Source: Thiomicrorhabdus xiamenensis (GTDB lineage Bacteria; Pseudomonadota; Gammaproteobacteria; Thiomicrospirales; Thiomicrospiraceae). From it: 64,000 nt of DNA. The DNA lies in contig NZ_CP054020.1 of assembly GCF_013282625.1 (NCBI RefSeq), forward strand, positions 1-64,000. The letters are read 5' to 3'. Made by a program: the position numbers and the translations under genes. Positions 1-64,000 of the stretch are shown in pieces. Position 1 is the stretch's first letter. Each line of letters opens with the position of its first letter. The notes beneath the pieces are model-generated. The model had not been told where the DNA came from. It searched no databases and saw only the letters and a list, made by a program, of their open reading frames with translations.

Positions 1-121
1 AAAACAGGTCGGCGAAAATCGCACAACCGCCTCCCGACCCGCTTAACGAATCTTAACCACTTTAAGGCCGCTCAATCACCTCCGTGTTTTTGAGCGTTCT
101 GCACTTGTAAGGAACCTAACA

Positions 122-1498
122 TTGTCTTCACTTTGGGCTCAGAGTCTTAAAATTCTTGAAGATGATCTTAACGATCAACAATTTCATACCTGGATTTTGC
201 CGCTACGGGCAATCGAAGAGGCTGACACAATTCGCCTGATCGCGCCTTCCAGCTTTATTCTGGATTGGGTAAATAAGCGCCTGATGGAAAATGTTCGCCA
301 GGCAGTCAGTCGCGTTGCTCCGATCAACACCCCGCAGGTGGTGATCGAAATGGGCGATTACGCAATGAACGATATCGAAGACGACGATCAACCAACCGTT
401 CCTCAACCGCTGAAAAACAAAACCGAGAAAAGCAAACCGGCGCCGGTCAAAAAAGAAGGCGGGAAATCGAAAATTCAGCATAACCTGAACACGAACTTTA
501 CCTTCGACACCTTCGTACAGGGTAAAGCCAACCAGCTGGCCGCCGCTGCGGCGCGTCAGGTTGCGGAAAATCCGGGCGGCAGCTATAACCCGTTCTTTAT
601 CTATGGCGGCGTCGGACTTGGTAAAACCCACTTGATGCACGCCATCGGTAATCAGCTTCTGGCCGACAATCCGGATGCCCGCGTCGTTTACCTGCACTCC
701 GAGCGTTTCGTTCAGGACATGGTTAACGCTTTGCGTCACAATAAAATTGACGACTTCAAACGCTTCTACCGCTCTCTGGACGCTCTGCTGATCGATGATA
801 TTCAGTTCTTTGCCAATAAAGAGCAGTCTCAGGAAGAGTTTTTCCATACGTTCAACACCTTGCTGGAAGGCAATAAGCAGGTTATTCTGACTTCTGACCG
901 CTTCCCGAAAGAGGTGGAAGGGCTTGAAGACCGTCTGAAGTCCCGTTTCGGCTGGGGTCTGACGATTGCCGTCGAACCGCCGGAATTTGAAATGCGTGTC
1001 GCAATCCTGCTGCGCAAGGCATCTGAATACAATATTACCCTGAGCGAAGAAGTCGCTTTCTTTATTGCCAAGCGCCTGCGCGGTAATGTTCGTGATCTGG
1101 AAGGCGCGCTTAAGCGTGTAGATGCCTACGCTCAGTTCAGTAACAGCCGTGCCATTACCGTCGAGACGGTTAAAGAAGCGCTGAAAGATCTGCTGGCACT
1201 GCAGCAGAAGATGGTCACCCTCGATAATATCCAGAAAACGGTCGCCGACTTTTACAAAATCCGCGTCGCGGATCTGCACTCCAAACGCCGTTCGCGCAAT
1301 GTTGCCCGTCCGCGTCAGATCGCCATGGCGATCGCCAAGGAGTTGACCAACCACAGCTTACCGGAAATCGGCGACGCCTTCGGCGGCCGTGACCATACCA
1401 CCGTTTTGCATGCAGTGCGTAAAGTGAAAGAGCTGCGCGAAACCGAACACCAACTGGACGATGACTACAACAGTTTAGTTCGTATAATTACCAATTAG
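122..1498 (+). CDS. dnaA: Chromosomal replication initiator DnaA
   Basis: DnaA binds DnaA boxes at the origin and, as an ATP-bound oligomer, opens the duplex and loads the DnaB helicase. The 458-residue protein has all four domains: an N-terminal DnaB-interaction domain, a Lys/Pro-rich linker around residues 95-120, an AAA+ domain with Walker [10 protein letters not shown] and Walker [10 protein letters not shown], and a C-terminal helix-turn-helix with the DnaA signature [11 protein letters not shown]. The start is a TTG codon eight bases after an AAGGAA ribosome site, and this start gives the normal N-terminus. dnaN follows 29 bases downstream on the same strand, the usual dnaA-dnaN operon. 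No good DnaA box lies in the 121 bases upstream inside the window; the best clustered boxes are at 33.5 kb. Confidence 0.99.
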
Positions 1499-1527
1499 TT
1501 CTGACAAGGAATGAGAAAGGCATTGGC

Positions 1528-2637
1528 ATGAAAATCACCATTACCCGTGAAAACCTTCTAAAAGTTCTGCAAACGGTCGGCAGCGTTGTTGAAAAACGGC
1601 ATACCATGCCGATCCTAAGCAACTTGCTGTTTCAGGTAAATAATAATGTGCTGACGGTAACGGCTTCCGACTCCGAAATCGAGACCCGTGCCCAGACCGA
1701 GCTGGAATCCTGCGATCTGGAGCATTTCGCGATCACACTGCCGGCTTTGAAACTAATCAATATCGTACGTTCCCTGCCGGACGGCCTGACGATCGTTCTG
1801 GACTTCGACGAAACCCGATGCAATCTGTCTGCCGGTCGTTCACGTTTTAAACTGTCCACTCTGCCGGCGGAAAACTTCCCCGTGATCGACCTGACGCAAA
1901 GCGACCTGAGCTTTTCCCTGTCGCAAAATCAGCTTAAGCAGCTTATTACTCACTCAAGCTTTGCCATGGCAAGTCAGGATGTCCGCTTCTATCTGAACGG
2001 TATGTTGTTTGATATCAGTAATCAGACCTTGCGCGTAGTCGCCACCGACGGTCACCGTTTATCGACCTGTTCTACCGAACTGGCGATTCAAGGCCTTCCG
2101 GCAACTCAGGCTATCCTGCCGCGCAAAGGGGTTCTGGAAATCTCCAAATTGATTACCGACGAAGACACCTTGATCCAGGTTTCACTGGCGAAAAACTACC
2201 TGACCATGGAAATGGACTCGACGGTTTTCACCTGTAAACTGGTCGACGGTCGTTTCCCGGATTACCGTCGCGTTATTCCGCAAGACAACGATCAGATCGT
2301 ACAGACCGACCGCGAGCTGCTACGCAGCCTGCTGCAACGTGCATCGATTCTATCGAACGACAAGTTCAAAGGGATCCGTCTTAACCTGAGCCAGAATTTG
2401 CTGGCAGTTAACGCTTCCAACAACGAGCAGGACGAGTCGCATGAAGATATGGCGATCGACTATGCCGGTGCGGAAATGGAAATCGGTTTTAATGTCAGCT
2501 ACCTGCTGGATGTGTTGAATTCGATGCACGAAGACTGCGTCAACCTGCAGTTCAAAGACGCCAATAGCAGCTGTCTGATTTCGGCCAATACCGGCAGCTG
2601 CAGTTGTCAGCATGTCATTATGCCGATGCGCCTGTAG
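1528..2637 (+). CDS. dnaN: DNA polymerase III beta sliding clamp
   Basis: The sliding clamp encircles DNA as a dimer and tethers polymerase III and other replication and repair proteins. The protein is 369 residues, the usual length, with three clamp folds. Recognisable family segments include the N-terminal MKITITRENLLKVLQ and the C-terminal HVIMPMRL, which ends the clamp next to the protein-binding pocket. An AAAGG ribosome site lies just upstream of the ATG. It is the second gene of the dnaA-dnaN operon and is followed by a strong hairpin terminator, so recF is not in the same immediate transcript here, unlike the dnaA-dnaN-recF arrangement of enterics. Confidence 0.99.
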   Translation: MKITITRENLLKVLQTVGSVVEKRHTMPILSNLLFQVNNNVLTVTASDSEIETRAQTELESCDLEHFAITLPALKLINIVRSLPDGLTIVLDFDETRCNLSAGRSRFKLSTLPAENFPVIDLTQSDLSFSLSQNQLKQLITHSSFAMASQDVRFYLNGMLFDISNQTLRVVATDGHRLSTCSTELAIQGLPATQAILPRKGVLEISKLITDEDTLIQVSLAKNYLTMEMDSTVFTCKLVDGRFPDYRRVIPQDNDQIVQTDRELLRSLLQRASILSNDKFKGIRLNLSQNLLAVNASNNEQDESHEDMAIDYAGAEMEIGFNVSYLLDVLNSMHEDCVNLQFKDANSSCLISANTGSCSCQHVIMPMRL

Positions 2638-2657
2638 TGTGCCGACAGAGTGCATCC

Positions 2658-2683
2658 AAAAGGGGGCTTATGCCCCCTTTTTT
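2658..2683 (+). terminator. Rho-independent terminator after dnaN
   Basis: A ten-base stem AAAAGGGGGC / GCCCCCTTTT with a TTAT loop is followed by further T residues, about 20 bases after the dnaN stop codon. It should end the dnaA-dnaN transcript. Confidence 0.9.
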
Positions 2684-2791
2684 ATTTGCGCTTGCCCGCA
2701 TCATTACTGATTGACCCGACGGCTATCCTCACCCAAAGATTTACTATAAAATGATGTTCGTTTTTAAATCTCAATATGCAGTGGTTCAACT

Positions 2792-3685
2792 ATGAGCAAT
2801 GCACAACTTGTTAGACTGGCAACCCTTGCTTCGGTATCCGTCGCGATCACTCTGCTGATTGTTAAGTTCTATGCCTGGGTACAGACCGATTCGGTCAGTA
2901 TTCTTGCTTCGTTGCTTGATTCTGCATTCGATATTATCGCTTCGCTGATGATTATGCTCGCTGTCTACATCGCGCAAATACCGGCCGATAGAGAACATCG
3001 TTTCGGTCACGGCAAAGCAGAGCCACTGGCGGCTCTGGCGCAAAGTGTTTTTATCGCCGGCTCCGCGCTCTATCTTATTCTATACTCGATAGAACGAATC
3101 TGGACCAACGCCGAAGTCGAAAAAGTCAGTATCGGTCTGAGCGTGATGTTGCTCTCACTGTTTTTGACCGTCACACTGGTCTCTTTCCAAAAATACGTCA
3201 TTCGTAAAACGCACTCGACCGCCATTGCAGCCGATGCTCTACATTATCTTTCCGATATTCTGGCGACTCTGCTGGTTATCGTCAGTCTGATTTTCAGCCA
3301 CCTGAACTGGGTTGACCCGATTCTGGCCATTGTGATCGCAGTTTGGATTTTGCACAGCGCCTACCAGATTGCCAAGGACGCCATCAACCAACTTCTGGAC
3401 AGAGAACTCCCGGAAGAGATGCGACAACAAATTGCCGACATCATTTTGCAGACACCGGAAGTCCTCGGATTAAACGACCTGCGAACCTATCAGTCGGGAC
3501 CGAACCGTTTTGTACAATTCGACCTCGAACTCGACGACCACCTGACATTGCAGGAGGCGCATCATATTGCCGAAGAGGTCACGGATCGATTGCATAAGAA
3601 TTTTGAAAACCTTGATGTCGTAGTTCATCAGGAGCCTGTCAGCCTGAAAAACGACCACGACCACCACACCTGGGGCAAAGAATAA
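2792..3685 (+). CDS. fieF: Cation diffusion facilitator (FieF-type metal efflux)
   Basis: CDF proteins are homodimeric proton-coupled exporters of divalent cations such as Zn2+ or Fe2+ from the cytoplasm. The 297-residue sequence has about six transmembrane helices followed by a cytoplasmic ferredoxin-like domain. Metal-site residues are visible as DSAFD in helix 2 and HYLSD in helix 5, and the loop motif HRFGHGKAEPLAALAQ is typical of FieF/YiiP. The C-terminus is His/Asp rich (NDHDHHTWG), fitting metal binding. recF begins six bases downstream, so the two are probably co-transcribed. Which metal is exported cannot be read from the sequence. Confidence 0.93.
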   Translation: MSNAQLVRLATLASVSVAITLLIVKFYAWVQTDSVSILASLLDSAFDIIASLMIMLAVYIAQIPADREHRFGHGKAEPLAALAQSVFIAGSALYLILYSIERIWTNAEVEKVSIGLSVMLLSLFLTVTLVSFQKYVIRKTHSTAIAADALHYLSDILATLLVIVSLIFSHLNWVDPILAIVIAVWILHSAYQIAKDAINQLLDRELPEEMRQQIADIILQTPEVLGLNDLRTYQSGPNRFVQFDLELDDHLTLQEAHHIAEEVTDRLHKNFENLDVVVHQEPVSLKNDHDHHTWGKE

Positions 3686-3691
3686 ACACCC

Positions 3692-4792
3692 ATGACCCAG
3701 CTTAATCGCCTGCAGCTGCAACATTTTCGCAATGCGGCGCATATCCACTGCCAGCTCAGCCCGGGGCTGAATTTGTTTGTCGGCGACAATGCCGCAGGCA
3801 AGACTTCCCTCATTGAAGCGATCTGGCTGCTGGCAACCGGGCGTTCTTTTCGAACCCGGCAAGCCCAACACCTGATTCAGCACAGTCAAACTGAGACAAC
3901 CATTTTTGCCGAAGTGTGCAGCAGTCTGCACCCGGAAAGGATCAACCGAATCGGAATGCAACGCCAAAACGGTGCTATGAGCCTGCGTCTGAATGGGGAG
4001 AGCGTCCGCTCGCAAAGCGAAATTGCCCAGCAGATCCCGGTTCAGCTACTGACGCCGGAGAGCCATCGTTTACTTGAAGAGGGGCCGAAAGCGCGCCGCC
4101 AATTTATGGATTGGGGCTGTTTTTATCAGTTTCCGGAATTTATTCAATACTGGCGCCAACACAAACGGATTCTCAAGCAGCGTAATCACGCCTTGAAGAA
4201 ACGCCTTCCGGCGGATCAGGTACAGCTCTGGGATCAACATCTGGTCGCCACCTCCGAGCATATTGACCAAATGCGTCGCAACTATCTTCAGGCGCTGACG
4301 CCTTATCTTGAAGAATTCTGCCTTGCTCTGATGCCAGAACTGAGCGAAAGCGTGCATTGCCATTACCGTTCCGGCTGGCCGAAAGCGACCGAAGACCTGT
4401 TACAACTGATGCAGCAGAATTTTGCCAAAGATCTTCAGCTGGGCCATACCCAGTACGGCTCACACCGTGCCGATATCCGTTTTAAATTCGGTACACAGGA
4501 AGCAATGCAGATCCTATCCCGCGGCCAACAGAAACTCTTTGTCTGCGCCCTGATGCTGGCGCAAGCCAAACTGCACCAGCAAGTCGCTGAAGAGCCGGTG
4601 ATTATGTTGATCGACGACCTGCCGGCGGAGTTGGATGAATTTCACCGTCTTAAACTGCTACAGTTACTGCGCGAGCTCGGCATTCAACACCTGGTCACCA
4701 GCACCGCACTCGGACTGATTCCGGTTTTGGATAAAAACACCAGCAAAGCGTGGAAAATAGATCAGGGGGCACTCAACGAACTGGAGATATAA
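3692..4792 (+). CDS. recF: DNA replication and repair protein RecF
   Basis: RecF, an SMC-like ATPase, acts with RecO and RecR to load RecA at single-strand gaps. The 366-residue protein carries Walker A GDNAAGKTS near residue 31, the RecF segment LLATGRSFR, an ABC-type signature LSRGQQKLFVCALM and a Walker B region ending MLIDDLPAELD. Length matches the family. It sits between the FieF-type gene and gyrB in the conserved dnaA-dnaN-recF-gyrB neighbourhood, with the transporter inserted between dnaN and recF. Confidence 0.98.
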   Translation: MTQLNRLQLQHFRNAAHIHCQLSPGLNLFVGDNAAGKTSLIEAIWLLATGRSFRTRQAQHLIQHSQTETTIFAEVCSSLHPERINRIGMQRQNGAMSLRLNGESVRSQSEIAQQIPVQLLTPESHRLLEEGPKARRQFMDWGCFYQFPEFIQYWRQHKRILKQRNHALKKRLPADQVQLWDQHLVATSEHIDQMRRNYLQALTPYLEEFCLALMPELSESVHCHYRSGWPKATEDLLQLMQQNFAKDLQLGHTQYGSHRADIRFKFGTQEAMQILSRGQQKLFVCALMLAQAKLHQQVAEEPVIMLIDDLPAELDEFHRLKLLQLLRELGIQHLVTSTALGLIPVLDKNTSKAWKIDQGALNELEI

Positions 4793-4925
4793 GCAATGAA
4801 TAATACATTTTTATCTCCTACCAATCAGGGTATACTCTTTAGTCATTCCACAGGATTCAAACGACGTAATTTACGCCTGAATCCGCACAAGTGTCCAAAC
4901 AACCATCATTCAAAAGAGGCCCTGC

Positions 4926-5285
4926 ATGGAAGAGTTACAGCCAACTCCGGAAAACCCCGTTTCCACAACCATTCCAAGTATTATCTACGTCCTTTATCTG
5001 CTCAATATTGTCATCCCTTTTACCGGATTGGTCGCGGTCATTATGGCCTACGTCAATAAAGGCGAAAGTAATTTCCTGCAAAGCCATTATCAGTTTCAGA
5101 TCAGAACTTTCTGGATCGGTTTGCTGTACGGCGTTATAGCGGTTCTCTTAACGACAGTACTTATCGGTTGGGTGCTGTTATTGTTGTTTGTGATCTGGCT
5201 GATTGTGCGCTGCGCCATCGGACTGAAACACCTTGGCAAACAGCAGGAAGTTCCCAACCCGACCAGTTGGGGCTTTGGCAGCTAA
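4926..5285 (+). CDS. DUF4870-family small membrane protein
   Basis: This 119-residue protein has a short polar N-terminus followed by three or four hydrophobic segments, with the DUF4870-like phrase YVNKGESNFLQSHYQFQIRT between the first two. The function of the family is not known to me. The ATG is preceded by AGAGG at good spacing. It lies alone between recF and gyrB on the same strand, with 133 bases upstream and about 210 downstream. Confidence 0.8.
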   Translation: MEELQPTPENPVSTTIPSIIYVLYLLNIVIPFTGLVAVIMAYVNKGESNFLQSHYQFQIRTFWIGLLYGVIAVLLTTVLIGWVLLLLFVIWLIVRCAIGLKHLGKQQEVPNPTSWGFGS

Positions 5286-5314
5286 ATTTATCGATTAGCC
5301 GCAGCCAAACAGGG

Positions 5315-5330
5315 GTTTGTCGCGACAAAC
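5315..5330. promoter_or_regulatory. 16-base perfect palindrome upstream of gyrB
   Basis: GTTTGTCGCGACAAAC is a perfect 16-base palindrome 30 bases after the DUF4870 gene and about 170 bases before gyrB. The flanks can also pair (GGGG before, AAACCCC after), followed by short C-rich repeats. It has no T-run, so it is not a standard terminator. An operator is possible; I do not recognise the cognate regulator. Confidence 0.4.
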
Positions 5331-5446
5331 AAACCCCCAAACCCCTACCCTCTTTCCAGCCACCTGTAACCCGTTGATTTAAAACCCTTTTACCACTCCT
5401 TTTCAGCAGGAATTTTGTTGCTACCTTCACCCCTAAAATGTGCTAA

Positions 5447-7930
<2,484 letters not shown>

Positions 7931-8004
7931 TGGAGTTTCATTAAACCTTAATAAGCCAGCTAAACCATTAAAAATAGAATTATTTTTTTGAAAATACGAG
8001 GCAT

Positions 8005-8033
8005 TTAGTTTCTAATATCCGCCATTAGTCTAA
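8005..8033. promoter_or_regulatory. Paired TTAG/CTAA dyads upstream of prk
   Basis: Two inverted repeats, TTAG-TTT-CTAA at 8005-8015 and TTAG-T-CTAA at 8025-8033, start 20 bases apart, two helical turns, about 80-110 bases before the phosphoribulokinase ATG. LysR-type regulators such as CbbR, which controls Calvin-cycle genes, bind T/A-flanked dyads of this general kind. The spacing does not exactly match the CbbR consensus, so assignment to CbbR is inference only. Confidence 0.3.
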
Positions 8034-8114
8034 AGCTATAAGAAATTAAAAAGTGAAAAAGCCTCGTTTCCAAACCTGATTTTGGAAATGATTTTGATAA
8101 ATTAGGAGACATTT

Positions 8115-9056
8115 ATGTCAGTAGAACATCCAATTGTTACGGTTACTGGATCATCTGGTGCCGGTACTTCTTTCGTTAAACGCGCTGTAGAAAAAATCTT
8201 TGACCGCGAAAACCTAAACGTAGCTATCGTTGAAGGTGACAGCTACCACAAGTACAACCGCGCAGAAATGAAAGAGAAAGTTGCCGAGTCTAAAGCGAAC
8301 GGTGGTCCTGTTCTAACTCACTTCTCTGAAAAAGCTAACGAATTCGCTGAGCTAGAAGCACTTTTCAAAGAGTACAAAGAAAGCGCAACCGGTAAACGTC
8401 GTTACTACATCCACTCTGACGAAGAAGCGGCTGAGCACAACGCTCGTCTAGGCACTAACTTCTCTTCTGGTGAGTTCACTCCTTGGGAGCCGATTCCTGA
8501 AGGAACGGATGTTCTATTCTACGAAGGTCTTCACGGTATGGTTAAGCGTAAAGACCACGGTCCTGAAGAAGGTATGCACGATGTAGCGCAGTATGTTGAT
8601 CTTGGTATCGGTGTTGCTCCATCTATCAACATCGAGTGGATGCAGAAAATCTACCGTGATACTTCTGAGCGTCCATATTCTGTTCAGCAGGTTCGTGACG
8701 TCATTCTAGAGCGTATGCCGGACTACATCGAGACGATCGTACCTCAGTTCCACCGTACACACATCAACTTCCACCGTGTACCGCTGATCGATACATCTGA
8801 TCCGTTCTCAACTATGTCTCCAGATGCGCCTATGGGTCCAGCTCCTGAAGATTCATTGATCATCTGCCACGTTCGTCATCAAGACATCGATCTTGAAGCG
8901 ATCAAGGCACAGATTCCAGATGCTTTCCTGCAAAACGATGAAACTTTGGTTTGTAACGGTAAGTATATGGTAGACGCTATGGACCTGATGATGACTCCGA
9001 TCATCCAGAACCTGATCGCCAAAAAACGTGCAGCACTTGCTGCAATGGGTCAATAA
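8115..9056 (+). CDS. prkB: Phosphoribulokinase
   Basis: Phosphoribulokinase makes ribulose 1,5-bisphosphate from ribulose 5-phosphate and ATP, the committed step supplying RuBisCO. The 313-residue protein is the proteobacterial type, with the P-loop region VTGSSGAGTSFVKRAVEK at residues 10-27, the EGDSYHKYNR segment and the YEGLHGMV segment. The ATG has a good AGGAG site. Codon use stands out: frequent CTA for leucine and T-ending GCT, TCT and GGT codons compared with the C/G-ending codons of its neighbours, which fits very high expression. It stands alone between gyrB and the mrp operon with its own terminator; no RuBisCO gene is in the window. Confidence 0.97.
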   Translation: MSVEHPIVTVTGSSGAGTSFVKRAVEKIFDRENLNVAIVEGDSYHKYNRAEMKEKVAESKANGGPVLTHFSEKANEFAELEALFKEYKESATGKRRYYIHSDEEAAEHNARLGTNFSSGEFTPWEPIPEGTDVLFYEGLHGMVKRKDHGPEEGMHDVAQYVDLGIGVAPSINIEWMQKIYRDTSERPYSVQQVRDVILERMPDYIETIVPQFHRTHINFHRVPLIDTSDPFSTMSPDAPMGPAPEDSLIICHVRHQDIDLEAIKAQIPDAFLQNDETLVCNGKYMVDAMDLMMTPIIQNLIAKKRAALAAMGQ

Positions 9057-9084
9057 TTAAGTCATCGACTTAACTTTACCCAAT

Positions 9085-9113
9085 AAAAAGCCCGCTTAAG
9101 CGGGCTTTTTGCT
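9085..9113 (+). terminator. Rho-independent terminator after prk
   Basis: A 26-base perfect palindrome (AAAAAGCCCGCTT / AAGCGGGCTTTTT) begins 29 bases after the prk stop and ends in a T-run. It could act on both strands, but only prk runs into it. Confidence 0.92.
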
Positions 9114-9331
9114 TTTCGGAACACACGTAACAAATCGCGAACGATTTTCGATTCCTTAACGGCTTCCAAACCATAAAGCCTGATAAAATAGTTCGAACAG
9201 TAAACAAACAGCTCTGCCTGCCCCATCAAAAGCCGAATTGACAAGCGTTTCGGGATGCGAAATATTGACTTACTCCGAACTTTTGATAGCCTTAGGCACT
9301 TATTAAATATTTTAATCTGGGTGCGACTTGC

Positions 9332-12127
9332 ATGAATCTTCTGGCGTTCAACCTTCCTATTGTTGTCCTGCTGCCTTTTATCGCAGCGGCAGCCGCGGCT
9401 TATTCCGCGAAATTTAACCGTCTTGCCGCCGCCTGGGTAAGTGGAATCGCCACTATCATCAGTTTAGCTCTGCTTATACCGGCAGCGGCAGCCGTTTTTG
9501 GCGGCGAAACCATCATCCAGAGCTGGAACTGGCTGCACCAAGCCGGATTGCAGTTCGCTTTCCGTTTAGACGGGCTGGCGATGCTGTTCTCGTTCCTGAT
9601 TCTGATTATCGGGCTGCTGGTGATTATTTATGCCCGCTGGTATCTGGCCGCCAAAGACAGTATGGGGCGTTTCTTTGCCTACCTGATGATGTTTATGGGC
9701 TCGATGCTGGGTATCGTCATGTCAGAAAACCTGATCCAGCTGGTGGTCTTCTGGGAGCTGACTTCCATTACCTCCTTCCTGCTGATCAGTTACTGGCAGC
9801 ACCGTAAAGACGCGCGTGAAGGTGCACGTATGGCTCTGGCCATTACCGGTGCCGGCGGTCTCGCTTTGCTCGGTGGCGTTATTCTGCTTGGGCATATCGT
9901 CGGCAGCTATCAGCTAAGCGATGTTCTCGCCAGTGGCGACCTGATCCGCAATCATGAACTCTATCTACCCACTCTGATTCTGATTCTGCTTGCAGTCTTT
10001 ACCAAATCGGCCCAGTTCCCGTTTCATTTCTGGCTGCCGCATGCCATGGCAGCACCGACACCGGTATCAGCGTACCTGCACTCGGCCACCATGGTTAAGG
10101 CAGGGATTTTCCTGCTGGCCCGCTTCTTCCCGGCTCTGTCCGGAACCGATGCGTGGATGTGGCTGGTCGGCGGCGCCGGTATGGCGACGCTGCTGATCGG
10201 TGCCTATACCGCTCTCTTCAAACATGATTTGAAAGGACTGCTTGCCTACTCGACCATCAGTCATCTGGGGCTGATTACCCTGCTGTTCGGCTTCAGTAGC
10301 CAGTTTGCGACGGTGGCGGCGATCTTCCACATTATCAACCATGCGACCTTCAAAGCATCGCTGTTTATGGTGGCGGGGATTATCGACCATGAAACCGGCA
10401 GCCGCGATATGCGCAAACTCAACGGCCTGCTGAAATATATGCCGCATACCGCCGCCCTGGCGATTATCGCTTCGCTGGCCATGGCTGGTGTACCGCTATT
10501 GAACGGCTTCCTCAGTAAAGAGATGTTCTTTGCCGAAGCGGTTTCTTTCTCGCAGGGGAACAGCTTCGCGTGGATCATTCCGGTACTGGTGACCATCGCA
10601 GGCGTTTTCTCGGTCGCTTACTCGCTGCGCTTTGTGCATGACGTCTTCTTCAATGGCGAACCGATTGACCTGCCTCGTACACCGCATGAACCGCCTCGCT
10701 TTATGAAAATCCCGGTCGATCTGCTGGTAATCGTCTGTCTCGCGGTCGGGATTCTGCCGATGTATACGGTCGCACCGATCCTCGATATCGCGGTAACCGC
10801 AAGTTTGCAATCTACGCCTCCGGAATACAGTCTGGCGCTCTGGCACGGGGTTAACCTGCCGCTGATTATGAGCGCTATCGCTCTCGGTGTCGGTGCGCTG
10901 GTGTATTTCCGCCGCAAACCATTAATCGCCAACTATGAGCGCCATGAGCACATTAACGCCAAACAGTATTTCCAGAAGATTCTGGCGGCGGTAATCCGCT
11001 TCTCGGAATGGCTCAGCGCCCGTTTTGACAAAGGTTCACTGCAAAATGCCGCCGCCTGGACGCTGTTTGCGACTCTGGTGATTTCCGCTTCCGGATTTAT
11101 CAGTTTTAACAGTCCACTTCTGGGAGACAGAACCCTATTGCCGATGGAACCGGTCAGTATCATTGCCGCAGCAGTCATTATCGTCGCCAGTATCTTAACG
11201 CTGGCCTGGCACCGCCAGCGACTGCAGAGTCTGATTGTCATCGGCGTTGTCGGCCTGATTACCTCGCTGGTATTTGTGAAATTTTCCGCCCCCGATCTGG
11301 CGCTTACCCAGCTGTCGGTTGAAGTGGTTACCATTGTCCTGTTACTGCTGGCTCTGTACTTCCTGCCGCAAACCACACCGAAAGAAACCGGTATGTCTCG
11401 TCTTGGCCGAGACGCTCTGCTGGCGATCGCTTCCGGTATCGGCGTCTTTCTGTTTACCCTGATGGTTCTCAGTCGAGACTTCAGCAGTATTTCCGAATAC
11501 TTCCTGGCCAATAGCGTACCGGGCGGTGGCGGAACCAATGTGGTCAACGTCATTCTGGTCGATTTCCGTGGTTTCGATACTCTGGGTGAAATTATCGTAC
11601 TGGCACTGGCCGGTCTGGGGATTTACGCCATGCTGCAAGGACTGAACATTAACCCGCACAGCCGCTTCAGACTTAATGCCGACGCCCACCCGGTCATACT
11701 GCAGACATTCAGCCGCCTGATGCTGCCTCTGATGCTGCTGGTTGCGGTCTTTATCTTCCTGCGCGGACATAACCTCCCCGGCGGTGGTTTTATCGCCGGT
11801 CTGATTGCTTCGGTAGCACTGATCGTCGTCTATCTCTCCAACGGCATTGAATGGACGCAATCAAGGCTTCGTGTCGATATGCATATGGTCATCGGCTTCG
11901 GTCTGCTGATCGCCACCACGACAGGGCTTGCGGCAATGCTGGTCGGTTATCCGTTCCTGACTTCCGCTTTCAGTCATATCCACTGGCCGGTGGTTGGTGA
12001 TTTCGAACTCGCCAGCGCCATAGCCTTTGATCTGGGGGTCTTCCTGGTCGTAGTCGGTTCAAGCGTCATCAGTCTGGTTCAACTGGGACAATTGAGCCAT
12101 AAACCTGAAAATCCGGAGGGTGTGTAA
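9332..12127 (+). CDS. mrpA: Mrp antiporter subunit A (MrpA-MrpB fusion)
   Basis: MrpA is the large NuoL-like subunit of the multisubunit Na+(K+)/H+ antiporter in the cytoplasmic membrane, used for sodium export and pH control. The 931-residue protein holds about twenty transmembrane helices: the proton-channel family core in residues 1-500 (EN..QLVVFWELTSITSF, the FHFWLPHAMAAPTPVSAYLHSA region), an MbhE-like middle, and from about residue 785 a full MrpB (MnhB) domain beginning near HPVILQTFSRLMLPLML. An A/B fusion is typical of the six-gene proteobacterial Mrp operons. Its stop codon overlaps the start of mrpC by one base (TAATG), so translation is coupled. The upstream 275 bases contain only the prk terminator and no recognised operator. 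Confidence 0.95.
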   Translation: MNLLAFNLPIVVLLPFIAAAAAAYSAKFNRLAAAWVSGIATIISLALLIPAAAAVFGGETIIQSWNWLHQAGLQFAFRLDGLAMLFSFLILIIGLLVIIYARWYLAAKDSMGRFFAYLMMFMGSMLGIVMSENLIQLVVFWELTSITSFLLISYWQHRKDAREGARMALAITGAGGLALLGGVILLGHIVGSYQLSDVLASGDLIRNHELYLPTLILILLAVFTKSAQFPFHFWLPHAMAAPTPVSAYLHSATMVKAGIFLLARFFPALSGTDAWMWLVGGAGMATLLIGAYTALFKHDLKGLLAYSTISHLGLITLLFGFSSQFATVAAIFHIINHATFKASLFMVAGIIDHETGSRDMRKLNGLLKYMPHTAALAIIASLAMAGVPLLNGFLSKEMFFAEAVSFSQGNSFAWIIPVLVTIAGVFSVAYSLRFVHDVFFNGEPIDLPRTPHEPPRFMKIPVDLLVIVCLAVGILPMYTVAPILDIAVTASLQSTPPEYSLALWHGVNLPLIMSAIALGVGALVYFRRKPLIANYERHEHINAKQYFQKILAAVIRFSEWLSARFDKGSLQNAAAWTLFATLVISASGFISFNSPLLGDRTLLPMEPVSIIAAAVIIVASILTLAWHRQRLQSLIVIGVVGLITSLVFVKFSAPDLALTQLSVEVVTIVLLLLALYFLPQTTPKETGMSRLGRDALLAIASGIGVFLFTLMVLSRDFSSISEYFLANSVPGGGGTNVVNVILVDFRGFDTLGEIIVLALAGLGIYAMLQGLNINPHSRFRLNADAHPVILQTFSRLMLPLMLLVAVFIFLRGHNLPGGGFIAGLIASVALIVVYLSNGIEWTQSRLRVDMHMVIGFGLLIATTTGLAAMLVGYPFLTSAFSHIHWPVVGDFELASAIAFDLGVFLVVVGSSVISLVQLGQLSHKPENPEGV

Positions 12128-12543
12128 TGGAAATTCTGCTGGCATTAAGCATCTCAGTCATGACCGCTGCGGGAGTTTTTCTCACCTTGCGGGCGCGTAC
12201 CTTTCCTGTGGTTCTCGGATTAACCCTTCTGGCTTATGCGGTTAACCTGTTCCTGTTTTCAATGGGTCGCCTGCAGATCGGCCTGCCTTCGGTGATTGAC
12301 CCGCAACAGGGCGGTTATACGGATCCATTGCCTCAGGCACTGGTTCTGACCGCAATTGTCATCGCTTTCGGTATGACCGCTTTCCTGATTGTTCTCGCTT
12401 TGAAAGCGCGTGCAGAGCTCGGTAACGATCATGTCGACGGACTGCATCTGGCCGCGGACGAAGTTGACGAAAGCGCGGAAAAACCTAAAACCAGACACAG
12501 TTCAAACCGAAAAAAATTCACTAAACGAGACAAAAGAAGATGA
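12127..12543 (+). CDS. mrpC: Mrp antiporter subunit C
   Basis: MrpC is the NuoK-like small subunit of the Mrp complex. The 138-residue sequence has three transmembrane helices with the family phrase LTAIVIAFGMTAFLIVLALK in helix 3. The C-terminal 40 residues are charged and rich in Asp, Glu and Lys, an extension beyond the NuoK-like core. Its start overlaps the mrpA stop, and its stop overlaps the mrpD start (ATGA). Confidence 0.95.
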   Translation: MEILLALSISVMTAAGVFLTLRARTFPVVLGLTLLAYAVNLFLFSMGRLQIGLPSVIDPQQGGYTDPLPQALVLTAIVIAFGMTAFLIVLALKARAELGNDHVDGLHLAADEVDESAEKPKTRHSSNRKKFTKRDKRR

Positions 12544-14105
12544 CCCACACTCCTTTTCTGCCACTCATTCTGCCTCTGATTGCGGGGATTCTGATACTGC
12601 TGGCAAAACCGGGCGGCATCAAACTTCAGAGAACACTGGCGATAACGGCCACGACTATTCTGGTCGCCGCCAGCCTGTATGTGATGCAGAGTGCATTACA
12701 GAACCCTCCGCAGATCTATGCTTTAGGGAACTGGAAAGCACCTTTCGGGATCGTTCTGGTACTGGATCAGTTATCCGCTTTTATGGTCTTGATTACCTCA
12801 CTTCTGGCCGCTGCGGCACTATGGTTCGCGATTCGCCAGAATACGGATAAAGAAGGTGCGCACTTCCATGTGCTGTTCCAAATCCAGCTGTTCGGGATTA
12901 ACGGTGCCTTCCTGACCGGCGATTTGTTCAACCTGTTCGTTTTCTTTGAAGTCTTACTGTTAGCCTCCTACGGGCTACTGCTGCACGGAGGCGGTCGTCT
13001 GAAAACGCGTGCCGGTCTGCATTATGTCGCCATCAACCTGATCGGATCGACCCTGTTTCTGTTTGCGGTCGGCGCACTGTACGGCATTCTCGGAACCTTG
13101 AATATGGCCGATCTGGCACAGAAAATTGCCCTGCTTCCGGCCAGCGAACAGGGTGTAGTCGCAACAGCCGGTTTAATGCTGTTTGTCGTTTTTGGCGTTA
13201 AAGCCGCCATGTTCCCACTTTATCTCTGGTTGCCGCAGGCCTATGCCAACACTTCCGCCCCCGTCGCAGCACTGTTCGCCATTATGACCAAAGTCGGTAT
13301 TTATGCGATTTTACGTGTCCACGGACTGCTGTTCGGCGATACCGCAGGAGATCTGGCCGGATTGCATATTGATTGGCTGCTCTGGCTGGGATTGGTGAGC
13401 ATGGCTTTCGCAGCCTTCGGCGTGATCGCTGCCAAAAACCTGCGCCAGCAGGTCGCTTATTTGGTTCTGGCCTCGGTCGCAACCTTATTGGTCGCTATCG
13501 GCATTAACACCGAACAGGCGCTATCCGCAGCCCTGTTTTATTTGATCCACTCCACCTTTATCGCCGGCGGCCTGTTCCTTCTGGCCGACTATATCCGTCA
13601 GGGACGCGGCCATGTCGAAGACGCTTTTGTCCGAGCCCATGCCATGCCGAGCGCTATTCTAATCGGATCGGTGTTTATCTTTGCCGCGCTGGCAATCAGC
13701 GGTATGCCGCCGCTTTCCGGTTTTTTAGGTAAATTTCTGATACTTCAATCAGCGCTTGATCATCCGGCCTTCTGGTGGATTCTCGGCGTGGTTCTAACCT
13801 CCAGCCTGCTGATTATTATCGCGCTGGCGCGTAGCGGTTCGCTGCTGTTCTACAATATCCTGCCTCAGGAAGAGAGCCATGCGCCCGATAACACCCAGCA
13901 AAACAACACCGGCAAGATCAATATGCAAGGCTGCGGTTCGATTATCGGCCTGCTTTCAGTCGGCGCGATTCTGGTACTGTTTGCTCAGCCGATTTACAAT
14001 GTCACCGATTCGATCGCTCAGCAGCTTAATCAGCCGCAGATATATCTGCAAAATGTACTGCAATTTACGCCGGTGGAGAATACACATAAGGAGCTAGTGG
14101 AATGA
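12540..14105 (+). CDS. mrpD: Mrp antiporter subunit D
   Basis: MrpD is the second large NuoN/M-like subunit of the antiporter, about 14 transmembrane helices in 521 residues. Family segments include LFNLFVFFEVLLLASYGLLL around residues 124-143 with its conserved acidic residue, and the lysine-containing AAMFPLYLWLPQAYANTSAP segment. It overlaps mrpC and mrpE by four bases at each end, indicating translational coupling within the operon. Confidence 0.95.
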   Translation: MTHTPFLPLILPLIAGILILLAKPGGIKLQRTLAITATTILVAASLYVMQSALQNPPQIYALGNWKAPFGIVLVLDQLSAFMVLITSLLAAAALWFAIRQNTDKEGAHFHVLFQIQLFGINGAFLTGDLFNLFVFFEVLLLASYGLLLHGGGRLKTRAGLHYVAINLIGSTLFLFAVGALYGILGTLNMADLAQKIALLPASEQGVVATAGLMLFVVFGVKAAMFPLYLWLPQAYANTSAPVAALFAIMTKVGIYAILRVHGLLFGDTAGDLAGLHIDWLLWLGLVSMAFAAFGVIAAKNLRQQVAYLVLASVATLLVAIGINTEQALSAALFYLIHSTFIAGGLFLLADYIRQGRGHVEDAFVRAHAMPSAILIGSVFIFAALAISGMPPLSGFLGKFLILQSALDHPAFWWILGVVLTSSLLIIIALARSGSLLFYNILPQEESHAPDNTQQNNTGKINMQGCGSIIGLLSVGAILVLFAQPIYNVTDSIAQQLNQPQIYLQNVLQFTPVENTHKELVE

Positions 14106-14611
14106 ATAAGACCCGATCAAGCTGGCTGCCACATCCGTTCTTGAGTCTCAGTTTATGGCTGATATGGTTGTTGTTAAATAACACCCTTTCTGCCGGACAT
14201 ATGCTTCTCGGTGCGATTCTCGCACTGGTGATTCCTCTTCTGACACGTGGTTTCTGGCCGGAAACACTGTGTCTGAGCAAGCCTAAGACTCTGTTTAAAT
14301 TCATACTGGTGGTATTGTGGGACATACTGGTCGCAAACCTGATCGTGGCACGTCTGATTGTCGGCAAACGTGATCATTTGCAACCGTCTTTCCTAGCCAT
14401 CCCTCTTGAACTGGACAGCCCCTTGGCGATCGGAATCCTCGCCAACACCATTTCACTGACTCCGGGAACCGTCAGCTGCGACCTCAGTACAGATCGTAAA
14501 ACGCTTCTGGTACACGCACTGGACGCCAAAGAGCCTCAGGCTATCATTGACGAAATTAAAGAGCGCTACGAGCGCCCACTGAAAGAGGTGTTTGAATCAT
14601 GCTCGAAATAA
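14102..14611 (+). CDS. mrpE: Mrp antiporter subunit E
   Basis: MrpE is a small membrane subunit required for assembly and activity of the Mrp complex. The 169-residue protein has two or three N-terminal hydrophobic segments and the family motif SLTPGTVSCDLS near residue 117, followed by a soluble C-terminal part. The gene starts inside the mrpD stop and runs 13 bases into mrpF. Confidence 0.94.
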   Translation: MNKTRSSWLPHPFLSLSLWLIWLLLNNTLSAGHMLLGAILALVIPLLTRGFWPETLCLSKPKTLFKFILVVLWDILVANLIVARLIVGKRDHLQPSFLAIPLELDSPLAIGILANTISLTPGTVSCDLSTDRKTLLVHALDAKEPQAIIDEIKERYERPLKEVFESCSK

Positions 14612-14868
14612 GTCTGAAAATCGCTCTGCTGCTGGTATCCATCGCCCTGATAATGAGTTTTTTCCGTTTATACGCCGGGCCAAGCGCACCGGATCGGATT
14701 CTGGCTCTGGATACCTTATACGTCAACACCATCGGCCTGCTGGTCATCGCCGGTATTCTGCTGGACAGCGCTTTGTTTTTCGAAGCAGCGCTGTTGATTG
14801 CGGTGATGGGCTTTGTCGGTACGGTTGCGCTCAGTAAATATCTGCTGCGCGGCGATATTATGGAATAA
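14599..14868 (+). CDS. mrpF: Mrp antiporter subunit F
   Basis: MrpF is an 89-residue subunit with three transmembrane helices. The conserved segment GPSAPDRILALDTLYVN follows helix 1 and identifies the family. Its start lies 13 bases inside the end of mrpE, in a different frame, and mrpG follows after 12 bases. Confidence 0.94.
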   Translation: MLEISLKIALLLVSIALIMSFFRLYAGPSAPDRILALDTLYVNTIGLLVIAGILLDSALFFEAALLIAVMGFVGTVALSKYLLRGDIME

Positions 14869-14880
14869 CGAGGAATAATT

Positions 14881-15210
14881 ATGCCTTTCGCCTTTGAGCT
14901 AATTTTATCCGCTCTGGTTCTTGCCGGCGCCGTATTGACTTTAATCGGCTCTCTTGGACTGGTTAAGCTGCCGGATTTCTATATGCGTCTGCATGGGCCG
15001 ACCAAAGCGACCACCCTTGGCGGCGGCGCAATCCTGTTGGTCTCGGTTCTGTATTTCAGCCAGAAAAGCGGCGACATCAGTCTGCATGAGATTCTGATCA
15101 CCCTGTTTCTGTTTATTACCGCCCCGGTCGGTGCACACTTAATGGCCAAGGCCGCCCTGCACCTGAAAACCAAAAAAGTAAAACGCACCGGTGACTATCG
15201 CGGTGAATAA
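14881..15210 (+). CDS. mrpG: Mrp antiporter subunit G
   Basis: MrpG is the last subunit of the antiporter, 109 residues with three transmembrane helices. The family motif LGLVKLPDFYMRLHGPTKA lies at residues 25-43. A GAGGAA ribosome site precedes the ATG. It closes the six-gene operon A(B)-C-D-E-F-G and is followed by a hairpin shared with the convergent barrel gene. Confidence 0.95.
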   Translation: MPFAFELILSALVLAGAVLTLIGSLGLVKLPDFYMRLHGPTKATTLGGGAILLVSVLYFSQKSGDISLHEILITLFLFITAPVGAHLMAKAALHLKTKKVKRTGDYRGE

Positions 15211-15237
15211 TGCAGTTTCCCTTATCGCATACAACAA

Positions 15238-15262
15238 AAAAGCCCGCAATATGCGGGCTTTT
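15238..15262. terminator. Bidirectional terminator between mrpG and a barrel gene
   Basis: Stem AAAAGCCCGCA / TGCGGGCTTTT with a three-base loop lies between two convergent genes. A-run and T-run flanks let it serve both the mrp operon and the minus-strand outer-membrane gene. Confidence 0.9.
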
Positions 15263-15288
15263 CAGCATTTAAGGCAAGCTATGATCGT

Positions 15289-16005
15289 TTAAAAACGATA
15301 GGTTGCACCCAAACGCAGAATCGGCAACAGATCGTAATCCTTCACCTCATCCTGAAGGTTTTGCTCTTCATCGCGGATAACATTGTTATTATCGTCAGCA
15401 AGATCATAGGTGACCAGGCCGCCATTCGTGCTTACCGTCCCGTAACCGTCCAGTCTTACACCGGCCGAACCGGTAAAGACCGCACCGGCTTCAAATAAAA
15501 AGCCCCAACCCTGCTCAGGACTGTGCCCCCAACCCAGACTCAACGTCGGCGCGCTATCCCAGTCTAATTTACCGTTCAGACCCGCAGTAGCCGATTCAAC
15601 CGTATAAGTTGTTCCGTTAACATCAAAACTGTCGCCATTGTTATAGGAAGCAGACGGTTTTATTTTGAAATCACTCAATCCGTAACCGGCCGATACGAAA
15701 AAACCGTTCTGAAAAGGATGGATATCCACTGCCAGTCGGTTGATGGCTCCGTCACTCTCGACGTTATAATCGATATCACTGTCCTGAATATCTTCATCGA
15801 TCGACCAGCCTGTCGACAAGGTTCCGCGCAGGGTCAGATAGCCGTTAAGTGGATAGCTGACTTCCAGCGTCGGGCCGGAAATAATATCGATACCGATCCC
15901 GACTGCGACTGGAGACAGAGTTGTCGCACTGTCCTGTGCCAGAACAGCCTGGGAACTGATCGCTGTGAAGCTTAAAGCGACACCACCAATAAGCAATTTT
16001 TTCAT
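15289..16005 (-). CDS. Small outer-membrane beta-barrel protein
   Basis: The 238-residue product has a clean signal peptide (MKKLLIGGVALSFTAISSQA..VLAQ), then alternating hydrophobic and polar strands and a terminal ATYRF, the aromatic C-terminus recognised by the BAM complex. The central phrase AVDIHPFQNGFFVSAGYGLS is common to small eight-strand barrels of the OmpW-like kind. It carries acidic Asp/Asn-rich loops. It is monocistronic, with an upstream region rich in A and T and the shared terminator at its end. Its substrate or role is unknown. Confidence 0.75.
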   Translation of the reverse strand: MKKLLIGGVALSFTAISSQAVLAQDSATTLSPVAVGIGIDIISGPTLEVSYPLNGYLTLRGTLSTGWSIDEDIQDSDIDYNVESDGAINRLAVDIHPFQNGFFVSAGYGLSDFKIKPSASYNNGDSFDVNGTTYTVESATAGLNGKLDWDSAPTLSLGWGHSPEQGWGFLFEAGAVFTGSAGVRLDGYGTVSTNGGLVTYDLADDNNNVIRDEEQNLQDEVKDYDLLPILRLGATYRF

Positions 16006-16102
16006 TACGTATCCTTGTACTTAGATTCAATCGAATAGGAAAAAACGGAAGTATAGAAAATAGTAAAAGCGTTAAATTAAATTTTTTTGAAACCGCACGC
16101 TC

Positions 16103-16471
16103 TTAGTGGGAGAAACTGTCGATCTTGCGACGGTCGCGTTTGGTCGGACGACCGGCACCTTTTTCTCGGTAGCCAAGCAAAGCCATATCCGCACTCGGCT
16201 TACGCTGATTTAAAATTTCGCTGTCGATCCGGTAAAGCGTCTGCGCATGTTCTGCATTGCCCCGTTTATCGCTGAGCGCCAATACTGTAATTTCTACCTG
16301 ACGGTGAGGCTGAGTAATTTTCATTTTATCCCCGACATGCACCGTTTTGCTCGGTTTCGGTTTATGGCCGTTTAACTCGATTTTTCCACCTTTAACAGCC
16401 TCTGAGGCCACGCCACGGGTTTTGAAAAAGCGCGCCGCCCACAACCACTTATCAACGCGTAATGTATCCAT
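16103..16471 (-). CDS. hslR: S4-domain ribosome-associated heat shock protein Hsp15
   Basis: Hsp15 binds 50S subunits that carry a blocked nascent chain and helps recycle them. The 122-residue protein begins with the S4 RNA-binding domain (LRVDKWLWAARFFKTRGVAS) and has a basic C-terminus (GAGRPTKRDRRK). Length and order match HslR. It sits on the minus strand downstream of hemF with a roughly 140-base gap containing the hemF terminator. Confidence 0.92.
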   Translation of the reverse strand: MDTLRVDKWLWAARFFKTRGVASEAVKGGKIELNGHKPKPSKTVHVGDKMKITQPHRQVEITVLALSDKRGNAEHAQTLYRIDSEILNQRKPSADMALLGYREKGAGRPTKRDRRKIDSFSH

Positions 16472-16574
16472 ATTGACCTTTTATTCCGTATTTATTGTCA
16501 GTTTAAACAAGCATACAAAATTTATCCAAAAAACCTGTTGCCTCTTTTAAATGACAGACAAGCCATAAAAACAA

Positions 16575-16597
16575 AAAAGCCCCTATTCGGGGCTTTT
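16575..16597 (-). terminator. Terminator downstream of hemF
   Basis: Stem AAAAGCCCC / GGGGCTTTT with loop TATTC lies 16 bases beyond the hemF stop codon. On the minus strand the hairpin is followed by a run of T. Confidence 0.85.
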
Positions 16598-16612
16598 CGG
16601 AGGATTTTACAA

Positions 16613-17614
<1,002 letters not shown>

Positions 17615-17718
17615 TTAGAATGACTTAATAATTTGTCATAAGGTTGCTTATTGCCGTTTCGGCCCTTCGGCAGTATGCTTTTAATTCATAACCGAAAACA
17701 ATACAAAGCAGGTTGATC

Positions 17719-18504
17719 ATGTTGTACAAACACTCAATGCTACTCTTAGCGCTCGGTATCACTTTCAGCACGCCATCTCATGCCGGCAGCGACTGGTGGA
17801 ATAAAGGAATTGAGTATATTAAAGACGCTCAGGCAGCTTCCAAAGTGCCGGAACCGAGCGAAACCGCGGAAAAAGGATCAACTTCAACAACAACGGCAAG
17901 TTTCACATCCACCGAATTGGAAAAAGCTTTCCGTCAGGCACTCAATATCGGCGCTGAAAATGTCGTGTCTCAGTTGGGAGTGACCGACGGTTTTAACCTC
18001 GATCCGAAAATCCATATCAATCTGCCGAGCAGTCTGCAAAATGTAGACCGGATTCTCAGCCGCTTCGGCTACGGCAACCTGACCAAAGAACTGGAACTCA
18101 AACTGAACCGTGCTGCAGAAGAAGCGACTCCTCAGGCAAAAGCCCTGTTTATTGAAAGCATCAAGCAGATGACGTTTAATGATGTAGAGAAAATTTACAA
18201 CGGCGGGCAGGACTCGGCAACACAATATCTGAAAAGCAAAACCGAAGATAAAATCCGTGAAAAAATGGCGCCTATCGTGGCCGGTAAGCTGCAGGAAGTC
18301 GGGGCCATTCAACTTTACGATAAAATGATGGCGCAATATATGAGTTACCCTCTGGTACCGAATATCAGCGCCAACCTTCAGGAACATGTTTTGGATAAAA
18401 GCGTTGACGGCATCTTTTATTATCTGGCCGAAGAAGAGAAAGCGATTCGCCAGGATCCCGTAAAACAGACAACCGAACTATTGAAAAAAGTCTTCCAGCA
18501 ATGA
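17719..18504 (+). CDS. DUF4197 periplasmic protein
   Basis: The product has a signal peptide (MLYKHSMLLLALGITFSTPSHAG) and then an alpha-helical domain typical of DUF4197, with the phrases LEKAFRQALNIGAENVVSQL and NDVEKIYNGGQDSATQYLK. I start at the ATG at 17719, which has AAGCAGG upstream; a TTG six bases earlier is in frame. About 262 residues. The stop codon overlaps the start of the following M48 protease gene by four bases, so the two are coupled and probably act together in the envelope. The biochemical role of DUF4197 is not established. Confidence 0.85.
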   Translation: MLYKHSMLLLALGITFSTPSHAGSDWWNKGIEYIKDAQAASKVPEPSETAEKGSTSTTTASFTSTELEKAFRQALNIGAENVVSQLGVTDGFNLDPKIHINLPSSLQNVDRILSRFGYGNLTKELELKLNRAAEEATPQAKALFIESIKQMTFNDVEKIYNGGQDSATQYLKSKTEDKIREKMAPIVAGKLQEVGAIQLYDKMMAQYMSYPLVPNISANLQEHVLDKSVDGIFYYLAEEEKAIRQDPVKQTTELLKKVFQQ

Positions 18505-19337
18505 ATTTAAAACTCAGCAAACCCTTACTTTTCAGCCTGGCGATCTTTGTCGGCGCCGGCCAACTGTCCGGATGCGGGACGACGACCACCAAAAAAGGCG
18601 AAGTTGGCGTCGAACGCAAACAGATTCTTCTGGTCTCCGAAGAGCAGATGGTCGCCAGCAGTGAAAAAGCCTACAGCAATGTGATCGGCGAGGCGGAAAA
18701 AGAACGCAAACTCAACACCAACGCCAAGCTGACGCAACGCGTCCGTTTAATAGCCAACCGCCTGATACCGCAGACGGCTGTATTCAGAGCGGATGCGCCG
18801 CGATGGAACTGGGAAGTGAATGTACTGGAGTCGGATCAGCTGAATGCCTGGTGCATGCCGGGCGGCAAGATCGCTTTCTATACCGGTATTATCGAAAAAC
18901 TGAATCTGACCGATGCCGAAATCGCCGCCATTATGGGCCATGAAATGGCGCATGCCCTGCGCGAACATGGTCGCGAACGCGCTTCGCAACAGGTTTTGCA
19001 GAATACCGGATTGAATATTCTCGGTGCCGCAACCGGAATGGGACAGGTCGGAATGGATTTAACCGCTCTGGCTATGCAGGTAACACTGACTTTGCCTAAC
19101 AGCCGGACGCATGAAACCGAATCGGACCGTATCGGTGTGGAACTGGCCGCCAGAGGCGGTTATGACCCTTACGCGGCAATAACGCTGTGGCAGAAAATGG
19201 ATAAAGCGACGCAAGGCGGGAAAACACCGGAACTGTTGAGTACCCACCCTTCGCACAGCACGCGAATTCAGGATTTACAGAAATACGCCAAGAAAGTCTA
19301 TCCACTGTACCTTTCGGCGAAAAAACGTTACCGCTAG
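18501..19337 (+). CDS. M48-family zinc metalloprotease, lipoprotein
   Basis: This 278-residue protein is related to BepA/LoiP-type periplasmic peptidases. A lipobox LSGC follows the hydrophobic N-terminus at residues 21-24, predicting a membrane-anchored lipoprotein. The zinc site is HEMAHALREHGRE near residue 147, with the downstream glutamate ligand in HETESDRIGVELAARGGYDP. The C-terminal STHPSHSTRIQDL block is typical of the family. It is coupled to the DUF4197 gene. Outer-membrane or lipoprotein quality control is likely from relatives; substrates are unknown. Confidence 0.9.
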   Translation: MNLKLSKPLLFSLAIFVGAGQLSGCGTTTTKKGEVGVERKQILLVSEEQMVASSEKAYSNVIGEAEKERKLNTNAKLTQRVRLIANRLIPQTAVFRADAPRWNWEVNVLESDQLNAWCMPGGKIAFYTGIIEKLNLTDAEIAAIMGHEMAHALREHGRERASQQVLQNTGLNILGAATGMGQVGMDLTALAMQVTLTLPNSRTHETESDRIGVELAARGGYDPYAAITLWQKMDKATQGGKTPELLSTHPSHSTRIQDLQKYAKKVYPLYLSAKKRYR

Positions 19338-19346
19338 AGCGGACTG

Positions 19347-19895
19347 TCAGCGCAGTCTGCGGCCACTGACAGCTTCAAAGATCTGCGTCGGCTGTGAAAG
19401 CTCCCCTAAAGCGCCGTCCAGACAGTCAACGTGGCCGGAAAAAATCTGATCAATCTCCTGACAGGAACGCGCCGGTTCGCCACCGCTGAGATTAGCGCTG
19501 GTTGAAATCAACGGCCCGGCAAATTCATTGCACAGTGCCCCTACCAGAGGGTGTGAGGAGACTCTGACCGCCACTGAATCACGCCCACCGGTAATCCATT
19601 CCGGCAATTCATTTTTAACCGGCAGCACCCAGGTTACCGGGCCCGGCCAGCTTGCTTCCACCCGTGCTTGCCAAGGCTCATTCTGAAGCTTTACCAAAGG
19701 CAAAATCTGCTCGATTTCGGAAGCAATCAGAATAACCCCCTTCTCCAGAGGGCGTTGCTTCACGTGAAGCAGTTTCTCAACCGCCTGCGGATTAAAAGGA
19801 TCGCACCCCAAACCGAACACCGCCTCGGTCGGATAAGCGATCACCTCGCCGGCCTTTAGCTTCGAAACCGCCTGCTCTAGGGTTAATTTCTGCAT
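19347..19895 (-). CDS. tsaC: Threonylcarbamoyl-AMP synthase
   Basis: TsaC makes threonylcarbamoyl-AMP from threonine, bicarbonate and ATP for the t6A37 modification of tRNA. The 182-residue protein is the short YrdC/RimN form, starting with a YrdC fold (GEVIAYPTEAVFGLGCDP) and with the nucleotide-site segment SWPGPVTWVLP and the late GPLISTSANLSGGEPA. It ends ten bases after the convergent M48 gene. thrB lies six bases upstream on the same strand, so these two form an operon. Confidence 0.95.
   Translation of the reverse strand: MQKLTLEQAVSKLKAGEVIAYPTEAVFGLGCDPFNPQAVEKLLHVKQRPLEKGVILIASEIEQILPLVKLQNEPWQARVEASWPGPVTWVLPVKNELPEWITGGRDSVAVRVSSHPLVGALCNEFAGPLISTSANLSGGEPARSCQEIDQIFSGHVDCLDGALGELSQPTQIFEAVSGRRLR
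19756..19771. other. Weak parS-like palindrome inside tsaC
   Basis: TGCTTCACGTGAAGCA is a perfect 16-base palindrome that differs from the parS consensus TGTTTCACGTGAAACA at two symmetric positions. It lies in coding sequence, so chance or codon constraint may explain it. Confidence 0.25.
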
Positions 19896-19901
19896 AGTGC
19901 T

Positions 19902-20852
19902 TTATGCGTCGCGATGCAGTTTAAGCACCGCCTTAAAGACATCCGGATCTTTAATCTGAGTCATCTCACCTTCTCGAGGCATATGCTTGTCTTTCAGGCG
20001 CGAAAGGAAGAAGCGTAACGCCGCCAGACGCAATGCCGCAGGCCAGGCCGCTTCTTCGGCATCGGTCAACGGACGCTGCGAACGATAGGCGTTCAGCATG
20101 GCGGTAACTTTTACTTCGTCAAAGCGAATCGCTTCGGCTGTATCGGCATTGATACGGCACCAGTCGTTTACCATTACCGCCAAATCGTATAGGAAAGGCG
20201 CATTACACGCATAATACAGATCAATAATGCCGGACAGTTCATTTCCGGAAAACAGCGCATTATCGCAGAAGAGATCGGCATGAATCACGCCCTGCGGCAA
20301 ATGCGCCCAGTCGATCGCCTTTTGAAAGACCAACTCTTCCTCGATCAAACATTTTTCATCTTTCGGCAGAAAATCGTTAATCAGGTTGATCGTCGACTGC
20401 ATCCAGTCCAGGCCGCGATCATTCGGACGAAAATCACTGAAGTCTTTGCCTGCGAGATGGAAGCGCGCCAGATTTTCACCCATTACTGCACATTGTGCTT
20501 CATTCGGAATCTCTACGCCGCCGCCTTTCAGGCGCTCGACCAATGCGGCCGGTTTACCTAACAACTCTTTCAAATAACCGTTGGAAATCGATTTAACCGG
20601 ATGGGCTGTCGGAATTTCATGTTCGGCCATAAAAGCCATAATATTCAGAAAATACGGTAATTCGTCAAAACTGTGATGTTCGAAAATGGTCAAAACGAAC
20701 TGCTGGCGCTGTCCGTCTTTCACGGTATTGACAAAATAATTGGTATTTTCAATCCCCGCACTGATGCCCTCAAAAGACGCCAGTTCACCGACTTCGTAAT
20801 CCTGTAAAAATTCGACTAAATCGTCCTGTTCCACAACGGTATAGACAGACAT
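19902..20852 (-). CDS. thrB: Homoserine kinase (aminoglycoside-phosphotransferase fold)
   Basis: This 316-residue enzyme phosphorylates homoserine with ATP on the way to threonine. It belongs to the ThrB2 class with a protein-kinase-like fold, not the GHMP class. Visible motifs are the Brenner-type catalytic loop GVIHADLFCDNALF near residue 190 and the metal-binding GIIDLYYACNAPFLYDLA. The N-terminal MSVYTVVEQDDLVEFLQDYEVG aligns with family members next to polA in other gammaproteobacteria. It is divergent from polA with a 61-base promoter region and in operon with tsaC. Confidence 0.94.
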   Translation of the reverse strand: MSVYTVVEQDDLVEFLQDYEVGELASFEGISAGIENTNYFVNTVKDGQRQQFVLTIFEHHSFDELPYFLNIMAFMAEHEIPTAHPVKSISNGYLKELLGKPAALVERLKGGGVEIPNEAQCAVMGENLARFHLAGKDFSDFRPNDRGLDWMQSTINLINDFLPKDEKCLIEEELVFQKAIDWAHLPQGVIHADLFCDNALFSGNELSGIIDLYYACNAPFLYDLAVMVNDWCRINADTAEAIRFDEVKVTAMLNAYRSQRPLTDAEEAAWPAALRLAALRFFLSRLKDKHMPREGEMTQIKDPDVFKAVLKLHRDA

Positions 20853-20913
20853 AGAGTAATATCTCGTAATTCGCTAAAATGATTCGGCAAATTTTACCAT
20901 AACGAGTATTTCA

Positions 20914-23724
20914 ATGACTGCTTCCAATGATTTCCCGGTTAATCCGAATAGCCCTTTTATTTTAGTGGATGGTTCTTCGTACCTTTTTCGTGCTTTCCAT
21001 GCCATGCCGCCCCTCTCCAATTCGAAAGGTCAGGCAACCGGAGCTATTTTCGGCGTTATCAATATGCTGGGAAAACTTCTGGTGCAATACCAGCCGGAAA
21101 AAATGGCCGTCATTTTCGATGCCAAAGGCCCGACCTTCCGACATGAGATGTACAAAGAGTATAAATCCCATCGTCCGCCGATGCCGGACGAATTGCGTTC
21201 TCAGATCGAGCCGATTCACGAAATCGTCAAAGCGCTCGGATTACCTCTGCTGGTGATCGACGGCGTCGAAGCGGATGACGTTATGGGGACTTTGGCGCGC
21301 CAGGCGACCGAAGCCAAACATGATACCCTGATCTCGACCGGAGACAAAGATCTGGCGCAACTGGTCAACGAGCATATCACCCTTATCAACACCATGAACG
21401 ATACGCTTATGACACCGGAAAGCGTACAGGAAAAATTCGGCGTCCGTGCCGATCAGATCATCGATTATCTGGCTCTGGTCGGCGACAGTGCCGACAATAT
21501 TCCGGGCATTCCGAAATGCGGTCCGAAAACCGCCGTTAAATGGCTCAATTCCTTCGGCAATATCGATAATCTGATTGCCAATGCGCCAATGATTTCAGGA
21601 AAGATCGGCGAAAATCTACGCAATAACCTCGAACAACTCGAACTTTCGCGACAGTTAACCACCATTAAACTCGATTGCGAACTTCCGATAGGGCTTGCGG
21701 ATATTAATCGCCACGCTCCGGATATGGACAAACTCAAAGAACTGTTTGCCGAATATGAACTTCGCACCTGGCTCGGTCAGGTCGTTAAAGGCGAGATGCC
21801 GTTTACTCAGAATAACGGCGCTAAAGCGCATAGCCAGACTCTACAGAAGAAATCGGCGCAGCCACAAACAGAGCAGCAACCAACAACGAACAGCACAGTC
21901 TCGGCAGAGCCCTACCAAACCGTCTTTAGCGAAGAAGAATTCACGCAATGGCTAGAATGGATTCAGGAAGCCGATCTGTTCGCCATCGATACCGAAACTA
22001 CCTCTTTGAATCAGATGCGTGCCGAAGTCGTCGGTATCTGTCTGGCGGTTCAACGCAAAGAGAAAATCCACGCCTGTTATATCCCTCTGGCACATGATTA
22101 CAAAGGTGCCCCTGAGCAAATTAGTCGAGAAAAAGCATTAAATGCTTTGAAACCTATTCTTGAAGACGAGAAAATCGCTAAAGTTGGTCAAAACTTAAAA
22201 TACGACTGGCATGTTCTGAAAAATCATTCTATTGAAATGCGCGGTATGCGTTTCGATACCATGCTTGAGTCCTACACCTTAAACAGTGTTGCTACCCGTC
22301 ACAATATGGATGATCTGGCGCTTAAATACCTAAGCCGCCGTACGATCCATTTTGAAGAACTGGCCGGTAAAGGTAAAAAACAGCTCACTTTCAATCAGAT
22401 CGAAATCGATAAGGCTGCGGAATACGCCGCCGAAGATGCCGAAATCACGCTACAACTGCATCAGGCTTTATGGCCGCAACTGCAGCAGGAAGCGGACTTG
22501 CAGAAGGTTTTCAGCGAAATTGAAATGCCGCTAATGCCAGTATTGGCCAAGATCGAATATAACGGCGTACTGGTCGATACCGATATGCTTGCCAAACAGA
22601 GCCAGGAATTGTCGGAAAAACTCGATGACCTTGAACAGAAAGCGCACCTGCTTGCCGGCGAGAAATTCAATCTGAATTCCTCCAAACAGCTGCAAACCAT
22701 CCTGTTCGAAAATCAGGAGTTGCCAATTATCAAAAAAACCCCGAAAGGCGCCCCTTCTACAGCGGAGCCGGTATTGGTCGAACTGGCCGAACAGGGGCAT
22801 GAAATGCCGAATCTGATTTTGGAATACCGCAGTCTGGCAAAATTGAAATCGACCTATACCGATTCTCTGCCGAAACAGATCAACCCGGATACAGGACGAA
22901 TCCATACCTCCTATCAGCAGGCAGTCGCCTCTACCGGCCGCCTCTCATCCACCGAGCCGAACTTGCAGAATATTCCGGTTCGCAGTGCCGAAGGCCGCCG
23001 TATCCGTCAAGCCTTTATCGCCAGACCGGGCTACAAGCTAATGGCTGCCGACTACTCGCAGATCGAACTGAGAATTATGGCCCACCTTTCCGGTGACCAG
23101 GGGCTTCTTGATGCCTTTGCCCACGGCAAGGACATTCACCGAGCGACTGCAGCAGAAATTTTCGGCGTCTCGCTTGAAGAAGTGACTAACGAACAGCGCC
23201 GCAGCGCTAAGGCTGTCAATTTCGGTCTGATTTACGGCATGTCAGCTTTTGGTCTTGCCAAACAACTGAATGTCGCACGCAATATCGCCCAAGATTACAT
23301 TAATCTGTACTTTGCACGTTATCCGGGCGTATTGCATTACATGGAAAAAACCAAAGAAAACGCCAAACAGCACGGTTTTGTCGAAACACTGGCCGGACGC
23401 CGTCTGTATCTTCCGGACATCAACTCCCGTAACGGACAGCTACGCCAATATGCGGAACGTACCGCCATTAATGCACCGATGCAGGGAACCGCGGCGGATA
23501 TCATCAAAACCGCGATGATTCAGATCGATCAATGGTTGGATAGCTGCGATCTGGATATTCAGATGATTATGCAGGTGCACGATGAACTGGTATTCGAAGT
23601 CGCCGAAAAAGACCTTGAAAAAGCGCAACAGCAGATCATAAGCATGATGGAATCGGCTATGACGCTGGAAGTTCCTCTGGTCGTCGAAGCCGGGGTCGGC
23701 GATAATTGGGATCAAGCCCATTGA
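20914..23724 (+). CDS. polA: DNA polymerase I
   Basis: PolA removes RNA primers and fills gaps. The 936-residue protein has all three domains: the 5'-3' exonuclease (FILVDGSSYLFRAFHAMPPL, STGDKDLAQLV), the 3'-5' proofreading exonuclease with an intact DTE motif (FAIDTETTSL near residue 355), and the family A polymerase with DYSQIELRIMAHLSGD, the O-helix RRSAKAVNFGLIYGMSAFGL and QVHDELVFEV. Proofreading residues are present, so exonuclease activity is expected. No strong terminator follows; 199 AT-rich bases separate it from the next gene. Confidence 0.98.
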   Translation: MTASNDFPVNPNSPFILVDGSSYLFRAFHAMPPLSNSKGQATGAIFGVINMLGKLLVQYQPEKMAVIFDAKGPTFRHEMYKEYKSHRPPMPDELRSQIEPIHEIVKALGLPLLVIDGVEADDVMGTLARQATEAKHDTLISTGDKDLAQLVNEHITLINTMNDTLMTPESVQEKFGVRADQIIDYLALVGDSADNIPGIPKCGPKTAVKWLNSFGNIDNLIANAPMISGKIGENLRNNLEQLELSRQLTTIKLDCELPIGLADINRHAPDMDKLKELFAEYELRTWLGQVVKGEMPFTQNNGAKAHSQTLQKKSAQPQTEQQPTTNSTVSAEPYQTVFSEEEFTQWLEWIQEADLFAIDTETTSLNQMRAEVVGICLAVQRKEKIHACYIPLAHDYKGAPEQISREKALNALKPILEDEKIAKVGQNLKYDWHVLKNHSIEMRGMRFDTMLESYTLNSVATRHNMDDLALKYLSRRTIHFEELAGKGKKQLTFNQIEIDKAAEYAAEDAEITLQLHQALWPQLQQEADLQKVFSEIEMPLMPVLAKIEYNGVLVDTDMLAKQSQELSEKLDDLEQKAHLLAGEKFNLNSSKQLQTILFENQELPIIKKTPKGAPSTAEPVLVELAEQGHEMPNLILEYRSLAKLKSTYTDSLPKQINPDTGRIHTSYQQAVASTGRLSSTEPNLQNIPVRSAEGRRIRQAFIARPGYKLMAADYSQIELRIMAHLSGDQGLLDAFAHGKDIHRATAAEIFGVSLEEVTNEQRRSAKAVNFGLIYGMSAFGLAKQLNVARNIAQDYINLYFARYPGVLHYMEKTKENAKQHGFVETLAGRRLYLPDINSRNGQLRQYAERTAINAPMQGTAADIIKTAMIQIDQWLDSCDLDIQMIMQVHDELVFEVAEKDLEKAQQQIISMMESAMTLEVPLVVEAGVGDNWDQAH

Positions 23725-23923
23725 TGAGGCTGATAAAAAGAAAAAATATAATCAAAGATTATAATTACAGACTTTTATCGCAACAAAAAAAGATTTAAAT
23801 CTATGGCAGTGAAGTTTCACTTTATTAATGCCATAAATTAAAAATATAATACGTTGTTATAAATTTCGATATTCTTTGTTAAAAAAAGAAAAATATTCCG
23901 TACTGATTTTTTGGGGTTACATT

Positions 23924-24646
23924 ATGTTCGTTCGCAGATTTCTCACACCGGCTGTACTTATCAGCTCTATCTTCAGCGGTAGCGCTTTTGCCGGTGATAA
24001 TGACATCAACAGCATATCTCTGACCTCACAAAAAGAGTTTTCCAACTTTGCGGAAAGCGTGACGAATGTTTTTGCCTATAAAACCATGCTGCCGGGCGAA
24101 CCGCTTGGCGTCCTGGGTTTTGATATCGGGATCGGTGCAATTTCTTCGGAATCGCAGTTCAAATTGAATTCCCAGTCGCCGGATAACAACCACCGCGTTA
24201 ATATCCTCAGCGTACACGCGCAAAAAGGTCTTCCGGGCGGCTTTGACCTCGGACTGCAATACAATATGCTGACCGACAGCGACGCTTCGACCATTAGCGG
24301 TGAATTGCGCTATGCGATCGTTGAGGGCGGAACTTTGCACCCTAGCCTGTCGGTAGGCGGACAATACACTAAGGCCTCCGGTATGGATGCTCTGGATTAC
24401 CAATCTTTCGGTGTCGATCTGGGCGTCTCTAAAGGATTCGCAAACTTTACGCCTTACGCCAATATCGGAATGGTTTCTTCGATTGTCGATCCGACGCTAA
24501 ATACCGACTTGAAAGAAGAAAAACCGACGCTGGTTAAAGTCTCGGCCGGTTTGAACATCAACCTATTCGCTTTCGACGTTCTGGTCGGTTACGATCAGGT
24601 CGGTGATAACAATAACTTTATCCTGAAAGCCGGTTACCGCTTCTAA
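23924..24646 (+). CDS. Outer-membrane beta-barrel protein
   Basis: I place the start at the ATG at 23924, which begins a signal peptide MFVRRFLTPAVLISSIFSGS followed by AFAG and has GGGG upstream. The mature part of about 215 residues alternates hydrophobic strands and ends in AGYRF, the outer-membrane targeting signature. Glycine-rich strands such as GVLGFDIGIGAISSE resemble small barrel families. It is monocistronic, between polA and a bidirectional terminator. Function unknown. Confidence 0.72.
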   Translation: MFVRRFLTPAVLISSIFSGSAFAGDNDINSISLTSQKEFSNFAESVTNVFAYKTMLPGEPLGVLGFDIGIGAISSESQFKLNSQSPDNNHRVNILSVHAQKGLPGGFDLGLQYNMLTDSDASTISGELRYAIVEGGTLHPSLSVGGQYTKASGMDALDYQSFGVDLGVSKGFANFTPYANIGMVSSIVDPTLNTDLKEEKPTLVKVSAGLNINLFAFDVLVGYDQVGDNNNFILKAGYRF

Positions 24647-24664
24647 ACTTAAATTATGCACAAT

Positions 24665-24694
24665 AAAAAAGCCGACTTAATGTCGGCTTTTTTT
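24665..24694. terminator. Bidirectional terminator
   Basis: Stem AAAAAAGCCGAC / GTCGGCTTTTTT with loop TTAAT sits between the plus-strand barrel gene and the minus-strand beta-lactamase gene, with A and T flanks on both sides. Confidence 0.9.
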
Positions 24695-24719
24695 ATCAAT
24701 TTATAAACTTCCTGCAAAC

Positions 24720-25592
24720 TTACTCTTTGGAAACTTCTTCCGGTAACCGATACTCTTTAAATATCTCTTTTCCTATATCAACAATAATCTTATCTCTCTG
24801 CGCCAATGTCAGGCGGGTTTGCGTCAGATAAACAGCGATAATCAAAGGCTTCTGCCTATCCCTCCAGATCACCGCTGTAATAGCTCTTGAACCGTTTCCT
24901 CCGGCACCGGAGCGATCGGCAATCGAAATATCCGCCGGCAAAATCGAACGCAAAAGGGAGTCGGAAACTCTGTTTTTTAGCATCCAGTTCTTTAGCTTCG
25001 CCCTCGAAGCCTTTTCAAGCACACGACCATACAGAAGCCTTCTTAAGGTGCCGACAATTGCGACAGGCGTAGTGGTATCCCTTAAATCACCTTCAAGCGC
25101 TTGATTCAGTTCCGGTTCGATTCGATCAAGCCGGGTGGAACGATCGCCATTCTGGCGTAAAAAAGCGGTAACCTCCTGAGGCCCGCCAATAGACTTCAGA
25201 ACCAGGTTTATCGCAGTATTATCGCTATACACCATAGAAGCCCTACATAGCTTTTCCAAAGTGAGTTTTTTACCGGTATATTGTTCGGTCACCGGGGACC
25301 AGGCAAGCAGGTTTGAAGCTTTGACTCTATGCTCCTGTTGCAGATCAACCTTGCCTTTATCCGAATCAAACAGCAGTTTGGCACAGGCAAGCGTTTTAAA
25401 AGTACTCATTAAAGGAAAAGGCTCTGAACCGCGATAATCCCATAACTGCTGCGTTGCCGTATCTAATACAGCAACGCCGATTCTACCGCCGCTTTCCTGT
25501 TCCAGAAGCTTAATCCGCTCATGCAGAGAAGAGTTCGCGCAGCCAGTGGTCGATAAAAAGGTCAAAAAGACCGCAAAAAACCACTTTGCCAC
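24720..25592 (-). CDS. Class A beta-lactamase, CARB/PSE-like
   Basis: A serine beta-lactamase of about 290 residues. The active-site motifs are complete: STFK at residues 63-66, YSDN (the SDN loop), EPELN (the omega-loop glutamate) and RSG in the position where most class A enzymes have KTG. The stretches FPLMSTFKTLACAKLL and IADRSGAGGNGSRAITAVIW closely resemble the carbenicillin-hydrolysing CARB/PSE enzymes, which share the Arg in this motif. The start is best taken as the GTG at 25592, six bases after GGAG. The signal peptide ends at STTGC, a possible lipobox with a poor -3 residue. It follows engB at about 25 bases, so it is likely co-transcribed. No ampR-type regulator or mobile element is nearby. 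Confidence 0.93.
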   Translation of the reverse strand: MAKWFFAVFLTFLSTTGCANSSLHERIKLLEQESGGRIGVAVLDTATQQLWDYRGSEPFPLMSTFKTLACAKLLFDSDKGKVDLQQEHRVKASNLLAWSPVTEQYTGKKLTLEKLCRASMVYSDNTAINLVLKSIGGPQEVTAFLRQNGDRSTRLDRIEPELNQALEGDLRDTTTPVAIVGTLRRLLYGRVLEKASRAKLKNWMLKNRVSDSLLRSILPADISIADRSGAGGNGSRAITAVIWRDRQKPLIIAVYLTQTRLTLAQRDKIIVDIGKEIFKEYRLPEEVSKE

Positions 25593-25617
25593 TCTATTCT
25601 CCAAGAACGATAACTAT

Positions 25618-26253
25618 CTAGCTTTGATTTTCTTTTGGCTTTTTGACCGGACGTTCATATTCCATCCATTCGTCCAGCTTATTCCAGACTTCAACCAGGC
25701 CTTCACGTTTAAGAGAGGAGAAAAGCTGAGCCGTCGCATGCGGATATTCTTCCTTAAGCAGCTTTTTCAACTTAAGCAGATTTGCTTTGGCCGGCCCTTT
25801 CTTCAGCTTGTCGGATTTGGTCAAAAGGATATGTACCGGAAGCTCTAAATGCTGAGTCCAATCAAGCATTGTGATATCGATGTCGGTCGGCGGCATGCGC
25901 GAGTCCATTAAAAGCACAACACCTTTAAGTTGCGGGCGCTTTTCGATGTATTCGCTTAATCCCGCTTCCCAGGCACGCTTGACCTTAACATTGACCTTGG
26001 CAAAACCGTAGCCCGGCAAATCGACCAAAGCACGCTCCTCATCCAGAACAAAGAAATTAATCAACTGGGTACGACCCGGCGTTTTACTGGTGCGAGCCAG
26101 ACTTTTTTGCGAAGTGATAACATTCAGCGCGCTGGATTTACCGGCGTTGGAACGTCCGGCAAAAGCCACTTCGTATTTCAAATCTTCCGGACAAAGGTCC
26201 AGAGTCGGCACACTCTTTAAATATTGGGCTTTCTGATATAGGGGATGCTGCAT
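25618..26253 (-). CDS. engB: Ribosome biogenesis GTPase EngB (YsxC/YihA)
   Basis: EngB is an essential GTPase for 50S subunit maturation. The 211-residue protein has the G1 loop GRSNAGKSS, the G3 region DLPGYGFAKV, G4 TKSD and G5 SSLK (FSSLKREG). Length and motif order match the family. It is the first gene of a short minus-strand unit, with the beta-lactamase behind it, and is divergent from resB across 261 AT-rich bases. Confidence 0.96.
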   Translation of the reverse strand: MQHPLYQKAQYLKSVPTLDLCPEDLKYEVAFAGRSNAGKSSALNVITSQKSLARTSKTPGRTQLINFFVLDEERALVDLPGYGFAKVNVKVKRAWEAGLSEYIEKRPQLKGVVLLMDSRMPPTDIDITMLDWTQHLELPVHILLTKSDKLKKGPAKANLLKLKKLLKEEYPHATAQLFSSLKREGLVEVWNKLDEWMEYERPVKKPKENQS

Positions 26254-26514
26254 GGTTAGAGAACTTTAAGACTTTATCAATTGTTTACAAAATTATATAC
26301 TCTATCCTATTTTGAATTGAATCTATCCATCAGAAAACTGATGTTTACACGATAAAAATGCATGATTAACCCACAAAAACAGTAGGTTATTTTTTAACGC
26401 AACAAAGTTAATCAAAATTGAACTTTTAATATTGCGAAAAAGCATTGAATCGAAGCATAGGCGTAAAAGCTTATAACGTAGTTTTGTAGATGGGTTAAGG
26501 GCAAACACCGAAAC

Positions 26515-28527
26515 ATGAACAGCAAAAATCAAACTGGCGCAAAAGTTATTAAGAAGCCAAGCATATTAATGAATTTTCTGGGTTCGATGAACCTGGCGGT
26601 AACACTGTTGGTCATGCTTTCGATCGCTTCGGTGATCGGAACCGTTTTACAGCAGAACCAGGCTTTTCAGGACTATATTATTAAGTTCGGACCTTTCTGG
26701 ACCGAAGTTTTCAACAGTCTTGGACTGTTCCATGTTTATGGTGCCGCCTGGTTTATTCTGGTGCTGGTTTTTCTGCTGCTCTCAACCTCTGTCTGCGTGG
26801 TTCGCAACGGTCCCGGATTCATTAAGGATATGAAGCAGTTCAGCGAAAAACTTTCGCCGACCGCTTTAAAACACCAACCGAATCAAACCACGCTGGAAAC
26901 CGACATCAGCGCCGAAGACCAGCAGAAAATCGCCTCCGTCGTTCTGCAGAAACACGGTTATAAAACCAAGATTCATCAGCGTGATGACGGCTCTGTCACC
27001 ATTGCCGGCTTGAAAGGAAAATGGAACCGTCTGGGTTATATCTTTACCCACGTTTCGATCATTATTATCTGCTTCGGCGGACTTCTCGACAGCAACCTGC
27101 TGCTTAAATACCGCGAACTGACCGGCGACCTGCTTCCTGAAACCCGTACCGTAAGTCTGGATCAGGTTAATCAAAAATCCTGGGTCGGCACGGAAAACCT
27201 CTCTTTCCGTGGTACCGTTAATATTGCCGAAAACCAGAAATCCGACGTGCTTTTCCTACCTTATGAAAACGGTTATCTGGTTCAAAAACTGCCGTTTACC
27301 ATCGTAAACAAGGATTTCCGTATCCAGTATTACGATACCGGTATGCCAAAAAATTACGAAAGTGATCTGGAACTCTATATTCCGGGTCAGGAAGAGCCGA
27401 TCCGCCAGACAATCGAAGTGAATAAGCCGCTGTATTATGAAAACTACGCGATTTATCAATCTTCGTTCGGAGACGGCGGTACCGAACTGAAAATTAACGT
27501 TTACCCTTTGCTGTCGCCGATGGTTAATCCACTGGCGCTGGAAACGGCCGTCAACAAGGTCGAACCTCTAAAAACGCCGGTCGGCCGATTCCGTGTGGAA
27601 TTCAACGATTTCCGCAACTTCAATATGGTGCCTCTGAGCGAAGAAGAACAGGAAAAAACCGGGCATAAATTCCATAATAACGGCCCTACCGTCACCTTTA
27701 AGGTACGTAACGAACAAGGTAAAGCGTGGGAATACGAAAATTACGTGATTCCTAACGAACAGGAAGGCCGCTGGTTCTTTATGACCGGTGTGCGCAACTC
27801 CCCGGCCGAACCTTACCGCTATCTGTTTATTCCGGCGGACGCTAAACGTTCGAAAAAACGTTTCTTCAATTACTTAGCGATTCTTAATGACCCGCAAAAA
27901 GTCCGTCGCATTTTCCAGCAGCAGTATCCTATGGCGGAAGGCATGGATCAGCGTACTTATCAGCTGCAAATGCGCCTGATCGAGCAGTTGATGACTTTGT
28001 TCCGCCAGACAGGTTTTGCCGGAATTTCCGATTTTGTTAAAAAGAGCGTACCGGAAGCTGAACAGGCAAAAGTTTCCGACTACTATTTCACACAAACAAC
28101 CTTTGCTTTGCAGAGCGCTTATCTTGAGCTTCTGAAAGAAGAAGGCGTGATTAAATCGCATCAGGAAGATATTCCGGATTTCGATAAAACCTGGTTTGAA
28201 GATGCGTTAACCGTTGTTTCCAGTCTGTCGAAATATGGGCCACCGATGTACTTTGATATCACCAGTTTCAGAGAGATTCAGGCGACCGGTCTTCAGATCA
28301 CCAAATCTCCCGGTAAGGATGTGGTTTACTTCGGAAGCGCCCTGCTGACAATCGGTGTCTTCTTTATGTTCTACGTTCGTCAGAGACGACTGTGGATCAA
28401 TATCAAACCGGAAAACGAGCGACTTGAACTGACTCTGGCAGGTAAAGACAATAAAAACCTGCCGGAAGCAAAAACCGAATTTGACAAAATTGTCGAACAA
28501 ATTCAAAACATTAGTAAACAAGCATAA
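26515..28527 (+). CDS. resB: Cytochrome c biogenesis protein ResB (Ccs1)
   Basis: ResB and CcsA form the system II machinery that moves heme across the membrane and attaches it to apocytochromes c. The 670-residue protein has four transmembrane helices: MNFLGSMNLAVTLLVMLSIA near residue 22, a second around residues 80-100, a third around 180-200 (YIFTHVSIIIICFGGLLDS) and one near residue 600 (VYFGSALLTIGVFFMFYV), with a large periplasmic domain before the last. ccsA starts 13 bases downstream. Confidence 0.95.
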   Translation: MNSKNQTGAKVIKKPSILMNFLGSMNLAVTLLVMLSIASVIGTVLQQNQAFQDYIIKFGPFWTEVFNSLGLFHVYGAAWFILVLVFLLLSTSVCVVRNGPGFIKDMKQFSEKLSPTALKHQPNQTTLETDISAEDQQKIASVVLQKHGYKTKIHQRDDGSVTIAGLKGKWNRLGYIFTHVSIIIICFGGLLDSNLLLKYRELTGDLLPETRTVSLDQVNQKSWVGTENLSFRGTVNIAENQKSDVLFLPYENGYLVQKLPFTIVNKDFRIQYYDTGMPKNYESDLELYIPGQEEPIRQTIEVNKPLYYENYAIYQSSFGDGGTELKINVYPLLSPMVNPLALETAVNKVEPLKTPVGRFRVEFNDFRNFNMVPLSEEEQEKTGHKFHNNGPTVTFKVRNEQGKAWEYENYVIPNEQEGRWFFMTGVRNSPAEPYRYLFIPADAKRSKKRFFNYLAILNDPQKVRRIFQQQYPMAEGMDQRTYQLQMRLIEQLMTLFRQTGFAGISDFVKKSVPEAEQAKVSDYYFTQTTFALQSAYLELLKEEGVIKSHQEDIPDFDKTWFEDALTVVSSLSKYGPPMYFDITSFREIQATGLQITKSPGKDVVYFGSALLTIGVFFMFYVRQRRLWINIKPENERLELTLAGKDNKNLPEAKTEFDKIVEQIQNISKQA

Positions 28528-28540
28528 GTAGGTAACGAAT

Positions 28541-29719
28541 ATGCAGACTCAAACGATTATGGACTCGCTCCAAGAAGAAGAAAAAAGACCTTACGGAATT
28601 AAAGACTTCATCTGGATTGCCTTTGTTATTCTAGGCAGCGTCTACTCCTATATGCAGTACGGCAGCCTGATGGATGTGTATGAAGTAGGAATTCTGGCCG
28701 GAACGGCCGTTGCAATGATCTGGCTGGGGCGCTTCTGGCCGAGTCTGATGCAGATGACCTACTGGGTGGCCGGTATGACACTGGTCGCGCTGTGGAGTTA
28801 CCACAATCACGGCAATGTTATTACCGCGAATGAACAGGCGTTTTTCCTGAAGTTCCTGGTTTCCAGCCAGTCTGCGATTATGTGGATGAGCGCCCTGTTT
28901 GTCCTCGCCACCGCGACCTATTTTTTCGCGCTGGTCAATAAGTCGCAATTTACCGCAAAAACCGCTACCACACTGGTCTGGTCCGGTGTGGTTTTCGGTC
29001 TGGTCGGCATGATGGTACGTTGGCGTGAATCCTACATTATTAATGTCGATTACGGCCATATCCCGGTCAGTAGTCTGTACGAAGTCTTTATTCTGTTTAT
29101 CGTACTGACCGGTCTGATCTATCTGTACTACGAGCAGAAATACAAAACCCGTGCTCTGGGTGGTTTTGTCATGTTAGTTATCAGTTCTGCCGTGGCTTTC
29201 CTGCTTTGGTACCACTTCGATCGCGGTGCGCATGAAATCCAACCACTGGTGCCAGCCTTGAAGAGTTACTGGATGAAGATCCATGTTCCGGCTAACTTTA
29301 TCGGTTACGGCGCTTTCTCAATTGCCGCTATGATCGGGATCGCTTACCTGCTTACCAACCGCTCTCTGCAGAAGAACCCGAACAGCTCCTTTGCCGCCAA
29401 GATGCCGTCTCTGGAAATGATGGACGACCTGATGTACAAAGTCATCTCGCTTGGTTTCGCTTTCTTCACGATCGCCACGATTCTGGGCGCCATGTGGGCG
29501 GCGGAAGCTTGGGGTGGCTACTGGTCATGGGACCCTAAAGAGACCTGGGCACTGATCGTCTGGCTAAACTACGCAGCCTGGCTGCATATTCGTATGAGTA
29601 AAGGCTGGCGCGGAACACCGATGGCCTGGTGGGCATTTATCGGTTTGCTGATTACCACCTTCGCTTTCCTCGGTGTAAACATGTTCCTGTCCGGTCTGCA
29701 TTCTTACGGTGAGCTATAA
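28541..29719 (+). CDS. ccsA: Cytochrome c biogenesis protein CcsA
   Basis: CcsA is the heme-handling partner of ResB. The 392-residue membrane protein has about eight or nine helices and the tryptophan-rich WWD heme motif WGGYWSWDPKETW, followed by a conserved histidine in LHIRMSKGW. It lies directly behind resB and in front of a DsbA-like gene, so heme delivery and thiol handling of apocytochrome CXXCH motifs are encoded together. Confidence 0.96.
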   Translation: MQTQTIMDSLQEEEKRPYGIKDFIWIAFVILGSVYSYMQYGSLMDVYEVGILAGTAVAMIWLGRFWPSLMQMTYWVAGMTLVALWSYHNHGNVITANEQAFFLKFLVSSQSAIMWMSALFVLATATYFFALVNKSQFTAKTATTLVWSGVVFGLVGMMVRWRESYIINVDYGHIPVSSLYEVFILFIVLTGLIYLYYEQKYKTRALGGFVMLVISSAVAFLLWYHFDRGAHEIQPLVPALKSYWMKIHVPANFIGYGAFSIAAMIGIAYLLTNRSLQKNPNSSFAAKMPSLEMMDDLMYKVISLGFAFFTIATILGAMWAAEAWGGYWSWDPKETWALIVWLNYAAWLHIRMSKGWRGTPMAWWAFIGLLITTFAFLGVNMFLSGLHSYGEL

Positions 29720-29729
29720 GGAGATTGGC

Positions 29730-30353
29730 ATGAATCGTCGTCTATTCCTGCAATCAATCGGCCTGAGCGGCCTGGCGCTACTGGCGCCGAACTCCTGGGC
29801 ACAAACGGAATTAATGACCGGTGTTCACTACAAGGTATTGAAAAAACCGCAGCCAATTGCGCCGGCCAAAAAGAAAGTCGTCGAAGTATTCGGTTACGGT
29901 TGCCCGCACTGCTACCATCTGGAAGACAGTCTGAACGAATGGCTTAAAAATAAGCCGGAAGATGTCGAGTTTGAGCGCATGCCGGTGGTATTCAACAACC
30001 CGAACTGGATTTTTATGGCGCGAGTCTTCTACACGGCGCAGGAGCTGGGTATTCTGGAACAGTCTCATGAGGCCTTTTTCCATGCCATTCACCGCGACCG
30101 TAAGCCGCTGTTCAGTGTTGACGCTCTGGCCGATTTCTATACCCAGTTCGGTGTTGAAAAACAGAAGTTTATCGATACCTACACCGGCTTCAGCGTCGAT
30201 CAGAAAATTCGCCAGGCCGGAAAACTGACTCGGGATTATGAAGTCGAAGGCGTTCCGGCTCTGATCGTCAACGGTAAATATCTGACCGATGTACCGATGG
30301 CCGGCAGCCGTAAAGAGTTATGGCAAGTTGTCGACCAACTGGTCGAAATGTAA
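29730..30353 (+). CDS. DsbA-family periplasmic thiol:disulfide oxidoreductase
   Basis: I start at the ATG at 29730, seven bases after AAGGAG; an upstream GTG is in frame but overlaps ccsA. The 207-residue protein has a signal with an NRRLFLQS motif that could use the Tat pathway, then a thioredoxin-fold DsbA domain with the CPHC active site (FGYGCPHCYHLE) and the cis-proline segment VEGVPALIVNGKY. CPHC is the DsbA-type dipeptide, favouring disulfide formation. Its position behind ccsA suggests a role in cytochrome c maturation, which is inference. Confidence 0.92.
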   Translation: MNRRLFLQSIGLSGLALLAPNSWAQTELMTGVHYKVLKKPQPIAPAKKKVVEVFGYGCPHCYHLEDSLNEWLKNKPEDVEFERMPVVFNNPNWIFMARVFYTAQELGILEQSHEAFFHAIHRDRKPLFSVDALADFYTQFGVEKQKFIDTYTGFSVDQKIRQAGKLTRDYEVEGVPALIVNGKYLTDVPMAGSRKELWQVVDQLVEM

Positions 30354-30387
30354 ATTTACGCAAGCCCCTTCAACGAAGAACCTTATT

Positions 30388-30427
30388 AAAGAGACTAAAA
30401 CTTACGCAGATTTTTAGTCTCTTTTTT
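30388..30427 (+). terminator. Terminator of the resB-ccsA-dsbA operon
   Basis: Stem AAAGAGACTAAAA / TTTTAGTCTCTTT with an 11-base loop is followed by T residues, starting 34 bases after the DsbA-like stop codon. Confidence 0.88.
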
Positions 30428-30594
30428 TGTACTCCTTTACCGATATCCGTGACAAATCAAGAAAACTTCAGGAATATCGCATCCGCCCTAGTCATTTACA
30501 TTTGAAAACCTGATAATAAAACCTCAATTTCACTGCAACTCGAAATTAATCGAATTAAGCCCTGCGGGCCCGAACCACCTTTCTGGAAGCCATA

Positions 30595-32238
30595 ATGAAA
30601 GCCGCTAAACTGTTTGTCGAATGTTTGGAAAATGAAGAAGTCGAATATATTTTCGGAATTCCCGGAGAAGAAAACCTGGATCTGATGGACAGTCTTCTCG
30701 ACTCCGAAATCGAATTCATTACCACCCGACATGAACAGGGTGCAGCATTTATGGCCGATGTATACGGACGTCTGACCGGAAAGCCCGGAGTCTGTCTGTC
30801 AACGCTCGGACCAGGAGCCACCAACCTGGTAACCGGTGTCGCCGACGCCAATATGGATAACGCCCCCTTGGTTGCCATTGCCGGACAGGCGGCTACGACC
30901 CGTATGCATAAGGAATCGCACCAGGTAGTCGATCTGGTGAGCATGTTTAAACCGATTACCAAATACGCGACTCAGGTTTTGGAGCCGGAAACCATTCCGG
31001 AAGTTGTCCGTAAAGCCTTTAAACTGGCGCAGGCGGAAAAACCGGGGGCGACCTTTATCGACCTTCCGGAAAATATCACCGAAATGGAAACCTCCGAGCG
31101 CCCTCTGCCGTTTTCGGAAAACCGCCTGACATTTGCCGACCGAGAACTGCTGGCCAAAGCGGCCGATCTGGTCAAACAGGCAAAATGCCCCCTGATTTTG
31201 GTCGGTAACGGCGCGGTACGCGGACAAGCCACCGACGACATCCTGCACTTCGTAGAACGCCATAAGATCCCCGTGGTAAACACTTTCATGGCCAAGGGAG
31301 CCATCCCCTTCTATAACCCGATGGCGGTCGGTACCGCCGGCCTGCAGAAAGGCGATTATGAGAACGGCGGATTTGCCAAAGCCGACCTGATTATCTGCGT
31401 CGGCTTCGATATGGTCGAATACCACCCGCACCTATGGAACCCAAATCGCTCTCATACCATTATCCATATCGATACCAAAAAGGCTGAGGTCGATAACAGC
31501 TATATTCCGGCGGTCGAACTGATTGGAAATGTCGGTGCCAACCTGAAAGCGCTCGGTAATGCGATCAGCGAACCGATCACCGACACCGAAATCAATTTTT
31601 CCCTGCGCGAAGCGATGATTGATGAGATGAACCGCTGCTCGCGTAGCGACGCCTGGCCGATGCTGCCACAGAAGATTATCTGGGATCTGCGTACAGCCAT
31701 GAATTCGGAAGATATCGCCATCAGCGATGTCGGCGCCCATAAAATGTGGATGGCACGTATGTTCCGCTGCGATTTGCCAAATACCTGTATTATTTCCAAC
31801 GGCTTTGCCGGCATGGGAATCGCCGTTCCTGGCGCAATTGCCGCCAAACTGGCTTACCCGAACCGTGCGGTTGTCGCCGTAACCGGCGATGCCGGTTTTA
31901 TGATGAATTCACAGGAAATCGAAACCGCGCTACGCTGCCAAACCCCGATCGTTATACTGATCTGGAACGACAGCCAGTATGGCTTGATCGAATGGAAACA
32001 GCAGAGACGTTACGGTCGTTCGGCCTATATCGATTTCAAAAACCCGAACTTTGTGGATTATGCAAAATCCTTCGGTGCCGAAGGCGTTCGAATCAATTCC
32101 GCCGAAGAGTTACTGCCGAGTCTGAAAAAAGCGCTTAAAACGCCGACAGTGACCGTAATTGACTGTCCGGTAGATTACTCGGAGAATGACCGCTTAACGA
32201 CCCTGTTGGGTAATGTCCTATCTGAAATCGAAGACTAA
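30595..32238 (+). CDS. alsS: Acetolactate synthase, AlsS type (TPP enzyme)
   Basis: The 547-residue protein condenses two pyruvates to 2-acetolactate using thiamine diphosphate. It has the catalytic glutamate region TTRHEQGAAFMADVYGR near residue 50, the middle domain, and the TPP/Mg motif GDAGFMMNSQEIETALR near residue 428. It resembles the catabolic AlsS/AlsS-like class: no regulatory small-subunit gene is adjacent. No acetolactate decarboxylase gene (alsD) follows, so a purely catabolic acetoin role is not demonstrated. A short conserved gene follows 49 bases downstream. Confidence 0.88.
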   Translation: MKAAKLFVECLENEEVEYIFGIPGEENLDLMDSLLDSEIEFITTRHEQGAAFMADVYGRLTGKPGVCLSTLGPGATNLVTGVADANMDNAPLVAIAGQAATTRMHKESHQVVDLVSMFKPITKYATQVLEPETIPEVVRKAFKLAQAEKPGATFIDLPENITEMETSERPLPFSENRLTFADRELLAKAADLVKQAKCPLILVGNGAVRGQATDDILHFVERHKIPVVNTFMAKGAIPFYNPMAVGTAGLQKGDYENGGFAKADLIICVGFDMVEYHPHLWNPNRSHTIIHIDTKKAEVDNSYIPAVELIGNVGANLKALGNAISEPITDTEINFSLREAMIDEMNRCSRSDAWPMLPQKIIWDLRTAMNSEDIAISDVGAHKMWMARMFRCDLPNTCIISNGFAGMGIAVPGAIAAKLAYPNRAVVAVTGDAGFMMNSQEIETALRCQTPIVILIWNDSQYGLIEWKQQRRYGRSAYIDFKNPNFVDYAKSFGAEGVRINSAEELLPSLKKALKTPTVTVIDCPVDYSENDRLTTLLGNVLSEIED

Positions 32239-32287
32239 AAAATAATAGACTGTCAGGTATTTAAAATTGACGGCAAAGGATAATCTT

Positions 32288-32629
32288 ATGCTCTATGTGA
32301 AAAAAGACGCTTCGGGAAATATTACCGATATTGAATTTCATCCAAAAGAAGGGTTTGAGGAGATTAGCCTTAACGACCCGCAGGTCAGTCATTTCATCGC
32401 CCAATCCGAGAACTCTCAGGAGCTGATCCAGGAACTTCTGGAAACCCTTGATCTTAAAATGATTCGTTCCATCGAGGATATTATTCAGATTTTGATCGAT
32501 CGCGATGTAATGCTGATTACCGACTTGCCGGAACCGGTACAGAATATCATGCTGTTCAAAAAGAAATTGCGTCACATGAATCAGAATAATTCACCGGTCT
32601 TCGAAGACGAGGACATGATCAAGCTGTAA
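32288..32629 (+). CDS. Small conserved protein (often named tryptophan synthase beta-like)
   Basis: The ATG at 32288 has AAAGGA seven bases upstream; an earlier TTG is in frame but has no site. The 113-residue product starts MLYVKKDASGNITDIEF and has the block SIEDIIQILIDRDVMLITDLPEPVQ, which matches a small gammaproteobacterial family commonly labelled tryptophan synthase subunit beta-like. It contains no TrpB fold or PLP lysine motif, so the name is not a function. It follows alsS on the same strand. Confidence 0.75.
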   Translation: MLYVKKDASGNITDIEFHPKEGFEEISLNDPQVSHFIAQSENSQELIQELLETLDLKMIRSIEDIIQILIDRDVMLITDLPEPVQNIMLFKKKLRHMNQNNSPVFEDEDMIKL

Positions 32630-32716
32630 TTCGCCGGTTGGTCAAAAACCGACGCCGATACAGTCATATCACAGTTAAAGGGGACGGCTCTTGATCCAAC
32701 CTTAAGAGTTTAAACT

Positions 32717-33316
32717 TTAAGGTAACCAGCGGCTAACCTCTTCAACCGGTTTGCGTTTAGCATTTTGAGTGTTACAGTCCCCTTTCAGGTAACCCATATA
32801 GAGCGCACCGATCAATTCCACGTTGTCTCTGGACTCTCCCAACATACGATAAGTGACATCCGACTGTAAAATCGGTCCTGTACTCCACTGTACGCCAATC
32901 CCCTGCTGCCAGGCGATCAGCTGCAGATTCTGAATCGCACAGGCGCAGGCCGCGTAATCTTCTTTTCGCCGTACTTCGTCTTCATCCAAAACCTGCCCGA
33001 CCAGAACGATTCGCGGAAACTTGTGAAATTTTTCAATCGCCGCCTGATAAATCGATTGATGCGCTTCGCTTTGCGGCTGTGCACGCTTGTCCGCTCGTAG
33101 CTGCGCATAGACCTCGGCTAATTCTGACTGGCTCTGAGCGCCTAAAACCCAAAAACGCCACGGCTGGGTTAACTTATGATTTGGTGCCCAGATAGCGGCA
33201 TTTAAACAACGATAAACGGCATCGTCCAGTAACGGCATGGTTTCTTTCGGGTTAAACAGATAACAAGTTCTGCGCGAAGCGATCAAATTCTGTAACTCTT
33301 CGGTATCCATACTCAT
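32717..33316 (-). CDS. Nitroreductase-family flavoprotein
   Basis: The 199-residue protein has the FMN-binding N-terminal block LIASRRTCYLFNPKE and the AAIWAPNHKLTQPWRFWVLG segment, typical of the short YdjA-like NAD(P)H nitroreductases. The C-terminal GALYMGYLKGD block is also typical. It begins at an ATG behind GGAGGAG. Its natural substrate is unknown. It is divergent from the OxyR-like gene across the candidate origin. Confidence 0.88.
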   Translation of the reverse strand: MSMDTEELQNLIASRRTCYLFNPKETMPLLDDAVYRCLNAAIWAPNHKLTQPWRFWVLGAQSQSELAEVYAQLRADKRAQPQSEAHQSIYQAAIEKFHKFPRIVLVGQVLDEDEVRRKEDYAACACAIQNLQLIAWQQGIGVQWSTGPILQSDVTYRMLGESRDNVELIGALYMGYLKGDCNTQNAKRKPVEEVSRWLP

Positions 33317-33517
33317 TCCATCTCCTCCAATCCGTTTTAATCTTCTCTAAAAAATTTCTAGCAATTAATGACCGCCCATTCTAATGAATTCGGCCAAAAG
33401 TAACAGAAGCAGGCGAATTTTTTACCAGCGGAAATGCAAAAATCCGTCTTTCAAAGTATCATGGCAGGCGAAAACTCACAATTTAGCAACCAACCCTCTG
33501 GATAAAATGTGTCTTTT

Positions 33518-33526
33518 TGTGGATAA
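33518..33526 (-). promoter_or_regulatory. DnaA box, perfect
   Basis: TGTGGATAA, the reverse complement of TTATCCACA, the strongest DnaA-box sequence known from E. coli. Confidence 0.75.
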
Positions 33527-33734
33527 ATATGAATTTTTTTCAAATTCAAAATTTTATCCCCAATTCACCCACTTTTACTCACAAGGGTTATGAAAAAGGC
33601 TTTACACAGCTTAATCACCGGTTAAACCCATGATTAAAAAGCTTTTTTTGTTTTTATCTACAGATATCTTCTTCATAAGAGTAAAGATAATAAGGAATAT
33701 ATATTCAAATCTATCTTTTAATAACACTCTTGGT

Positions 33735-33743
33735 TTATTCACA
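33735..33743 (+). promoter_or_regulatory. DnaA box, matches TTATNCACA
   Basis: TTATTCACA, in a 250-base cluster with other boxes, about 45 bases before the OxyR-like gene. Confidence 0.65.
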
Positions 33744-33786
33744 AGTTTCCGTCTAGATAGGCTCATATAGGATAAAAATCGGACTT

Positions 33787-34713
33787 ATGACATTAAGCGA
33801 ATTGAAATACATTATTGCTGTCGCCAAAGAAAAGCATTTTCGTAAAGCATCGGAAACCTGTTTTGTCAGTCAGCCTACTTTAAGCGTCGCTGTTAAGAAG
33901 CTTGAAGAAGAATTAGGCGTTACACTTTTTGAAAGACGCAAACAGGATGTCATAGTCACGCCGGTAGGAAAAAAGATTATCAGTCTGGCTGAAGAGATCA
34001 TCGAACGTACTCAGGATATCAAGACAATTGCTCAGGAATCGCACGGAGATCTTTCAACACAGTTGAAAATCGGGGCAATCTATACAGTGGCACCCTATTT
34101 ATTGCCTCAGTTCATTCCTGAATTCAGCAAGCAGTTTCCAAGCGTACCTTTGATGATTGAAGAGAACTATACGCACGTATTGGCAGATAAACTTCAATCC
34201 GGAGACTTAGACATTGCGATTCTGTCATTGCCGTTTCAGGAACCGAATATTGAAACCATGCCGCTGTATCGTGAACCCTTTAAAGTCGTGGTTCCAAATT
34301 CACACCCATTAGCTGAAAAAGAAGGCAAAATCGCAATTCATCAGATTAAAAACGAAACCGTACTGCTGCTTGGTGCTGGTCACTGTTTCAGAGATCAGGT
34401 CGTTGAAACCTACCCTAATCTGATGCATATGAATTATCAAAGCGATCGTTTACAGAAAACTTTCGAAGGCAGTTCTCTGGAAACAATCCGCTATATGGTT
34501 GCTTCAGGAGCCGGAATTTCCATTTTTCCTTGTACCTCTTTATCCGAAAGAGATGAAAACCTATTTCAGATTCGTGAATTGGCGCATAAAGACCAAGCCA
34601 GTCGTGTTGTCGCTCTAGCCTGGCGTAAAACATTTCCGCGTACTCAGGTTTTGGAAGTTTTTAGAAAAATTATTAAAAACATCAGTCTTCCCTGTACCAC
34701 ACCAATTGAATAA
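33787..34713 (+). CDS. oxyR: OxyR-like LysR-family regulator
   Basis: The 308-residue protein has a LysR helix-turn-helix (HFRKASETCFVSQPTLSVAVKKLEE, split here as residues 17-41) and a substrate-binding domain closest to OxyR, the peroxide-sensing activator, with LGAGHCFRDQ corresponding to the region of E. coli Cys199. Here Cys200 is present but the partner Cys208 position is Tyr209, so the classic intramolecular disulfide cannot form in the same way. It could sense peroxide through Cys200 alone or another cysteine (for example that in SIFPCTSL). Its promoter lies in or next to the candidate origin. mlaA follows 16 bases downstream. Confidence 0.85.
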   Translation: MTLSELKYIIAVAKEKHFRKASETCFVSQPTLSVAVKKLEEELGVTLFERRKQDVIVTPVGKKIISLAEEIIERTQDIKTIAQESHGDLSTQLKIGAIYTVAPYLLPQFIPEFSKQFPSVPLMIEENYTHVLADKLQSGDLDIAILSLPFQEPNIETMPLYREPFKVVVPNSHPLAEKEGKIAIHQIKNETVLLLGAGHCFRDQVVETYPNLMHMNYQSDRLQKTFEGSSLETIRYMVASGAGISIFPCTSLSERDENLFQIRELAHKDQASRVVALAWRKTFPRTQVLEVFRKIIKNISLPCTTPIE

Positions 34714-34729
34714 AAAAGTATTTTGAATT

Positions 34730-35515
34730 ATGAAAAAAACCATACTTTTTGCATTAATCGCGTTTATTTTCACCTCTAAAGTCTATGCGGATCAAAACCC
34801 GTCGCCCGAGGTTTCTGTAACATCCGAACAGCAGCAAGGAACACAGTCCGAAGCTGTGGCGATCAGTTCGTTGGATCCATATGAATCCTTCAACCGCTCC
34901 ATGTTCGATTTCAATATGGCTTTTCACGATGCTATAGGACGCCCGTTAGCTAATGCCTATAGAGAGATCCCTCAACCAGCGCGTACAGGGGTAGAAAACT
35001 TTTTAAATAACCTCAAGGAGCCTCTATCGGCTTTAAATAGCTTTTTACAAGGCAATATAGAGGATGGTCTTGGTGGAATTATGCGTTTTGCCCTCAATAG
35101 TACCCTGGGTTTATTCGGGATTCTGGATATTGCGACCGAGGCAGGATTGCCTTCAAAGAATGAGGATTTCGGACAAACGCTTTATGTCTGGGGTGTTTGG
35201 GATAATGCCAATTATCTGGTCCTTCCTTTACTGGGACCGACGACGACGAGAAACCTGTTCGGTGATGTGACCGAGAGCGTTACCGATCCGACTCAGGTAT
35301 ATGATGCCGCCGATTTAGAGACTGAAGAAAGAATGGTGATCTTTGCCACTTCCGGTTTCGTCGAATACACCAAAATCGCCCCGCTGCTGGATGATCTGCA
35401 AAATCAACCGGATCCATATTATTTTTCCAGAGAGAGTTATATTCAGTACCGTATCGGGCAGATTTATAACGGTAAACCGCCTACACCGGATCTGGACGAT
35501 TTTGATATCGATTAG
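34730..35515 (+). CDS. mlaA: MlaA/VacJ-family outer-membrane lipid asymmetry protein
   Basis: MlaA removes misplaced phospholipids from the outer leaflet of the outer membrane and hands them to the Mla pathway. The 261-residue protein has the family core SLDPYESFNRSMFDFNMAFH near residue 47 and the segments FALNSTLGLFGILDIATEAG and NYLVLPLLGPTTTRNLFG. Unusually, the signal sequence (MKKTILFALIAFIFTSKVYA) contains no cysteine, so there is no lipobox. It may be co-transcribed with the OxyR-like gene. No other mla gene is in the window. Confidence 0.93.
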   Translation: MKKTILFALIAFIFTSKVYADQNPSPEVSVTSEQQQGTQSEAVAISSLDPYESFNRSMFDFNMAFHDAIGRPLANAYREIPQPARTGVENFLNNLKEPLSALNSFLQGNIEDGLGGIMRFALNSTLGLFGILDIATEAGLPSKNEDFGQTLYVWGVWDNANYLVLPLLGPTTTRNLFGDVTESVTDPTQVYDAADLETEERMVIFATSGFVEYTKIAPLLDDLQNQPDPYYFSRESYIQYRIGQIYNGKPPTPDLDDFDID

Positions 35516-35527
35516 AACAATTTCTGT

Positions 35528-35995
35528 TTAAGCGATCGGAATCATGGCATCACTGACCACTTTTCTCAGGACAAAACTGGTGTGGACGCCGCTGACGCCG
35601 GGAATTTGCGTTAATTGGTTGAGCAGAAGTTCCTGATAGGCGTCCAGATCTCTGACCAGCACTTTTAATTGATAGTCGGCGGTCTGGCCGGTTAACAGTA
35701 AACATTCGACCACGTTCGGCAGTCTGACGATCGCATCCTCAAACTGCTGAAATCGTTCCGGAGTGTGTTTATCCATCGAAATATGCACCAGCGCCATCAG
35801 ATCCAAATCCAGTTTTTTACGATCCAGCAGGGTGCGGTATCCCTGAATCACACCCGATTCTTCCAATGCCTTAAAACGGCGCAGGCAGGCTGACGGAGAA
35901 AGTCCGATCTGGTCGGCAATTTCCTGGTTGCTCAGACGACCGTTCTTTTGCAGCGCATTTAGAATCTGCTTATCGTATTGATCAAGTTTCATCAC
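35528..35995 (-). CDS. Lrp/AsnC-family transcriptional regulator
   Basis: The 155-residue protein has the AsnC-type N-terminal helix-turn-helix (LDQYDKQILNALQKNGRLSN) and a C-terminal RAM ligand-binding domain (LLLTGQTADYQLKVLVRDLD). Length is close to Lrp. It is divergent from leuA, and a sequence fitting the Lrp consensus at 14 of 15 positions lies 16 bases upstream of its start. Control of itself and of leuA in response to leucine is a natural inference. Confidence 0.92.
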   Translation of the reverse strand: MMKLDQYDKQILNALQKNGRLSNQEIADQIGLSPSACLRRFKALEESGVIQGYRTLLDRKKLDLDLMALVHISMDKHTPERFQQFEDAIVRLPNVVECLLLTGQTADYQLKVLVRDLDAYQELLLNQLTQIPGVSGVHTSFVLRKVVSDAMIPIA

Positions 35996-36010
35996 GCTTT
36001 CCCTGTTTTT

Positions 36011-36025
36011 AAGAATATTATTCTA
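36011..36025. promoter_or_regulatory. Near-consensus Lrp binding site
   Basis: AAGAATATTATTCTA matches the E. coli Lrp consensus YAGHAWATTWTDCTR at 14 of 15 positions (only the first base differs). The core AGAATA-T-TATTCT is a perfect dyad. It lies between the lrp-type gene and leuA. Confidence 0.6.
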
Positions 36026-36148
36026 ATTATAGTTTTAAATTGAAATTTAATTGCATAATTAATTATTTTGTTTGCATAGGTTGCAATAAAAATGCGCGAT
36101 CTTGGCAGTAAAATATCCTCAACATTAAAAATTAATGAGAATATTGTC

Positions 36149-37816
36149 ATGTCGATCAACGCCGCAATGCAGCCAGAAAAATACCGCCGTAACCCGACTC
36201 CGAATTTAGCGGATCGTCAGTGGCCGAATAATCAGCTTGAGAAAGCACCTATCTGGGTCAGTGTCGATTTGCGCGATGGAAATCAGGCTCTGGCCAACCC
36301 GATGACGGTGGATCAGAAACTGAAATTGTGGCACGAGTTGGTCGACATCGGTTTTAAAACCATTGAAATCGGTTTTCCATCGGCTTCCCAGCCGGAGTTC
36401 GACTTTACCCGTCGTTTAATCGAAGAGAACCGGATTCCTGACGATGTAACGGTTCAGGTTCTGGTTCAGGCTCGCGAACATTTGATCGAGCGCACCTATG
36501 AAGCTCTGGAAGGCGTCAAGAAGGCTGTGATTCATGTGTACAACACAACTTCGGTAGTGCAGCGCGAAAACGTTTTCGAGAAATCGAAAGATGAAATTAA
36601 AGCTATGGCAGTGCAGGGGGCGAAATGGGTGCAGGAATATGCGCAAAAAGCGTCCATAGCGCATCCAGAGTCGGAATGGGTCTTCCAATACTCGCCGGAG
36701 AGTTTTTCGCAGACCGAAACAGATTATGCGGTAGAGGTGTGCAAGGCGGTAATGGATGTCTGGCAGCCAACGGTCGATAATAAATGCATTTTGAACCTTC
36801 CGGCGACGGTTGAAAGCAACTCGCCGAACCGTTTTGCCGATCAGGTCGAGTATTTTATTCGCAATTTGCCGAACCGCGAAGCAGCGATTATTTCCATTCA
36901 TACTCATAACGATCGCGGCTGTGCGGTTGCGGCCGCCGAACTGTCGCTTTTAGCGGGTGCGGATCGCATCGAAGGAACACTTTTAGGAAACGGCGAACGT
37001 ACCGGGAATATGGATATTGTCACGCTGGCAATGAATCTGTACTCGGAAGGAATCGATCCTGAGTTGGATTTCACCAGTCCGAAAAAATGGATCGAAGTGG
37101 TTGAGGAAGTTACCCAGATTACCACGCATCCGCGCCATCCTTGGGTGGGCGATGTGGTTTATACCGCTTATTCGGGAAGTCATCAGGATGCGATCCGTAA
37201 ATGTCTGCTAAAACAGAAAAACGGCCAGCCATGGAACGTCGCTTATCTGCCGATTGACCCGAAAGATATCGGTCGTGACTATGAAGCGATTATCCGCGTC
37301 AACTCGCAATCCGGTAAAGCCGGTTCCGCTTTTGTATTGGCGCAGGAGTATGGATTGAATTTGCCGAAATGGGTACAGTTGGATTTTGCACCGGTCGCAC
37401 AGAAACTGGCTGAAGAAAAGGGCGGTGTAGTCAGTCATATCGATTTGTTCGAGGCATTTAAAGCGCATTATGCCTTAGGCGAAAATAATGATCAGTTGGA
37501 AAACTACAAGGTGGATCGCAATGGGGAGTCCGAGACGGTTCAGCTGGAAATTTCCGGTGAAATCTGGGCAGGACAGGGTCAGGGAACCCTAAGCGCTCTG
37601 TGTGATGCTTATCAGAAGAAAACCGGCGCCAGTATCGATGTGATCGACTATTCCGAGCATGCCATGCACCAAAATGCCATGCCGGACGGTAAGGATGCTC
37701 AGGCGATCGCTTATGTTTATCTGGATACGCCACAAGGAAAAACCGTAGGCATTGCCATGGCTCAGGATACGGTGTCGGCAATGATTCTAGCGGCTCTGAG
37801 CGGACTTCAGCGTTAA
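36149..37816 (+). CDS. leuA: 2-isopropylmalate synthase (long LeuA form)
   Basis: LeuA condenses acetyl-CoA with 2-oxoisovalerate, the first step of leucine synthesis. The protein, about 555 residues from the ATG at 36149, has the HMGL-like barrel with [15 protein letters not shown] near residue 38 and the metal-binding [17 protein letters not shown], and the C-terminal LeuA regulatory domain that allows leucine feedback. The sequence is of the longer LeuA2 type. An upstream in-frame ATG at 36092 would add 19 residues unlike the family. The divergent Lrp-type regulator and Lrp box suggest leucine-responsive control. Confidence 0.95.
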
Positions 37817-37847
37817 CGCTATCTTTATTTGATCGGTAATTCAACTG

Positions 37848-37881
37848 ACCGGTAGCCGAATAACGGATACCGGTTTTTTTT
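37848..37881 (+). terminator. Terminator after leuA
   Basis: Stem ACCGGTAGCCG / CGGATACCGGT with loop AATAA (one mismatch) followed by eight T residues, 32 bases after the leuA stop. Confidence 0.9.
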
Positions 37882-37976
37882 GTTGAAAAGAAAAGGGAGT
37901 GTGCCGGATCTGTTTTTGGCACAGGATGGAGTTGCCAGTGTGGTTGGCATTATTTCATTGGGCTAAAAAGAATAAG

Positions 37977-38010
37977 CCGCCAATAGATGGATTCTACTGG
38001 CGGTTTTTTT
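37977..38010 (+). terminator. Second hairpin with T-run between leuA and gnd
   Basis: Stem CCGCCAATAGA / TCTACTGGCGG (one mismatch) with a short loop and seven T residues. No gene lies between this and the leuA terminator, so it is a backup terminator or a remnant of a lost gene. The rest of the 440-base gap up to gnd is AT-rich and holds the dyad at 38109. Confidence 0.8.
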
Positions 38011-38108
38011 ATTGGTGAAAAGTGTCACGGTTTTTGCTGAATTTCCTTTTATAAACAAAATTTAAACGTTTTAGTCTGATAATCGCTTTTAAATAAAGAC
38101 TCCAATTG

Positions 38109-38121
38109 CACCAAATTGGTG
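38109..38121. promoter_or_regulatory. Dyad CACCAA-A-TTGGTG upstream of gnd
   Basis: A perfect 6+6 dyad about 136 bases before gnd. With its flanks it reads TGCACC-N5-GGTGAA, one base off the NtrC enhancer consensus TGCACC-N5-GGTGCA. No usable sigma-54 promoter is visible downstream, so the regulator is uncertain. Confidence 0.35.
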
Positions 38122-38256
38122 AAATTTCGAGTTAAATCTCTTTGAAATAAAGATTTATTGAATTAATCAATTAAAAATCCTTTATTTTTTTATGTTTTTT
38201 AGGCAATTTAGATAATGGCTTTAGCGTATTTTTAGGTTGGCATTTAGGAGGCTTCT

Positions 38257-39717
38257 ATGGCACAGCAGGCGGATATCGCTTTAATTGGATTAGCGGTTAT
38301 GGGTCAGAACCTGGTTTTGAATATGACCGATCACGGTTTTAAAGTCGCGGTCTATAACCGTTCGCGCCAGAAGACGGACGAATTTCTGGCGGCTGAGCCG
38401 GATAATGCCAACCTGATTGGTTGTTTTTCAATTGAAGAACTGGTGAATTCTCTGAGTTCGCCGCGCAAGATAATGCTGATGGTCAAGGCCGGGGAAGTGG
38501 TTGATCTGTTTATCGAACAGCTTCTACCGTATCTGGAAGCGGGTGATATCGTTATTGATGGTGGTAACTCCCTGTATACCGATTCGCAAAGACGCACGGA
38601 ATCCTTGGCAGAAAAGGGCATTCAGTTTATCGGAACCGGGGTTTCCGGCGGTGAAGAGGGGGCTCGTCACGGTCCGTCGATTATGCCGGGCGGCAATCCA
38701 TCCGCATGGCCTTCGGTCAAACCGATTTTTCAGGCCATTTCTGCCAAAGCGGACGGCGCTCCATGTTGTGACTGGGTAGGCGATGGCGGTGCCGGGCATT
38801 ATGTCAAAATGGTGCACAACGGTATTGAATACGGTGATATGCAGTTGATCGCCGAATCCTATCATTTGATGCGTTACGGACTGGGACTGAGTGCCGACGA
38901 ATGTCAGCAGGTTTTTGCCGAATGGAATCAAGGCGTTCTGGACAGCTACCTGATTGAAATTACCGCCGAAATCCTGAAATTCAAGGATCAGGACGGCGAA
39001 CCGCTGGTTGATAAAATTCTCGATGCTGCCGGTCAGAAAGGAACCGGTAAATGGACCGGTATCAGTTCTTTGGAGTTGGGTATTCCGGTTACCTTGATTA
39101 CCGAATCGGTGTATGCGCGCTGCCTTTCCGCGCTTAAAGAGGAACGAATCAAGGCGGAAGCGAATTTTGGCGCATCGGCCGAGCCACCAATCCTGAATGA
39201 GTCAGAGAAATCGGAGATGCTGCAGGCGATCCATGATGCCTTATACGCTTCGAAAATCGTCTCTTATGCGCAAGGTTATATGCTGATGCGCGAAGCCGCT
39301 AAAGAATTTGGCTGGGAGCTGAATTACGGTGGTATCGCTTTGATGTGGCGCGGCGGCTGTATTATCCGCAGTACTTTCCTTGGAGAGATTAAAAAAGCTT
39401 ACGAAAACGACCCGGAATTAAGTAATTTATTGCTGGCGGATTTCTTCAGTTCGGCACTTAAAAACAGTGCTGATAACTGGCGCAAAGCGGTGATTTTTGC
39501 CATTCAGCAGCAGGTTCCGACCCCGGCTTTGAGTTCCGCTCTGGCATTTTTTGACGGTTACAAGACGGCTAAACTGCCGGCCAATCTTCTCCAGGCGCAA
39601 CGGGATTATTTCGGAGCCCACACTTATGAACGAGTCGACGCGGCGCGCGGCGAGTTTTTCCATACCGACTGGATCCAGTCCGGCGGTCGAATCAGTTCGA
39701 CGACCTACGAGGTGTAA
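38257..39717 (+). CDS. gnd: 6-phosphogluconate dehydrogenase (decarboxylating)
   Basis: Gnd converts 6-phosphogluconate to ribulose 5-phosphate with reduction of NADP+. The 486-residue protein has the Rossmann start IALIGLAVMGQNLVLNM, the signature region DGGNSLYTDSQRR, GTGVSGGEEGARHGPSIMPG and the catalytic lysine segment KMVHNGIEYGDMQLI. It is the long tetradomain form. A strong AGGAGG site precedes the ATG. zwf follows two bases after its stop, so gnd-zwf-pgl is one operon covering the oxidative pentose phosphate pathway. Confidence 0.97.
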   Translation: MAQQADIALIGLAVMGQNLVLNMTDHGFKVAVYNRSRQKTDEFLAAEPDNANLIGCFSIEELVNSLSSPRKIMLMVKAGEVVDLFIEQLLPYLEAGDIVIDGGNSLYTDSQRRTESLAEKGIQFIGTGVSGGEEGARHGPSIMPGGNPSAWPSVKPIFQAISAKADGAPCCDWVGDGGAGHYVKMVHNGIEYGDMQLIAESYHLMRYGLGLSADECQQVFAEWNQGVLDSYLIEITAEILKFKDQDGEPLVDKILDAAGQKGTGKWTGISSLELGIPVTLITESVYARCLSALKEERIKAEANFGASAEPPILNESEKSEMLQAIHDALYASKIVSYAQGYMLMREAAKEFGWELNYGGIALMWRGGCIIRSTFLGEIKKAYENDPELSNLLLADFFSSALKNSADNWRKAVIFAIQQQVPTPALSSALAFFDGYKTAKLPANLLQAQRDYFGAHTYERVDAARGEFFHTDWIQSGGRISSTTYEV

Positions 39718-39719
39718 CT

Positions 39720-41201
39720 ATGCCTGAAGCTTGTACTTATGTGGTTTTCGGTGCGACCGGAAACCTTTCCATGACCAAATTAATGCCGGCGTTTTATCAC
39801 CTTGAAAAGCACAACCGTTTAACCGATGAAGTGAAGATTCTTGCAATCGGCCGTCGCGACTGGGATCGCGACGAATGGATCGAAACCGTCAAGGAAGCGG
39901 TTATGCCCAAAGCGCGTGGCGGGATAACCGACGAGGTCTGCGATCGCTTCTGCAGCCGCCTGGACTATTTCAAAATGGATATTCTCAATGCGCAGGATTA
40001 TTTGAAACTGAAAGAACATATCGAAGCCAATAACTGGCCGAATAATATGGCTTTTTACCTCTCCTTGGGGCCTGATCAGTTTGCCCCGGCCGTCGAGCAT
40101 CTCGGAGAAGCCAAATTGCTCAGAGAAGATTCAGGCTGGCGTCGTGTCGTATTGGAAAAACCGTTCGGCTACGATGCCGAAAGCGCCAAGCAGTTGCAGA
40201 AACGGCTCAATAAATATCTTGATGAAGAACAAACCTATCGTATCGATCACTATCTCGGTAAAGGAATGGTACAGAATCTGATGGTATTCCGCTTTGCCAA
40301 CCTGATGATGGAACCTTTATGGAACCGTAATTACATCGATCATATTCAAATTACCCACGCCGAGGACAAGCCGGTCGGAACCCGCGCCGGATACTACGAT
40401 ACCAGCGGTGCCATGCGCGATATGATTCAATCGCATCTGCTACAGCTTCTGGCGTTGGTGGCAATGGAACCGCCTGCATCGATGGAAGCCGAAGCTCTGC
40501 GTAATGAGAAAGTTAAGCTGTTGCAGTCGGTCAGACCGATTCTCAAGAAAAATGTCCATAATCAGGCTTATCGGGCGCAGTATGCGGAAGGGTCGGTGAA
40601 TGGTGAGCAGGTTCCTGCTTATCTGCAAGAACCCGGAGTGGATAAAAACAGTGTTACCGAAACTTATGCCGCTTTGAAACTGTATATCGATAACTGGCGC
40701 TGGGCCGGTGTGCCTTTTTACATTCAGACCGGTAAGAATATGCCGAAAAACCGTACCATTGTCGCGATTCGTTTCAAACATCCGCCGAAACAGTTTTTCC
40801 GTGATTCCCAGGTCAAGAAAATGGAGCCGAACTGGATTGTTTTCGGCATTCAGCCGGAAGAGTCGATTCGTATCGAATTGACCGCTAAACAGCCCGGTCT
40901 GGAAATCATGACCGAGCAAACCAGTCTGGATGCGACTTTGAAAGGGGATGTGGATACTTCCTATGATGCCTACGAAGAATTGTTATTGGATGTCATTAAA
41001 GGCGACCGCTCGCTGTTTTTGCGTTATGACGAGGTGAAAGCAGCCTGGACAGTAGTTGATCCGATTCTTCAGGCTTGGAGCTCAGAAACTGCTTATATCG
41101 ATACTTATCCTTCCGGAAGTTGGGGACCGGAGGGGGCTAAAAAGCTATTTGATCACCCGGAACAGTGTTGGCGTTATCACTATACGCCTGAATGCGCTTA
41201 A
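39720..41201 (+). CDS. zwf: Glucose-6-phosphate 1-dehydrogenase
   Basis: Zwf oxidises glucose 6-phosphate to 6-phosphogluconolactone with NAD(P)+. The 493-residue protein shows the nucleotide motif VVFGATGNLSMTKLMPAFY near the N-terminus, EKPFGYD and the active site YRIDHYLGKGMVQNL. Its ATG lies two bases after gnd. In an autotroph the pathway would make NADPH from stored sugar phosphates; this physiological reading is inference. Confidence 0.97.
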   Translation: MPEACTYVVFGATGNLSMTKLMPAFYHLEKHNRLTDEVKILAIGRRDWDRDEWIETVKEAVMPKARGGITDEVCDRFCSRLDYFKMDILNAQDYLKLKEHIEANNWPNNMAFYLSLGPDQFAPAVEHLGEAKLLREDSGWRRVVLEKPFGYDAESAKQLQKRLNKYLDEEQTYRIDHYLGKGMVQNLMVFRFANLMMEPLWNRNYIDHIQITHAEDKPVGTRAGYYDTSGAMRDMIQSHLLQLLALVAMEPPASMEAEALRNEKVKLLQSVRPILKKNVHNQAYRAQYAEGSVNGEQVPAYLQEPGVDKNSVTETYAALKLYIDNWRWAGVPFYIQTGKNMPKNRTIVAIRFKHPPKQFFRDSQVKKMEPNWIVFGIQPEESIRIELTAKQPGLEIMTEQTSLDATLKGDVDTSYDAYEELLLDVIKGDRSLFLRYDEVKAAWTVVDPILQAWSSETAYIDTYPSGSWGPEGAKKLFDHPEQCWRYHYTPECA

Positions 41202-41224
41202 CAGGATCTGAAGCAGGGGGATCG

Positions 41225-41962
41225 ATGGCAAATACGGAAATAGAGTTTATTCAAAGCCCCGAGCAATGGCAGTTATATCAGGAAGCCGACGAACTGGTCG
41301 AAGTTGCGACCAGATATATTCTGGATTGTGCTGAGAAGGCCATAGAAGCTCGTGGCGCTTTTAATCTGGTTCTGGCGGGGGGAACAACTCCCTTGGCTAT
41401 TTATGAGCGCCTACTCCAGTTTAGTGAACAGCAGGCGCAGTTTTCTAAATGGTATCTCTATTTAGGAGACGAAAGGGTGTTGCCAATCGATGATCCGCAG
41501 AGAAACAGTGTTGCAATATGTACCCATTGGCTGGATAAATCACCGATACCGCCCGCTCAGGTCTTTATGATGCCTACGGAGTTAGGGCTTGAAGAGTCGG
41601 CCAGGGTTTATCAGGATATGATCGACGGCGTTGAATTTGATCTGGTTCTGCTCGGGATGGGAGAAGACGGGCATACAGCCAGTCTGTTTCCGGAACATCA
41701 TCTGCAAGAGCATAAAGGACTGATCTGTGAATACGACTCCCCTAAGCCGCCGTCCAAACGCTTAAGTCTCTCTTATTCGCGTCTGGCTTCGGCGGTTTGT
41801 GTCTTGAAATTGATTACCGGTGCGGCGAAATACGATGTCACTCAGATGTGGTATCAGAGCCTGAAAATGGGAAGAGTTCCTGATCTGCCGATTGCCAAAA
41901 TATTCGGCCGTAAAGAGACTTTAGTGATGCTGGACCAAAGTGCTTTTAGCATGGGAGAGTAA
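41225..41962 (+). CDS. pgl: 6-phosphogluconolactonase
   Basis: Pgl hydrolyses 6-phosphogluconolactone, linking Zwf and Gnd. I start at the ATG at 41225 behind AGGGGGA; about 245 residues. Family motifs are FNLVLAGGTTPLAIYERL, WYLYLGDERVLPIDDPQRNS and FDLVLLGMGEDGHTASLFP. It is the last gene of the gnd-zwf-pgl operon, followed by a hairpin. Confidence 0.96.
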   Translation: MANTEIEFIQSPEQWQLYQEADELVEVATRYILDCAEKAIEARGAFNLVLAGGTTPLAIYERLLQFSEQQAQFSKWYLYLGDERVLPIDDPQRNSVAICTHWLDKSPIPPAQVFMMPTELGLEESARVYQDMIDGVEFDLVLLGMGEDGHTASLFPEHHLQEHKGLICEYDSPKPPSKRLSLSYSRLASAVCVLKLITGAAKYDVTQMWYQSLKMGRVPDLPIAKIFGRKETLVMLDQSAFSMGE

Positions 41963-42028
41963 TGAGACGGTAAAGTATTCATTCATTAAACTTCGATGCT
42001 TCTACTATGGAAAGCTTTTATAAATAAG

Positions 42029-42067
42029 AAAACCGGCAAATGAAGTGATTTCATTTAGCCGGTTTTT
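42029..42067. terminator. Bidirectional terminator between pgl and the rhodanese gene
   Basis: Long stem AACCGGC-AAATGAA / TTCATTT-A-GCCGGTT with a short loop and flanking A and T runs between two convergent genes. Confidence 0.88.
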
Positions 42068-42088
42068 TATTGAAAAATAAATCGGGAA

Positions 42089-42703
42089 TTATTTTTCCAG
42101 GTAAGCGTTTTTGGTATCGATTTTATAAGTCCAGGTATCGACCGGGTTGTTTACTTTCCAACCGGCTTTCATACGCCACTGTTTGTGTTCACCTTTCTTA
42201 ACTTTACCGCCTTCGAAGCCGTCAGTCATAATGTAAACGTTTTTGTAACCGTATTGGTCAAGCATTTTCGCTGCAGGTTGCGCACGAGTAGCGCCTGAAC
42301 GGCACATAACGACAAAAGGTGTATTCTTGTCTGCGCCAAGATCAAAAAGTTTTTCTTCAAATTCTGAGATGAATTTTTCATTGATAATTGATTTGTAACG
42401 CGGTTTTTTAGTATCTACTTCGTTATATTTAAACAATACCGACGGAATCATAATCTGCGCCATTGGAGTATAACCGACAAACTGCCACTCAGCCGGAGTA
42501 CGAACGTCAACCAGAATCACGCTATCGTCTTCTTTCATCCATTTGTAGGTATTTTCGGCCGTGATATAAAGACCTTGAGGTGTGTGGCGTTCCGCTTTTG
42601 CTGGTGCTTCAGTTGCCCATTTGCTCGCTTCCACAGCAAAAGATGCAGAAGAGAAAGCGAAGGTCGCAGCCAGTGTGCTGGCAAGAAGTAGTGTCTTTTT
42701 CAT
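42089..42703 (-). CDS. Periplasmic rhodanese-domain protein
   Basis: The 204-residue product has a signal peptide (MKKTLLLASTLAATFAFSSA then SFA) and a single rhodanese domain with DVRTPAEWQFVGYT and the active-site loop CRSGATR, whose cysteine can carry a persulfide. A basic, Trp-containing tail follows (KAGWKVNNPVDTW). Export to the periplasm fits handling of sulfane sulfur in a sulfur oxidiser, but the substrate is not shown. It is a single gene. Confidence 0.9.
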   Translation of the reverse strand: MKKTLLLASTLAATFAFSSASFAVEASKWATEAPAKAERHTPQGLYITAENTYKWMKEDDSVILVDVRTPAEWQFVGYTPMAQIMIPSVLFKYNEVDTKKPRYKSIINEKFISEFEEKLFDLGADKNTPFVVMCRSGATRAQPAAKMLDQYGYKNVYIMTDGFEGGKVKKGEHKQWRMKAGWKVNNPVDTWTYKIDTKNAYLEK

Positions 42704-42855
42704 TAAGTAATCTCCATTGATTTAGTTTATATTTCTAAGAAACATGGTAAACAATTTTACATAAGAATTTGCTTAATATTTACTGTTGTCAATATAAAGT
42801 TTTTATGAAATGAAAAGAATAATGTATTAACTGCAATTTAAAGTCATAACTATCT

Positions 42856-44691
42856 ATGCTAAATAAATTTCAAACAAAATCAGGTAATAAAGCAATTTTG
42901 AGTTTTTTAATTGTTTTTATTTTTCTAGTGGTCTCTTTTAATGCTTTTTCTGCGAATGAGATGGTTGCTGTTGAGCTGCAGAACGGAGTCGAACTTGATT
43001 GGTTTCAGATGACGATGGGGCTGGCAGGTGGGCTGGCTCTTTTTCTATACGGCATGGATTTGATGGTTCGCTCCTTGATGATGGTCGCCGGTGACAAGAT
43101 GAAAGGGCTCCTGGCTAAGCTGACAACCAATCGCGTGATGGGCGCACTGACCGGTGCGGGAATTACCGCTGTCATTCAATCGTCTTCGATTACCACCGTT
43201 TTGACGGTTGGTTTTGTTTCCGCCGGTTTAATGACTTTGACGCAGGCGGCCGGAGTCATTATGGGGGCGAATCTCGGGACGACCGTTACCGCTCAGATTG
43301 TTGCTTTCAAAGTGACCAATTTTGCATTGCTGATGATCGCTGTTGGTTTTTTAATGAATTTTGCCGGGAAACTCAATAAGACCCGAGCTTTGGGACAACT
43401 GATTCTCGGATTGGGTCTGATCTTTTTCGGCATGAATCTGATGAGTCAGGGAATGGCTCCGCTGCGTTCTTACCAGCCATTTCTGGATTTGATGCTGGAG
43501 ATGCAAAATCCGTTTCTGGCGATTTTGGTCGGTGCGTTTTTTACCGCTTTGATTCAGTCGTCATCGGCTACCATCGGGATTATTATTGTCATGGCCAGCA
43601 ACGGCTTTCTGACCCTGCCGGCCGGTATCGCTTTGGCGATGGGGGCGCACATAGGTACCACCATTACCGCATTGCTGGCCAGTATCGGAAAATCCCGAGA
43701 TGCGCTCAGAACGGCCTTGGTGCATACCTTGTTTAATGTTTTAGTGACGCTTATATGGTTGCCTCTGATTCCCGATTTGGCGCAATGGGCGGTGTGGATG
43801 TCGTCGCATGACCCTGGCGTTAACGGTTCCATGGCGGTTCTGGCACAAAATGTACCGCGCGAGATCGCGAATGCCAACACCTTGATGGTGGCCATCGCTT
43901 TAATTGTTTTGCTGCCTTTTGCGCCGGTTTTTGTCTGGGCGGTCAACCGACTGGTTCCCAAGATAGAAGAAGAAAAGGTTTCGATGGACCTTAAGCCGGA
44001 TCATCTGGATGAAAGTTTTATTTCCACTCCGAGTGTTGCGATTCAGGCGGTTACTCTGGAGATCCAGTCCTATCAGAAGCAACAGTCGTTGTTCTATAAA
44101 CGCATGGTTGCACTGATTTCCGATCCGGATATCAATAAACTCAGTAAAGAGATGGTAAATCTGCAGAAATTCAAAAGTTATCAGCAGCAGATTTTAAGTT
44201 ATCTGGCGCGAACCGCCCAAGGGCCTCTGAGTGACTCGGAACATACTACTTATACCGAATTGATGCTGATCGTACACGGTTTTGAATCAATGCGAACCGC
44301 GATGGAGGATCATATCGTTAAGGTAATCGATCGCATGATTTCCGAAGATATCAAACCCAGTGACACCATGCTGAATCTGGTAGGGCAGCTGACGAACGAA
44401 GTAGCCAAATCAATCGATAAGTCCTTGAACAGTCTGCTGGAAAACGATCCCGATTCGGCGATTGAAGTCATGGGGGCTGAATCGAAAATTGAACACTTGA
44501 TTCAGGAAGCGCTCGATCACCAGTTAAAACGTTTTCAGCGTACTGAAAAACGTCTGAGTATTTTCCGTTTTGAAATGGAAATTATTGAAGGTTTCAAACA
44601 GTTATATAGCCTATCGAAACGTCTGGCGCGGGCCGAATTGGGTAAAGCCAATGCGGCAACCAAAGCAGCGCACGGAGAGCAGAAATCGTAA
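42856..44691 (+). CDS. Na/Pi cotransporter family protein
   Basis: The 611-residue membrane protein has two copies of the Na/Pi repeat, each with a QSSS motif (AVIQSSSITTVLTVGF and ALIQSSSATIGIIIVM), and an extended cytoplasmic PhoU-like helical C-terminus from about residue 395. The N-terminal 33 residues form a hydrophobic, signal-like leader ending FSAN. Transport of phosphate with sodium is inferred from the family. No ribosome site is obvious before the ATG. The convergent barrel gene ends only three bases away. Confidence 0.88.
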   Translation: MLNKFQTKSGNKAILSFLIVFIFLVVSFNAFSANEMVAVELQNGVELDWFQMTMGLAGGLALFLYGMDLMVRSLMMVAGDKMKGLLAKLTTNRVMGALTGAGITAVIQSSSITTVLTVGFVSAGLMTLTQAAGVIMGANLGTTVTAQIVAFKVTNFALLMIAVGFLMNFAGKLNKTRALGQLILGLGLIFFGMNLMSQGMAPLRSYQPFLDLMLEMQNPFLAILVGAFFTALIQSSSATIGIIIVMASNGFLTLPAGIALAMGAHIGTTITALLASIGKSRDALRTALVHTLFNVLVTLIWLPLIPDLAQWAVWMSSHDPGVNGSMAVLAQNVPREIANANTLMVAIALIVLLPFAPVFVWAVNRLVPKIEEEKVSMDLKPDHLDESFISTPSVAIQAVTLEIQSYQKQQSLFYKRMVALISDPDINKLSKEMVNLQKFKSYQQQILSYLARTAQGPLSDSEHTTYTELMLIVHGFESMRTAMEDHIVKVIDRMISEDIKPSDTMLNLVGQLTNEVAKSIDKSLNSLLENDPDSAIEVMGAESKIEHLIQEALDHQLKRFQRTEKRLSIFRFEMEIIEGFKQLYSLSKRLARAELGKANAATKAAHGEQKS

Positions 44692-44694
44692 CCT

Positions 44695-45984
44695 TCAAAG
44701 CGCAAAAAAGTGCTGCCATTGGATAAACAGTTGTCGGCTGTAAGACGAATAATCGGATGAAAGATCGCTTTCCAGACCGATGAATTCACTGCCTCTGCGG
44801 CCGATGGGCTCCTGCCAGTTAGTTATGATTAAATCGTTATCGCTGAGCGAAACCTGTAAATTCAAGCTGAGCAGGTGGCTGCCGTCCTGCAGGTTACTGA
44901 TTAAGGTCGGGTTCAGATTCCATAATGGATTCAGTTCAATTGTCGCCCCCAAAGCGCTATAAAGGCGGTTACTGACAAAGGTTTTACCGCTCGACTGCAG
45001 CAATTGTAATTGCGCCGGGAGTTGTTCGATTTTCGGACGGTTTACGGTTGAGCCGTAGCCGTTGTAATAGAGTTCAGCAAAAGCGATCGTCTGCTTGGTG
45101 AGTAATTCAAATGAATTCTGCCAGTTTCCCAGGGCACTGTAATAATAACGGTTATGTTCGTTGTCGTAGCTGCATAAGACGTCCACATTCCAGAGTCCGT
45201 TATCGCGATTTACCGTTACCTCCCATCCAAACAGCTGTTCACGGGCATCTTTGGCAAGAATCCACTGATAATCGGCATTTTGTCCGAAGTGATACAGTTT
45301 GAAACCATAGCTGGAAGCGTCATAGCTCAGTTCTTCCGTTGCCAGTTCTCTACGCGGCAGAATAAACCAGTTGAGTTCGTCACCGTTATTCAGATAACGC
45401 TGTCCGCTGAGCATATCCAGGCCTGGTTTGTAACTTTTATCGATTTGGTTCGGCGCAAAAGGGTTGATTCGATCGAGCGGATTGAATACCTGACCGTTCC
45501 CCCAACTCATGACCTGTCGGCCGAATTTAATGCTGTAGTTAGCCGCGTTGTAGGTCGCATTTAAACGATCGAGACGCTGATAACTGAACAGGCGGCCGGA
45601 ATCTTTAATCATGTCAGTCAGATTAAAAAGCTGCGCTCGATCCGGTTGATCGTAATAAGGTGAGAGTGTATTTGCTATTGTGTTGAGGTAGGAATCGGAG
45701 CCGCTTAATTGATAGTCGAGTGCAAAAGTCCATTGATCTTTGAACCATTGCTGTTTTAAACGGCTATCAAAACTTCCGCCCAATTGGTCTAACCCGTCTG
45801 GATCATTTTGTAAATTTTGTTCGCTATCCTGCCAAAAAACGGCGCCCTTAAAGTGTCCTTCAAGCGCTTTTGACGGTAGGGGGAATGCACTGACCAGGGT
45901 GAGGAGCAAAAAACTTCTTAAAACTGCCGATTTTAAGGATTTTGCCGAAAGCGGTCTGTTTTCAGTTTTGAATGGAGTCATCAT
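44695..45984 (-). CDS. Outer-membrane beta-barrel of a Lol-like export operon
   Basis: The product (about 429 residues from the ATG at 45984; an ATG at 46011 would add nine) has a signal peptide with basic n-region (TPFKTENRPLSAKSLKS, then a hydrophobic core ending PSKALEG) and a mature domain of alternating strands ending IQWQHFFAL. Segments such as IKFGRQVMSWGNGQVFNPLDR resemble DUF1302-like barrels. The start overlaps the ABC ATPase gene, so it is the last gene of a five-gene operon with a LolA-like protein and LolCDE-like transporter. A role as the outer-membrane end of that pathway is inferred from the operon. Confidence 0.75.
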   Translation of the reverse strand: MMTPFKTENRPLSAKSLKSAVLRSFLLLTLVSAFPLPSKALEGHFKGAVFWQDSEQNLQNDPDGLDQLGGSFDSRLKQQWFKDQWTFALDYQLSGSDSYLNTIANTLSPYYDQPDRAQLFNLTDMIKDSGRLFSYQRLDRLNATYNAANYSIKFGRQVMSWGNGQVFNPLDRINPFAPNQIDKSYKPGLDMLSGQRYLNNGDELNWFILPRRELATEELSYDASSYGFKLYHFGQNADYQWILAKDAREQLFGWEVTVNRDNGLWNVDVLCSYDNEHNRYYYSALGNWQNSFELLTKQTIAFAELYYNGYGSTVNRPKIEQLPAQLQLLQSSGKTFVSNRLYSALGATIELNPLWNLNPTLISNLQDGSHLLSLNLQVSLSDNDLIITNWQEPIGRRGSEFIGLESDLSSDYSSYSRQLFIQWQHFFAL

Positions 45985-46660
45985 GGATGATTTTACCGTC
46001 AGCCAGTTCAATTCTGCGCTCCGCCGCCTCGATCACCTGAGGATCATGACTGGAAATAATAAAAGTCATACCAAGATCGCGATTCAGTTCGTGCATTAAC
46101 TCTAATAGTTGTTCGGAGTTTTTTGAATCCAAATTGGCTGTCGGCTCGTCGGCGAGCACAATTTTCGGCTCGGCGACAATTGCCCGGGCGATCGCGACTC
46201 TCTGTTGCTGGCCACCTGAAAGTTCCGACGGGCGCCGGTTCAACATTTCTCCCAGCCCCACTTTTTGCAGAATGGCCTGGCTTTTCGACAGGGCTATTTT
46301 GCTGTCCACACCCTGCATCTGCATAATAAAAGCGACATTCTCCAATGCGGTAAAGACCGGAATCAGATTGTAAGACTGGAAGATAAAACCGATTTTATGC
46401 AAGCGCACATCGGTCAAGGTATCGTCGCTGTAATGACTTAGGGGATGTTTGTCGAGAAATACCTCGCCGCTGCATGGACGGTCCAGTCCACCGATCATAT
46501 TCAGCAGGGTGGTTTTTCCGGAACCGGAAGCGCCGTAGAGGCAGATGAATTCGCCGGAAAACACTTGCAGGTCGAGTTGATCGACCGCTTTAATGACGCT
46601 GTCTCCGTCGGCAAATGTTTTGCACACCTGCTGACATTCAATGACCGGAGCATAATGCAT
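45962..46660 (-). CDS. LolD/MacB-type ABC transporter ATPase
   Basis: The 232-residue ATPase has Walker A GASGSGKTT near residue 40, signature LSGGQQQRVAIARA and Walker B IVLADEPTANLDS, in the LolD/MacB subfamily. It powers the two FtsX-type permeases encoded immediately upstream. The 12-base gap to the permease gene and overlap with the barrel gene show operon membership. Confidence 0.92.
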   Translation of the reverse strand: MHYAPVIECQQVCKTFADGDSVIKAVDQLDLQVFSGEFICLYGASGSGKTTLLNMIGGLDRPCSGEVFLDKHPLSHYSDDTLTDVRLHKIGFIFQSYNLIPVFTALENVAFIMQMQGVDSKIALSKSQAILQKVGLGEMLNRRPSELSGGQQQRVAIARAIVAEPKIVLADEPTANLDSKNSEQLLELMHELNRDLGMTFIISSHDPQVIEAAERRIELADGKIIHDDSIQN

Positions 46661-46672
46661 AATGTAAATCCT

Positions 46673-47947
46673 TTAATGATTATCCAGAGTGTGCTGGCTG
46701 GCTTTGAGCCTTGGAATTCGGGTCGCGCGCCAGATCGGAATCATACCGAACAGGAAAAGTCCGAAAAACAGCTGAGCCGTGTTCGTTAACCATAATTCGT
46801 AGTCATAGCCTAAAAACAGTTGGTGGCTGATGCCGAGCCATGCCGTACCTTCGGAAAGAAAACTCAAATCAATGCCGTCGCTCAGGGAAGCGACCAGTGC
46901 GACCAGGAGCGTCCAACTGATGGCAATACTGATCAGCAGTACCGTGAGGTGCTCCAAAAGCAGCAAACGCCGCAAGTCACGGGGCTTGAGTCCGAGGATA
47001 AACAGGCGCTGCAGTTCGTTTCTCCGCTCATACAGCGACATATACAGTGTATTGAGCATGGCAAACAGCATCATTATGCCGATCATCAGCAACCAGACCC
47101 AGTTGAAGTTGTACATCATCTCGATGGAAGCGAAAGCGAAGGGTTGAAGTTCGCGCCAGTTGAGAACTTTCTGCTCCTTGAAAAGCGGGGTGATCCGGCG
47201 TAACTTTTCCGAAGAGAAATTGGCGTTTTTCACCATTTCCAGAGAGAGCGTTTGCGGACTTTTTACGGCGATTTCACTGATCTCATGCGGCAGCTTAAGC
47301 CATTTTTGTGCGCTGGCCAAAGGCATGAAAACCATGCTTTTTTCAATATTCGGATCACTGTGTCGGTAGCTGGCGGTAATGCGCAAACCAATTTCCGCCA
47401 GCTTGCCGTCCTTGCCCTGAGTCATCAATACCAGCTTGCGTCCTACCGCAGTTTTTAATCGGTTCAGCAAGGCTTCACCGACAATAATCTGATAGGGTTG
47501 TGAGCCCTTATCGAATTTGTCGATCAGTTCGGGATGTGAATGGGTAAAACGGCCAATAAACGAGAGCTGCTGCTCGTTCTGTAAATTGACCGCCATAAAA
47601 TCCACTCCGGTAGTGTCGTATTCGCTCTTGAGAACGCCGGGAAGGTGAATTCTCTGCGCCCAGTACAGACCACTCTGCTCGAGTGCCTGCTGCTGCTCAG
47701 GAGAAAATTCAAAACGGTGTTCGATATCGCGGTTCTGTTGATAGCCGGGGGCATTGATCTGCCACTGTGCGCCAAGGTTATTCAGGGTGTTATCGAGCAT
47801 AGAGTTGCTCCACGACAGCATTAACGAGTTAAAGAACAGTGTGGTTGCCAGGCCGAGAACCGTGACGGTAATCAGTATTGCAGTCCGCTTCGGATAGCGC
47901 CACAGATTGCGCCAGGCAAAAATCATAATCGGCCATTGCTGTTTCAT
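46673..47947 (-). CDS. FtsX/LolC-type ABC permease (second of pair)
   Basis: About 424 residues from the ATG at 47947, which has GAGG six bases upstream; a GTG at 47959 overlapping the previous stop is also possible. The protein has an N-terminal transmembrane helix after FAWRNLWRYPKRT, a periplasmic domain of roughly 220 residues, and three C-terminal helices, the MacB/FtsX topology. It pairs with the other permease and the ATPase. Confidence 0.9.
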   Translation of the reverse strand: MKQQWPIMIFAWRNLWRYPKRTAILITVTVLGLATTLFFNSLMLSWSNSMLDNTLNNLGAQWQINAPGYQQNRDIEHRFEFSPEQQQALEQSGLYWAQRIHLPGVLKSEYDTTGVDFMAVNLQNEQQLSFIGRFTHSHPELIDKFDKGSQPYQIIVGEALLNRLKTAVGRKLVLMTQGKDGKLAEIGLRITASYRHSDPNIEKSMVFMPLASAQKWLKLPHEISEIAVKSPQTLSLEMVKNANFSSEKLRRITPLFKEQKVLNWRELQPFAFASIEMMYNFNWVWLLMIGIMMLFAMLNTLYMSLYERRNELQRLFILGLKPRDLRRLLLLEHLTVLLISIAISWTLLVALVASLSDGIDLSFLSEGTAWLGISHQLFLGYDYELWLTNTAQLFFGLFLFGMIPIWRATRIPRLKASQHTLDNH

Positions 47948-47955
47948 CCCGAGCC

Positions 47956-49206
47956 TCACAGTTGTCTTCCGGTCAGAGGACGAATGCCGGAGAGTTTAAA
48001 TCGAATCACCACGCTCATTGCCATCCAGGCCATTAGAAATACCGCCGGTACAAATCCCATGCTCAGAGCACTCAACTCCGGGTAGAGTGTGCCGCTGATG
48101 CCGAACTGGGCGTACATCTCTTCCATTCCGGGCAGATTAATACCGACTTGAATAAAGTAGGCACTGATCGCGACGCCGCCGAGCCAGCCGAGCAACAGGC
48201 CGAGCAGAATAAGAAACAGGGTTTCCAGCGCCAACATGCGGCTGATCTGATTCGGTTGCATGCCCAGCGCGTGCAGCAAAGCGAATTCGTTGTGGCGTTC
48301 CAGAAGACTCATATAAAGCGTGTTGACGACTATCAGAATAACAATCAGCAACAGAGCACTGTACCAGAGAAAAGCGCTGGCAATATCCATCTGAATGGCT
48401 TGATAAAGGGCGGGTTGGAGGTCTTTCCAGTCGCGCCAGAGGAGGATTTGCGGATAGTTTGTCTGTTGCAGTTGTGCAAAAAGCGATTTGGCGAACAGAT
48501 CCATCTGCGGCAGTTTGTCACTTTTCATGACCAGCTGCTGAGCTTGATTTGGGTAAGCAAACAGCGTTTGGAAATCGTTCAGGCGGATCTGCGCCAGTTG
48601 TTGATTCAGCTCGGGAATATTCAGGTCGAAGGTTCCAACCAGTGTAAAGAGTTCAACGGCCAAACTGCCGTACGCATCTTGACCTAAAAGCTGAAGTTGA
48701 TCGCCGATTTTTAACTCCAGATAATCGGCCAATTGTTTACCGAGAACGATCGGCATCTTAACCGACTGATCGGCGAAATAATCGCCGCGGGTAACCTTTT
48801 GACTCAAGCTGGACAGCAATTTTTCCTTATCCACCTGCACCCCGATAATCTGTACCGCGCGGTTGCGGCTGTCCGGCAAATTGCTGAGAATGGCAAATGT
48901 CTGCGCTCGATAGCCATAAGCGGCGAGCATTTTCTGTTGATCCAGAATTTGTGACCATTTTTCGGGAATTTTAAAGCCGTGTTCCAGGTTTGGCTGTTCT
49001 TTGAAATCCGGGTTCTGTACCTGGGCAAAACCGCTGAGTAGACTCAGGTTCTGTTCTTTCATGGTTTCATAGGTACCGAATTGGAAGCTGAGCATAAAGA
49101 CCAGAAGCAGGGTAGTTATGGCGATGGCGCTGACCGTGAGCCAGCTACGGGTTTTATGCCGCCACAAATTACGCCAGGCCAGTTGTTTTATATTGCTCCG
49201 CTTCAT
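47956..49206 (-). CDS. FtsX/LolE-type ABC permease (first of pair)
   Basis: The 416-residue permease starts KQLAWRNLWRHKTRSWLTVS, parallel to its partner, followed by a helix, a periplasmic domain and three C-terminal helices. The two permeases are clearly different genes, as in LolC/LolE. Its ATG overlaps the stop of the LolA-like gene (ATGA), indicating translational coupling. Confidence 0.9.
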   Translation of the reverse strand: MKRSNIKQLAWRNLWRHKTRSWLTVSAIAITTLLLVFMLSFQFGTYETMKEQNLSLLSGFAQVQNPDFKEQPNLEHGFKIPEKWSQILDQQKMLAAYGYRAQTFAILSNLPDSRNRAVQIIGVQVDKEKLLSSLSQKVTRGDYFADQSVKMPIVLGKQLADYLELKIGDQLQLLGQDAYGSLAVELFTLVGTFDLNIPELNQQLAQIRLNDFQTLFAYPNQAQQLVMKSDKLPQMDLFAKSLFAQLQQTNYPQILLWRDWKDLQPALYQAIQMDIASAFLWYSALLLIVILIVVNTLYMSLLERHNEFALLHALGMQPNQISRMLALETLFLILLGLLLGWLGGVAISAYFIQVGINLPGMEEMYAQFGISGTLYPELSALSMGFVPAVFLMAWMAMSVVIRFKLSGIRPLTGRQL

Positions 49207-50045
49207 GGCTTTTCATCCAGGTCGCTGGCCCGTTCAATGCGCCAAGGGCGCGGCGATTTTAGACTGCTCAGGCTAAAAAGGTTTTTTGGAAGCTGGAGAT
49301 CGAACCAGATATTGTCGGTGTGTACTTCGGTCCATTCTTCGGTTTTGCTTAAGGTCTGCATGCGCATTACGGTCGGATAGGCACCCAGTATGCTGCTGCG
49401 AATCTCAAGGGTGTTCAGTTCCCGAACCGGTTGCATCGCCTGATCGAAGAATGTTTCTTTAAGCAGTACACCGTCTTCGCGAATCAACAGTTCTTCTTTA
49501 CCCCAGACGACCGGAGCGTTTTCTTTCGGGATTAATTCCAGTCGGTAGACGGGTAGAGGGGAGCCGAATGAATCCGTTTGTTGAGCGGTAATGGTGGCGT
49601 GGTAGTAACGTAAAATCTGATCGCTTTTCGCCAAATCGTTATAGGAGAAGTCCGAGCCCATCCAGGATTGGCTGAGCATGGAATTCGGCAGTTTGGTCAC
49701 CCGTTGAAGTTTCGGGGTAAAGAGCCACATGTCTTCGCCAAGCTTGAGCGTGGCATTCCCCGAGTCTTTCGGCGGATAGGTAAAACGCATTAGTGAATTA
49801 TCCAGTCCTTCGGTCCAGCCTTCGATGCGCATTTTCCGTTCCCATTGCGGGCGGTGAATAATCATTGTGACCTGACTGTAAGAGTTTTTACCGCGCCAAC
49901 GTTCCAGAGCGTCGGTGATTAATTGGTCGGCATTCGGCAGGGCTTTTGGCGCGCTCTCTTCGACCTGAACTTGTGGTGAATTCTGCGCATGGAGCGGGGT
50001 GGCGATAAGCGCTAAAATAAAAGCGGTAAGAATAGAACCTTGCAT
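49203..50045 (-). CDS. LolA-like periplasmic lipid/lipoprotein-sorting protein
   Basis: The 280-residue protein has a signal peptide (MQGSILTAFILALIATPLHA) and a LolA-like fold of the outer membrane lipoprotein-sorting type, with family phrases TMIIHRPQWERKMRIEGWTE, RFTYPPKDSGNATLKLGEDM and SQSWMGSDFSYNDL. It heads the five-gene operon. Such proteins carry lipid-modified or hydrophobic cargo across the periplasm; the cargo here is unknown. It is longer than classic LolA (about 200 residues). Confidence 0.88.
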   Translation of the reverse strand: MQGSILTAFILALIATPLHAQNSPQVQVEESAPKALPNADQLITDALERWRGKNSYSQVTMIIHRPQWERKMRIEGWTEGLDNSLMRFTYPPKDSGNATLKLGEDMWLFTPKLQRVTKLPNSMLSQSWMGSDFSYNDLAKSDQILRYYHATITAQQTDSFGSPLPVYRLELIPKENAPVVWGKEELLIREDGVLLKETFFDQAMQPVRELNTLEIRSSILGAYPTVMRMQTLSKTEEWTEVHTDNIWFDLQLPKNLFSLSSLKSPRPWRIERASDLDEKP

Positions 50046-50108
50046 GGCGACCTCAATATTGGCTTGTGGTTTGACTGCCGTAAATTTCTACTATAACGGT
50101 TCCAGTCG

Positions 50109-50124
50109 TTTTTCACGTGAAACA
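50109..50124. other. parS-like site
   Basis: TTTTTCACGTGAAACA differs from the parS consensus TGTTTCACGTGAAACA at one position. It is intergenic, between the Lol-like operon and the SRAP gene, about 16.5 kb from the candidate origin. Confidence 0.6.
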
Positions 50125-50190
50125 GATCAATTTTTATGCACAAGTTTGTAGAAAACGCCGGTCACGATTACTGAAAAGAGAGGAATAAAT

Positions 50191-50682
50191 ATGTGCGGTG
50201 GGGTCGAATTTCACTGGGGCGAGGATAAGCAAAAAGTTTATTTTCCCTATCCAAATGCTAAATTGCCGGTGATTCGCCGCGACGGCGGTATTGAATTGGT
50301 CACCTGGGGGCGACGCAATGAGGAGAATGACTCCGAAGCCTTGCCGTTTCCGGTGAATGGTTGGGTTCGCGAGGACAGTTACGCACGCGGTGACTCCATG
50401 TGGAACCGCTATCGCAGTAAACCGGTCAGAATTGCGGTTGACGCTTTTATGGAGAAAGACGATAAAGGTAATTCGCACTGGTTTAGCATGCCGGAAGGAC
50501 AGTGTCTGCAAGGTTTATTGCTGATCGTCGATGGCAGATGGCGGGTATATGTGATGACTACCACGCCGCCGGAAAATGCGATTCCGAAAATCGAAACCGA
50601 TAATCATGATCTGTTTGGTGCGCTTGAAACCGAGCCGGTACAAATTCATCAGCGCTGGCCGATGCATACTTCGATTGGGTGA
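50191..50682 (+). CDS. Miniature SRAP-family (YedK/HMCES-like) protein
   Basis: SRAP proteins protect abasic sites in single-stranded DNA by a covalent bond through Cys2 exposed after Met removal. This 163-residue protein begins MCGG, and residues that align with the YedK active site can be followed: Cys2, Asn56 in FPVNGWVRED, Glu88 in DAFMEKDD and His153 in IHQRWP. It is shorter than YedK (about 220 residues) and lacks some of the usual blocks, so homology is recognised by motif order and the assignment is moderate. AGAGGAA precedes the ATG. Confidence 0.7.
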   Translation: MCGGVEFHWGEDKQKVYFPYPNAKLPVIRRDGGIELVTWGRRNEENDSEALPFPVNGWVREDSYARGDSMWNRYRSKPVRIAVDAFMEKDDKGNSHWFSMPEGQCLQGLLLIVDGRWRVYVMTTTPPENAIPKIETDNHDLFGALETEPVQIHQRWPMHTSIG

Positions 50683-50709
50683 TTCAACTCGGTTTAAACC
50701 CGTTTAGGA

Positions 50710-51129
50710 TTATTCGCCCTGTAAGGTAATCACCAGTCTTCGGCTGCCGCCGTAGTTACGATGTTCGCACAGATAGATTCCTTGCCAGATGCCTAGATTC
50801 AGACGGCCTTTGGTAATTGGGATATTCAGGCTGAAACCGAGTAGAGCGCCTTTCAAATGCGCCGGCATATCATCCGGTCCTTCGTCGGTATGGGTAAAGT
50901 AAGGTTCGTTTTCCGGAACGGCCTGGTTGAAAAAGCTTTCGAAGTCGCTTCTTACCGACGGGTCGGCGTTTTCGTTAATCGTCAGGCTGGCCGAAGTGTG
51001 CTGAATAAAGACATTCATCATACCGACTTTGAACTCTTTGAGTTCCGGGAGTTGTCGGAGAATTTCGTCGGTTATCAGATGAAACCCGCGCGATTTGGGT
51101 TGTAGGTCAATGATACTTTGTCGCCACAT
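50710..51129 (-). CDS. yjbQ: YjbQ-family protein (UPF0047)
   Basis: The 139-residue protein belongs to the UPF0047/YjbQ family, some members of which show weak thiamine-phosphate synthase activity. The signature is present: FIQHTSASLTINENADPSV, the HTDEGPDDMPAHLKGAL segment and GIYLCEHRNYGGSRR. AAGGAG precedes the ATG. Its cellular role is unsettled in the family. It converges on the SRAP gene with a 27-base gap. Confidence 0.92.
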   Translation of the reverse strand: MWRQSIIDLQPKSRGFHLITDEILRQLPELKEFKVGMMNVFIQHTSASLTINENADPSVRSDFESFFNQAVPENEPYFTHTDEGPDDMPAHLKGALLGFSLNIPITKGRLNLGIWQGIYLCEHRNYGGSRRLVITLQGE

Positions 51130-51158
51130 TTTGCACTCCTTGGACGGTGGTTTGATTC

Positions 51159-51174
51159 GGTTTCACGTGAAACA
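51159..51174. other. parS-like site
   Basis: GGTTTCACGTGAAACA differs from the consensus parS TGTTTCACGTGAAACA only at the first base. It is intergenic, 1,050 bases from the site at 50109. Confidence 0.65.
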
Positions 51175-51280
51175 CGATACCGATTTTCGGCCATCCTATC
51201 ACGTTTTGCACGAGCGATTTTTGCCTGCAACCCAGGCAAAGGCTAGAATGGTCGGGTTTTCGATAAATAAAGAGTCAACA

Positions 51281-51532
51281 GTGGAAAAAGATTTATCTCA
51301 GCGCTGGCAGCAGGAGTGGCAGAAAAATCCCAAGAGAAACCTCTGTGTCTGTTACGACGTGCCTAAAGAAGAAGTCATGCAGGCGATTGAAAAGGGTGCC
51401 GGCTCTCTTGAGGAAGTCAGTTCTCAGACATACGCCTGTCAGGGAGCCGGGTGCTGCGAGCGACAGGTGGAGCGCCTTCTGGCATTTTATCGTGCGCATC
51501 AGCAGTCTGCTGAAGACGAAGAGTCGAATTAA
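51281..51532 (+). CDS. BFD-like [2Fe-2S] ferredoxin
   Basis: The product resembles bacterioferritin-associated ferredoxin: LCVCYDVPKEEVMQAI near the start and TYACQGAGCCERQVERLL give the C-x-C and C-x4-C arrangement that binds a [2Fe-2S] cluster. About 83 residues from the GTG at 51281, which has AAAGAG upstream. An ATG at 51248 would add 11 residues but lies in a TAGAAT sequence that looks like a -10 element. It is divergent from yjbQ. Electron transfer to an iron or sulfur protein is plausible. Confidence 0.75.
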   Translation: MEKDLSQRWQQEWQKNPKRNLCVCYDVPKEEVMQAIEKGAGSLEEVSSQTYACQGAGCCERQVERLLAFYRAHQQSAEDEESN

Positions 51533-51641
51533 CGACTGACGGCGACTTGGAATTTTCGATTTTGCCTCTATTAAAAACCTTATTCCTGAGCTGATACGCA
51601 TTCACTGAATTTTGAACAGAATTAACACAAGAGAAGATTAA

Positions 51642-53687
51642 ATGAGTAACCCGTTTTTTGATTTGGACGCCTTTCCGAGATTTGACCTATATTCAGTCGA
51701 GCATATTCGACCTGCCGTCGAGCAGGTAATTGAAGAGAATCGGGCGGAAATCGAACGCTTGGTTAATTTGCAGGAGACCCCAACCTGGGAGAATTTTATT
51801 GAACCTCTCGAAGCCATCGATAACCGTTTTGAACGTGTTTGGGGGCCGGTAGGGCACCTGGATGCGGTGAAGAATTCGGATGAATGGCATCAGGCGTACA
51901 GTGACTGTTTGGGATTGGTGACGGCTTATAATACCGGCGTCGGACAGCATGCCGGGTTATATGACAAGTTTAATCAACTGGCGCAAAGCGAAGAGTTTAA
52001 AGAGTATTCTTTGGCGCAGAAAAAAGTGATCGAAAACGCTTTGCGTAATTTCCGTCTCAGCGGGATTGCTTTGCAACCGGAAGAGCAGACGCTTTTTAAA
52101 GAATATTCGGAAAAACTGTCGCAGTTGAGCAGTCAGTTTGGGAATAACGTTCTTAAAGCGACGCAGAGCTGGTCGAAAATTATTACCGACGAACAGGATT
52201 TATCCGGATTGCCCGAGTCGGCGATGGGGCTTCTGGCGCAATTGGCACAACAGAAAGGCGAGGCCGAGGGCCGCTGGTGCGTTACGCTGGATTTTCCGTC
52301 CTACCTGGCGGTTATGACTCATGCAGACAACCGCGAATTGCGCGAAGAAGTCTATCGCGCTTTCAGCACCCGTGCATCCGATCAGGGCGAGCACAGTCAG
52401 TATGACAACAGTGAAATTATCGAAGAGATCCGTGCCTTGCGTCACAAAAAAGCCCAGCTGCTTGGCTTTGACAACTATGCGGAACTGTCGCTGGCGACCA
52501 AAATGGCGGAAAGCAGCGAGCAGGTTTTAGGTTTTTTGCGCGATCTGGCGCAGAAATCCAAACCACAGGCGCAAAAAGAGTTGGCAGCGCTTGAAGCCTA
52601 TGCAGCGGAAAATCTGGGGCTGCAAAAACTCGAGCCTTGGGATGTCAGCTACGTTTCCGAAAAATACAAAAATGCGACCCTGTCGCTTTCGCAGGAAAAG
52701 CTGCGTCCTTATTTCCCTGTGGAAACGGTACTTGAAGGTCTGTTTACCATTACCGAACGACTATTTGGTGTTCGCTTGAAGGAAAAACAGGGTGTGCCGG
52801 TATGGCATCAGGACGTGCGTTTCTTCGAGCTTGAAGATGAGGCGCAGAAGGTGGTCGGACATTTCTATCTGGATCTGTATGCGCGTGAAAACAAACGCGG
52901 CGGCGCCTGGATGGATTCAGCGATTACCCGCTGGCAGCACTCGGGCGGAAACCTGCAGACGCCGGTCGCCTATCTGGTGTGTAACTTTACCCCGCCGGTC
53001 GGCGATAAGCCGGCTTGTCTGACGCATGACGAGGTTACGACGCTGTTCCACGAATTCGGGCATGGTATTCACCATCTGCTGACCAAGATGATTCATCTGG
53101 ATGTTTCCGGTATCAGCGGTGTGCCTTGGGATGCCGTGGAGTTACCGTCGCAGTTTATGGAAAACTTCTGTTGGGAGCGTGAAAGTCTTGATCTGATGTC
53201 GGGTCATCTCGAAACCGGTGAAAAGTTGCCGGAGAGCCTGTTTGTCTCTTTGAAAGAGAGTCGCGGCTTCCAGTCGGCGATGATGATGTTGCGTCAGATC
53301 GAGTTTGCCTTGAGCGATTTCGAGTTGCACGCTTTCTATCAGCCGGATGAAGTGGAGGCTTTAAGTGAATTGAGTGCGCGTATCCGTCAGGAAGTTGCGG
53401 TTATTATGCCGCCGGAATATAACCGTTTCATGCATAGTTTCAGCCATATTTTTGCCGGAGGTTATGCCGCCGGTTATTTCAGCTATAAGTGGGCTGAAGT
53501 GCTTTCTTCGGATGCGTTTAGTCTGTTTGAGGAAAAAGGGATTCTTGATCAGGAAACCGGGGCTAAATTCCGCAATACCATTCTGGCGGCGGGCGGTTCG
53601 ATTGATCCGATGGAATTGTTTAAATCTTTCCGCGGTCGTGAACCGGAAATCGATGCGCTTTTAAGACATAGCGGTATCGCTGCTTGA
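51642..53687 (+). CDS. prlC: Oligopeptidase A (M3 metallopeptidase)
   Basis: PrlC is a cytoplasmic zinc oligopeptidase that degrades signal peptides and other short peptides. The 681-residue protein has the zinc site LFHEFGHGIHHLL near residue 470, a helical cap in the N-terminal half, and FSHIFAGGYAAGYFSYKWAEV near residue 600. It matches the usual length of 680. It is transcribed alone, with 100 bases separating it from the ferredoxin gene. Confidence 0.97.
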   Translation: MSNPFFDLDAFPRFDLYSVEHIRPAVEQVIEENRAEIERLVNLQETPTWENFIEPLEAIDNRFERVWGPVGHLDAVKNSDEWHQAYSDCLGLVTAYNTGVGQHAGLYDKFNQLAQSEEFKEYSLAQKKVIENALRNFRLSGIALQPEEQTLFKEYSEKLSQLSSQFGNNVLKATQSWSKIITDEQDLSGLPESAMGLLAQLAQQKGEAEGRWCVTLDFPSYLAVMTHADNRELREEVYRAFSTRASDQGEHSQYDNSEIIEEIRALRHKKAQLLGFDNYAELSLATKMAESSEQVLGFLRDLAQKSKPQAQKELAALEAYAAENLGLQKLEPWDVSYVSEKYKNATLSLSQEKLRPYFPVETVLEGLFTITERLFGVRLKEKQGVPVWHQDVRFFELEDEAQKVVGHFYLDLYARENKRGGAWMDSAITRWQHSGGNLQTPVAYLVCNFTPPVGDKPACLTHDEVTTLFHEFGHGIHHLLTKMIHLDVSGISGVPWDAVELPSQFMENFCWERESLDLMSGHLETGEKLPESLFVSLKESRGFQSAMMMLRQIEFALSDFELHAFYQPDEVEALSELSARIRQEVAVIMPPEYNRFMHSFSHIFAGGYAAGYFSYKWAEVLSSDAFSLFEEKGILDQETGAKFRNTILAAGGSIDPMELFKSFRGREPEIDALLRHSGIAA

Positions 53688-53699
53688 TTTGCCGTTTTT

Positions 53700-53733
53700 A
53701 AAAAAGATCCGTATCCGAAAACGGGTACGGATC
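53700..53733 (-). terminator. Terminator of the porin/DsrE operon
   Basis: Stem GATCCGTATCC / GGGTACGGATC (one G-T pair) with loop GAAAAC. Reading on the minus strand it is followed by six T. It lies between prlC and the porin gene and points to the latter. Confidence 0.8.
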
Positions 53734-53801
53734 AAGGCAGTCTCAATAGAAACTAGCTAACTTCCGATAAAGGAAAAAGTGAAGTGAGTTGTGGTGTTGG
53801 A

Positions 53802-55088
53802 TTAGAAAACAACACTGATCTGTGCAGACACCCGGTCGTCGATTGAGTCCAGGATATCGTGTACCGGTGATGCATCCGACAGATCCGGTGCATCAATCGA
53901 ACGCATTTCATAGTTGATTCTCAGAGCGGTTTTTTTATTCACAAAATACTGCGCGCCGAGTGTAGTGGTTGTGAATTCGCGATGATTGGCATCGGTTTCG
54001 GTACCGCTGTCCAGAAAGTCGTATCGCAGATTCAATTCCAGATTCGGAATGATGCGATAGCCAAGATCGACATAATATCCCTTAGCTTTTTCGTCCGGTT
54101 GAACACTGAACGTCGCGCCGTCGTCTGGCGTACCGGCTCCTGTCGTGCCTCCGTAAATCATACCGTCGGCGGTGATGTATTCGGCTGCCAGACGGTACTT
54201 ACCGTCGAAATAAGTACTCCCCAGTCCAGAACGTTTGCGGTCCACTTCGCCAACGTCATCCAATGTTCTTTTACCATCCTGCATCCAGGCGAACAGTTTG
54301 ACGCCCTGTCGGCGTGGGCCTTTACTTTCGGCAAAGATTTTTTCCGCCGCAACATACAGGTAATAGTCCTGATTATTGTCATTATCGGTCATCGAGATAC
54401 CGTTTCCGTTGCCCAGCATGGCTGCGTAGCTGTATTCCCAATCGTCATAACGGAAAGCATCGAAAATCTGTACCCCAGTATCGCGGAAAGCGCCGACGGG
54501 TGCATTACGTCCGGTGTTTCCCGTGGCATTATCAAACGAACGCTCCAAAAGTAATCGATCGGTGACATTGGTGAAGTTGATGTAGTTAAAGACCCCTATC
54601 GCCTGCAAGCCTTCTTCGGCGCCCGGCGTTTTGAACAGACCGGCGCGGATACGGGCTCCCGGTAGATGATTCAGGGTAATACTGGCATCGGTAAGCTGGC
54701 CTCGGGAAGCATCACCGCCGGTGGTAATGCCGTTATTACCGAATTCGGCCAGTAAAAAGTAGTTCACTTTGGAATCCAGTGGCAGGTTGTTTCCGCGCAC
54801 CCCGATACGCGCTCTGCGGACATTGAATCCCTGTGCGGATTCCAGTTGTGGTGCCATCTGGTTAAAAGCGGCTTCCTCTCCGGCAAAAGGTCCGGCTTTG
54901 AGTTTGGTGTTGTCGGTTGCTTGATACTCCGCCTGAATAAAGCCCCAGAGTTTTGCTCTCGGCGCCTGATGTTCGGCTTCTGTCCCCTGTAGCATCAGCC
55001 AGTTGGCCGCTTGAGCCGGCTGGCTTAGCGCGATTCCCCCCAAAGCGATAAGCAGTGCGTTTTTTAGAATTTGATTTTTAATAGGCAT
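53802..55088 (-). CDS. OprO/OprP-like porin
   Basis: The 428-residue outer-membrane protein has a signal peptide (IALGGIALSQPAQAANW) and the Porin_O_P pattern: FGNNGITTGGDASRGQLTDA and RIRAGLFKTPGAEEGLQ, with the C-terminal AQISVVF ending in Phe. Phosphate or pyrophosphate selectivity is known for OprP/OprO, but selectivity here is not proven. It lies downstream of the two DsrE-fold genes on the same strand (66-base gap), so it is probably the last gene of their operon. Confidence 0.87.
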   Translation of the reverse strand: MPIKNQILKNALLIALGGIALSQPAQAANWLMLQGTEAEHQAPRAKLWGFIQAEYQATDNTKLKAGPFAGEEAAFNQMAPQLESAQGFNVRRARIGVRGNNLPLDSKVNYFLLAEFGNNGITTGGDASRGQLTDASITLNHLPGARIRAGLFKTPGAEEGLQAIGVFNYINFTNVTDRLLLERSFDNATGNTGRNAPVGAFRDTGVQIFDAFRYDDWEYSYAAMLGNGNGISMTDNDNNQDYYLYVAAEKIFAESKGPRRQGVKLFAWMQDGKRTLDDVGEVDRKRSGLGSTYFDGKYRLAAEYITADGMIYGGTTGAGTPDDGATFSVQPDEKAKGYYVDLGYRIIPNLELNLRYDFLDSGTETDANHREFTTTTLGAQYFVNKKTALRINYEMRSIDAPDLSDASPVHDILDSIDDRVSAQISVVF

Positions 55089-55154
55089 AGGAATCCCTTT
55101 CCTTCTATTTAAGGATTTTTTAAATTAGTTGTTAGTTAACGGTTTCGGGAAGAA

Positions 55155-55652
55155 TTAAGGGCGCAGGTAAAGGTAACCTTTGCTTTGAAGATAGGCGAGT
55201 TCGGCAACGCCGCTGGGAACAATATGCGAGGTTTCTACATCATACAGATCGCGTGCGACATCCACTTGACGCCCTTTGACCGTATTGGCACAGACATTAA
55301 AGTCGACGCCGAGCATTTTTAACTGGTCGATTTTCTGGATCATGCTTTGATTGGCGTTAGCGGTCTTGAACTTAGGAAGATTTTTAAGCGCTTCCGGTTT
55401 GATGAGCATGGACAACCCGTTACCGTGCATGACCACTTTGATATCGAGATTCTCTGCTCCGACGGCATTGATATGGTTTTGAATATTTCGCAGAGTTGAT
55501 GACTGTTTTTTAGCGTCGTCGTAATTGACGTGGTAGACCACCTTTTGTGTGCCGTATTTGCTGACGGTTTCCGCTGCGGAAGCTGTTGCAGTCGATACAG
55601 CGAGGATGGATAAAAACAGCATCAGGATTTGCAGAATAGGGTTCTTCTTCAT
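55155..55652 (-). CDS. Secreted DsrE-fold protein
   Basis: The 165-residue product has a signal peptide (LQILMLFLSILAVSTATASA-like, cleavage near residue 26) and a DsrE/DsrF-like domain. The fold is marked by KVVYHVNYDDAKKQSSTLRN at its start, DIKVVMHGNGLSMLI in the middle and a single mature-domain cysteine Cys121 in DFNVCANTVKG. The C-terminus VPSGVAELAYLQSKGYLYLRP-like segment is shared with the paralogue at 57722. Cytoplasmic DsrE relatives carry sulfur on such a cysteine; a sulfur role here is inference. It follows the DsrE gene at 56190 by 43 bases. Confidence 0.85.
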   Translation of the reverse strand: MKKNPILQILMLFLSILAVSTATASAAETVSKYGTQKVVYHVNYDDAKKQSSTLRNIQNHINAVGAENLDIKVVMHGNGLSMLIKPEALKNLPKFKTANANQSMIQKIDQLKMLGVDFNVCANTVKGRQVDVARDLYDVETSHIVPSGVAELAYLQSKGYLYLRP

Positions 55653-55695
55653 AGTCGTTATTCCTCTAAGTAAGCTTGTTTTATTAATTTTATTT

Positions 55696-56190
55696 TTAAG
55701 GTTTTAAAATCTGCCATCCGGCAGCGTTCAGTTGCAGGATACGTCCGGCTCCGGCAGGAACTTTTTGTACGCCGTCGATGATTTCCGGTTTCTGGCCGAG
55801 AATTTTTGCGAAATTCTGCAAGGTATTCGAGCAGGCACTGAAACGAACTCCCGCATTGATCATGGATTTGATACGCGCGGAATTGGCATTGTCTTTAAGC
55901 ATCAGACGGACGCCCGGGCCAAAGGCAACAACTTCGATATCCAGATTCGATGGACCGTAATACCGTTGCAGGTTGGCGGCGACATTCAATACCAGAACCT
56001 GTTTTTTCGGATCGGCGTCGCTGATTTGCAGTACGACTTTATGTTCGGCAAATGTATCCGGTAGAGGTGCCTCTTCCTGTGCAGCCATGGCTGTGGTCGA
56101 AAGCAGGGTGAATAGAAAAGCCAGACTACTTTGGATAAATAAGCGGTAGACGGCGAATGTGTGTGCCTTGATCGGCAGAGGTTTTCTCAT
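55696..56190 (-). CDS. Secreted DsrE-fold protein, divergent paralogue
   Basis: The 164-residue protein has a signal peptide (SSLAFLFTLLSTTAMAAQ) and a DsrE-like domain with HKVVLQISDADPKKQVLVLN, DIEVVAFGPGVRLML and Cys120 in RFSACSNTLQ, the position corresponding to Cys121 of its neighbour. It is more distant from the other two. It is first in a DsrE-DsrE-porin operon, and a promoter-like sequence matching that of the divergent sigma gene lies upstream. Confidence 0.83.
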   Translation of the reverse strand: MRKPLPIKAHTFAVYRLFIQSSLAFLFTLLSTTAMAAQEEAPLPDTFAEHKVVLQISDADPKKQVLVLNVAANLQRYYGPSNLDIEVVAFGPGVRLMLKDNANSARIKSMINAGVRFSACSNTLQNFAKILGQKPEIIDGVQKVPAGAGRILQLNAAGWQILKP

Positions 56191-56226
56191 GGTCGGTTAG
56201 CTCCTTTTTTGAGTTTCCTGTTGGTT

Positions 56227-56252
56227 AAACGAATGGGAGCAGGAGTTTATTC
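56227..56252 (-). promoter_or_regulatory. Candidate ECF promoter for the DsrE-DsrE-porin operon
   Basis: On the minus strand GAATAAA, ten bases, then CATTCGTTT. The same two blocks with the same spacing stand before the sigma gene on the plus strand. Placement gives a 5' leader of about 30 bases that includes an AAAGGAG ribosome site. Confidence 0.6.
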
Positions 56253-56342
56253 CAACTTTTTAGACCAGTAATTTTTATTTATCGAGCAGTATTTTTTATT
56301 TTATAAATCGTTAATATTTTTATGAAAATTCGCGTAAGCGCC

Positions 56343-56368
56343 GAATAAAATTTTTGTTGCATTCGTTT
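56343..56368 (+). promoter_or_regulatory. Candidate ECF promoter for the sigma/anti-sigma operon
   Basis: GAATAAA, ten bases, then CATTCGTTT, matching the promoter-like sequence on the opposite strand at 56252-56227. It lies about 55 bases before the sigma ATG and suggests autoregulation. Confidence 0.6.
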
Positions 56369-56423
56369 TTGTTCTTCCATTACTATCGAAAAACTCACAA
56401 TTTTGGAAAGCGGATTCACAAAA

Positions 56424-56996
56424 ATGAAATTAGGCAGCAAAGTCGCAAATTTGTTTTGCGCCGCGCGAGACCGCAGAGAGTTTAACGAGGCTTTAAAGAA
56501 GCAATATTCAAGTCTTTACCGACTGGCCTACGCCTGGTGCCACCACCCGTCGGTTGCACAGGATCTGGTTCAGGAAACTATGCTGAAAGCGCTTGAAAAA
56601 CGTGAAGATCTAAACAGTTTGCAGCATTTAAAAGCATGGCTTGCCAAGATCATGCGAAATCAGTTTCTAGACGATATGCGTTTTAAGAAACGCTGGGAGT
56701 GGGTCGAAGAGTCGGAAATCGATGTTCATCATTGCCACGAATGCAGCGAAAGCGAGTTGATCAAGAAACAGCGGCACGAGATGCTTTATCGGGCGGTTGC
56801 GAGATTGCCTTACGATCAGAGGGAAGCGATTGTACTGGCGGATTTGCAGGGGTTCAGTTATCAGGAAATTGCCGATATTACCGCAACGCCGATCGGCACC
56901 GTAATGAGCCGGATTTCACGTGGACGTCAGAGGCTCAAAGAGCTGTTACAGAAACAAGACCTTCACACTAAAGTCGTCGCTTTTAGAGGACACTAG
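56424..56996 (+). CDS. ECF-family RNA polymerase sigma factor
   Basis: The protein, about 190 residues from the ATG at 56424, has sigma region 2 (YRLAYAWCHHPSVAQDLVQE, LKAWLAKIMRNQFLDDMR) and region 4 (LPYDQREAIVLADLQGFSYQ, IGTVMSRISRGRQRLKELL) and no region 3. It lies two bases before the anti-sigma gene. A TTG 21 bases upstream is in frame but less likely. The target is probably the surrounding DsrE cluster, based on shared promoter-like sequences. Confidence 0.93.
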   Translation: MKLGSKVANLFCAARDRREFNEALKKQYSSLYRLAYAWCHHPSVAQDLVQETMLKALEKREDLNSLQHLKAWLAKIMRNQFLDDMRFKKRWEWVEESEIDVHHCHECSESELIKKQRHEMLYRAVARLPYDQREAIVLADLQGFSYQEIADITATPIGTVMSRISRGRQRLKELLQKQDLHTKVVAFRGH

Positions 56997-56998
56997 AA

Positions 56999-57697
56999 AT
57001 GCACAATAAAATTGAAGATTATCAGCTTCAGGCTTATGTCGATGATCAGCTGTCAACGGAAGAGCGACTTGAAGTCGAACGCTGTATTGAAGCGGATGCT
57101 CAGCTTATTGAGAGAGTTGCCGAGTTACGCGCGCTCAAGTCAAGTATCAGACAGGCTTATGGAGATATTTCGGTACCGGAGCCTGTTTTTTCGTTGCCGG
57201 CAGCTAAAAAGCCTTTTTGGAATGTACCCAAGGCCGCGGCGGCTGCATTGGTTATGGGGGTTCTGTTAGGTGGTAACGTCGGGTTTTTACAGCATTCGAC
57301 CGATCTGCAGACTATGCAGGCATCTGCGCTTAACGAAAACGTCGTGACGGATAAATTCATTATCCATATCGATTCGGATGATTTGAGTAAGCAAGTGGCC
57401 GCTCTGCATAAAATTAAAAGTTTGTATGCGGAAAAGGGGCCGTCGCTTAAAGTGGATGTGATTACCAATTCCGATGGTGTTCGCTTGTTCGATATTAATA
57501 GCCCCAATAACGCTGAATTAAGCGCGCTTCTGGAGCAATACAGCGGCATAGCGCTGTACGCCTGTCAAAGAGCCCTGCAAAGAGCGAGCCTGAAAGGCGA
57601 GCCGATCCATCTGATTGATAAGGTCAAACATAATAAACCGGCTGTGGATGAGATGGCTGAACGACTGAATTCCGGCTGGAGCTACATCAAAATATGA
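56999..57697 (+). CDS. Transmembrane anti-sigma factor with DsrE-like periplasmic domain
   Basis: The 232-residue protein has an N-terminal anti-sigma helical region (KIEDYQLQAYVDDQLSTEER) without the usual HxxxCxxC zinc motif, a transmembrane helix around residues 78-97 (AAAAALVMGVLLGGNVGF) and a periplasmic domain that resembles the three DsrE-fold proteins encoded beside it: it starts KFIIHIDSDDLSKQV, includes VDVITNSDGVRLFDI and has Cys189 in ALYACQRAL at the equivalent place. The arrangement suggests the periplasmic domain senses a sulfur species or the DsrE proteins and releases the sigma factor; this is inference. It is translated with the sigma gene. Confidence 0.8.
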   Translation: MHNKIEDYQLQAYVDDQLSTEERLEVERCIEADAQLIERVAELRALKSSIRQAYGDISVPEPVFSLPAAKKPFWNVPKAAAAALVMGVLLGGNVGFLQHSTDLQTMQASALNENVVTDKFIIHIDSDDLSKQVAALHKIKSLYAEKGPSLKVDVITNSDGVRLFDINSPNNAELSALLEQYSGIALYACQRALQRASLKGEPIHLIDKVKHNKPAVDEMAERLNSGWSYIKI

Positions 57698-57702
57698 GGT
57701 TA

Positions 57703-57732
57703 TGAGACCATGCTAGAAGCATTATGGTCTCA
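57703..57732. terminator. Hairpin between the anti-sigma gene and the convergent DsrE gene
   Basis: TGAGACCATGCT / AGCATtaTGGTCTCA forms a stem with a small bulge and a three-base loop, overlapping the stop of the DsrE gene. It has no T-run, so it may act as a transcript-stability or bidirectional terminator element. Confidence 0.45.
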
Positions 57733-58213
57733 GATAAACAAAACCGTTTGCCTGCAGTTTGGCCAATTCGGCCACGCCGCTGGGCACAATGTCTTTCTTT
57801 TCCACATCATATAGGTCGTTATTGACGTCGATATGATAGCCCTCGACCGTGTTACGGCAGATATTGAACTTTACGCCGTTAAGTTTCAGTTGGTCGATTT
57901 TTTGTTGCATTGTCAGTGTCGCGTTTCCGGCTTTGAAATTATGCAAGTGGTGCAGGGCTTCCGGTTTCAGAAGCAGAGAAAGGCCATCACCATCTAATAT
58001 GACGCGAAGGTCAATGTTGTCTTCACCGACTTCGTTGAGATGATATTGGATATTTCTTAAGGCTGAGGTCTGCTTTTCATAGTTGTCGTAATTGATATGG
58101 TAGACAACTTTGTGACTGTCTTGCCTTTTGGCATAGTCTCCGACGGAGATATTCGGTAAAGCAAAGGTGACGCCTAAAAACAGAGTGAGCAGGGCTAGAT
58201 TGGTTATTTTCAT
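57722..58213 (-). CDS. Secreted DsrE-fold protein, close paralogue
   Basis: About 163 residues from the ATG at 58213, which begins a signal peptide (MKITNLALLTLFLGVTFALP); an ATG at 58252 would add 13 residues. It is a close paralogue of the 55155 protein: HKVVYHINYDNYEKQTSALR, DLRVILDGDGLSLLLKPEAL, Cys119 in KFNICRNTVEG and DIVPSGVAELAKLQANGF. It is convergent with the sigma/anti-sigma operon. No copy of the GAATAAA-N10-CATTCGTTT sequence is evident upstream, so its regulation may differ. Confidence 0.83.
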   Translation of the reverse strand: MKITNLALLTLFLGVTFALPNISVGDYAKRQDSHKVVYHINYDNYEKQTSALRNIQYHLNEVGEDNIDLRVILDGDGLSLLLKPEALHHLHNFKAGNATLTMQQKIDQLKLNGVKFNICRNTVEGYHIDVNNDLYDVEKKDIVPSGVAELAKLQANGFVYLRP

Positions 58214-58799
58214 AGCGTTTTTTTCAATCAACTTACTTAAGTATGTGTACAAAATAAGAGTCGATGGAATTACTCATTTTAGTTTTATTGGCTTCGATTT
58301 CGGCATTATTTGATGAGAAGTTCTTTGGAAATCTCAGCCGATAGCAAAATTTTTAGATCAAAGTCTTTTCGATTACATCCATCTGAGAACAAGATACTTT
58401 TTGCTCTTTATCGAAATGAGATGAAAAATCAATTCCATTTTAACTCTTGGGTAGATCATTATATTTATTTATGACTTTTTATAAAGTCTATTTTGGTAAA
58501 AAGGTAAAAATTTTTTAATTTTTGCTACAACTTTTTCACGCAATCGAGCTTTAAGCAAAAGGTAAACCAAGTTTACTTTTTAGTGAGCCGCGCTGATTGT
58601 AAAGCCCTTTTGTTATGGGAATATGAAGCTTTTAAGACAGATGGGCAATGAAATTTCCAATCGCAATGCTTAGAGATACTTATTAGTTTGGTGCATTTAA
58701 TTTTCATTTTGACTCGGTTATAAACACTAACCATGAATAGAATTTGTTAGCATAAATACCTACTTTAATTAGTCGGTAAAAGAGTGAGATCGACGGTTT
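58214..58799. other. AT-rich intergenic region
   Basis: About 586 bases between the minus-strand DsrE gene and the plus-strand dehydrogenase gene. I see no credible gene, RNA gene or repeat. It must hold the promoters of both divergent genes. A sequence GAATAGAATTTG about 60 bases before the dehydrogenase gene partly resembles the ECF promoter but lacks the -10 block. Confidence 0.5.
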
Positions 58800-59462
58800 A
58801 TGAGTGATTCTCCATTTAAGTTGCATAAAAACGCCAATGAAAAAGAGGGAGGAGCTTTGTATCGGCGTCAATTGCTGAAATTAGCTTCAATCCTTCCTGT
58901 AACCGGTGTGATCGGTCCGGTTTATGCGCGTAACTCTGTCTCTAAGCACTCGGATGTCGGCGCCGAGAGCCCTCTGCAAGACCCGTGGTTGAGTCTTGAT
59001 GCCGTGCAAAATCACCTTTTTCCGGCATCCGAGAGCGGTTTGAGCGCTAAACAGTTTAAAGCTTTGGACTATCTGCAAAGCAAATTCGAAAGACCTTTGG
59101 CCGATCATGAGGAGCAACAGTTCTTATTTCAAGGTGTGGGGTGGTTAAACGACCTGTCGATCAGTGATTATCGTCGACGTTTTGCTGCTTTGGACTACGC
59201 CGAAAAAGAAGCGCTATTGCAGAAAATCGTCAAAAGCCGTGCCGGAGAGAACTGGCTGTCGTTAATCATTGATAATCTGATAGAAGCGCTGGTCACGGAT
59301 CCGGTATACAGCGGTAATCCTGACGGAGCCGGCTGGAAATCGGTCGGGCAGATTCCAGGATTTCCGCGTCCGCAGGCTCAGGATCGCTATTATGAGCTCG
59401 GTTACCAAAAGCGTCAGCGGCTCTATCGCCAGAATGACGAAAAACGTCTGACTAAAGGATAG
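58800..59462 (+). CDS. Gluconate 2-dehydrogenase subunit 3-family protein
   Basis: The 220-residue protein has a Tat-like signal (YRRQLLKLASILPVTG near residue 21) and a domain of the gluconate dehydrogenase subunit 3 family, a small partner of membrane-associated FAD dehydrogenases, with DAVQNHLFPASESGLSAKQF and the C-terminal GYQKRQRLYRQ-like tail. The catalytic subunit gene starts five bases downstream. No cytochrome c subunit gene follows, unlike three-subunit enzymes. Confidence 0.82.
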   Translation: MSDSPFKLHKNANEKEGGALYRRQLLKLASILPVTGVIGPVYARNSVSKHSDVGAESPLQDPWLSLDAVQNHLFPASESGLSAKQFKALDYLQSKFERPLADHEEQQFLFQGVGWLNDLSISDYRRRFAALDYAEKEALLQKIVKSRAGENWLSLIIDNLIEALVTDPVYSGNPDGAGWKSVGQIPGFPRPQAQDRYYELGYQKRQRLYRQNDEKRLTKG

Positions 59463-59467
59463 AGTTA

Positions 59468-61156
59468 ATGAGTGCACATACCCCTGAATTTGATGTCTGT
59501 GTGATCGGTAGCGGTGCCGGCGGCGGTCCAGTGGCTTTTCGGTTGGCTCAGGCCGGTTATCAGGTTTTAGTCTTGGAAAAAGGGCCGTGGCTTAAGGAAG
59601 AACATTTTTTCAAAGATGAATTGAGCTGCTGCCGACATTCTATTTTTACCCCCGATCTGGCTGACGAGCAACATGTTCTGGAAACCCGCAACGAATACGG
59701 AAACTGGTATTCCGAAGCGACTTCGCAGTCGGGATGGAATTTCTGGAACGGTAATATGGTCGGCGGTTCGAGTAATCTGATGAGTGGTTTTTTCTATCGT
59801 CTCAAACCGCAGGATTTCCGTCTTAAATCGGAGTTTGGCGCAATTGAAGGAGCCAATATAGAAGACTGGCCGATCTCTTACGACGATCTTGAACCTTATT
59901 ATACGTTGGTGGAGAGTGAGGTTGGCGTATCCGGTCATGCAGTTGCGCATGCGTTTGCTGAGCCGCGTTCGACGAAAGACTTTCCCCAGAAACCGACGGC
60001 TGAACATCCGATCGTCAAGCGGATCGAGAGTGCCTGTGATGCGCTCGGTTATCAGCCGTTGCCGACGCCGCGGGCGATTCTTTCCTCGCCGGATAAGGGG
60101 CGCCGAAGCTGTGAATACTCCGGTTTTTGCGGCAGTTACGGCTGTGCTTCGGGCGCTAAGGGTAGTTCGCGTGCCGCGTTACTGGATCGTGCCGTCGAGA
60201 GCGGTAAATGCCATATCTGGGATAACTGCAAAGTGAATCGACTGATTTCCGGAGCCGACGGTAAAGTGGTCGAAGCGGAGTTTGTGAATGCCGAAGAGCA
60301 GGTACAGAGAGTGTCGGCAAAGATTTTCGTGGTTGCTTGTCAGGCCGTGGAAACCAGTCGATTGCTGCTTGCTTCCGTTGGCCCGAAACACCTCAAAGGG
60401 CTCGGTAATAATCACGATCAGGTCGGTAAGAATCTGCTGTTTTCCGCCGGTGGTGCCGGAAGCGGGGATCTGCCGTATGCCGATTTGGACCCTGAAAGCG
60501 TTAAAGCGCTGCAAACGCGTGGTCCGTTTGTTAACCGGAATCTTCAGGAGTGGTATGTCATCGACGACGAAGCCTTGGGCGGGCGCGTTAAAGGCGGGAC
60601 GATCGATTTTCTGCTGCGCCACCCTAACGCCTTGCCACAGGCGCTGCCGCAGAAATGGGACGACGACGGTAATCTGTTGTGGGGTGAGACGCTGCAAAAA
60701 CGCATAAAATCGGCGATTAGCGGCCAGCAGACTCTGAACTTCGAGGTTTTTAACGATTGGCTGCCGACTGATAACTGTTTTGTTTCGCTGGACACTTCAG
60801 TGAAAGATCGTTGGAATCAGCCGGTGGCGAAAGTGCGACTCGGTTACCACGAACATGACCTGAAAATCGGAAACTATCTGGCTGACAAGGCGGCCGGCGT
60901 TTTGCAGCAGATGGGGGCGAAAAACATCAACTGGTCGGTCAGCGGATCGCCTCCTGCCAATCTGATGGCCGGTGGCTGCCGTTTCGGCACCGATATCGAA
61001 ACTTCGGTACTGGACCCAGATTGCCGCATGCACGACTGCGAAAACCTGTATGTGACCGATGGCAGCTTTATGCCGACCGGCGGCAGCGTGACCTATACCT
61101 GGACCATCTACGCCAACGCATTCCGCGTTGCCGACAAGATTATCGCCGCGCTTTAA
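59468..61156 (+). CDS. GMC-family FAD-dependent oxidoreductase
   Basis: The 562-residue protein starts with the FAD motif VIGSGAGGGPVAFRLAQAGY and continues with the GMC-type WPISYDDLEPYYTLVE and GGCRFGTD segments and the C-terminal LYVTDGSFMPTGGSVTYTWT. A cysteine-rich stretch CEYSGFCGSYGCASG near residue 217 resembles that of the FAD glucose/gluconate dehydrogenase catalytic subunits. It is paired with the subunit 3 gene. The substrate, likely a sugar, polyol or alcohol, cannot be named. The gene lacks a signal peptide and could be exported by hitch-hiking on the Tat partner. Confidence 0.88.
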   Translation: MSAHTPEFDVCVIGSGAGGGPVAFRLAQAGYQVLVLEKGPWLKEEHFFKDELSCCRHSIFTPDLADEQHVLETRNEYGNWYSEATSQSGWNFWNGNMVGGSSNLMSGFFYRLKPQDFRLKSEFGAIEGANIEDWPISYDDLEPYYTLVESEVGVSGHAVAHAFAEPRSTKDFPQKPTAEHPIVKRIESACDALGYQPLPTPRAILSSPDKGRRSCEYSGFCGSYGCASGAKGSSRAALLDRAVESGKCHIWDNCKVNRLISGADGKVVEAEFVNAEEQVQRVSAKIFVVACQAVETSRLLLASVGPKHLKGLGNNHDQVGKNLLFSAGGAGSGDLPYADLDPESVKALQTRGPFVNRNLQEWYVIDDEALGGRVKGGTIDFLLRHPNALPQALPQKWDDDGNLLWGETLQKRIKSAISGQQTLNFEVFNDWLPTDNCFVSLDTSVKDRWNQPVAKVRLGYHEHDLKIGNYLADKAAGVLQQMGAKNINWSVSGSPPANLMAGGCRFGTDIETSVLDPDCRMHDCENLYVTDGSFMPTGGSVTYTWTIYANAFRVADKIIAAL

Positions 61157-61181
61157 GGTGTCTTAATGTAAATCCGAAAAT

Positions 61182-61208
61182 AAAAAAGGGCTTTTCAGCC
61201 CCTTTTTT
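61182..61208 (+). terminator. Terminator after the GMC oxidoreductase
   Basis: Stem AAAAAAGGGCT / AGCCC-C-TTTTTT with a four-base loop and one bulged base, 26 bases after the stop. Confidence 0.8.
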
Positions 61209-61227
61209 ATTAATGATGCTTTGTCAA

Positions 61228-61878
61228 TTAACGAAGGATATGCAGGAAGTGCATATGCTTGTGGTAGTGGTCAATCACATCATTAATAATCGCCAATTTC
61301 GACCAGCCCATGACATCATAATCCTGGCCGCCTTCGCTCAGGTGAATCTCGGCGCGATAGTAGCCCGCTTGATACATATCTCCTGGCTAGAAGTTAGATG
61401 TTTTCCAGCCGAAAGGAACCTGGTTTTTTCCGATGATGACCTTATGGCTGTCGTTCAAATCCAGGCCGATTCAGGCTTCGTGCAGGGATATTTCGTCGCC
61501 TGTGGCATTATTATCAACATCGGTAAAGCTGCCCGGTCCGATGCGCAGTTCGGCCGAGTAGGACCAGATACCATGACCCGGTTCTGTATTGCCGTCCATA
61601 TAAAAAATGACCGCTTCATTGCCGAATTCACCGTTTTTGGTGTAGGCATCGGTCGGCAGGTTATCGTTTTCTTCGGCGAAGTTGTACCAGGCTCCCAGAG
61701 TAAAGGTGTGGTCGGCTTGTGCCGAAAGCGGTGTTAAGGCAGTCGTCAAAACTAAGCTACCTATAAAGGCTCCGTAGCGCGCGTTATGTTTGAAAATTTT
61801 CTGCTGAGTAAAAGTGCAAAGATTTTTGCTTTGTTTTGAAAAGAGATGAGGCTTCAAAGATTGAAGTTTCATATGCAT
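61228..61878 (-). pseudogene. Decayed porin-like gene fused to a BetT-like tail
   Basis: Reading on the minus strand from an ATG behind AAGGAG, a signal-like leader and a barrel-type start (HTFTLGAWYNFAEENDNL, GIWSYSAELRIGPGS) run to a TGA at 61473-61471. The same frame continues for 81 further codons, interrupted by a TAG at 61389-61387. At both stops a Trp codon with one G-to-A change fits the context (EISLHEA-W-IGLDL and KTSNF-W-PGDMY). From about 61360 the frame reads RAEIHLSEGGQDYDVMGWSK and ends HKHMHFLHILR, which resembles the C-terminus of BetT-type choline transporters. It is therefore a nonsense-bearing, deleted remnant of two genes. Confidence 0.7.
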
Positions 61879-62052
61879 AAAAAGGCTCCTTTGACCTGAT
61901 TTATCATGTCCAGGATGAGAAGAGAGGACTGTCGTCGCGGATTAGGTTGCTTTTTTATGCTAACAACTTGAATTTAAGGCTGCAAACCGGGAGCGGACCT
62001 TATGGGGCTTTGTGACAGCAGGAGTCCGGTTAATTGATGCATTTAATGTCAA

Positions 62053-62598
62053 TTAACCTTTGAAAGCTTCCGGTGAGTTGAGATAGTCGATTTCGGCTGG
62101 CGAGTTTTGCCGGCCAAGGGCTTTATTGCGGTGCGGGAAGCGACCGAATTTGCGCACGATTTCGCGGTGATGTCGGGCAAAACGGGTGTTGTTTTCCAAG
62201 CCGGCGTTTTCGAAAAGACGCACCGATTCATTCTGGTCTTCAAGATTTTCACTGTGCATTAGAGGCATATACAGAAATGCTCGTTGTTCGAGCGGCAGCT
62301 CAAGATCAAAAGCGTTTGCCACGGCCAGTTTACAGACGGCTACGGCCTGTTGCTCAGTCGAAAAGCTTTTGGCTTCGCCGCGGAACATATTCAGCGGAAA
62401 CTGATCCAACACGATACACAGCGCCAAACACCCTTCGGCACTCTGCTTCCAGTGCTCCAATTCATTGTCGGCGGCCTGTTGCCATAAAGATTCGAATCTC
62501 CGACGAATTTCCATATCGATTTCCGGGGTGGAATTAAACCAGTGCTCCGATATCGGCGGGGTGTACCAGAATTGCAGAATTTCAGACGGGGTTGTCAC
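62053..62598 (-). CDS. DUF924-family protein
   Basis: Start GTG at 62598 with GGAG seven bases upstream gives about 181 residues, the family's usual size. DUF924 features are visible: SEILQFWYTPPISEHWFN at the start, CIVLDQFPLNMFRGEAKSF, YMPLMHSENLEDQNES and RHHREIVRKFGRFPHRN. The family is helical, and its function is not established. It is monocistronic. Confidence 0.9.
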   Translation of the reverse strand: MTTPSEILQFWYTPPISEHWFNSTPEIDMEIRRRFESLWQQAADNELEHWKQSAEGCLALCIVLDQFPLNMFRGEAKSFSTEQQAVAVCKLAVANAFDLELPLEQRAFLYMPLMHSENLEDQNESVRLFENAGLENNTRFARHHREIVRKFGRFPHRNKALGRQNSPAEIDYLNSPEAFKG

Positions 62599-62865
62599 AC
62601 AAAGACTCCAAACAAAAAGGGTTGCATAAAATCTTACCTGAATAAGCGGTTTTCTGGTGTTTTTTGGCTGTGTTCCTGTTGTGGCGTTAAAAGGGGAAAT
62701 CCATATCGCTTGCATCGCCTAGGGTCGTTGAATAATGCCTAAATCATTTTCAACTAATTGAATTTAAAAGATATTAGTGTTTTGTAATGCTTGTTGCCTC
62801 CGGTGAAATTTACGCTATAAATAAGCAAAGTCTTTCAATAAATACATGTGGTATCTGGAGGGATT

Positions 62866-63246
62866 ATGGCTCGTAAGTTTTTATCAATTTCCTGGATCTA
62901 TCTATTGGCGGGGCTGCTTTTAGGAATCTATATGGCAGCCTCTAAAGATCATGGTCAGCTTCCGACCCACGCGCATATTATGCTGGTCGGTTTTTTGTTG
63001 AATTTTGCCTATGGTTTAACCTACAAACTTTGTCTGGCAGATGGGATACAAGCCGGTAAGCTGGCTCAAGGCCAGTTCATTTTGCATCAAATCGGTGCTC
63101 TGGTTATGGTAGCGGGGCTTTTCCTGCTGTATGGCGGCAGCGCTCCTGAAGCGACTCTTGGGCCGATTCTGGGGGTTTCTTCTATTCTTGTCTTACTGTC
63201 TGCTGTGATTATGGCGTATCAATATTTCAAGCATGGGCAGCGTTAA
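62866..63246 (+). CDS. Small 4-TM protein related to heme-copper oxidase subunit I
   Basis: The ATG at 62866 follows GGAGGG; the product is 126 residues with four hydrophobic helices. The loop LPTHAHIMLVGFLLNFAYGL resembles the first helices of heme-copper oxidase subunit I, and database entries for such short proteins are often named cytochrome c oxidase. It is far too short to be an oxidase: only the start of the fold and two histidines in HAH are present. Its function is unknown. Confidence 0.75.
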   Translation: MARKFLSISWIYLLAGLLLGIYMAASKDHGQLPTHAHIMLVGFLLNFAYGLTYKLCLADGIQAGKLAQGQFILHQIGALVMVAGLFLLYGGSAPEATLGPILGVSSILVLLSAVIMAYQYFKHGQR

Positions 63247-63262
63247 TGAAATTGAGCGAATC

Positions 63263-63290
63263 AAAAAAGCCGACGTGATGTCGGCTTTTT
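63263..63290. terminator. Hairpin terminator after the 4-TM gene
   Basis: Stem AAAAAAGCCGAC / GTCGGCTTTTT with loop GTGAT, nearly identical in sequence to the terminator at 24665. It could serve both strands. Confidence 0.88.
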
Positions 63291-63349
63291 ATCAGCTGGC
63301 CAGCTAGATAACGTTTATTCACATGCCTGTTGTTCTGACTGAGTTCAGG

Positions 63350-63365
63350 CGTTTCACGTGAAAAG
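63350..63365. other. Weak parS-like site
   Basis: CGTTTCACGTGAAAAG has the full core TTTCACGTGAAA but three mismatches to parS at the ends. It abuts the formamidase stop codon. Confidence 0.35.
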
Positions 63366-64000
63366 TTATTGCGGCTGGTAAGTTCTTTCCGGGGGCGGGA
63401 ATCCGCAACTGGTTCCATCGGTAACCTGTATTTTATCTTCCCAAGGCAGTTTGTATTTGCCCTGAGCCAGATCGGTCATATAGGTATAGGGGCAATCCAT
63501 TGCACCGCCCTTGACCGCAACATAGCCGCGATGTCCGAATTGATAAATGTTGTTTTCAACGCCCCAGGTATTGCGAGCTTCGTCAACGAGATCCGGACGC
63601 ACTTCTGCGGTAATGATTTCGTCGGCAAGTCCGTTTCCTTCAGCAATGGGAACACCGTCAAAGTTTATGATCGACCCTTCGCCCATCGAATTAAAGGTTC
63701 CATCACTTCCTGCCAGGCAGACATTGGCAGTTACCATAAGATTACAGAAGGCGTTGGCCTGGTTGGTGATTTTCCAGCTGTGGCGAATAGGGGCGGTATA
63801 GCCCGCGGTACGCAACATAATATTGGCGCCTTTGTAAGCGCACTCTCTAGCCATTTCCGGGAACATTCCGTCGTGACAGATAATCAATGCCAGTTTGGAA
63901 CCGCGAGGGCCGTCGCAGACTGGAATACCCATGTCGCCAGGTTCCCATGGCTCAACCGGAACCCAGGGGTGAAGTTTGCGATAGAAAAGTTGAATTTCCC
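63366..64000 (-). CDS. amiF: Formamidase (AmiF), 5' end outside window
   Basis: AmiF hydrolyses formamide to formate and ammonia and belongs to the nitrilase superfamily. The visible 3' part codes for about 210 residues and is open to the window edge at 64000, so the start lies beyond. The catalytic cysteine is in ALIICHDGMFPEMARE and the general-base lysine in YRKLHPWVPVEPWEPGD; IRHSWKITNQANAFCNLMVT and NNIYQFGHRGYVAVKGGA are typical of the formamidase rather than the acetamidase AmiE. The C-terminal DGTSCGFPPPERTY fits. It would supply nitrogen or formate. No neighbouring urea or amide transporter is in view. Confidence 0.93.
   Translation of the reverse strand, partial: EIQLFYRKLHPWVPVEPWEPGDMGIPVCDGPRGSKLALIICHDGMFPEMARECAYKGANIMLRTAGYTAPIRHSWKITNQANAFCNLMVTANVCLAGSDGTFNSMGEGSIINFDGVPIAEGNGLADEIITAEVRPDLVDEARNTWGVENNIYQFGHRGYVAVKGGAMDCPYTYMTDLAQGKYKLPWEDKIQVTDGTSCGFPPPERTYQPQ

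Follow-up and report, generated by a model that had tools for sequence, protein, structure and literature searches.

A putative sulfur-sensing ECF sigma/anti-sigma system with a periplasmic DsrE-family domain in sulfur-oxidising Gammaproteobacteria

Gene content and layout of the locus

The window (the whole stretch analysed: 64,000 nucleotides of Thiomicrorhabdus xiamenensis, contig NZ_CP054020.1, positions 1 to 64,000) harbours an ECF sigma factor gene (56403..56996, plus strand; Sigma70_r2, Sigma70_r4_2 and TIGR02937 all above cut-off) and an anti-sigma gene (56999..57697, plus strand), which starts 2 bases past the sigma stop codon. The sigma factor is of the ECF type, as it contains sigma-70 regions 2 and 4 only and has an anti-sigma gene alongside. 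Its listed start is a TTG at 56403; the in-frame ATG at 56424 is the probable one. Three genes on the minus strand, labelled here dsrA (55155..55652), dsrB (55696..56190) and dsrC (57722..58213, from ATG; the alternative start in the ORF list is a TTG at 58252), encode secreted-looking DsrE-family proteins. Each has an N-terminal hydrophobic stretch (hydropathy only) and a single cysteine (Cys121, Cys120 and Cys119, respectively), and all three scored above the Pfam DsrE cut-off (PF02635, 22.7 bits) with 41.2, 26.3 and 34.9 bits. An outer membrane porin of the phosphate-selective O/P family is encoded at 53802..55088 on the minus strand (PF07396, E 3.7e-10, above cut-off). It is likely that dsrB, dsrA and the porin gene form one operon, with dsrB first and the porin gene last. 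The sequence-only reading had described three secreted proteins with DsrE-like domains around an ECF sigma factor and an anti-sigma factor with a DsrE-like periplasmic part, and all five genes were found by Pfam and profile matches.

The reading had also treated these five genes as one cluster. In related genomes, dsrB and dsrA recurred with the sigma/anti-sigma pair and the porin gene proved to belong to the module, but dsrC had a counterpart in only 1 of the 86 mapped loci (L057, genome G026). The dsrC and dsrA proteins are 54% identical; dsrC is probably a recent copy of dsrA and its membership of the regulon is putative. The sigma gene of the window has a divergent dsr/porin gene within 500 bp, and the same was true of 51 of the 86 mapped loci. 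An O/P-family porin gene was found no more than 5 kb away from the pair in 25 of 36 loci of one mapped set and in 29 of 50 of the other. Other recurrent neighbours around the pair in the mapped loci formed small clusters only. Sigma/anti-sigma pairs without an adjoining dsr or porin gene exist in some loci. In L113 and L204 soxB was found a few kb from the pair and, by coordinates, this was also the case in G202 and G312.

The anti-sigma protein and its lone conserved cysteine

The anti-sigma protein combines an anti-sigma-like N-terminus, a hydrophobic span (residues ~79-97, by hydropathy only) and a DsrE domain (residues ~116-231) with Cys189. Matches of the N-terminus to NF052375 (E 2.3e-5) and to zf-HC2 did not reach the cut-off, and neither did that of the DsrE part to PF02635 (19.2 bits). 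The gene was called from the NF052375 match, the hydropathy and a match to MTH1491 (1L1S), a solved DsrE-like protein. Solved structures were searched by sequence, for the anti-sigma protein and for dsrA; a profile built from 19 anti-sigma sequences hit MTH1491 at E 6.5e-20, the match spanning residues 116-231. This supports the assignment, made at the level of sequence, of the predicted periplasmic part to the DsrE family, in line with the resemblance proposed earlier. In a tree, the fused DsrE domains formed one group (33 rows, support 100/98); with three groups and no root, the tree leaves dsrB and dsrA equally placed as candidate sister group of the sensor domain.

Cys121, Cys120, Cys119 and Cys189 (dsrA, dsrB, dsrC and anti-sigma proteins) aligned in a single column, and all 35 anti-sigma sequences of one alignment had Cys there. 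The correspondence of the four cysteines noted from the window thus extended to larger alignments (rows scoring above 40 bits and passing a length limit, shorter rows being excluded), where the column was invariant in 86 of 86 anti-sigma, 55 of 55 DsrB-type and 29 of 29 DsrA-type rows. The mature part contained no further Cys in any of these rows.

Two known types of system were considered and rejected. The motif of zinc-binding anti-sigma (ZAS) proteins is H-x3-C-x2-C; the only Cys of the window protein are Cys29 and Cys189, and position 29 is not conserved. Cell-surface signalling of the FecI/FecR kind was rejected as the outer-membrane gene among the Pfam-scanned window genes is the PF07396 porin, with no TonB-dependent receptor.

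Promoter signal and distribution across genomes

An ECF-type promoter signal with the consensus GGAATAAA-N14-CGT[T/C]T was found by pattern matching on both sides of the divergent layout. The signal upstream of dsrB-dsrA-porin (56227..56253, minus strand) matched GGAATAAA-N14-CGTTT without mismatches, and a copy with 1 mismatch lies 5' of the sigma gene (56342..56368, plus strand). In the genus/family set, the dsr side carried the signal with at most 1 mismatch in 20 of 20 loci. On the sigma side, the signal was present in the window and G026 only and the remaining 18 of 20 loci were at chance, so self-activation is not general. With a looser pattern, 38 dsr sides and 20 sigma sides were positive among 52 regions, one contig stretch being counted twice (L068, L118), compared to shuffled means of 2.8 and 3.1. 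No signal was detected upstream of dsrC, even allowing 3 mismatches. The earlier proposal that the sigma factor turns on the DsrE and porin genes thus holds, as a prediction, for dsrBA-porin, which has a promoter signal in common with the sigma gene, but not for dsrC. The common signal also points to an expression link between the sigma factor and the dsrE genes, as far as this can be told from DNA. Across the whole window genome, the pattern matched 9 times vs. 14 for the reversed pattern, i.e. no excess that would indicate further regulon members. The strict pattern gave 47 matches vs. 56 reversed in 17 genomes of the family of the window, and 35 vs. 13 reversed in 13 genomes outside it.

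Sites near sox genes were first noticed in the strict-pattern scan of these 30 chosen genomes and then tested against controls. Among genomes with the full-length fusion, 16 of 60 (11 of the 36 families sampled) carried the signal in the 500 bases that precede soxB and 44 of 60 did not; it was absent upstream of soxB in the window's own genome (L319). By contrast, none of 60 soxB genomes without the full-length fusion had it (0/40 with no match, 0/20 with a partial match only). Wrong-strand counts were 0 in the 60 fusion genomes and the 40 without a match, and the shuffled mean was 0.11. A second site was present 2.4-3.7 kb upstream of soxB, and the next gene encoded SoxX (above cut-off) in seven loci (L265, L266, L267, L270, L276, L308, which is the same gene as L243, and L317). 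The soxB gene was called at E 1e-50 or better, with 148 of 152 calls above the curated cut-off; in the fusion genome G145, soxB was under this cut-off, the gene being cut by the contig end. The samples were drawn from 65 fusion genomes with soxB (62 with a soxB place, 60 taken), 46 soxB genomes with no match (42, 40 taken) and 41 with a partial match (36, 20 taken, partly hand-chosen). Control of dsrBA-porin by the sigma factor, and in relatives also of sox, is a well supported prediction from these patterns.

The search for other anti-sigma proteins ending in a DsrE domain, which had been suggested as a check of the proposal, showed that the fusion recurs. The full-length fused anti-sigma (a match from position 10 or earlier to position 226 or later; among the matches listed, down to E 2.4e-12) was present in at least 66 of the 369 genomes sampled from the class Gammaproteobacteria, in at least 40 families. 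A further 65 genomes with partial matches only were kept apart. In another scan, 18 of at least 74 loci listed matched most of the query and the others chiefly its N-terminal part. In the phylum sample (398 genomes), the 3 full-length fusions were all from the same class and 15 further genomes had partial matches. No relatives were detected in viral contigs and no match to the system in plasmids.

Counted by genome, regardless of descent, 65 of the 66 listed fusion genomes had soxB, compared with 87 of the 303 remaining genomes. The one fusion genome without soxB (G101) has the dsrA sulfite reductase, and either soxB or this reductase was found in 66 of 66. The window genome had no match to the dsrA sulfite reductase. 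Partial matches, mostly of the DsrE part, fell in soxB-less genomes in 24 of 65 cases.

Proposed mechanism, alternatives and known systems

The DsrE outer half, its invariant Cys and the promoter signal at sox genes in relatives suggest that the system may sense reactive sulfur outside the inner membrane. We consider it rather probable that sulfur-oxidising Gammaproteobacteria use this system as a signalling unit at the membrane, in which the periplasmic DsrE domain reads sulfur state through Cys189 and frees the ECF sigma factor. The anti-sigma protein would retain the sigma factor at the inner membrane, and its DsrE domain would detect sulfur state by means of the single invariant Cys, which either takes up sulfane sulfur (persulfide) directly or acts while the domain pairs or swaps sulfur with the free DsrE proteins. 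Persulfide is our best guess for the signal. In cytoplasmic DsrE, the conserved Cys78 binds sulfur, as described in the available part of PMC3397948. Once freed, the sigma factor would switch on dsrB-dsrA-porin from its promoter. Members of this sigma family in other lineages would activate soxB and the soxX operon as well. The porin might serve as the entry for anionic sulfur compounds and the secreted DsrE proteins as carriers loaded with sulfane sulfur. The fuller picture is more tentative, and we hold it at slightly less than an even chance: a sulfur-carrier domain taken over by an anti-sigma factor as its periplasmic sensor, where persulfide on one Cys, exchanged with secreted carriers, sets sulfur entry and, in several lineages, Sox.

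Alternatively, the DsrE domain might be read by protein binding, with pairing of free DsrB/DsrA serving as a brake or co-sensor by which the cell gauges unloaded carrier. The sensor and the free proteins are of the same family and genetically linked, the free DsrE proteins are the clearest promoter targets, which is the layout expected of feedback, and DsrEFH forms a hexamer (PMC3397948, in part). However, pure binding does not need the invariant and lone Cys of the sensor domain, and at some loci the pair has no adjacent dsr gene; we regard this explanation as unlikely. We give still less weight to detection by the lone Cys of thiol-reactive envelope stress (arsenite, other metalloids, disulfide stress or peroxide), with the DsrE proteins as sacrificial or repair partners; arsenite raised or lowered different DsrE/F-like genes in two Thioalkalivibrio species (PMC6620896, in part), but the promoter sits before the metabolic genes soxB and soxX and the fusion tracks soxB and dsrA across genomes. 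A sulfur oxyanion signal (sulfite or thiosulfate), as proposed for the Sinorhizobium ECF26 sigmas, with the DsrE domain as a scaffold only, is very improbable, as it leaves the invariant Cys unexplained even though sigma factors activated by sulfite-generating compounds have been published (PMC3511301, in part).

If the fuller picture, with persulfide read on one Cys, is true, the system would be a transmembrane sulfane-sulfur sensor for lithotrophic sulfur oxidation, of which no example was found in the literature searched. Among the open-access papers listed, no title or opening of an abstract named a DsrE-domain anti-sigma factor. Neither DsrE nor PF02635 occurs in PMC7406223, on class I anti-sigma factors, and no DsrE-domain anti-sigma factor was found in the accessible part of PMC10512742. 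The means by which sulfur-oxidising bacteria perceive thiosulfate and other inorganic sulfur compounds are described as little understood in PMC10451225, and the sensors presented in its available text are cytoplasmic repressors. A possible role also follows for dsrE genes of sulfur oxidisers that lack an explanation: Hydrogenovibrio has five dsrE homologs while other Dsr parts are absent (PMC6501319, in part), and for this genus the authors of PMC5733100 (in part) suggested "an unknown sulfur trafficking process". What we propose is a membrane sensor for Gammaproteobacteria with a defined promoter, Cys and regulon, which makes the sensing question testable in one or two strains.

Arcobacter belongs to another phylum. 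ECF sigma-2 of Arcobacter butzleri activates sox and nap genes, by array and RT-PCR (PMC3445524, in part). According to the available parts of PMC3511301 and PMC6527743, ECF26 RpoE1/RpoE4 of Sinorhizobium meliloti and their Starkeya counterpart resemble our system in pairing an ECF sigma factor with a co-transcribed anti-sigma gene; they answer sulfur compounds and control a sulfur-oxidising enzyme through a small regulon. They differ in belonging to Alphaproteobacteria and in having sulfite oxidase genes as targets, and "DsrE" is absent from the text of PMC3511301 save as the start of "DsRed". The DsrEFH/TusBCD sulfurtransferases share the DsrE family and a conserved Cys with our proteins, but form a cytoplasmic heterohexamer handing sulfur to DsrC (PMC3397948, in part), whereas ours look secreted or membrane-held. 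Identity with the DsrEFH complex was rejected in view of the N-terminal hydrophobic stretches and the lack of a dsrA sulfite reductase match in the window genome. Among solved structures, MTH1491 (1L1S) and ST0148 (2PD2) are the closest to the sensor domain; its Cys aligns with a Cys in both, but these are free single-domain proteins deposited as hypothetical. Finally, SoxR/sHdrR of Hyphomicrobium control sox/shdr by Cys-bound sulfane sulfur, as seen in the accessible parts of PMC10451225 and PMC12423496. These are cytoplasmic ArsR-type repressors in which two Cys are joined by a sulfur bridge, whereas the system described here would rely on one Cys in the outward-facing half of a membrane anti-sigma protein.

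Gene arrangement and promoter signal of the DsrE/ECF locus

The five genes described in the sequence-only reading are all present in the window. Two DsrE-family genes, dsrA (55155-55652) and dsrB (55696-56190), lie on the minus strand, the ECF sigma gene (56403-56996) and the anti-sigma gene (56999-57697) are on the plus strand, and the third DsrE gene, dsrC (57722-58213, minus strand), is convergent to the latter two. These labels are not the sulfite reductase gene names; the dissimilatory sulfite reductase gene dsrA is named as such below. On the same strand, 66 bases after dsrA, comes a gene for a phosphate-selective O/P porin (53802-55088, minus strand), so that dsrB-dsrA-porin looks like a single operon. 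A short inverted repeat seen by eye (agaccat...atggtct, 57700-57735), located where the anti-sigma gene and dsrC converge, is possibly a two-way terminator. Downstream of the module (58800-61156) there are a gluconate-2-dehydrogenase-subunit-3-like gene and a GMC oxidoreductase gene, which also follow it in three of the first 36 mapped loci (L038, L057 and L060). Two more DsrE-family genes, only one of which encodes a signal-like N-terminus, are located at approximately 309521 and at 840339-840752 of contig C1 of the same genome (G000).

Gene maps were made for 36 loci and then for 50 further loci (86 in total). The commonest layout was porin-(dsrA)-dsrB divergent from sigma-anti-sigma; in a second layout dsrA was downstream of the anti-sigma gene, and other pairs of sigma and anti-sigma genes showed neither arrangement. 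A porin gene of the same family was within 5 kb of the pair in 25 of the 36 and 29 of the 50 loci, and a divergent dsr or porin gene started no more than 500 bp from the sigma gene in 51 of the 86, as well as in the window. Outside the window, dsrC was found in only one of the mapped loci (L057 of genome G026).

Spaced-word enumeration showed that the two sides of the divergent region share one bipartite signal: GAAT-N16..18-CGT was present in 38 of 52 regions on the dsr side (shuffled mean 2.8) and in 20 of 52 on the sigma side (shuffled mean 3.1). In the window, dsrB is preceded by an exact copy of GGAATAAA-N14-CGTTT (56227-56253, minus strand) and the sigma gene by a copy with one mismatch (56342-56368, plus strand). 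No other site in the window has fewer than two mismatches; when up to three are allowed, the total is at chance level (31 sites vs. 28.6 expected), and none is upstream of dsrC. The proposed sigma control of the DsrE and porin genes is consequently retained, at the level of sequence, for dsrB-dsrA-porin and not for dsrC. In the genus and family set, the dsr-side signal was present with at most one mismatch in all 20 loci, while the sigma-side signal was above chance only in the window and G026. Across the window's own genome, matches to the promoter pattern did not exceed the control. In genome G290, a site on a contig other than that of the pair (C46, 13385-13411, minus strand) directly precedes a DsrE-family match (12895-13362), a hint that the regulon has additional members. 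In locus L246 (genome G171) the signal is found ahead of a gene for a thioredoxin-like protein that looks secreted (weak DsbH match, below cut-off).

Proposed sensor domain, conserved cysteine and distribution of the fusion

The three secreted proteins scored above the Pfam DsrE cut-off and the anti-sigma protein below it. The DsrE likeness claimed for the periplasmic part of the anti-sigma protein was borne out by a structure-database search with a profile built from alignment A4 (19 full-length anti-sigma sequences), which matched MTH1491 (1L1S, E 6.5e-20, profile positions 116-231) and ST0148 (2PD2, E 4.7e-9, positions 119-230); the conserved anti-sigma cysteine aligns with a cysteine in both. 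A hydrophobic stretch (79-97) lies between the DsrE part and the N-terminal part, the latter matching an anti-sigma family under that family's cut-off.

The four cysteines align, as had been claimed. The Cys189 column was Cys in 35/35 anti-sigma sequences, among which Cys29 was not conserved. In larger sets, the conserved cysteine was present in 86/86 anti-sigma, 55/55 dsrB-type and 29/29 dsrA-type rows (84, 54 and 28 distinct sequences, respectively, beyond the window's own proteins), and all of these rows lacked a second cysteine in the mature or periplasmic part. This makes a disulfide within that part of one chain impossible and leaves modification of the thiol (as a persulfide or another adduct), metal sharing or an inter-chain bond. 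This cysteine is presumably the counterpart of Cys78 of DsrE/TusD.

The anti-sigma protein was matched in 36 of 76 relatives; some of these matches covered just the DsrE part (G061, G073) or a fragment (G004). In the class sample, 131 of 369 genomes matched the profile, and among the matches listed 66 genomes, spread over 40 families, carried the full-length fusion. Of 74 loci listed in a separate carrier search, 18 match along most of the query; carriers named there include Thiomicrorhabdus, Thiomicrospira, Thiogranum and Thiohalobacter. Identity to Thiomicrorhabdus sp. 6S3-12 was 93%, in keeping with a probable Thiomicrorhabdus origin of the window. In a phylum sample of 398 genomes the full-length fusion was present in three, each from the same class. 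The 33 anti-sigma rows formed one group in the DsrE-domain tree (support 100/98; many forks unresolved), suggesting that the fusion probably arose once. Several genomes harbour two or three full-length fused genes (G272, G178, G126 and G250), and in G272 (locus L190) two sigma/anti-sigma pairs are in tandem.

Association with soxB and the signal ahead of sox genes

Among the 369 class genomes, soxB was present in 152 (65 of the 66 listed fusion genomes vs. 87 of 303 others; Fisher p 1.7e-28, which ignores descent) and dissimilatory sulfite reductase dsrA in 116 (51 of 66 vs. 65 of 303). Every listed fusion genome had one or the other; within soxB genomes, the fusion was not clearly tied to sulfite reductase dsrA (p 0.055). 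Genomes with only partial anti-sigma matches had soxB in 41 of 65 cases.

A pattern search in 30 genomes gave sites just upstream of soxB in three of them (G355, G126 and G308) and in the vicinity of sox genes in two others (G213 and G128). The pattern GGAATA-N15..17-CGT[T/C] was then scored in the 500 bases upstream of soxB. It was present in 16 of 60 fusion genomes, from 11 of the 36 families sampled, vs. none of the 40 soxB genomes that had no match (p 1.4e-4; shuffled mean 0.11) and 0 of 20 with only partial matches (pooled, 16/60 vs. 0/60, p 1e-5). A stricter pattern gave 8 vs. 0 (p 0.02) and a more permissive one 17 vs. 1 (p 9.5e-4); the opposite strand had no sites in the 60 fusion and 40 match-free genomes. 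When the five genomes that had prompted the test were removed, 12/55 vs. 0/60 remained (p 7e-5). The window genome's own soxB has no such site in these 500 bases.

Over all fetched bases, 29 sites were counted for the fusion genomes (221 kb; 22 of 60 genomes) vs. 1 site for those with no match (171 kb; 1 of 40); counts for the reversed pattern were 4 and 3, and G+C was 0.56 vs. 0.51, respectively. Some of the 29 sites are probably those of the sigma gene, for example in G202 and G312, where this gene and soxB are close together. In seven loci (L265, L266, L267, L270, L276, L308 (as L243) and L317) a second site was present farther upstream of soxB (2.4-3.7 kb), and the gene after it scored above the curated SoxX cut-off; distant upstream sites were also present in L269 and L274. 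In L113 and L204 only a few kb separate soxB from the pair, and L113 also harbours a sulfur-transport (PF04143) gene and a thioredoxin-like gene.

Proposed mechanism and known systems

Most likely, the anti-sigma protein would hold the sigma factor, and its periplasmic DsrE domain would change state when its own cysteine, or the partner DsrE proteins, meet sulfane sulfur; the freed sigma factor would transcribe dsrB-dsrA-porin and, in several lineages, sox genes too. Phosphate-selective O/P porins are generally anion-selective, which would suit thiosulfate or polysulfide. The regulatory half of this mechanism rests on sequence comparisons across many genomes, and the chemical half, by analogy, on the lone invariant cysteine and on sulfur binding at DsrE Cys78 (PMC3397948).

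Searches of the open-access literature turned up no report of an anti-sigma factor that carries a DsrE domain, so what would be new is an ECF pair with this sensor domain and a sulfur-oxidation regulon; ECF control of sulfur genes is itself already known. Precedents are ECF26 sigma factors and sulfite (PMC3511301, PMC6527743) and Arcobacter ECF sigma-2 and sox (PMC3445524). Control of sox by sulfane sulfur is likewise described for repressors (PMC10451225, PMC12423496); those are cytoplasmic, whereas the sensor domain proposed here would be periplasmic and carried by the anti-sigma protein.
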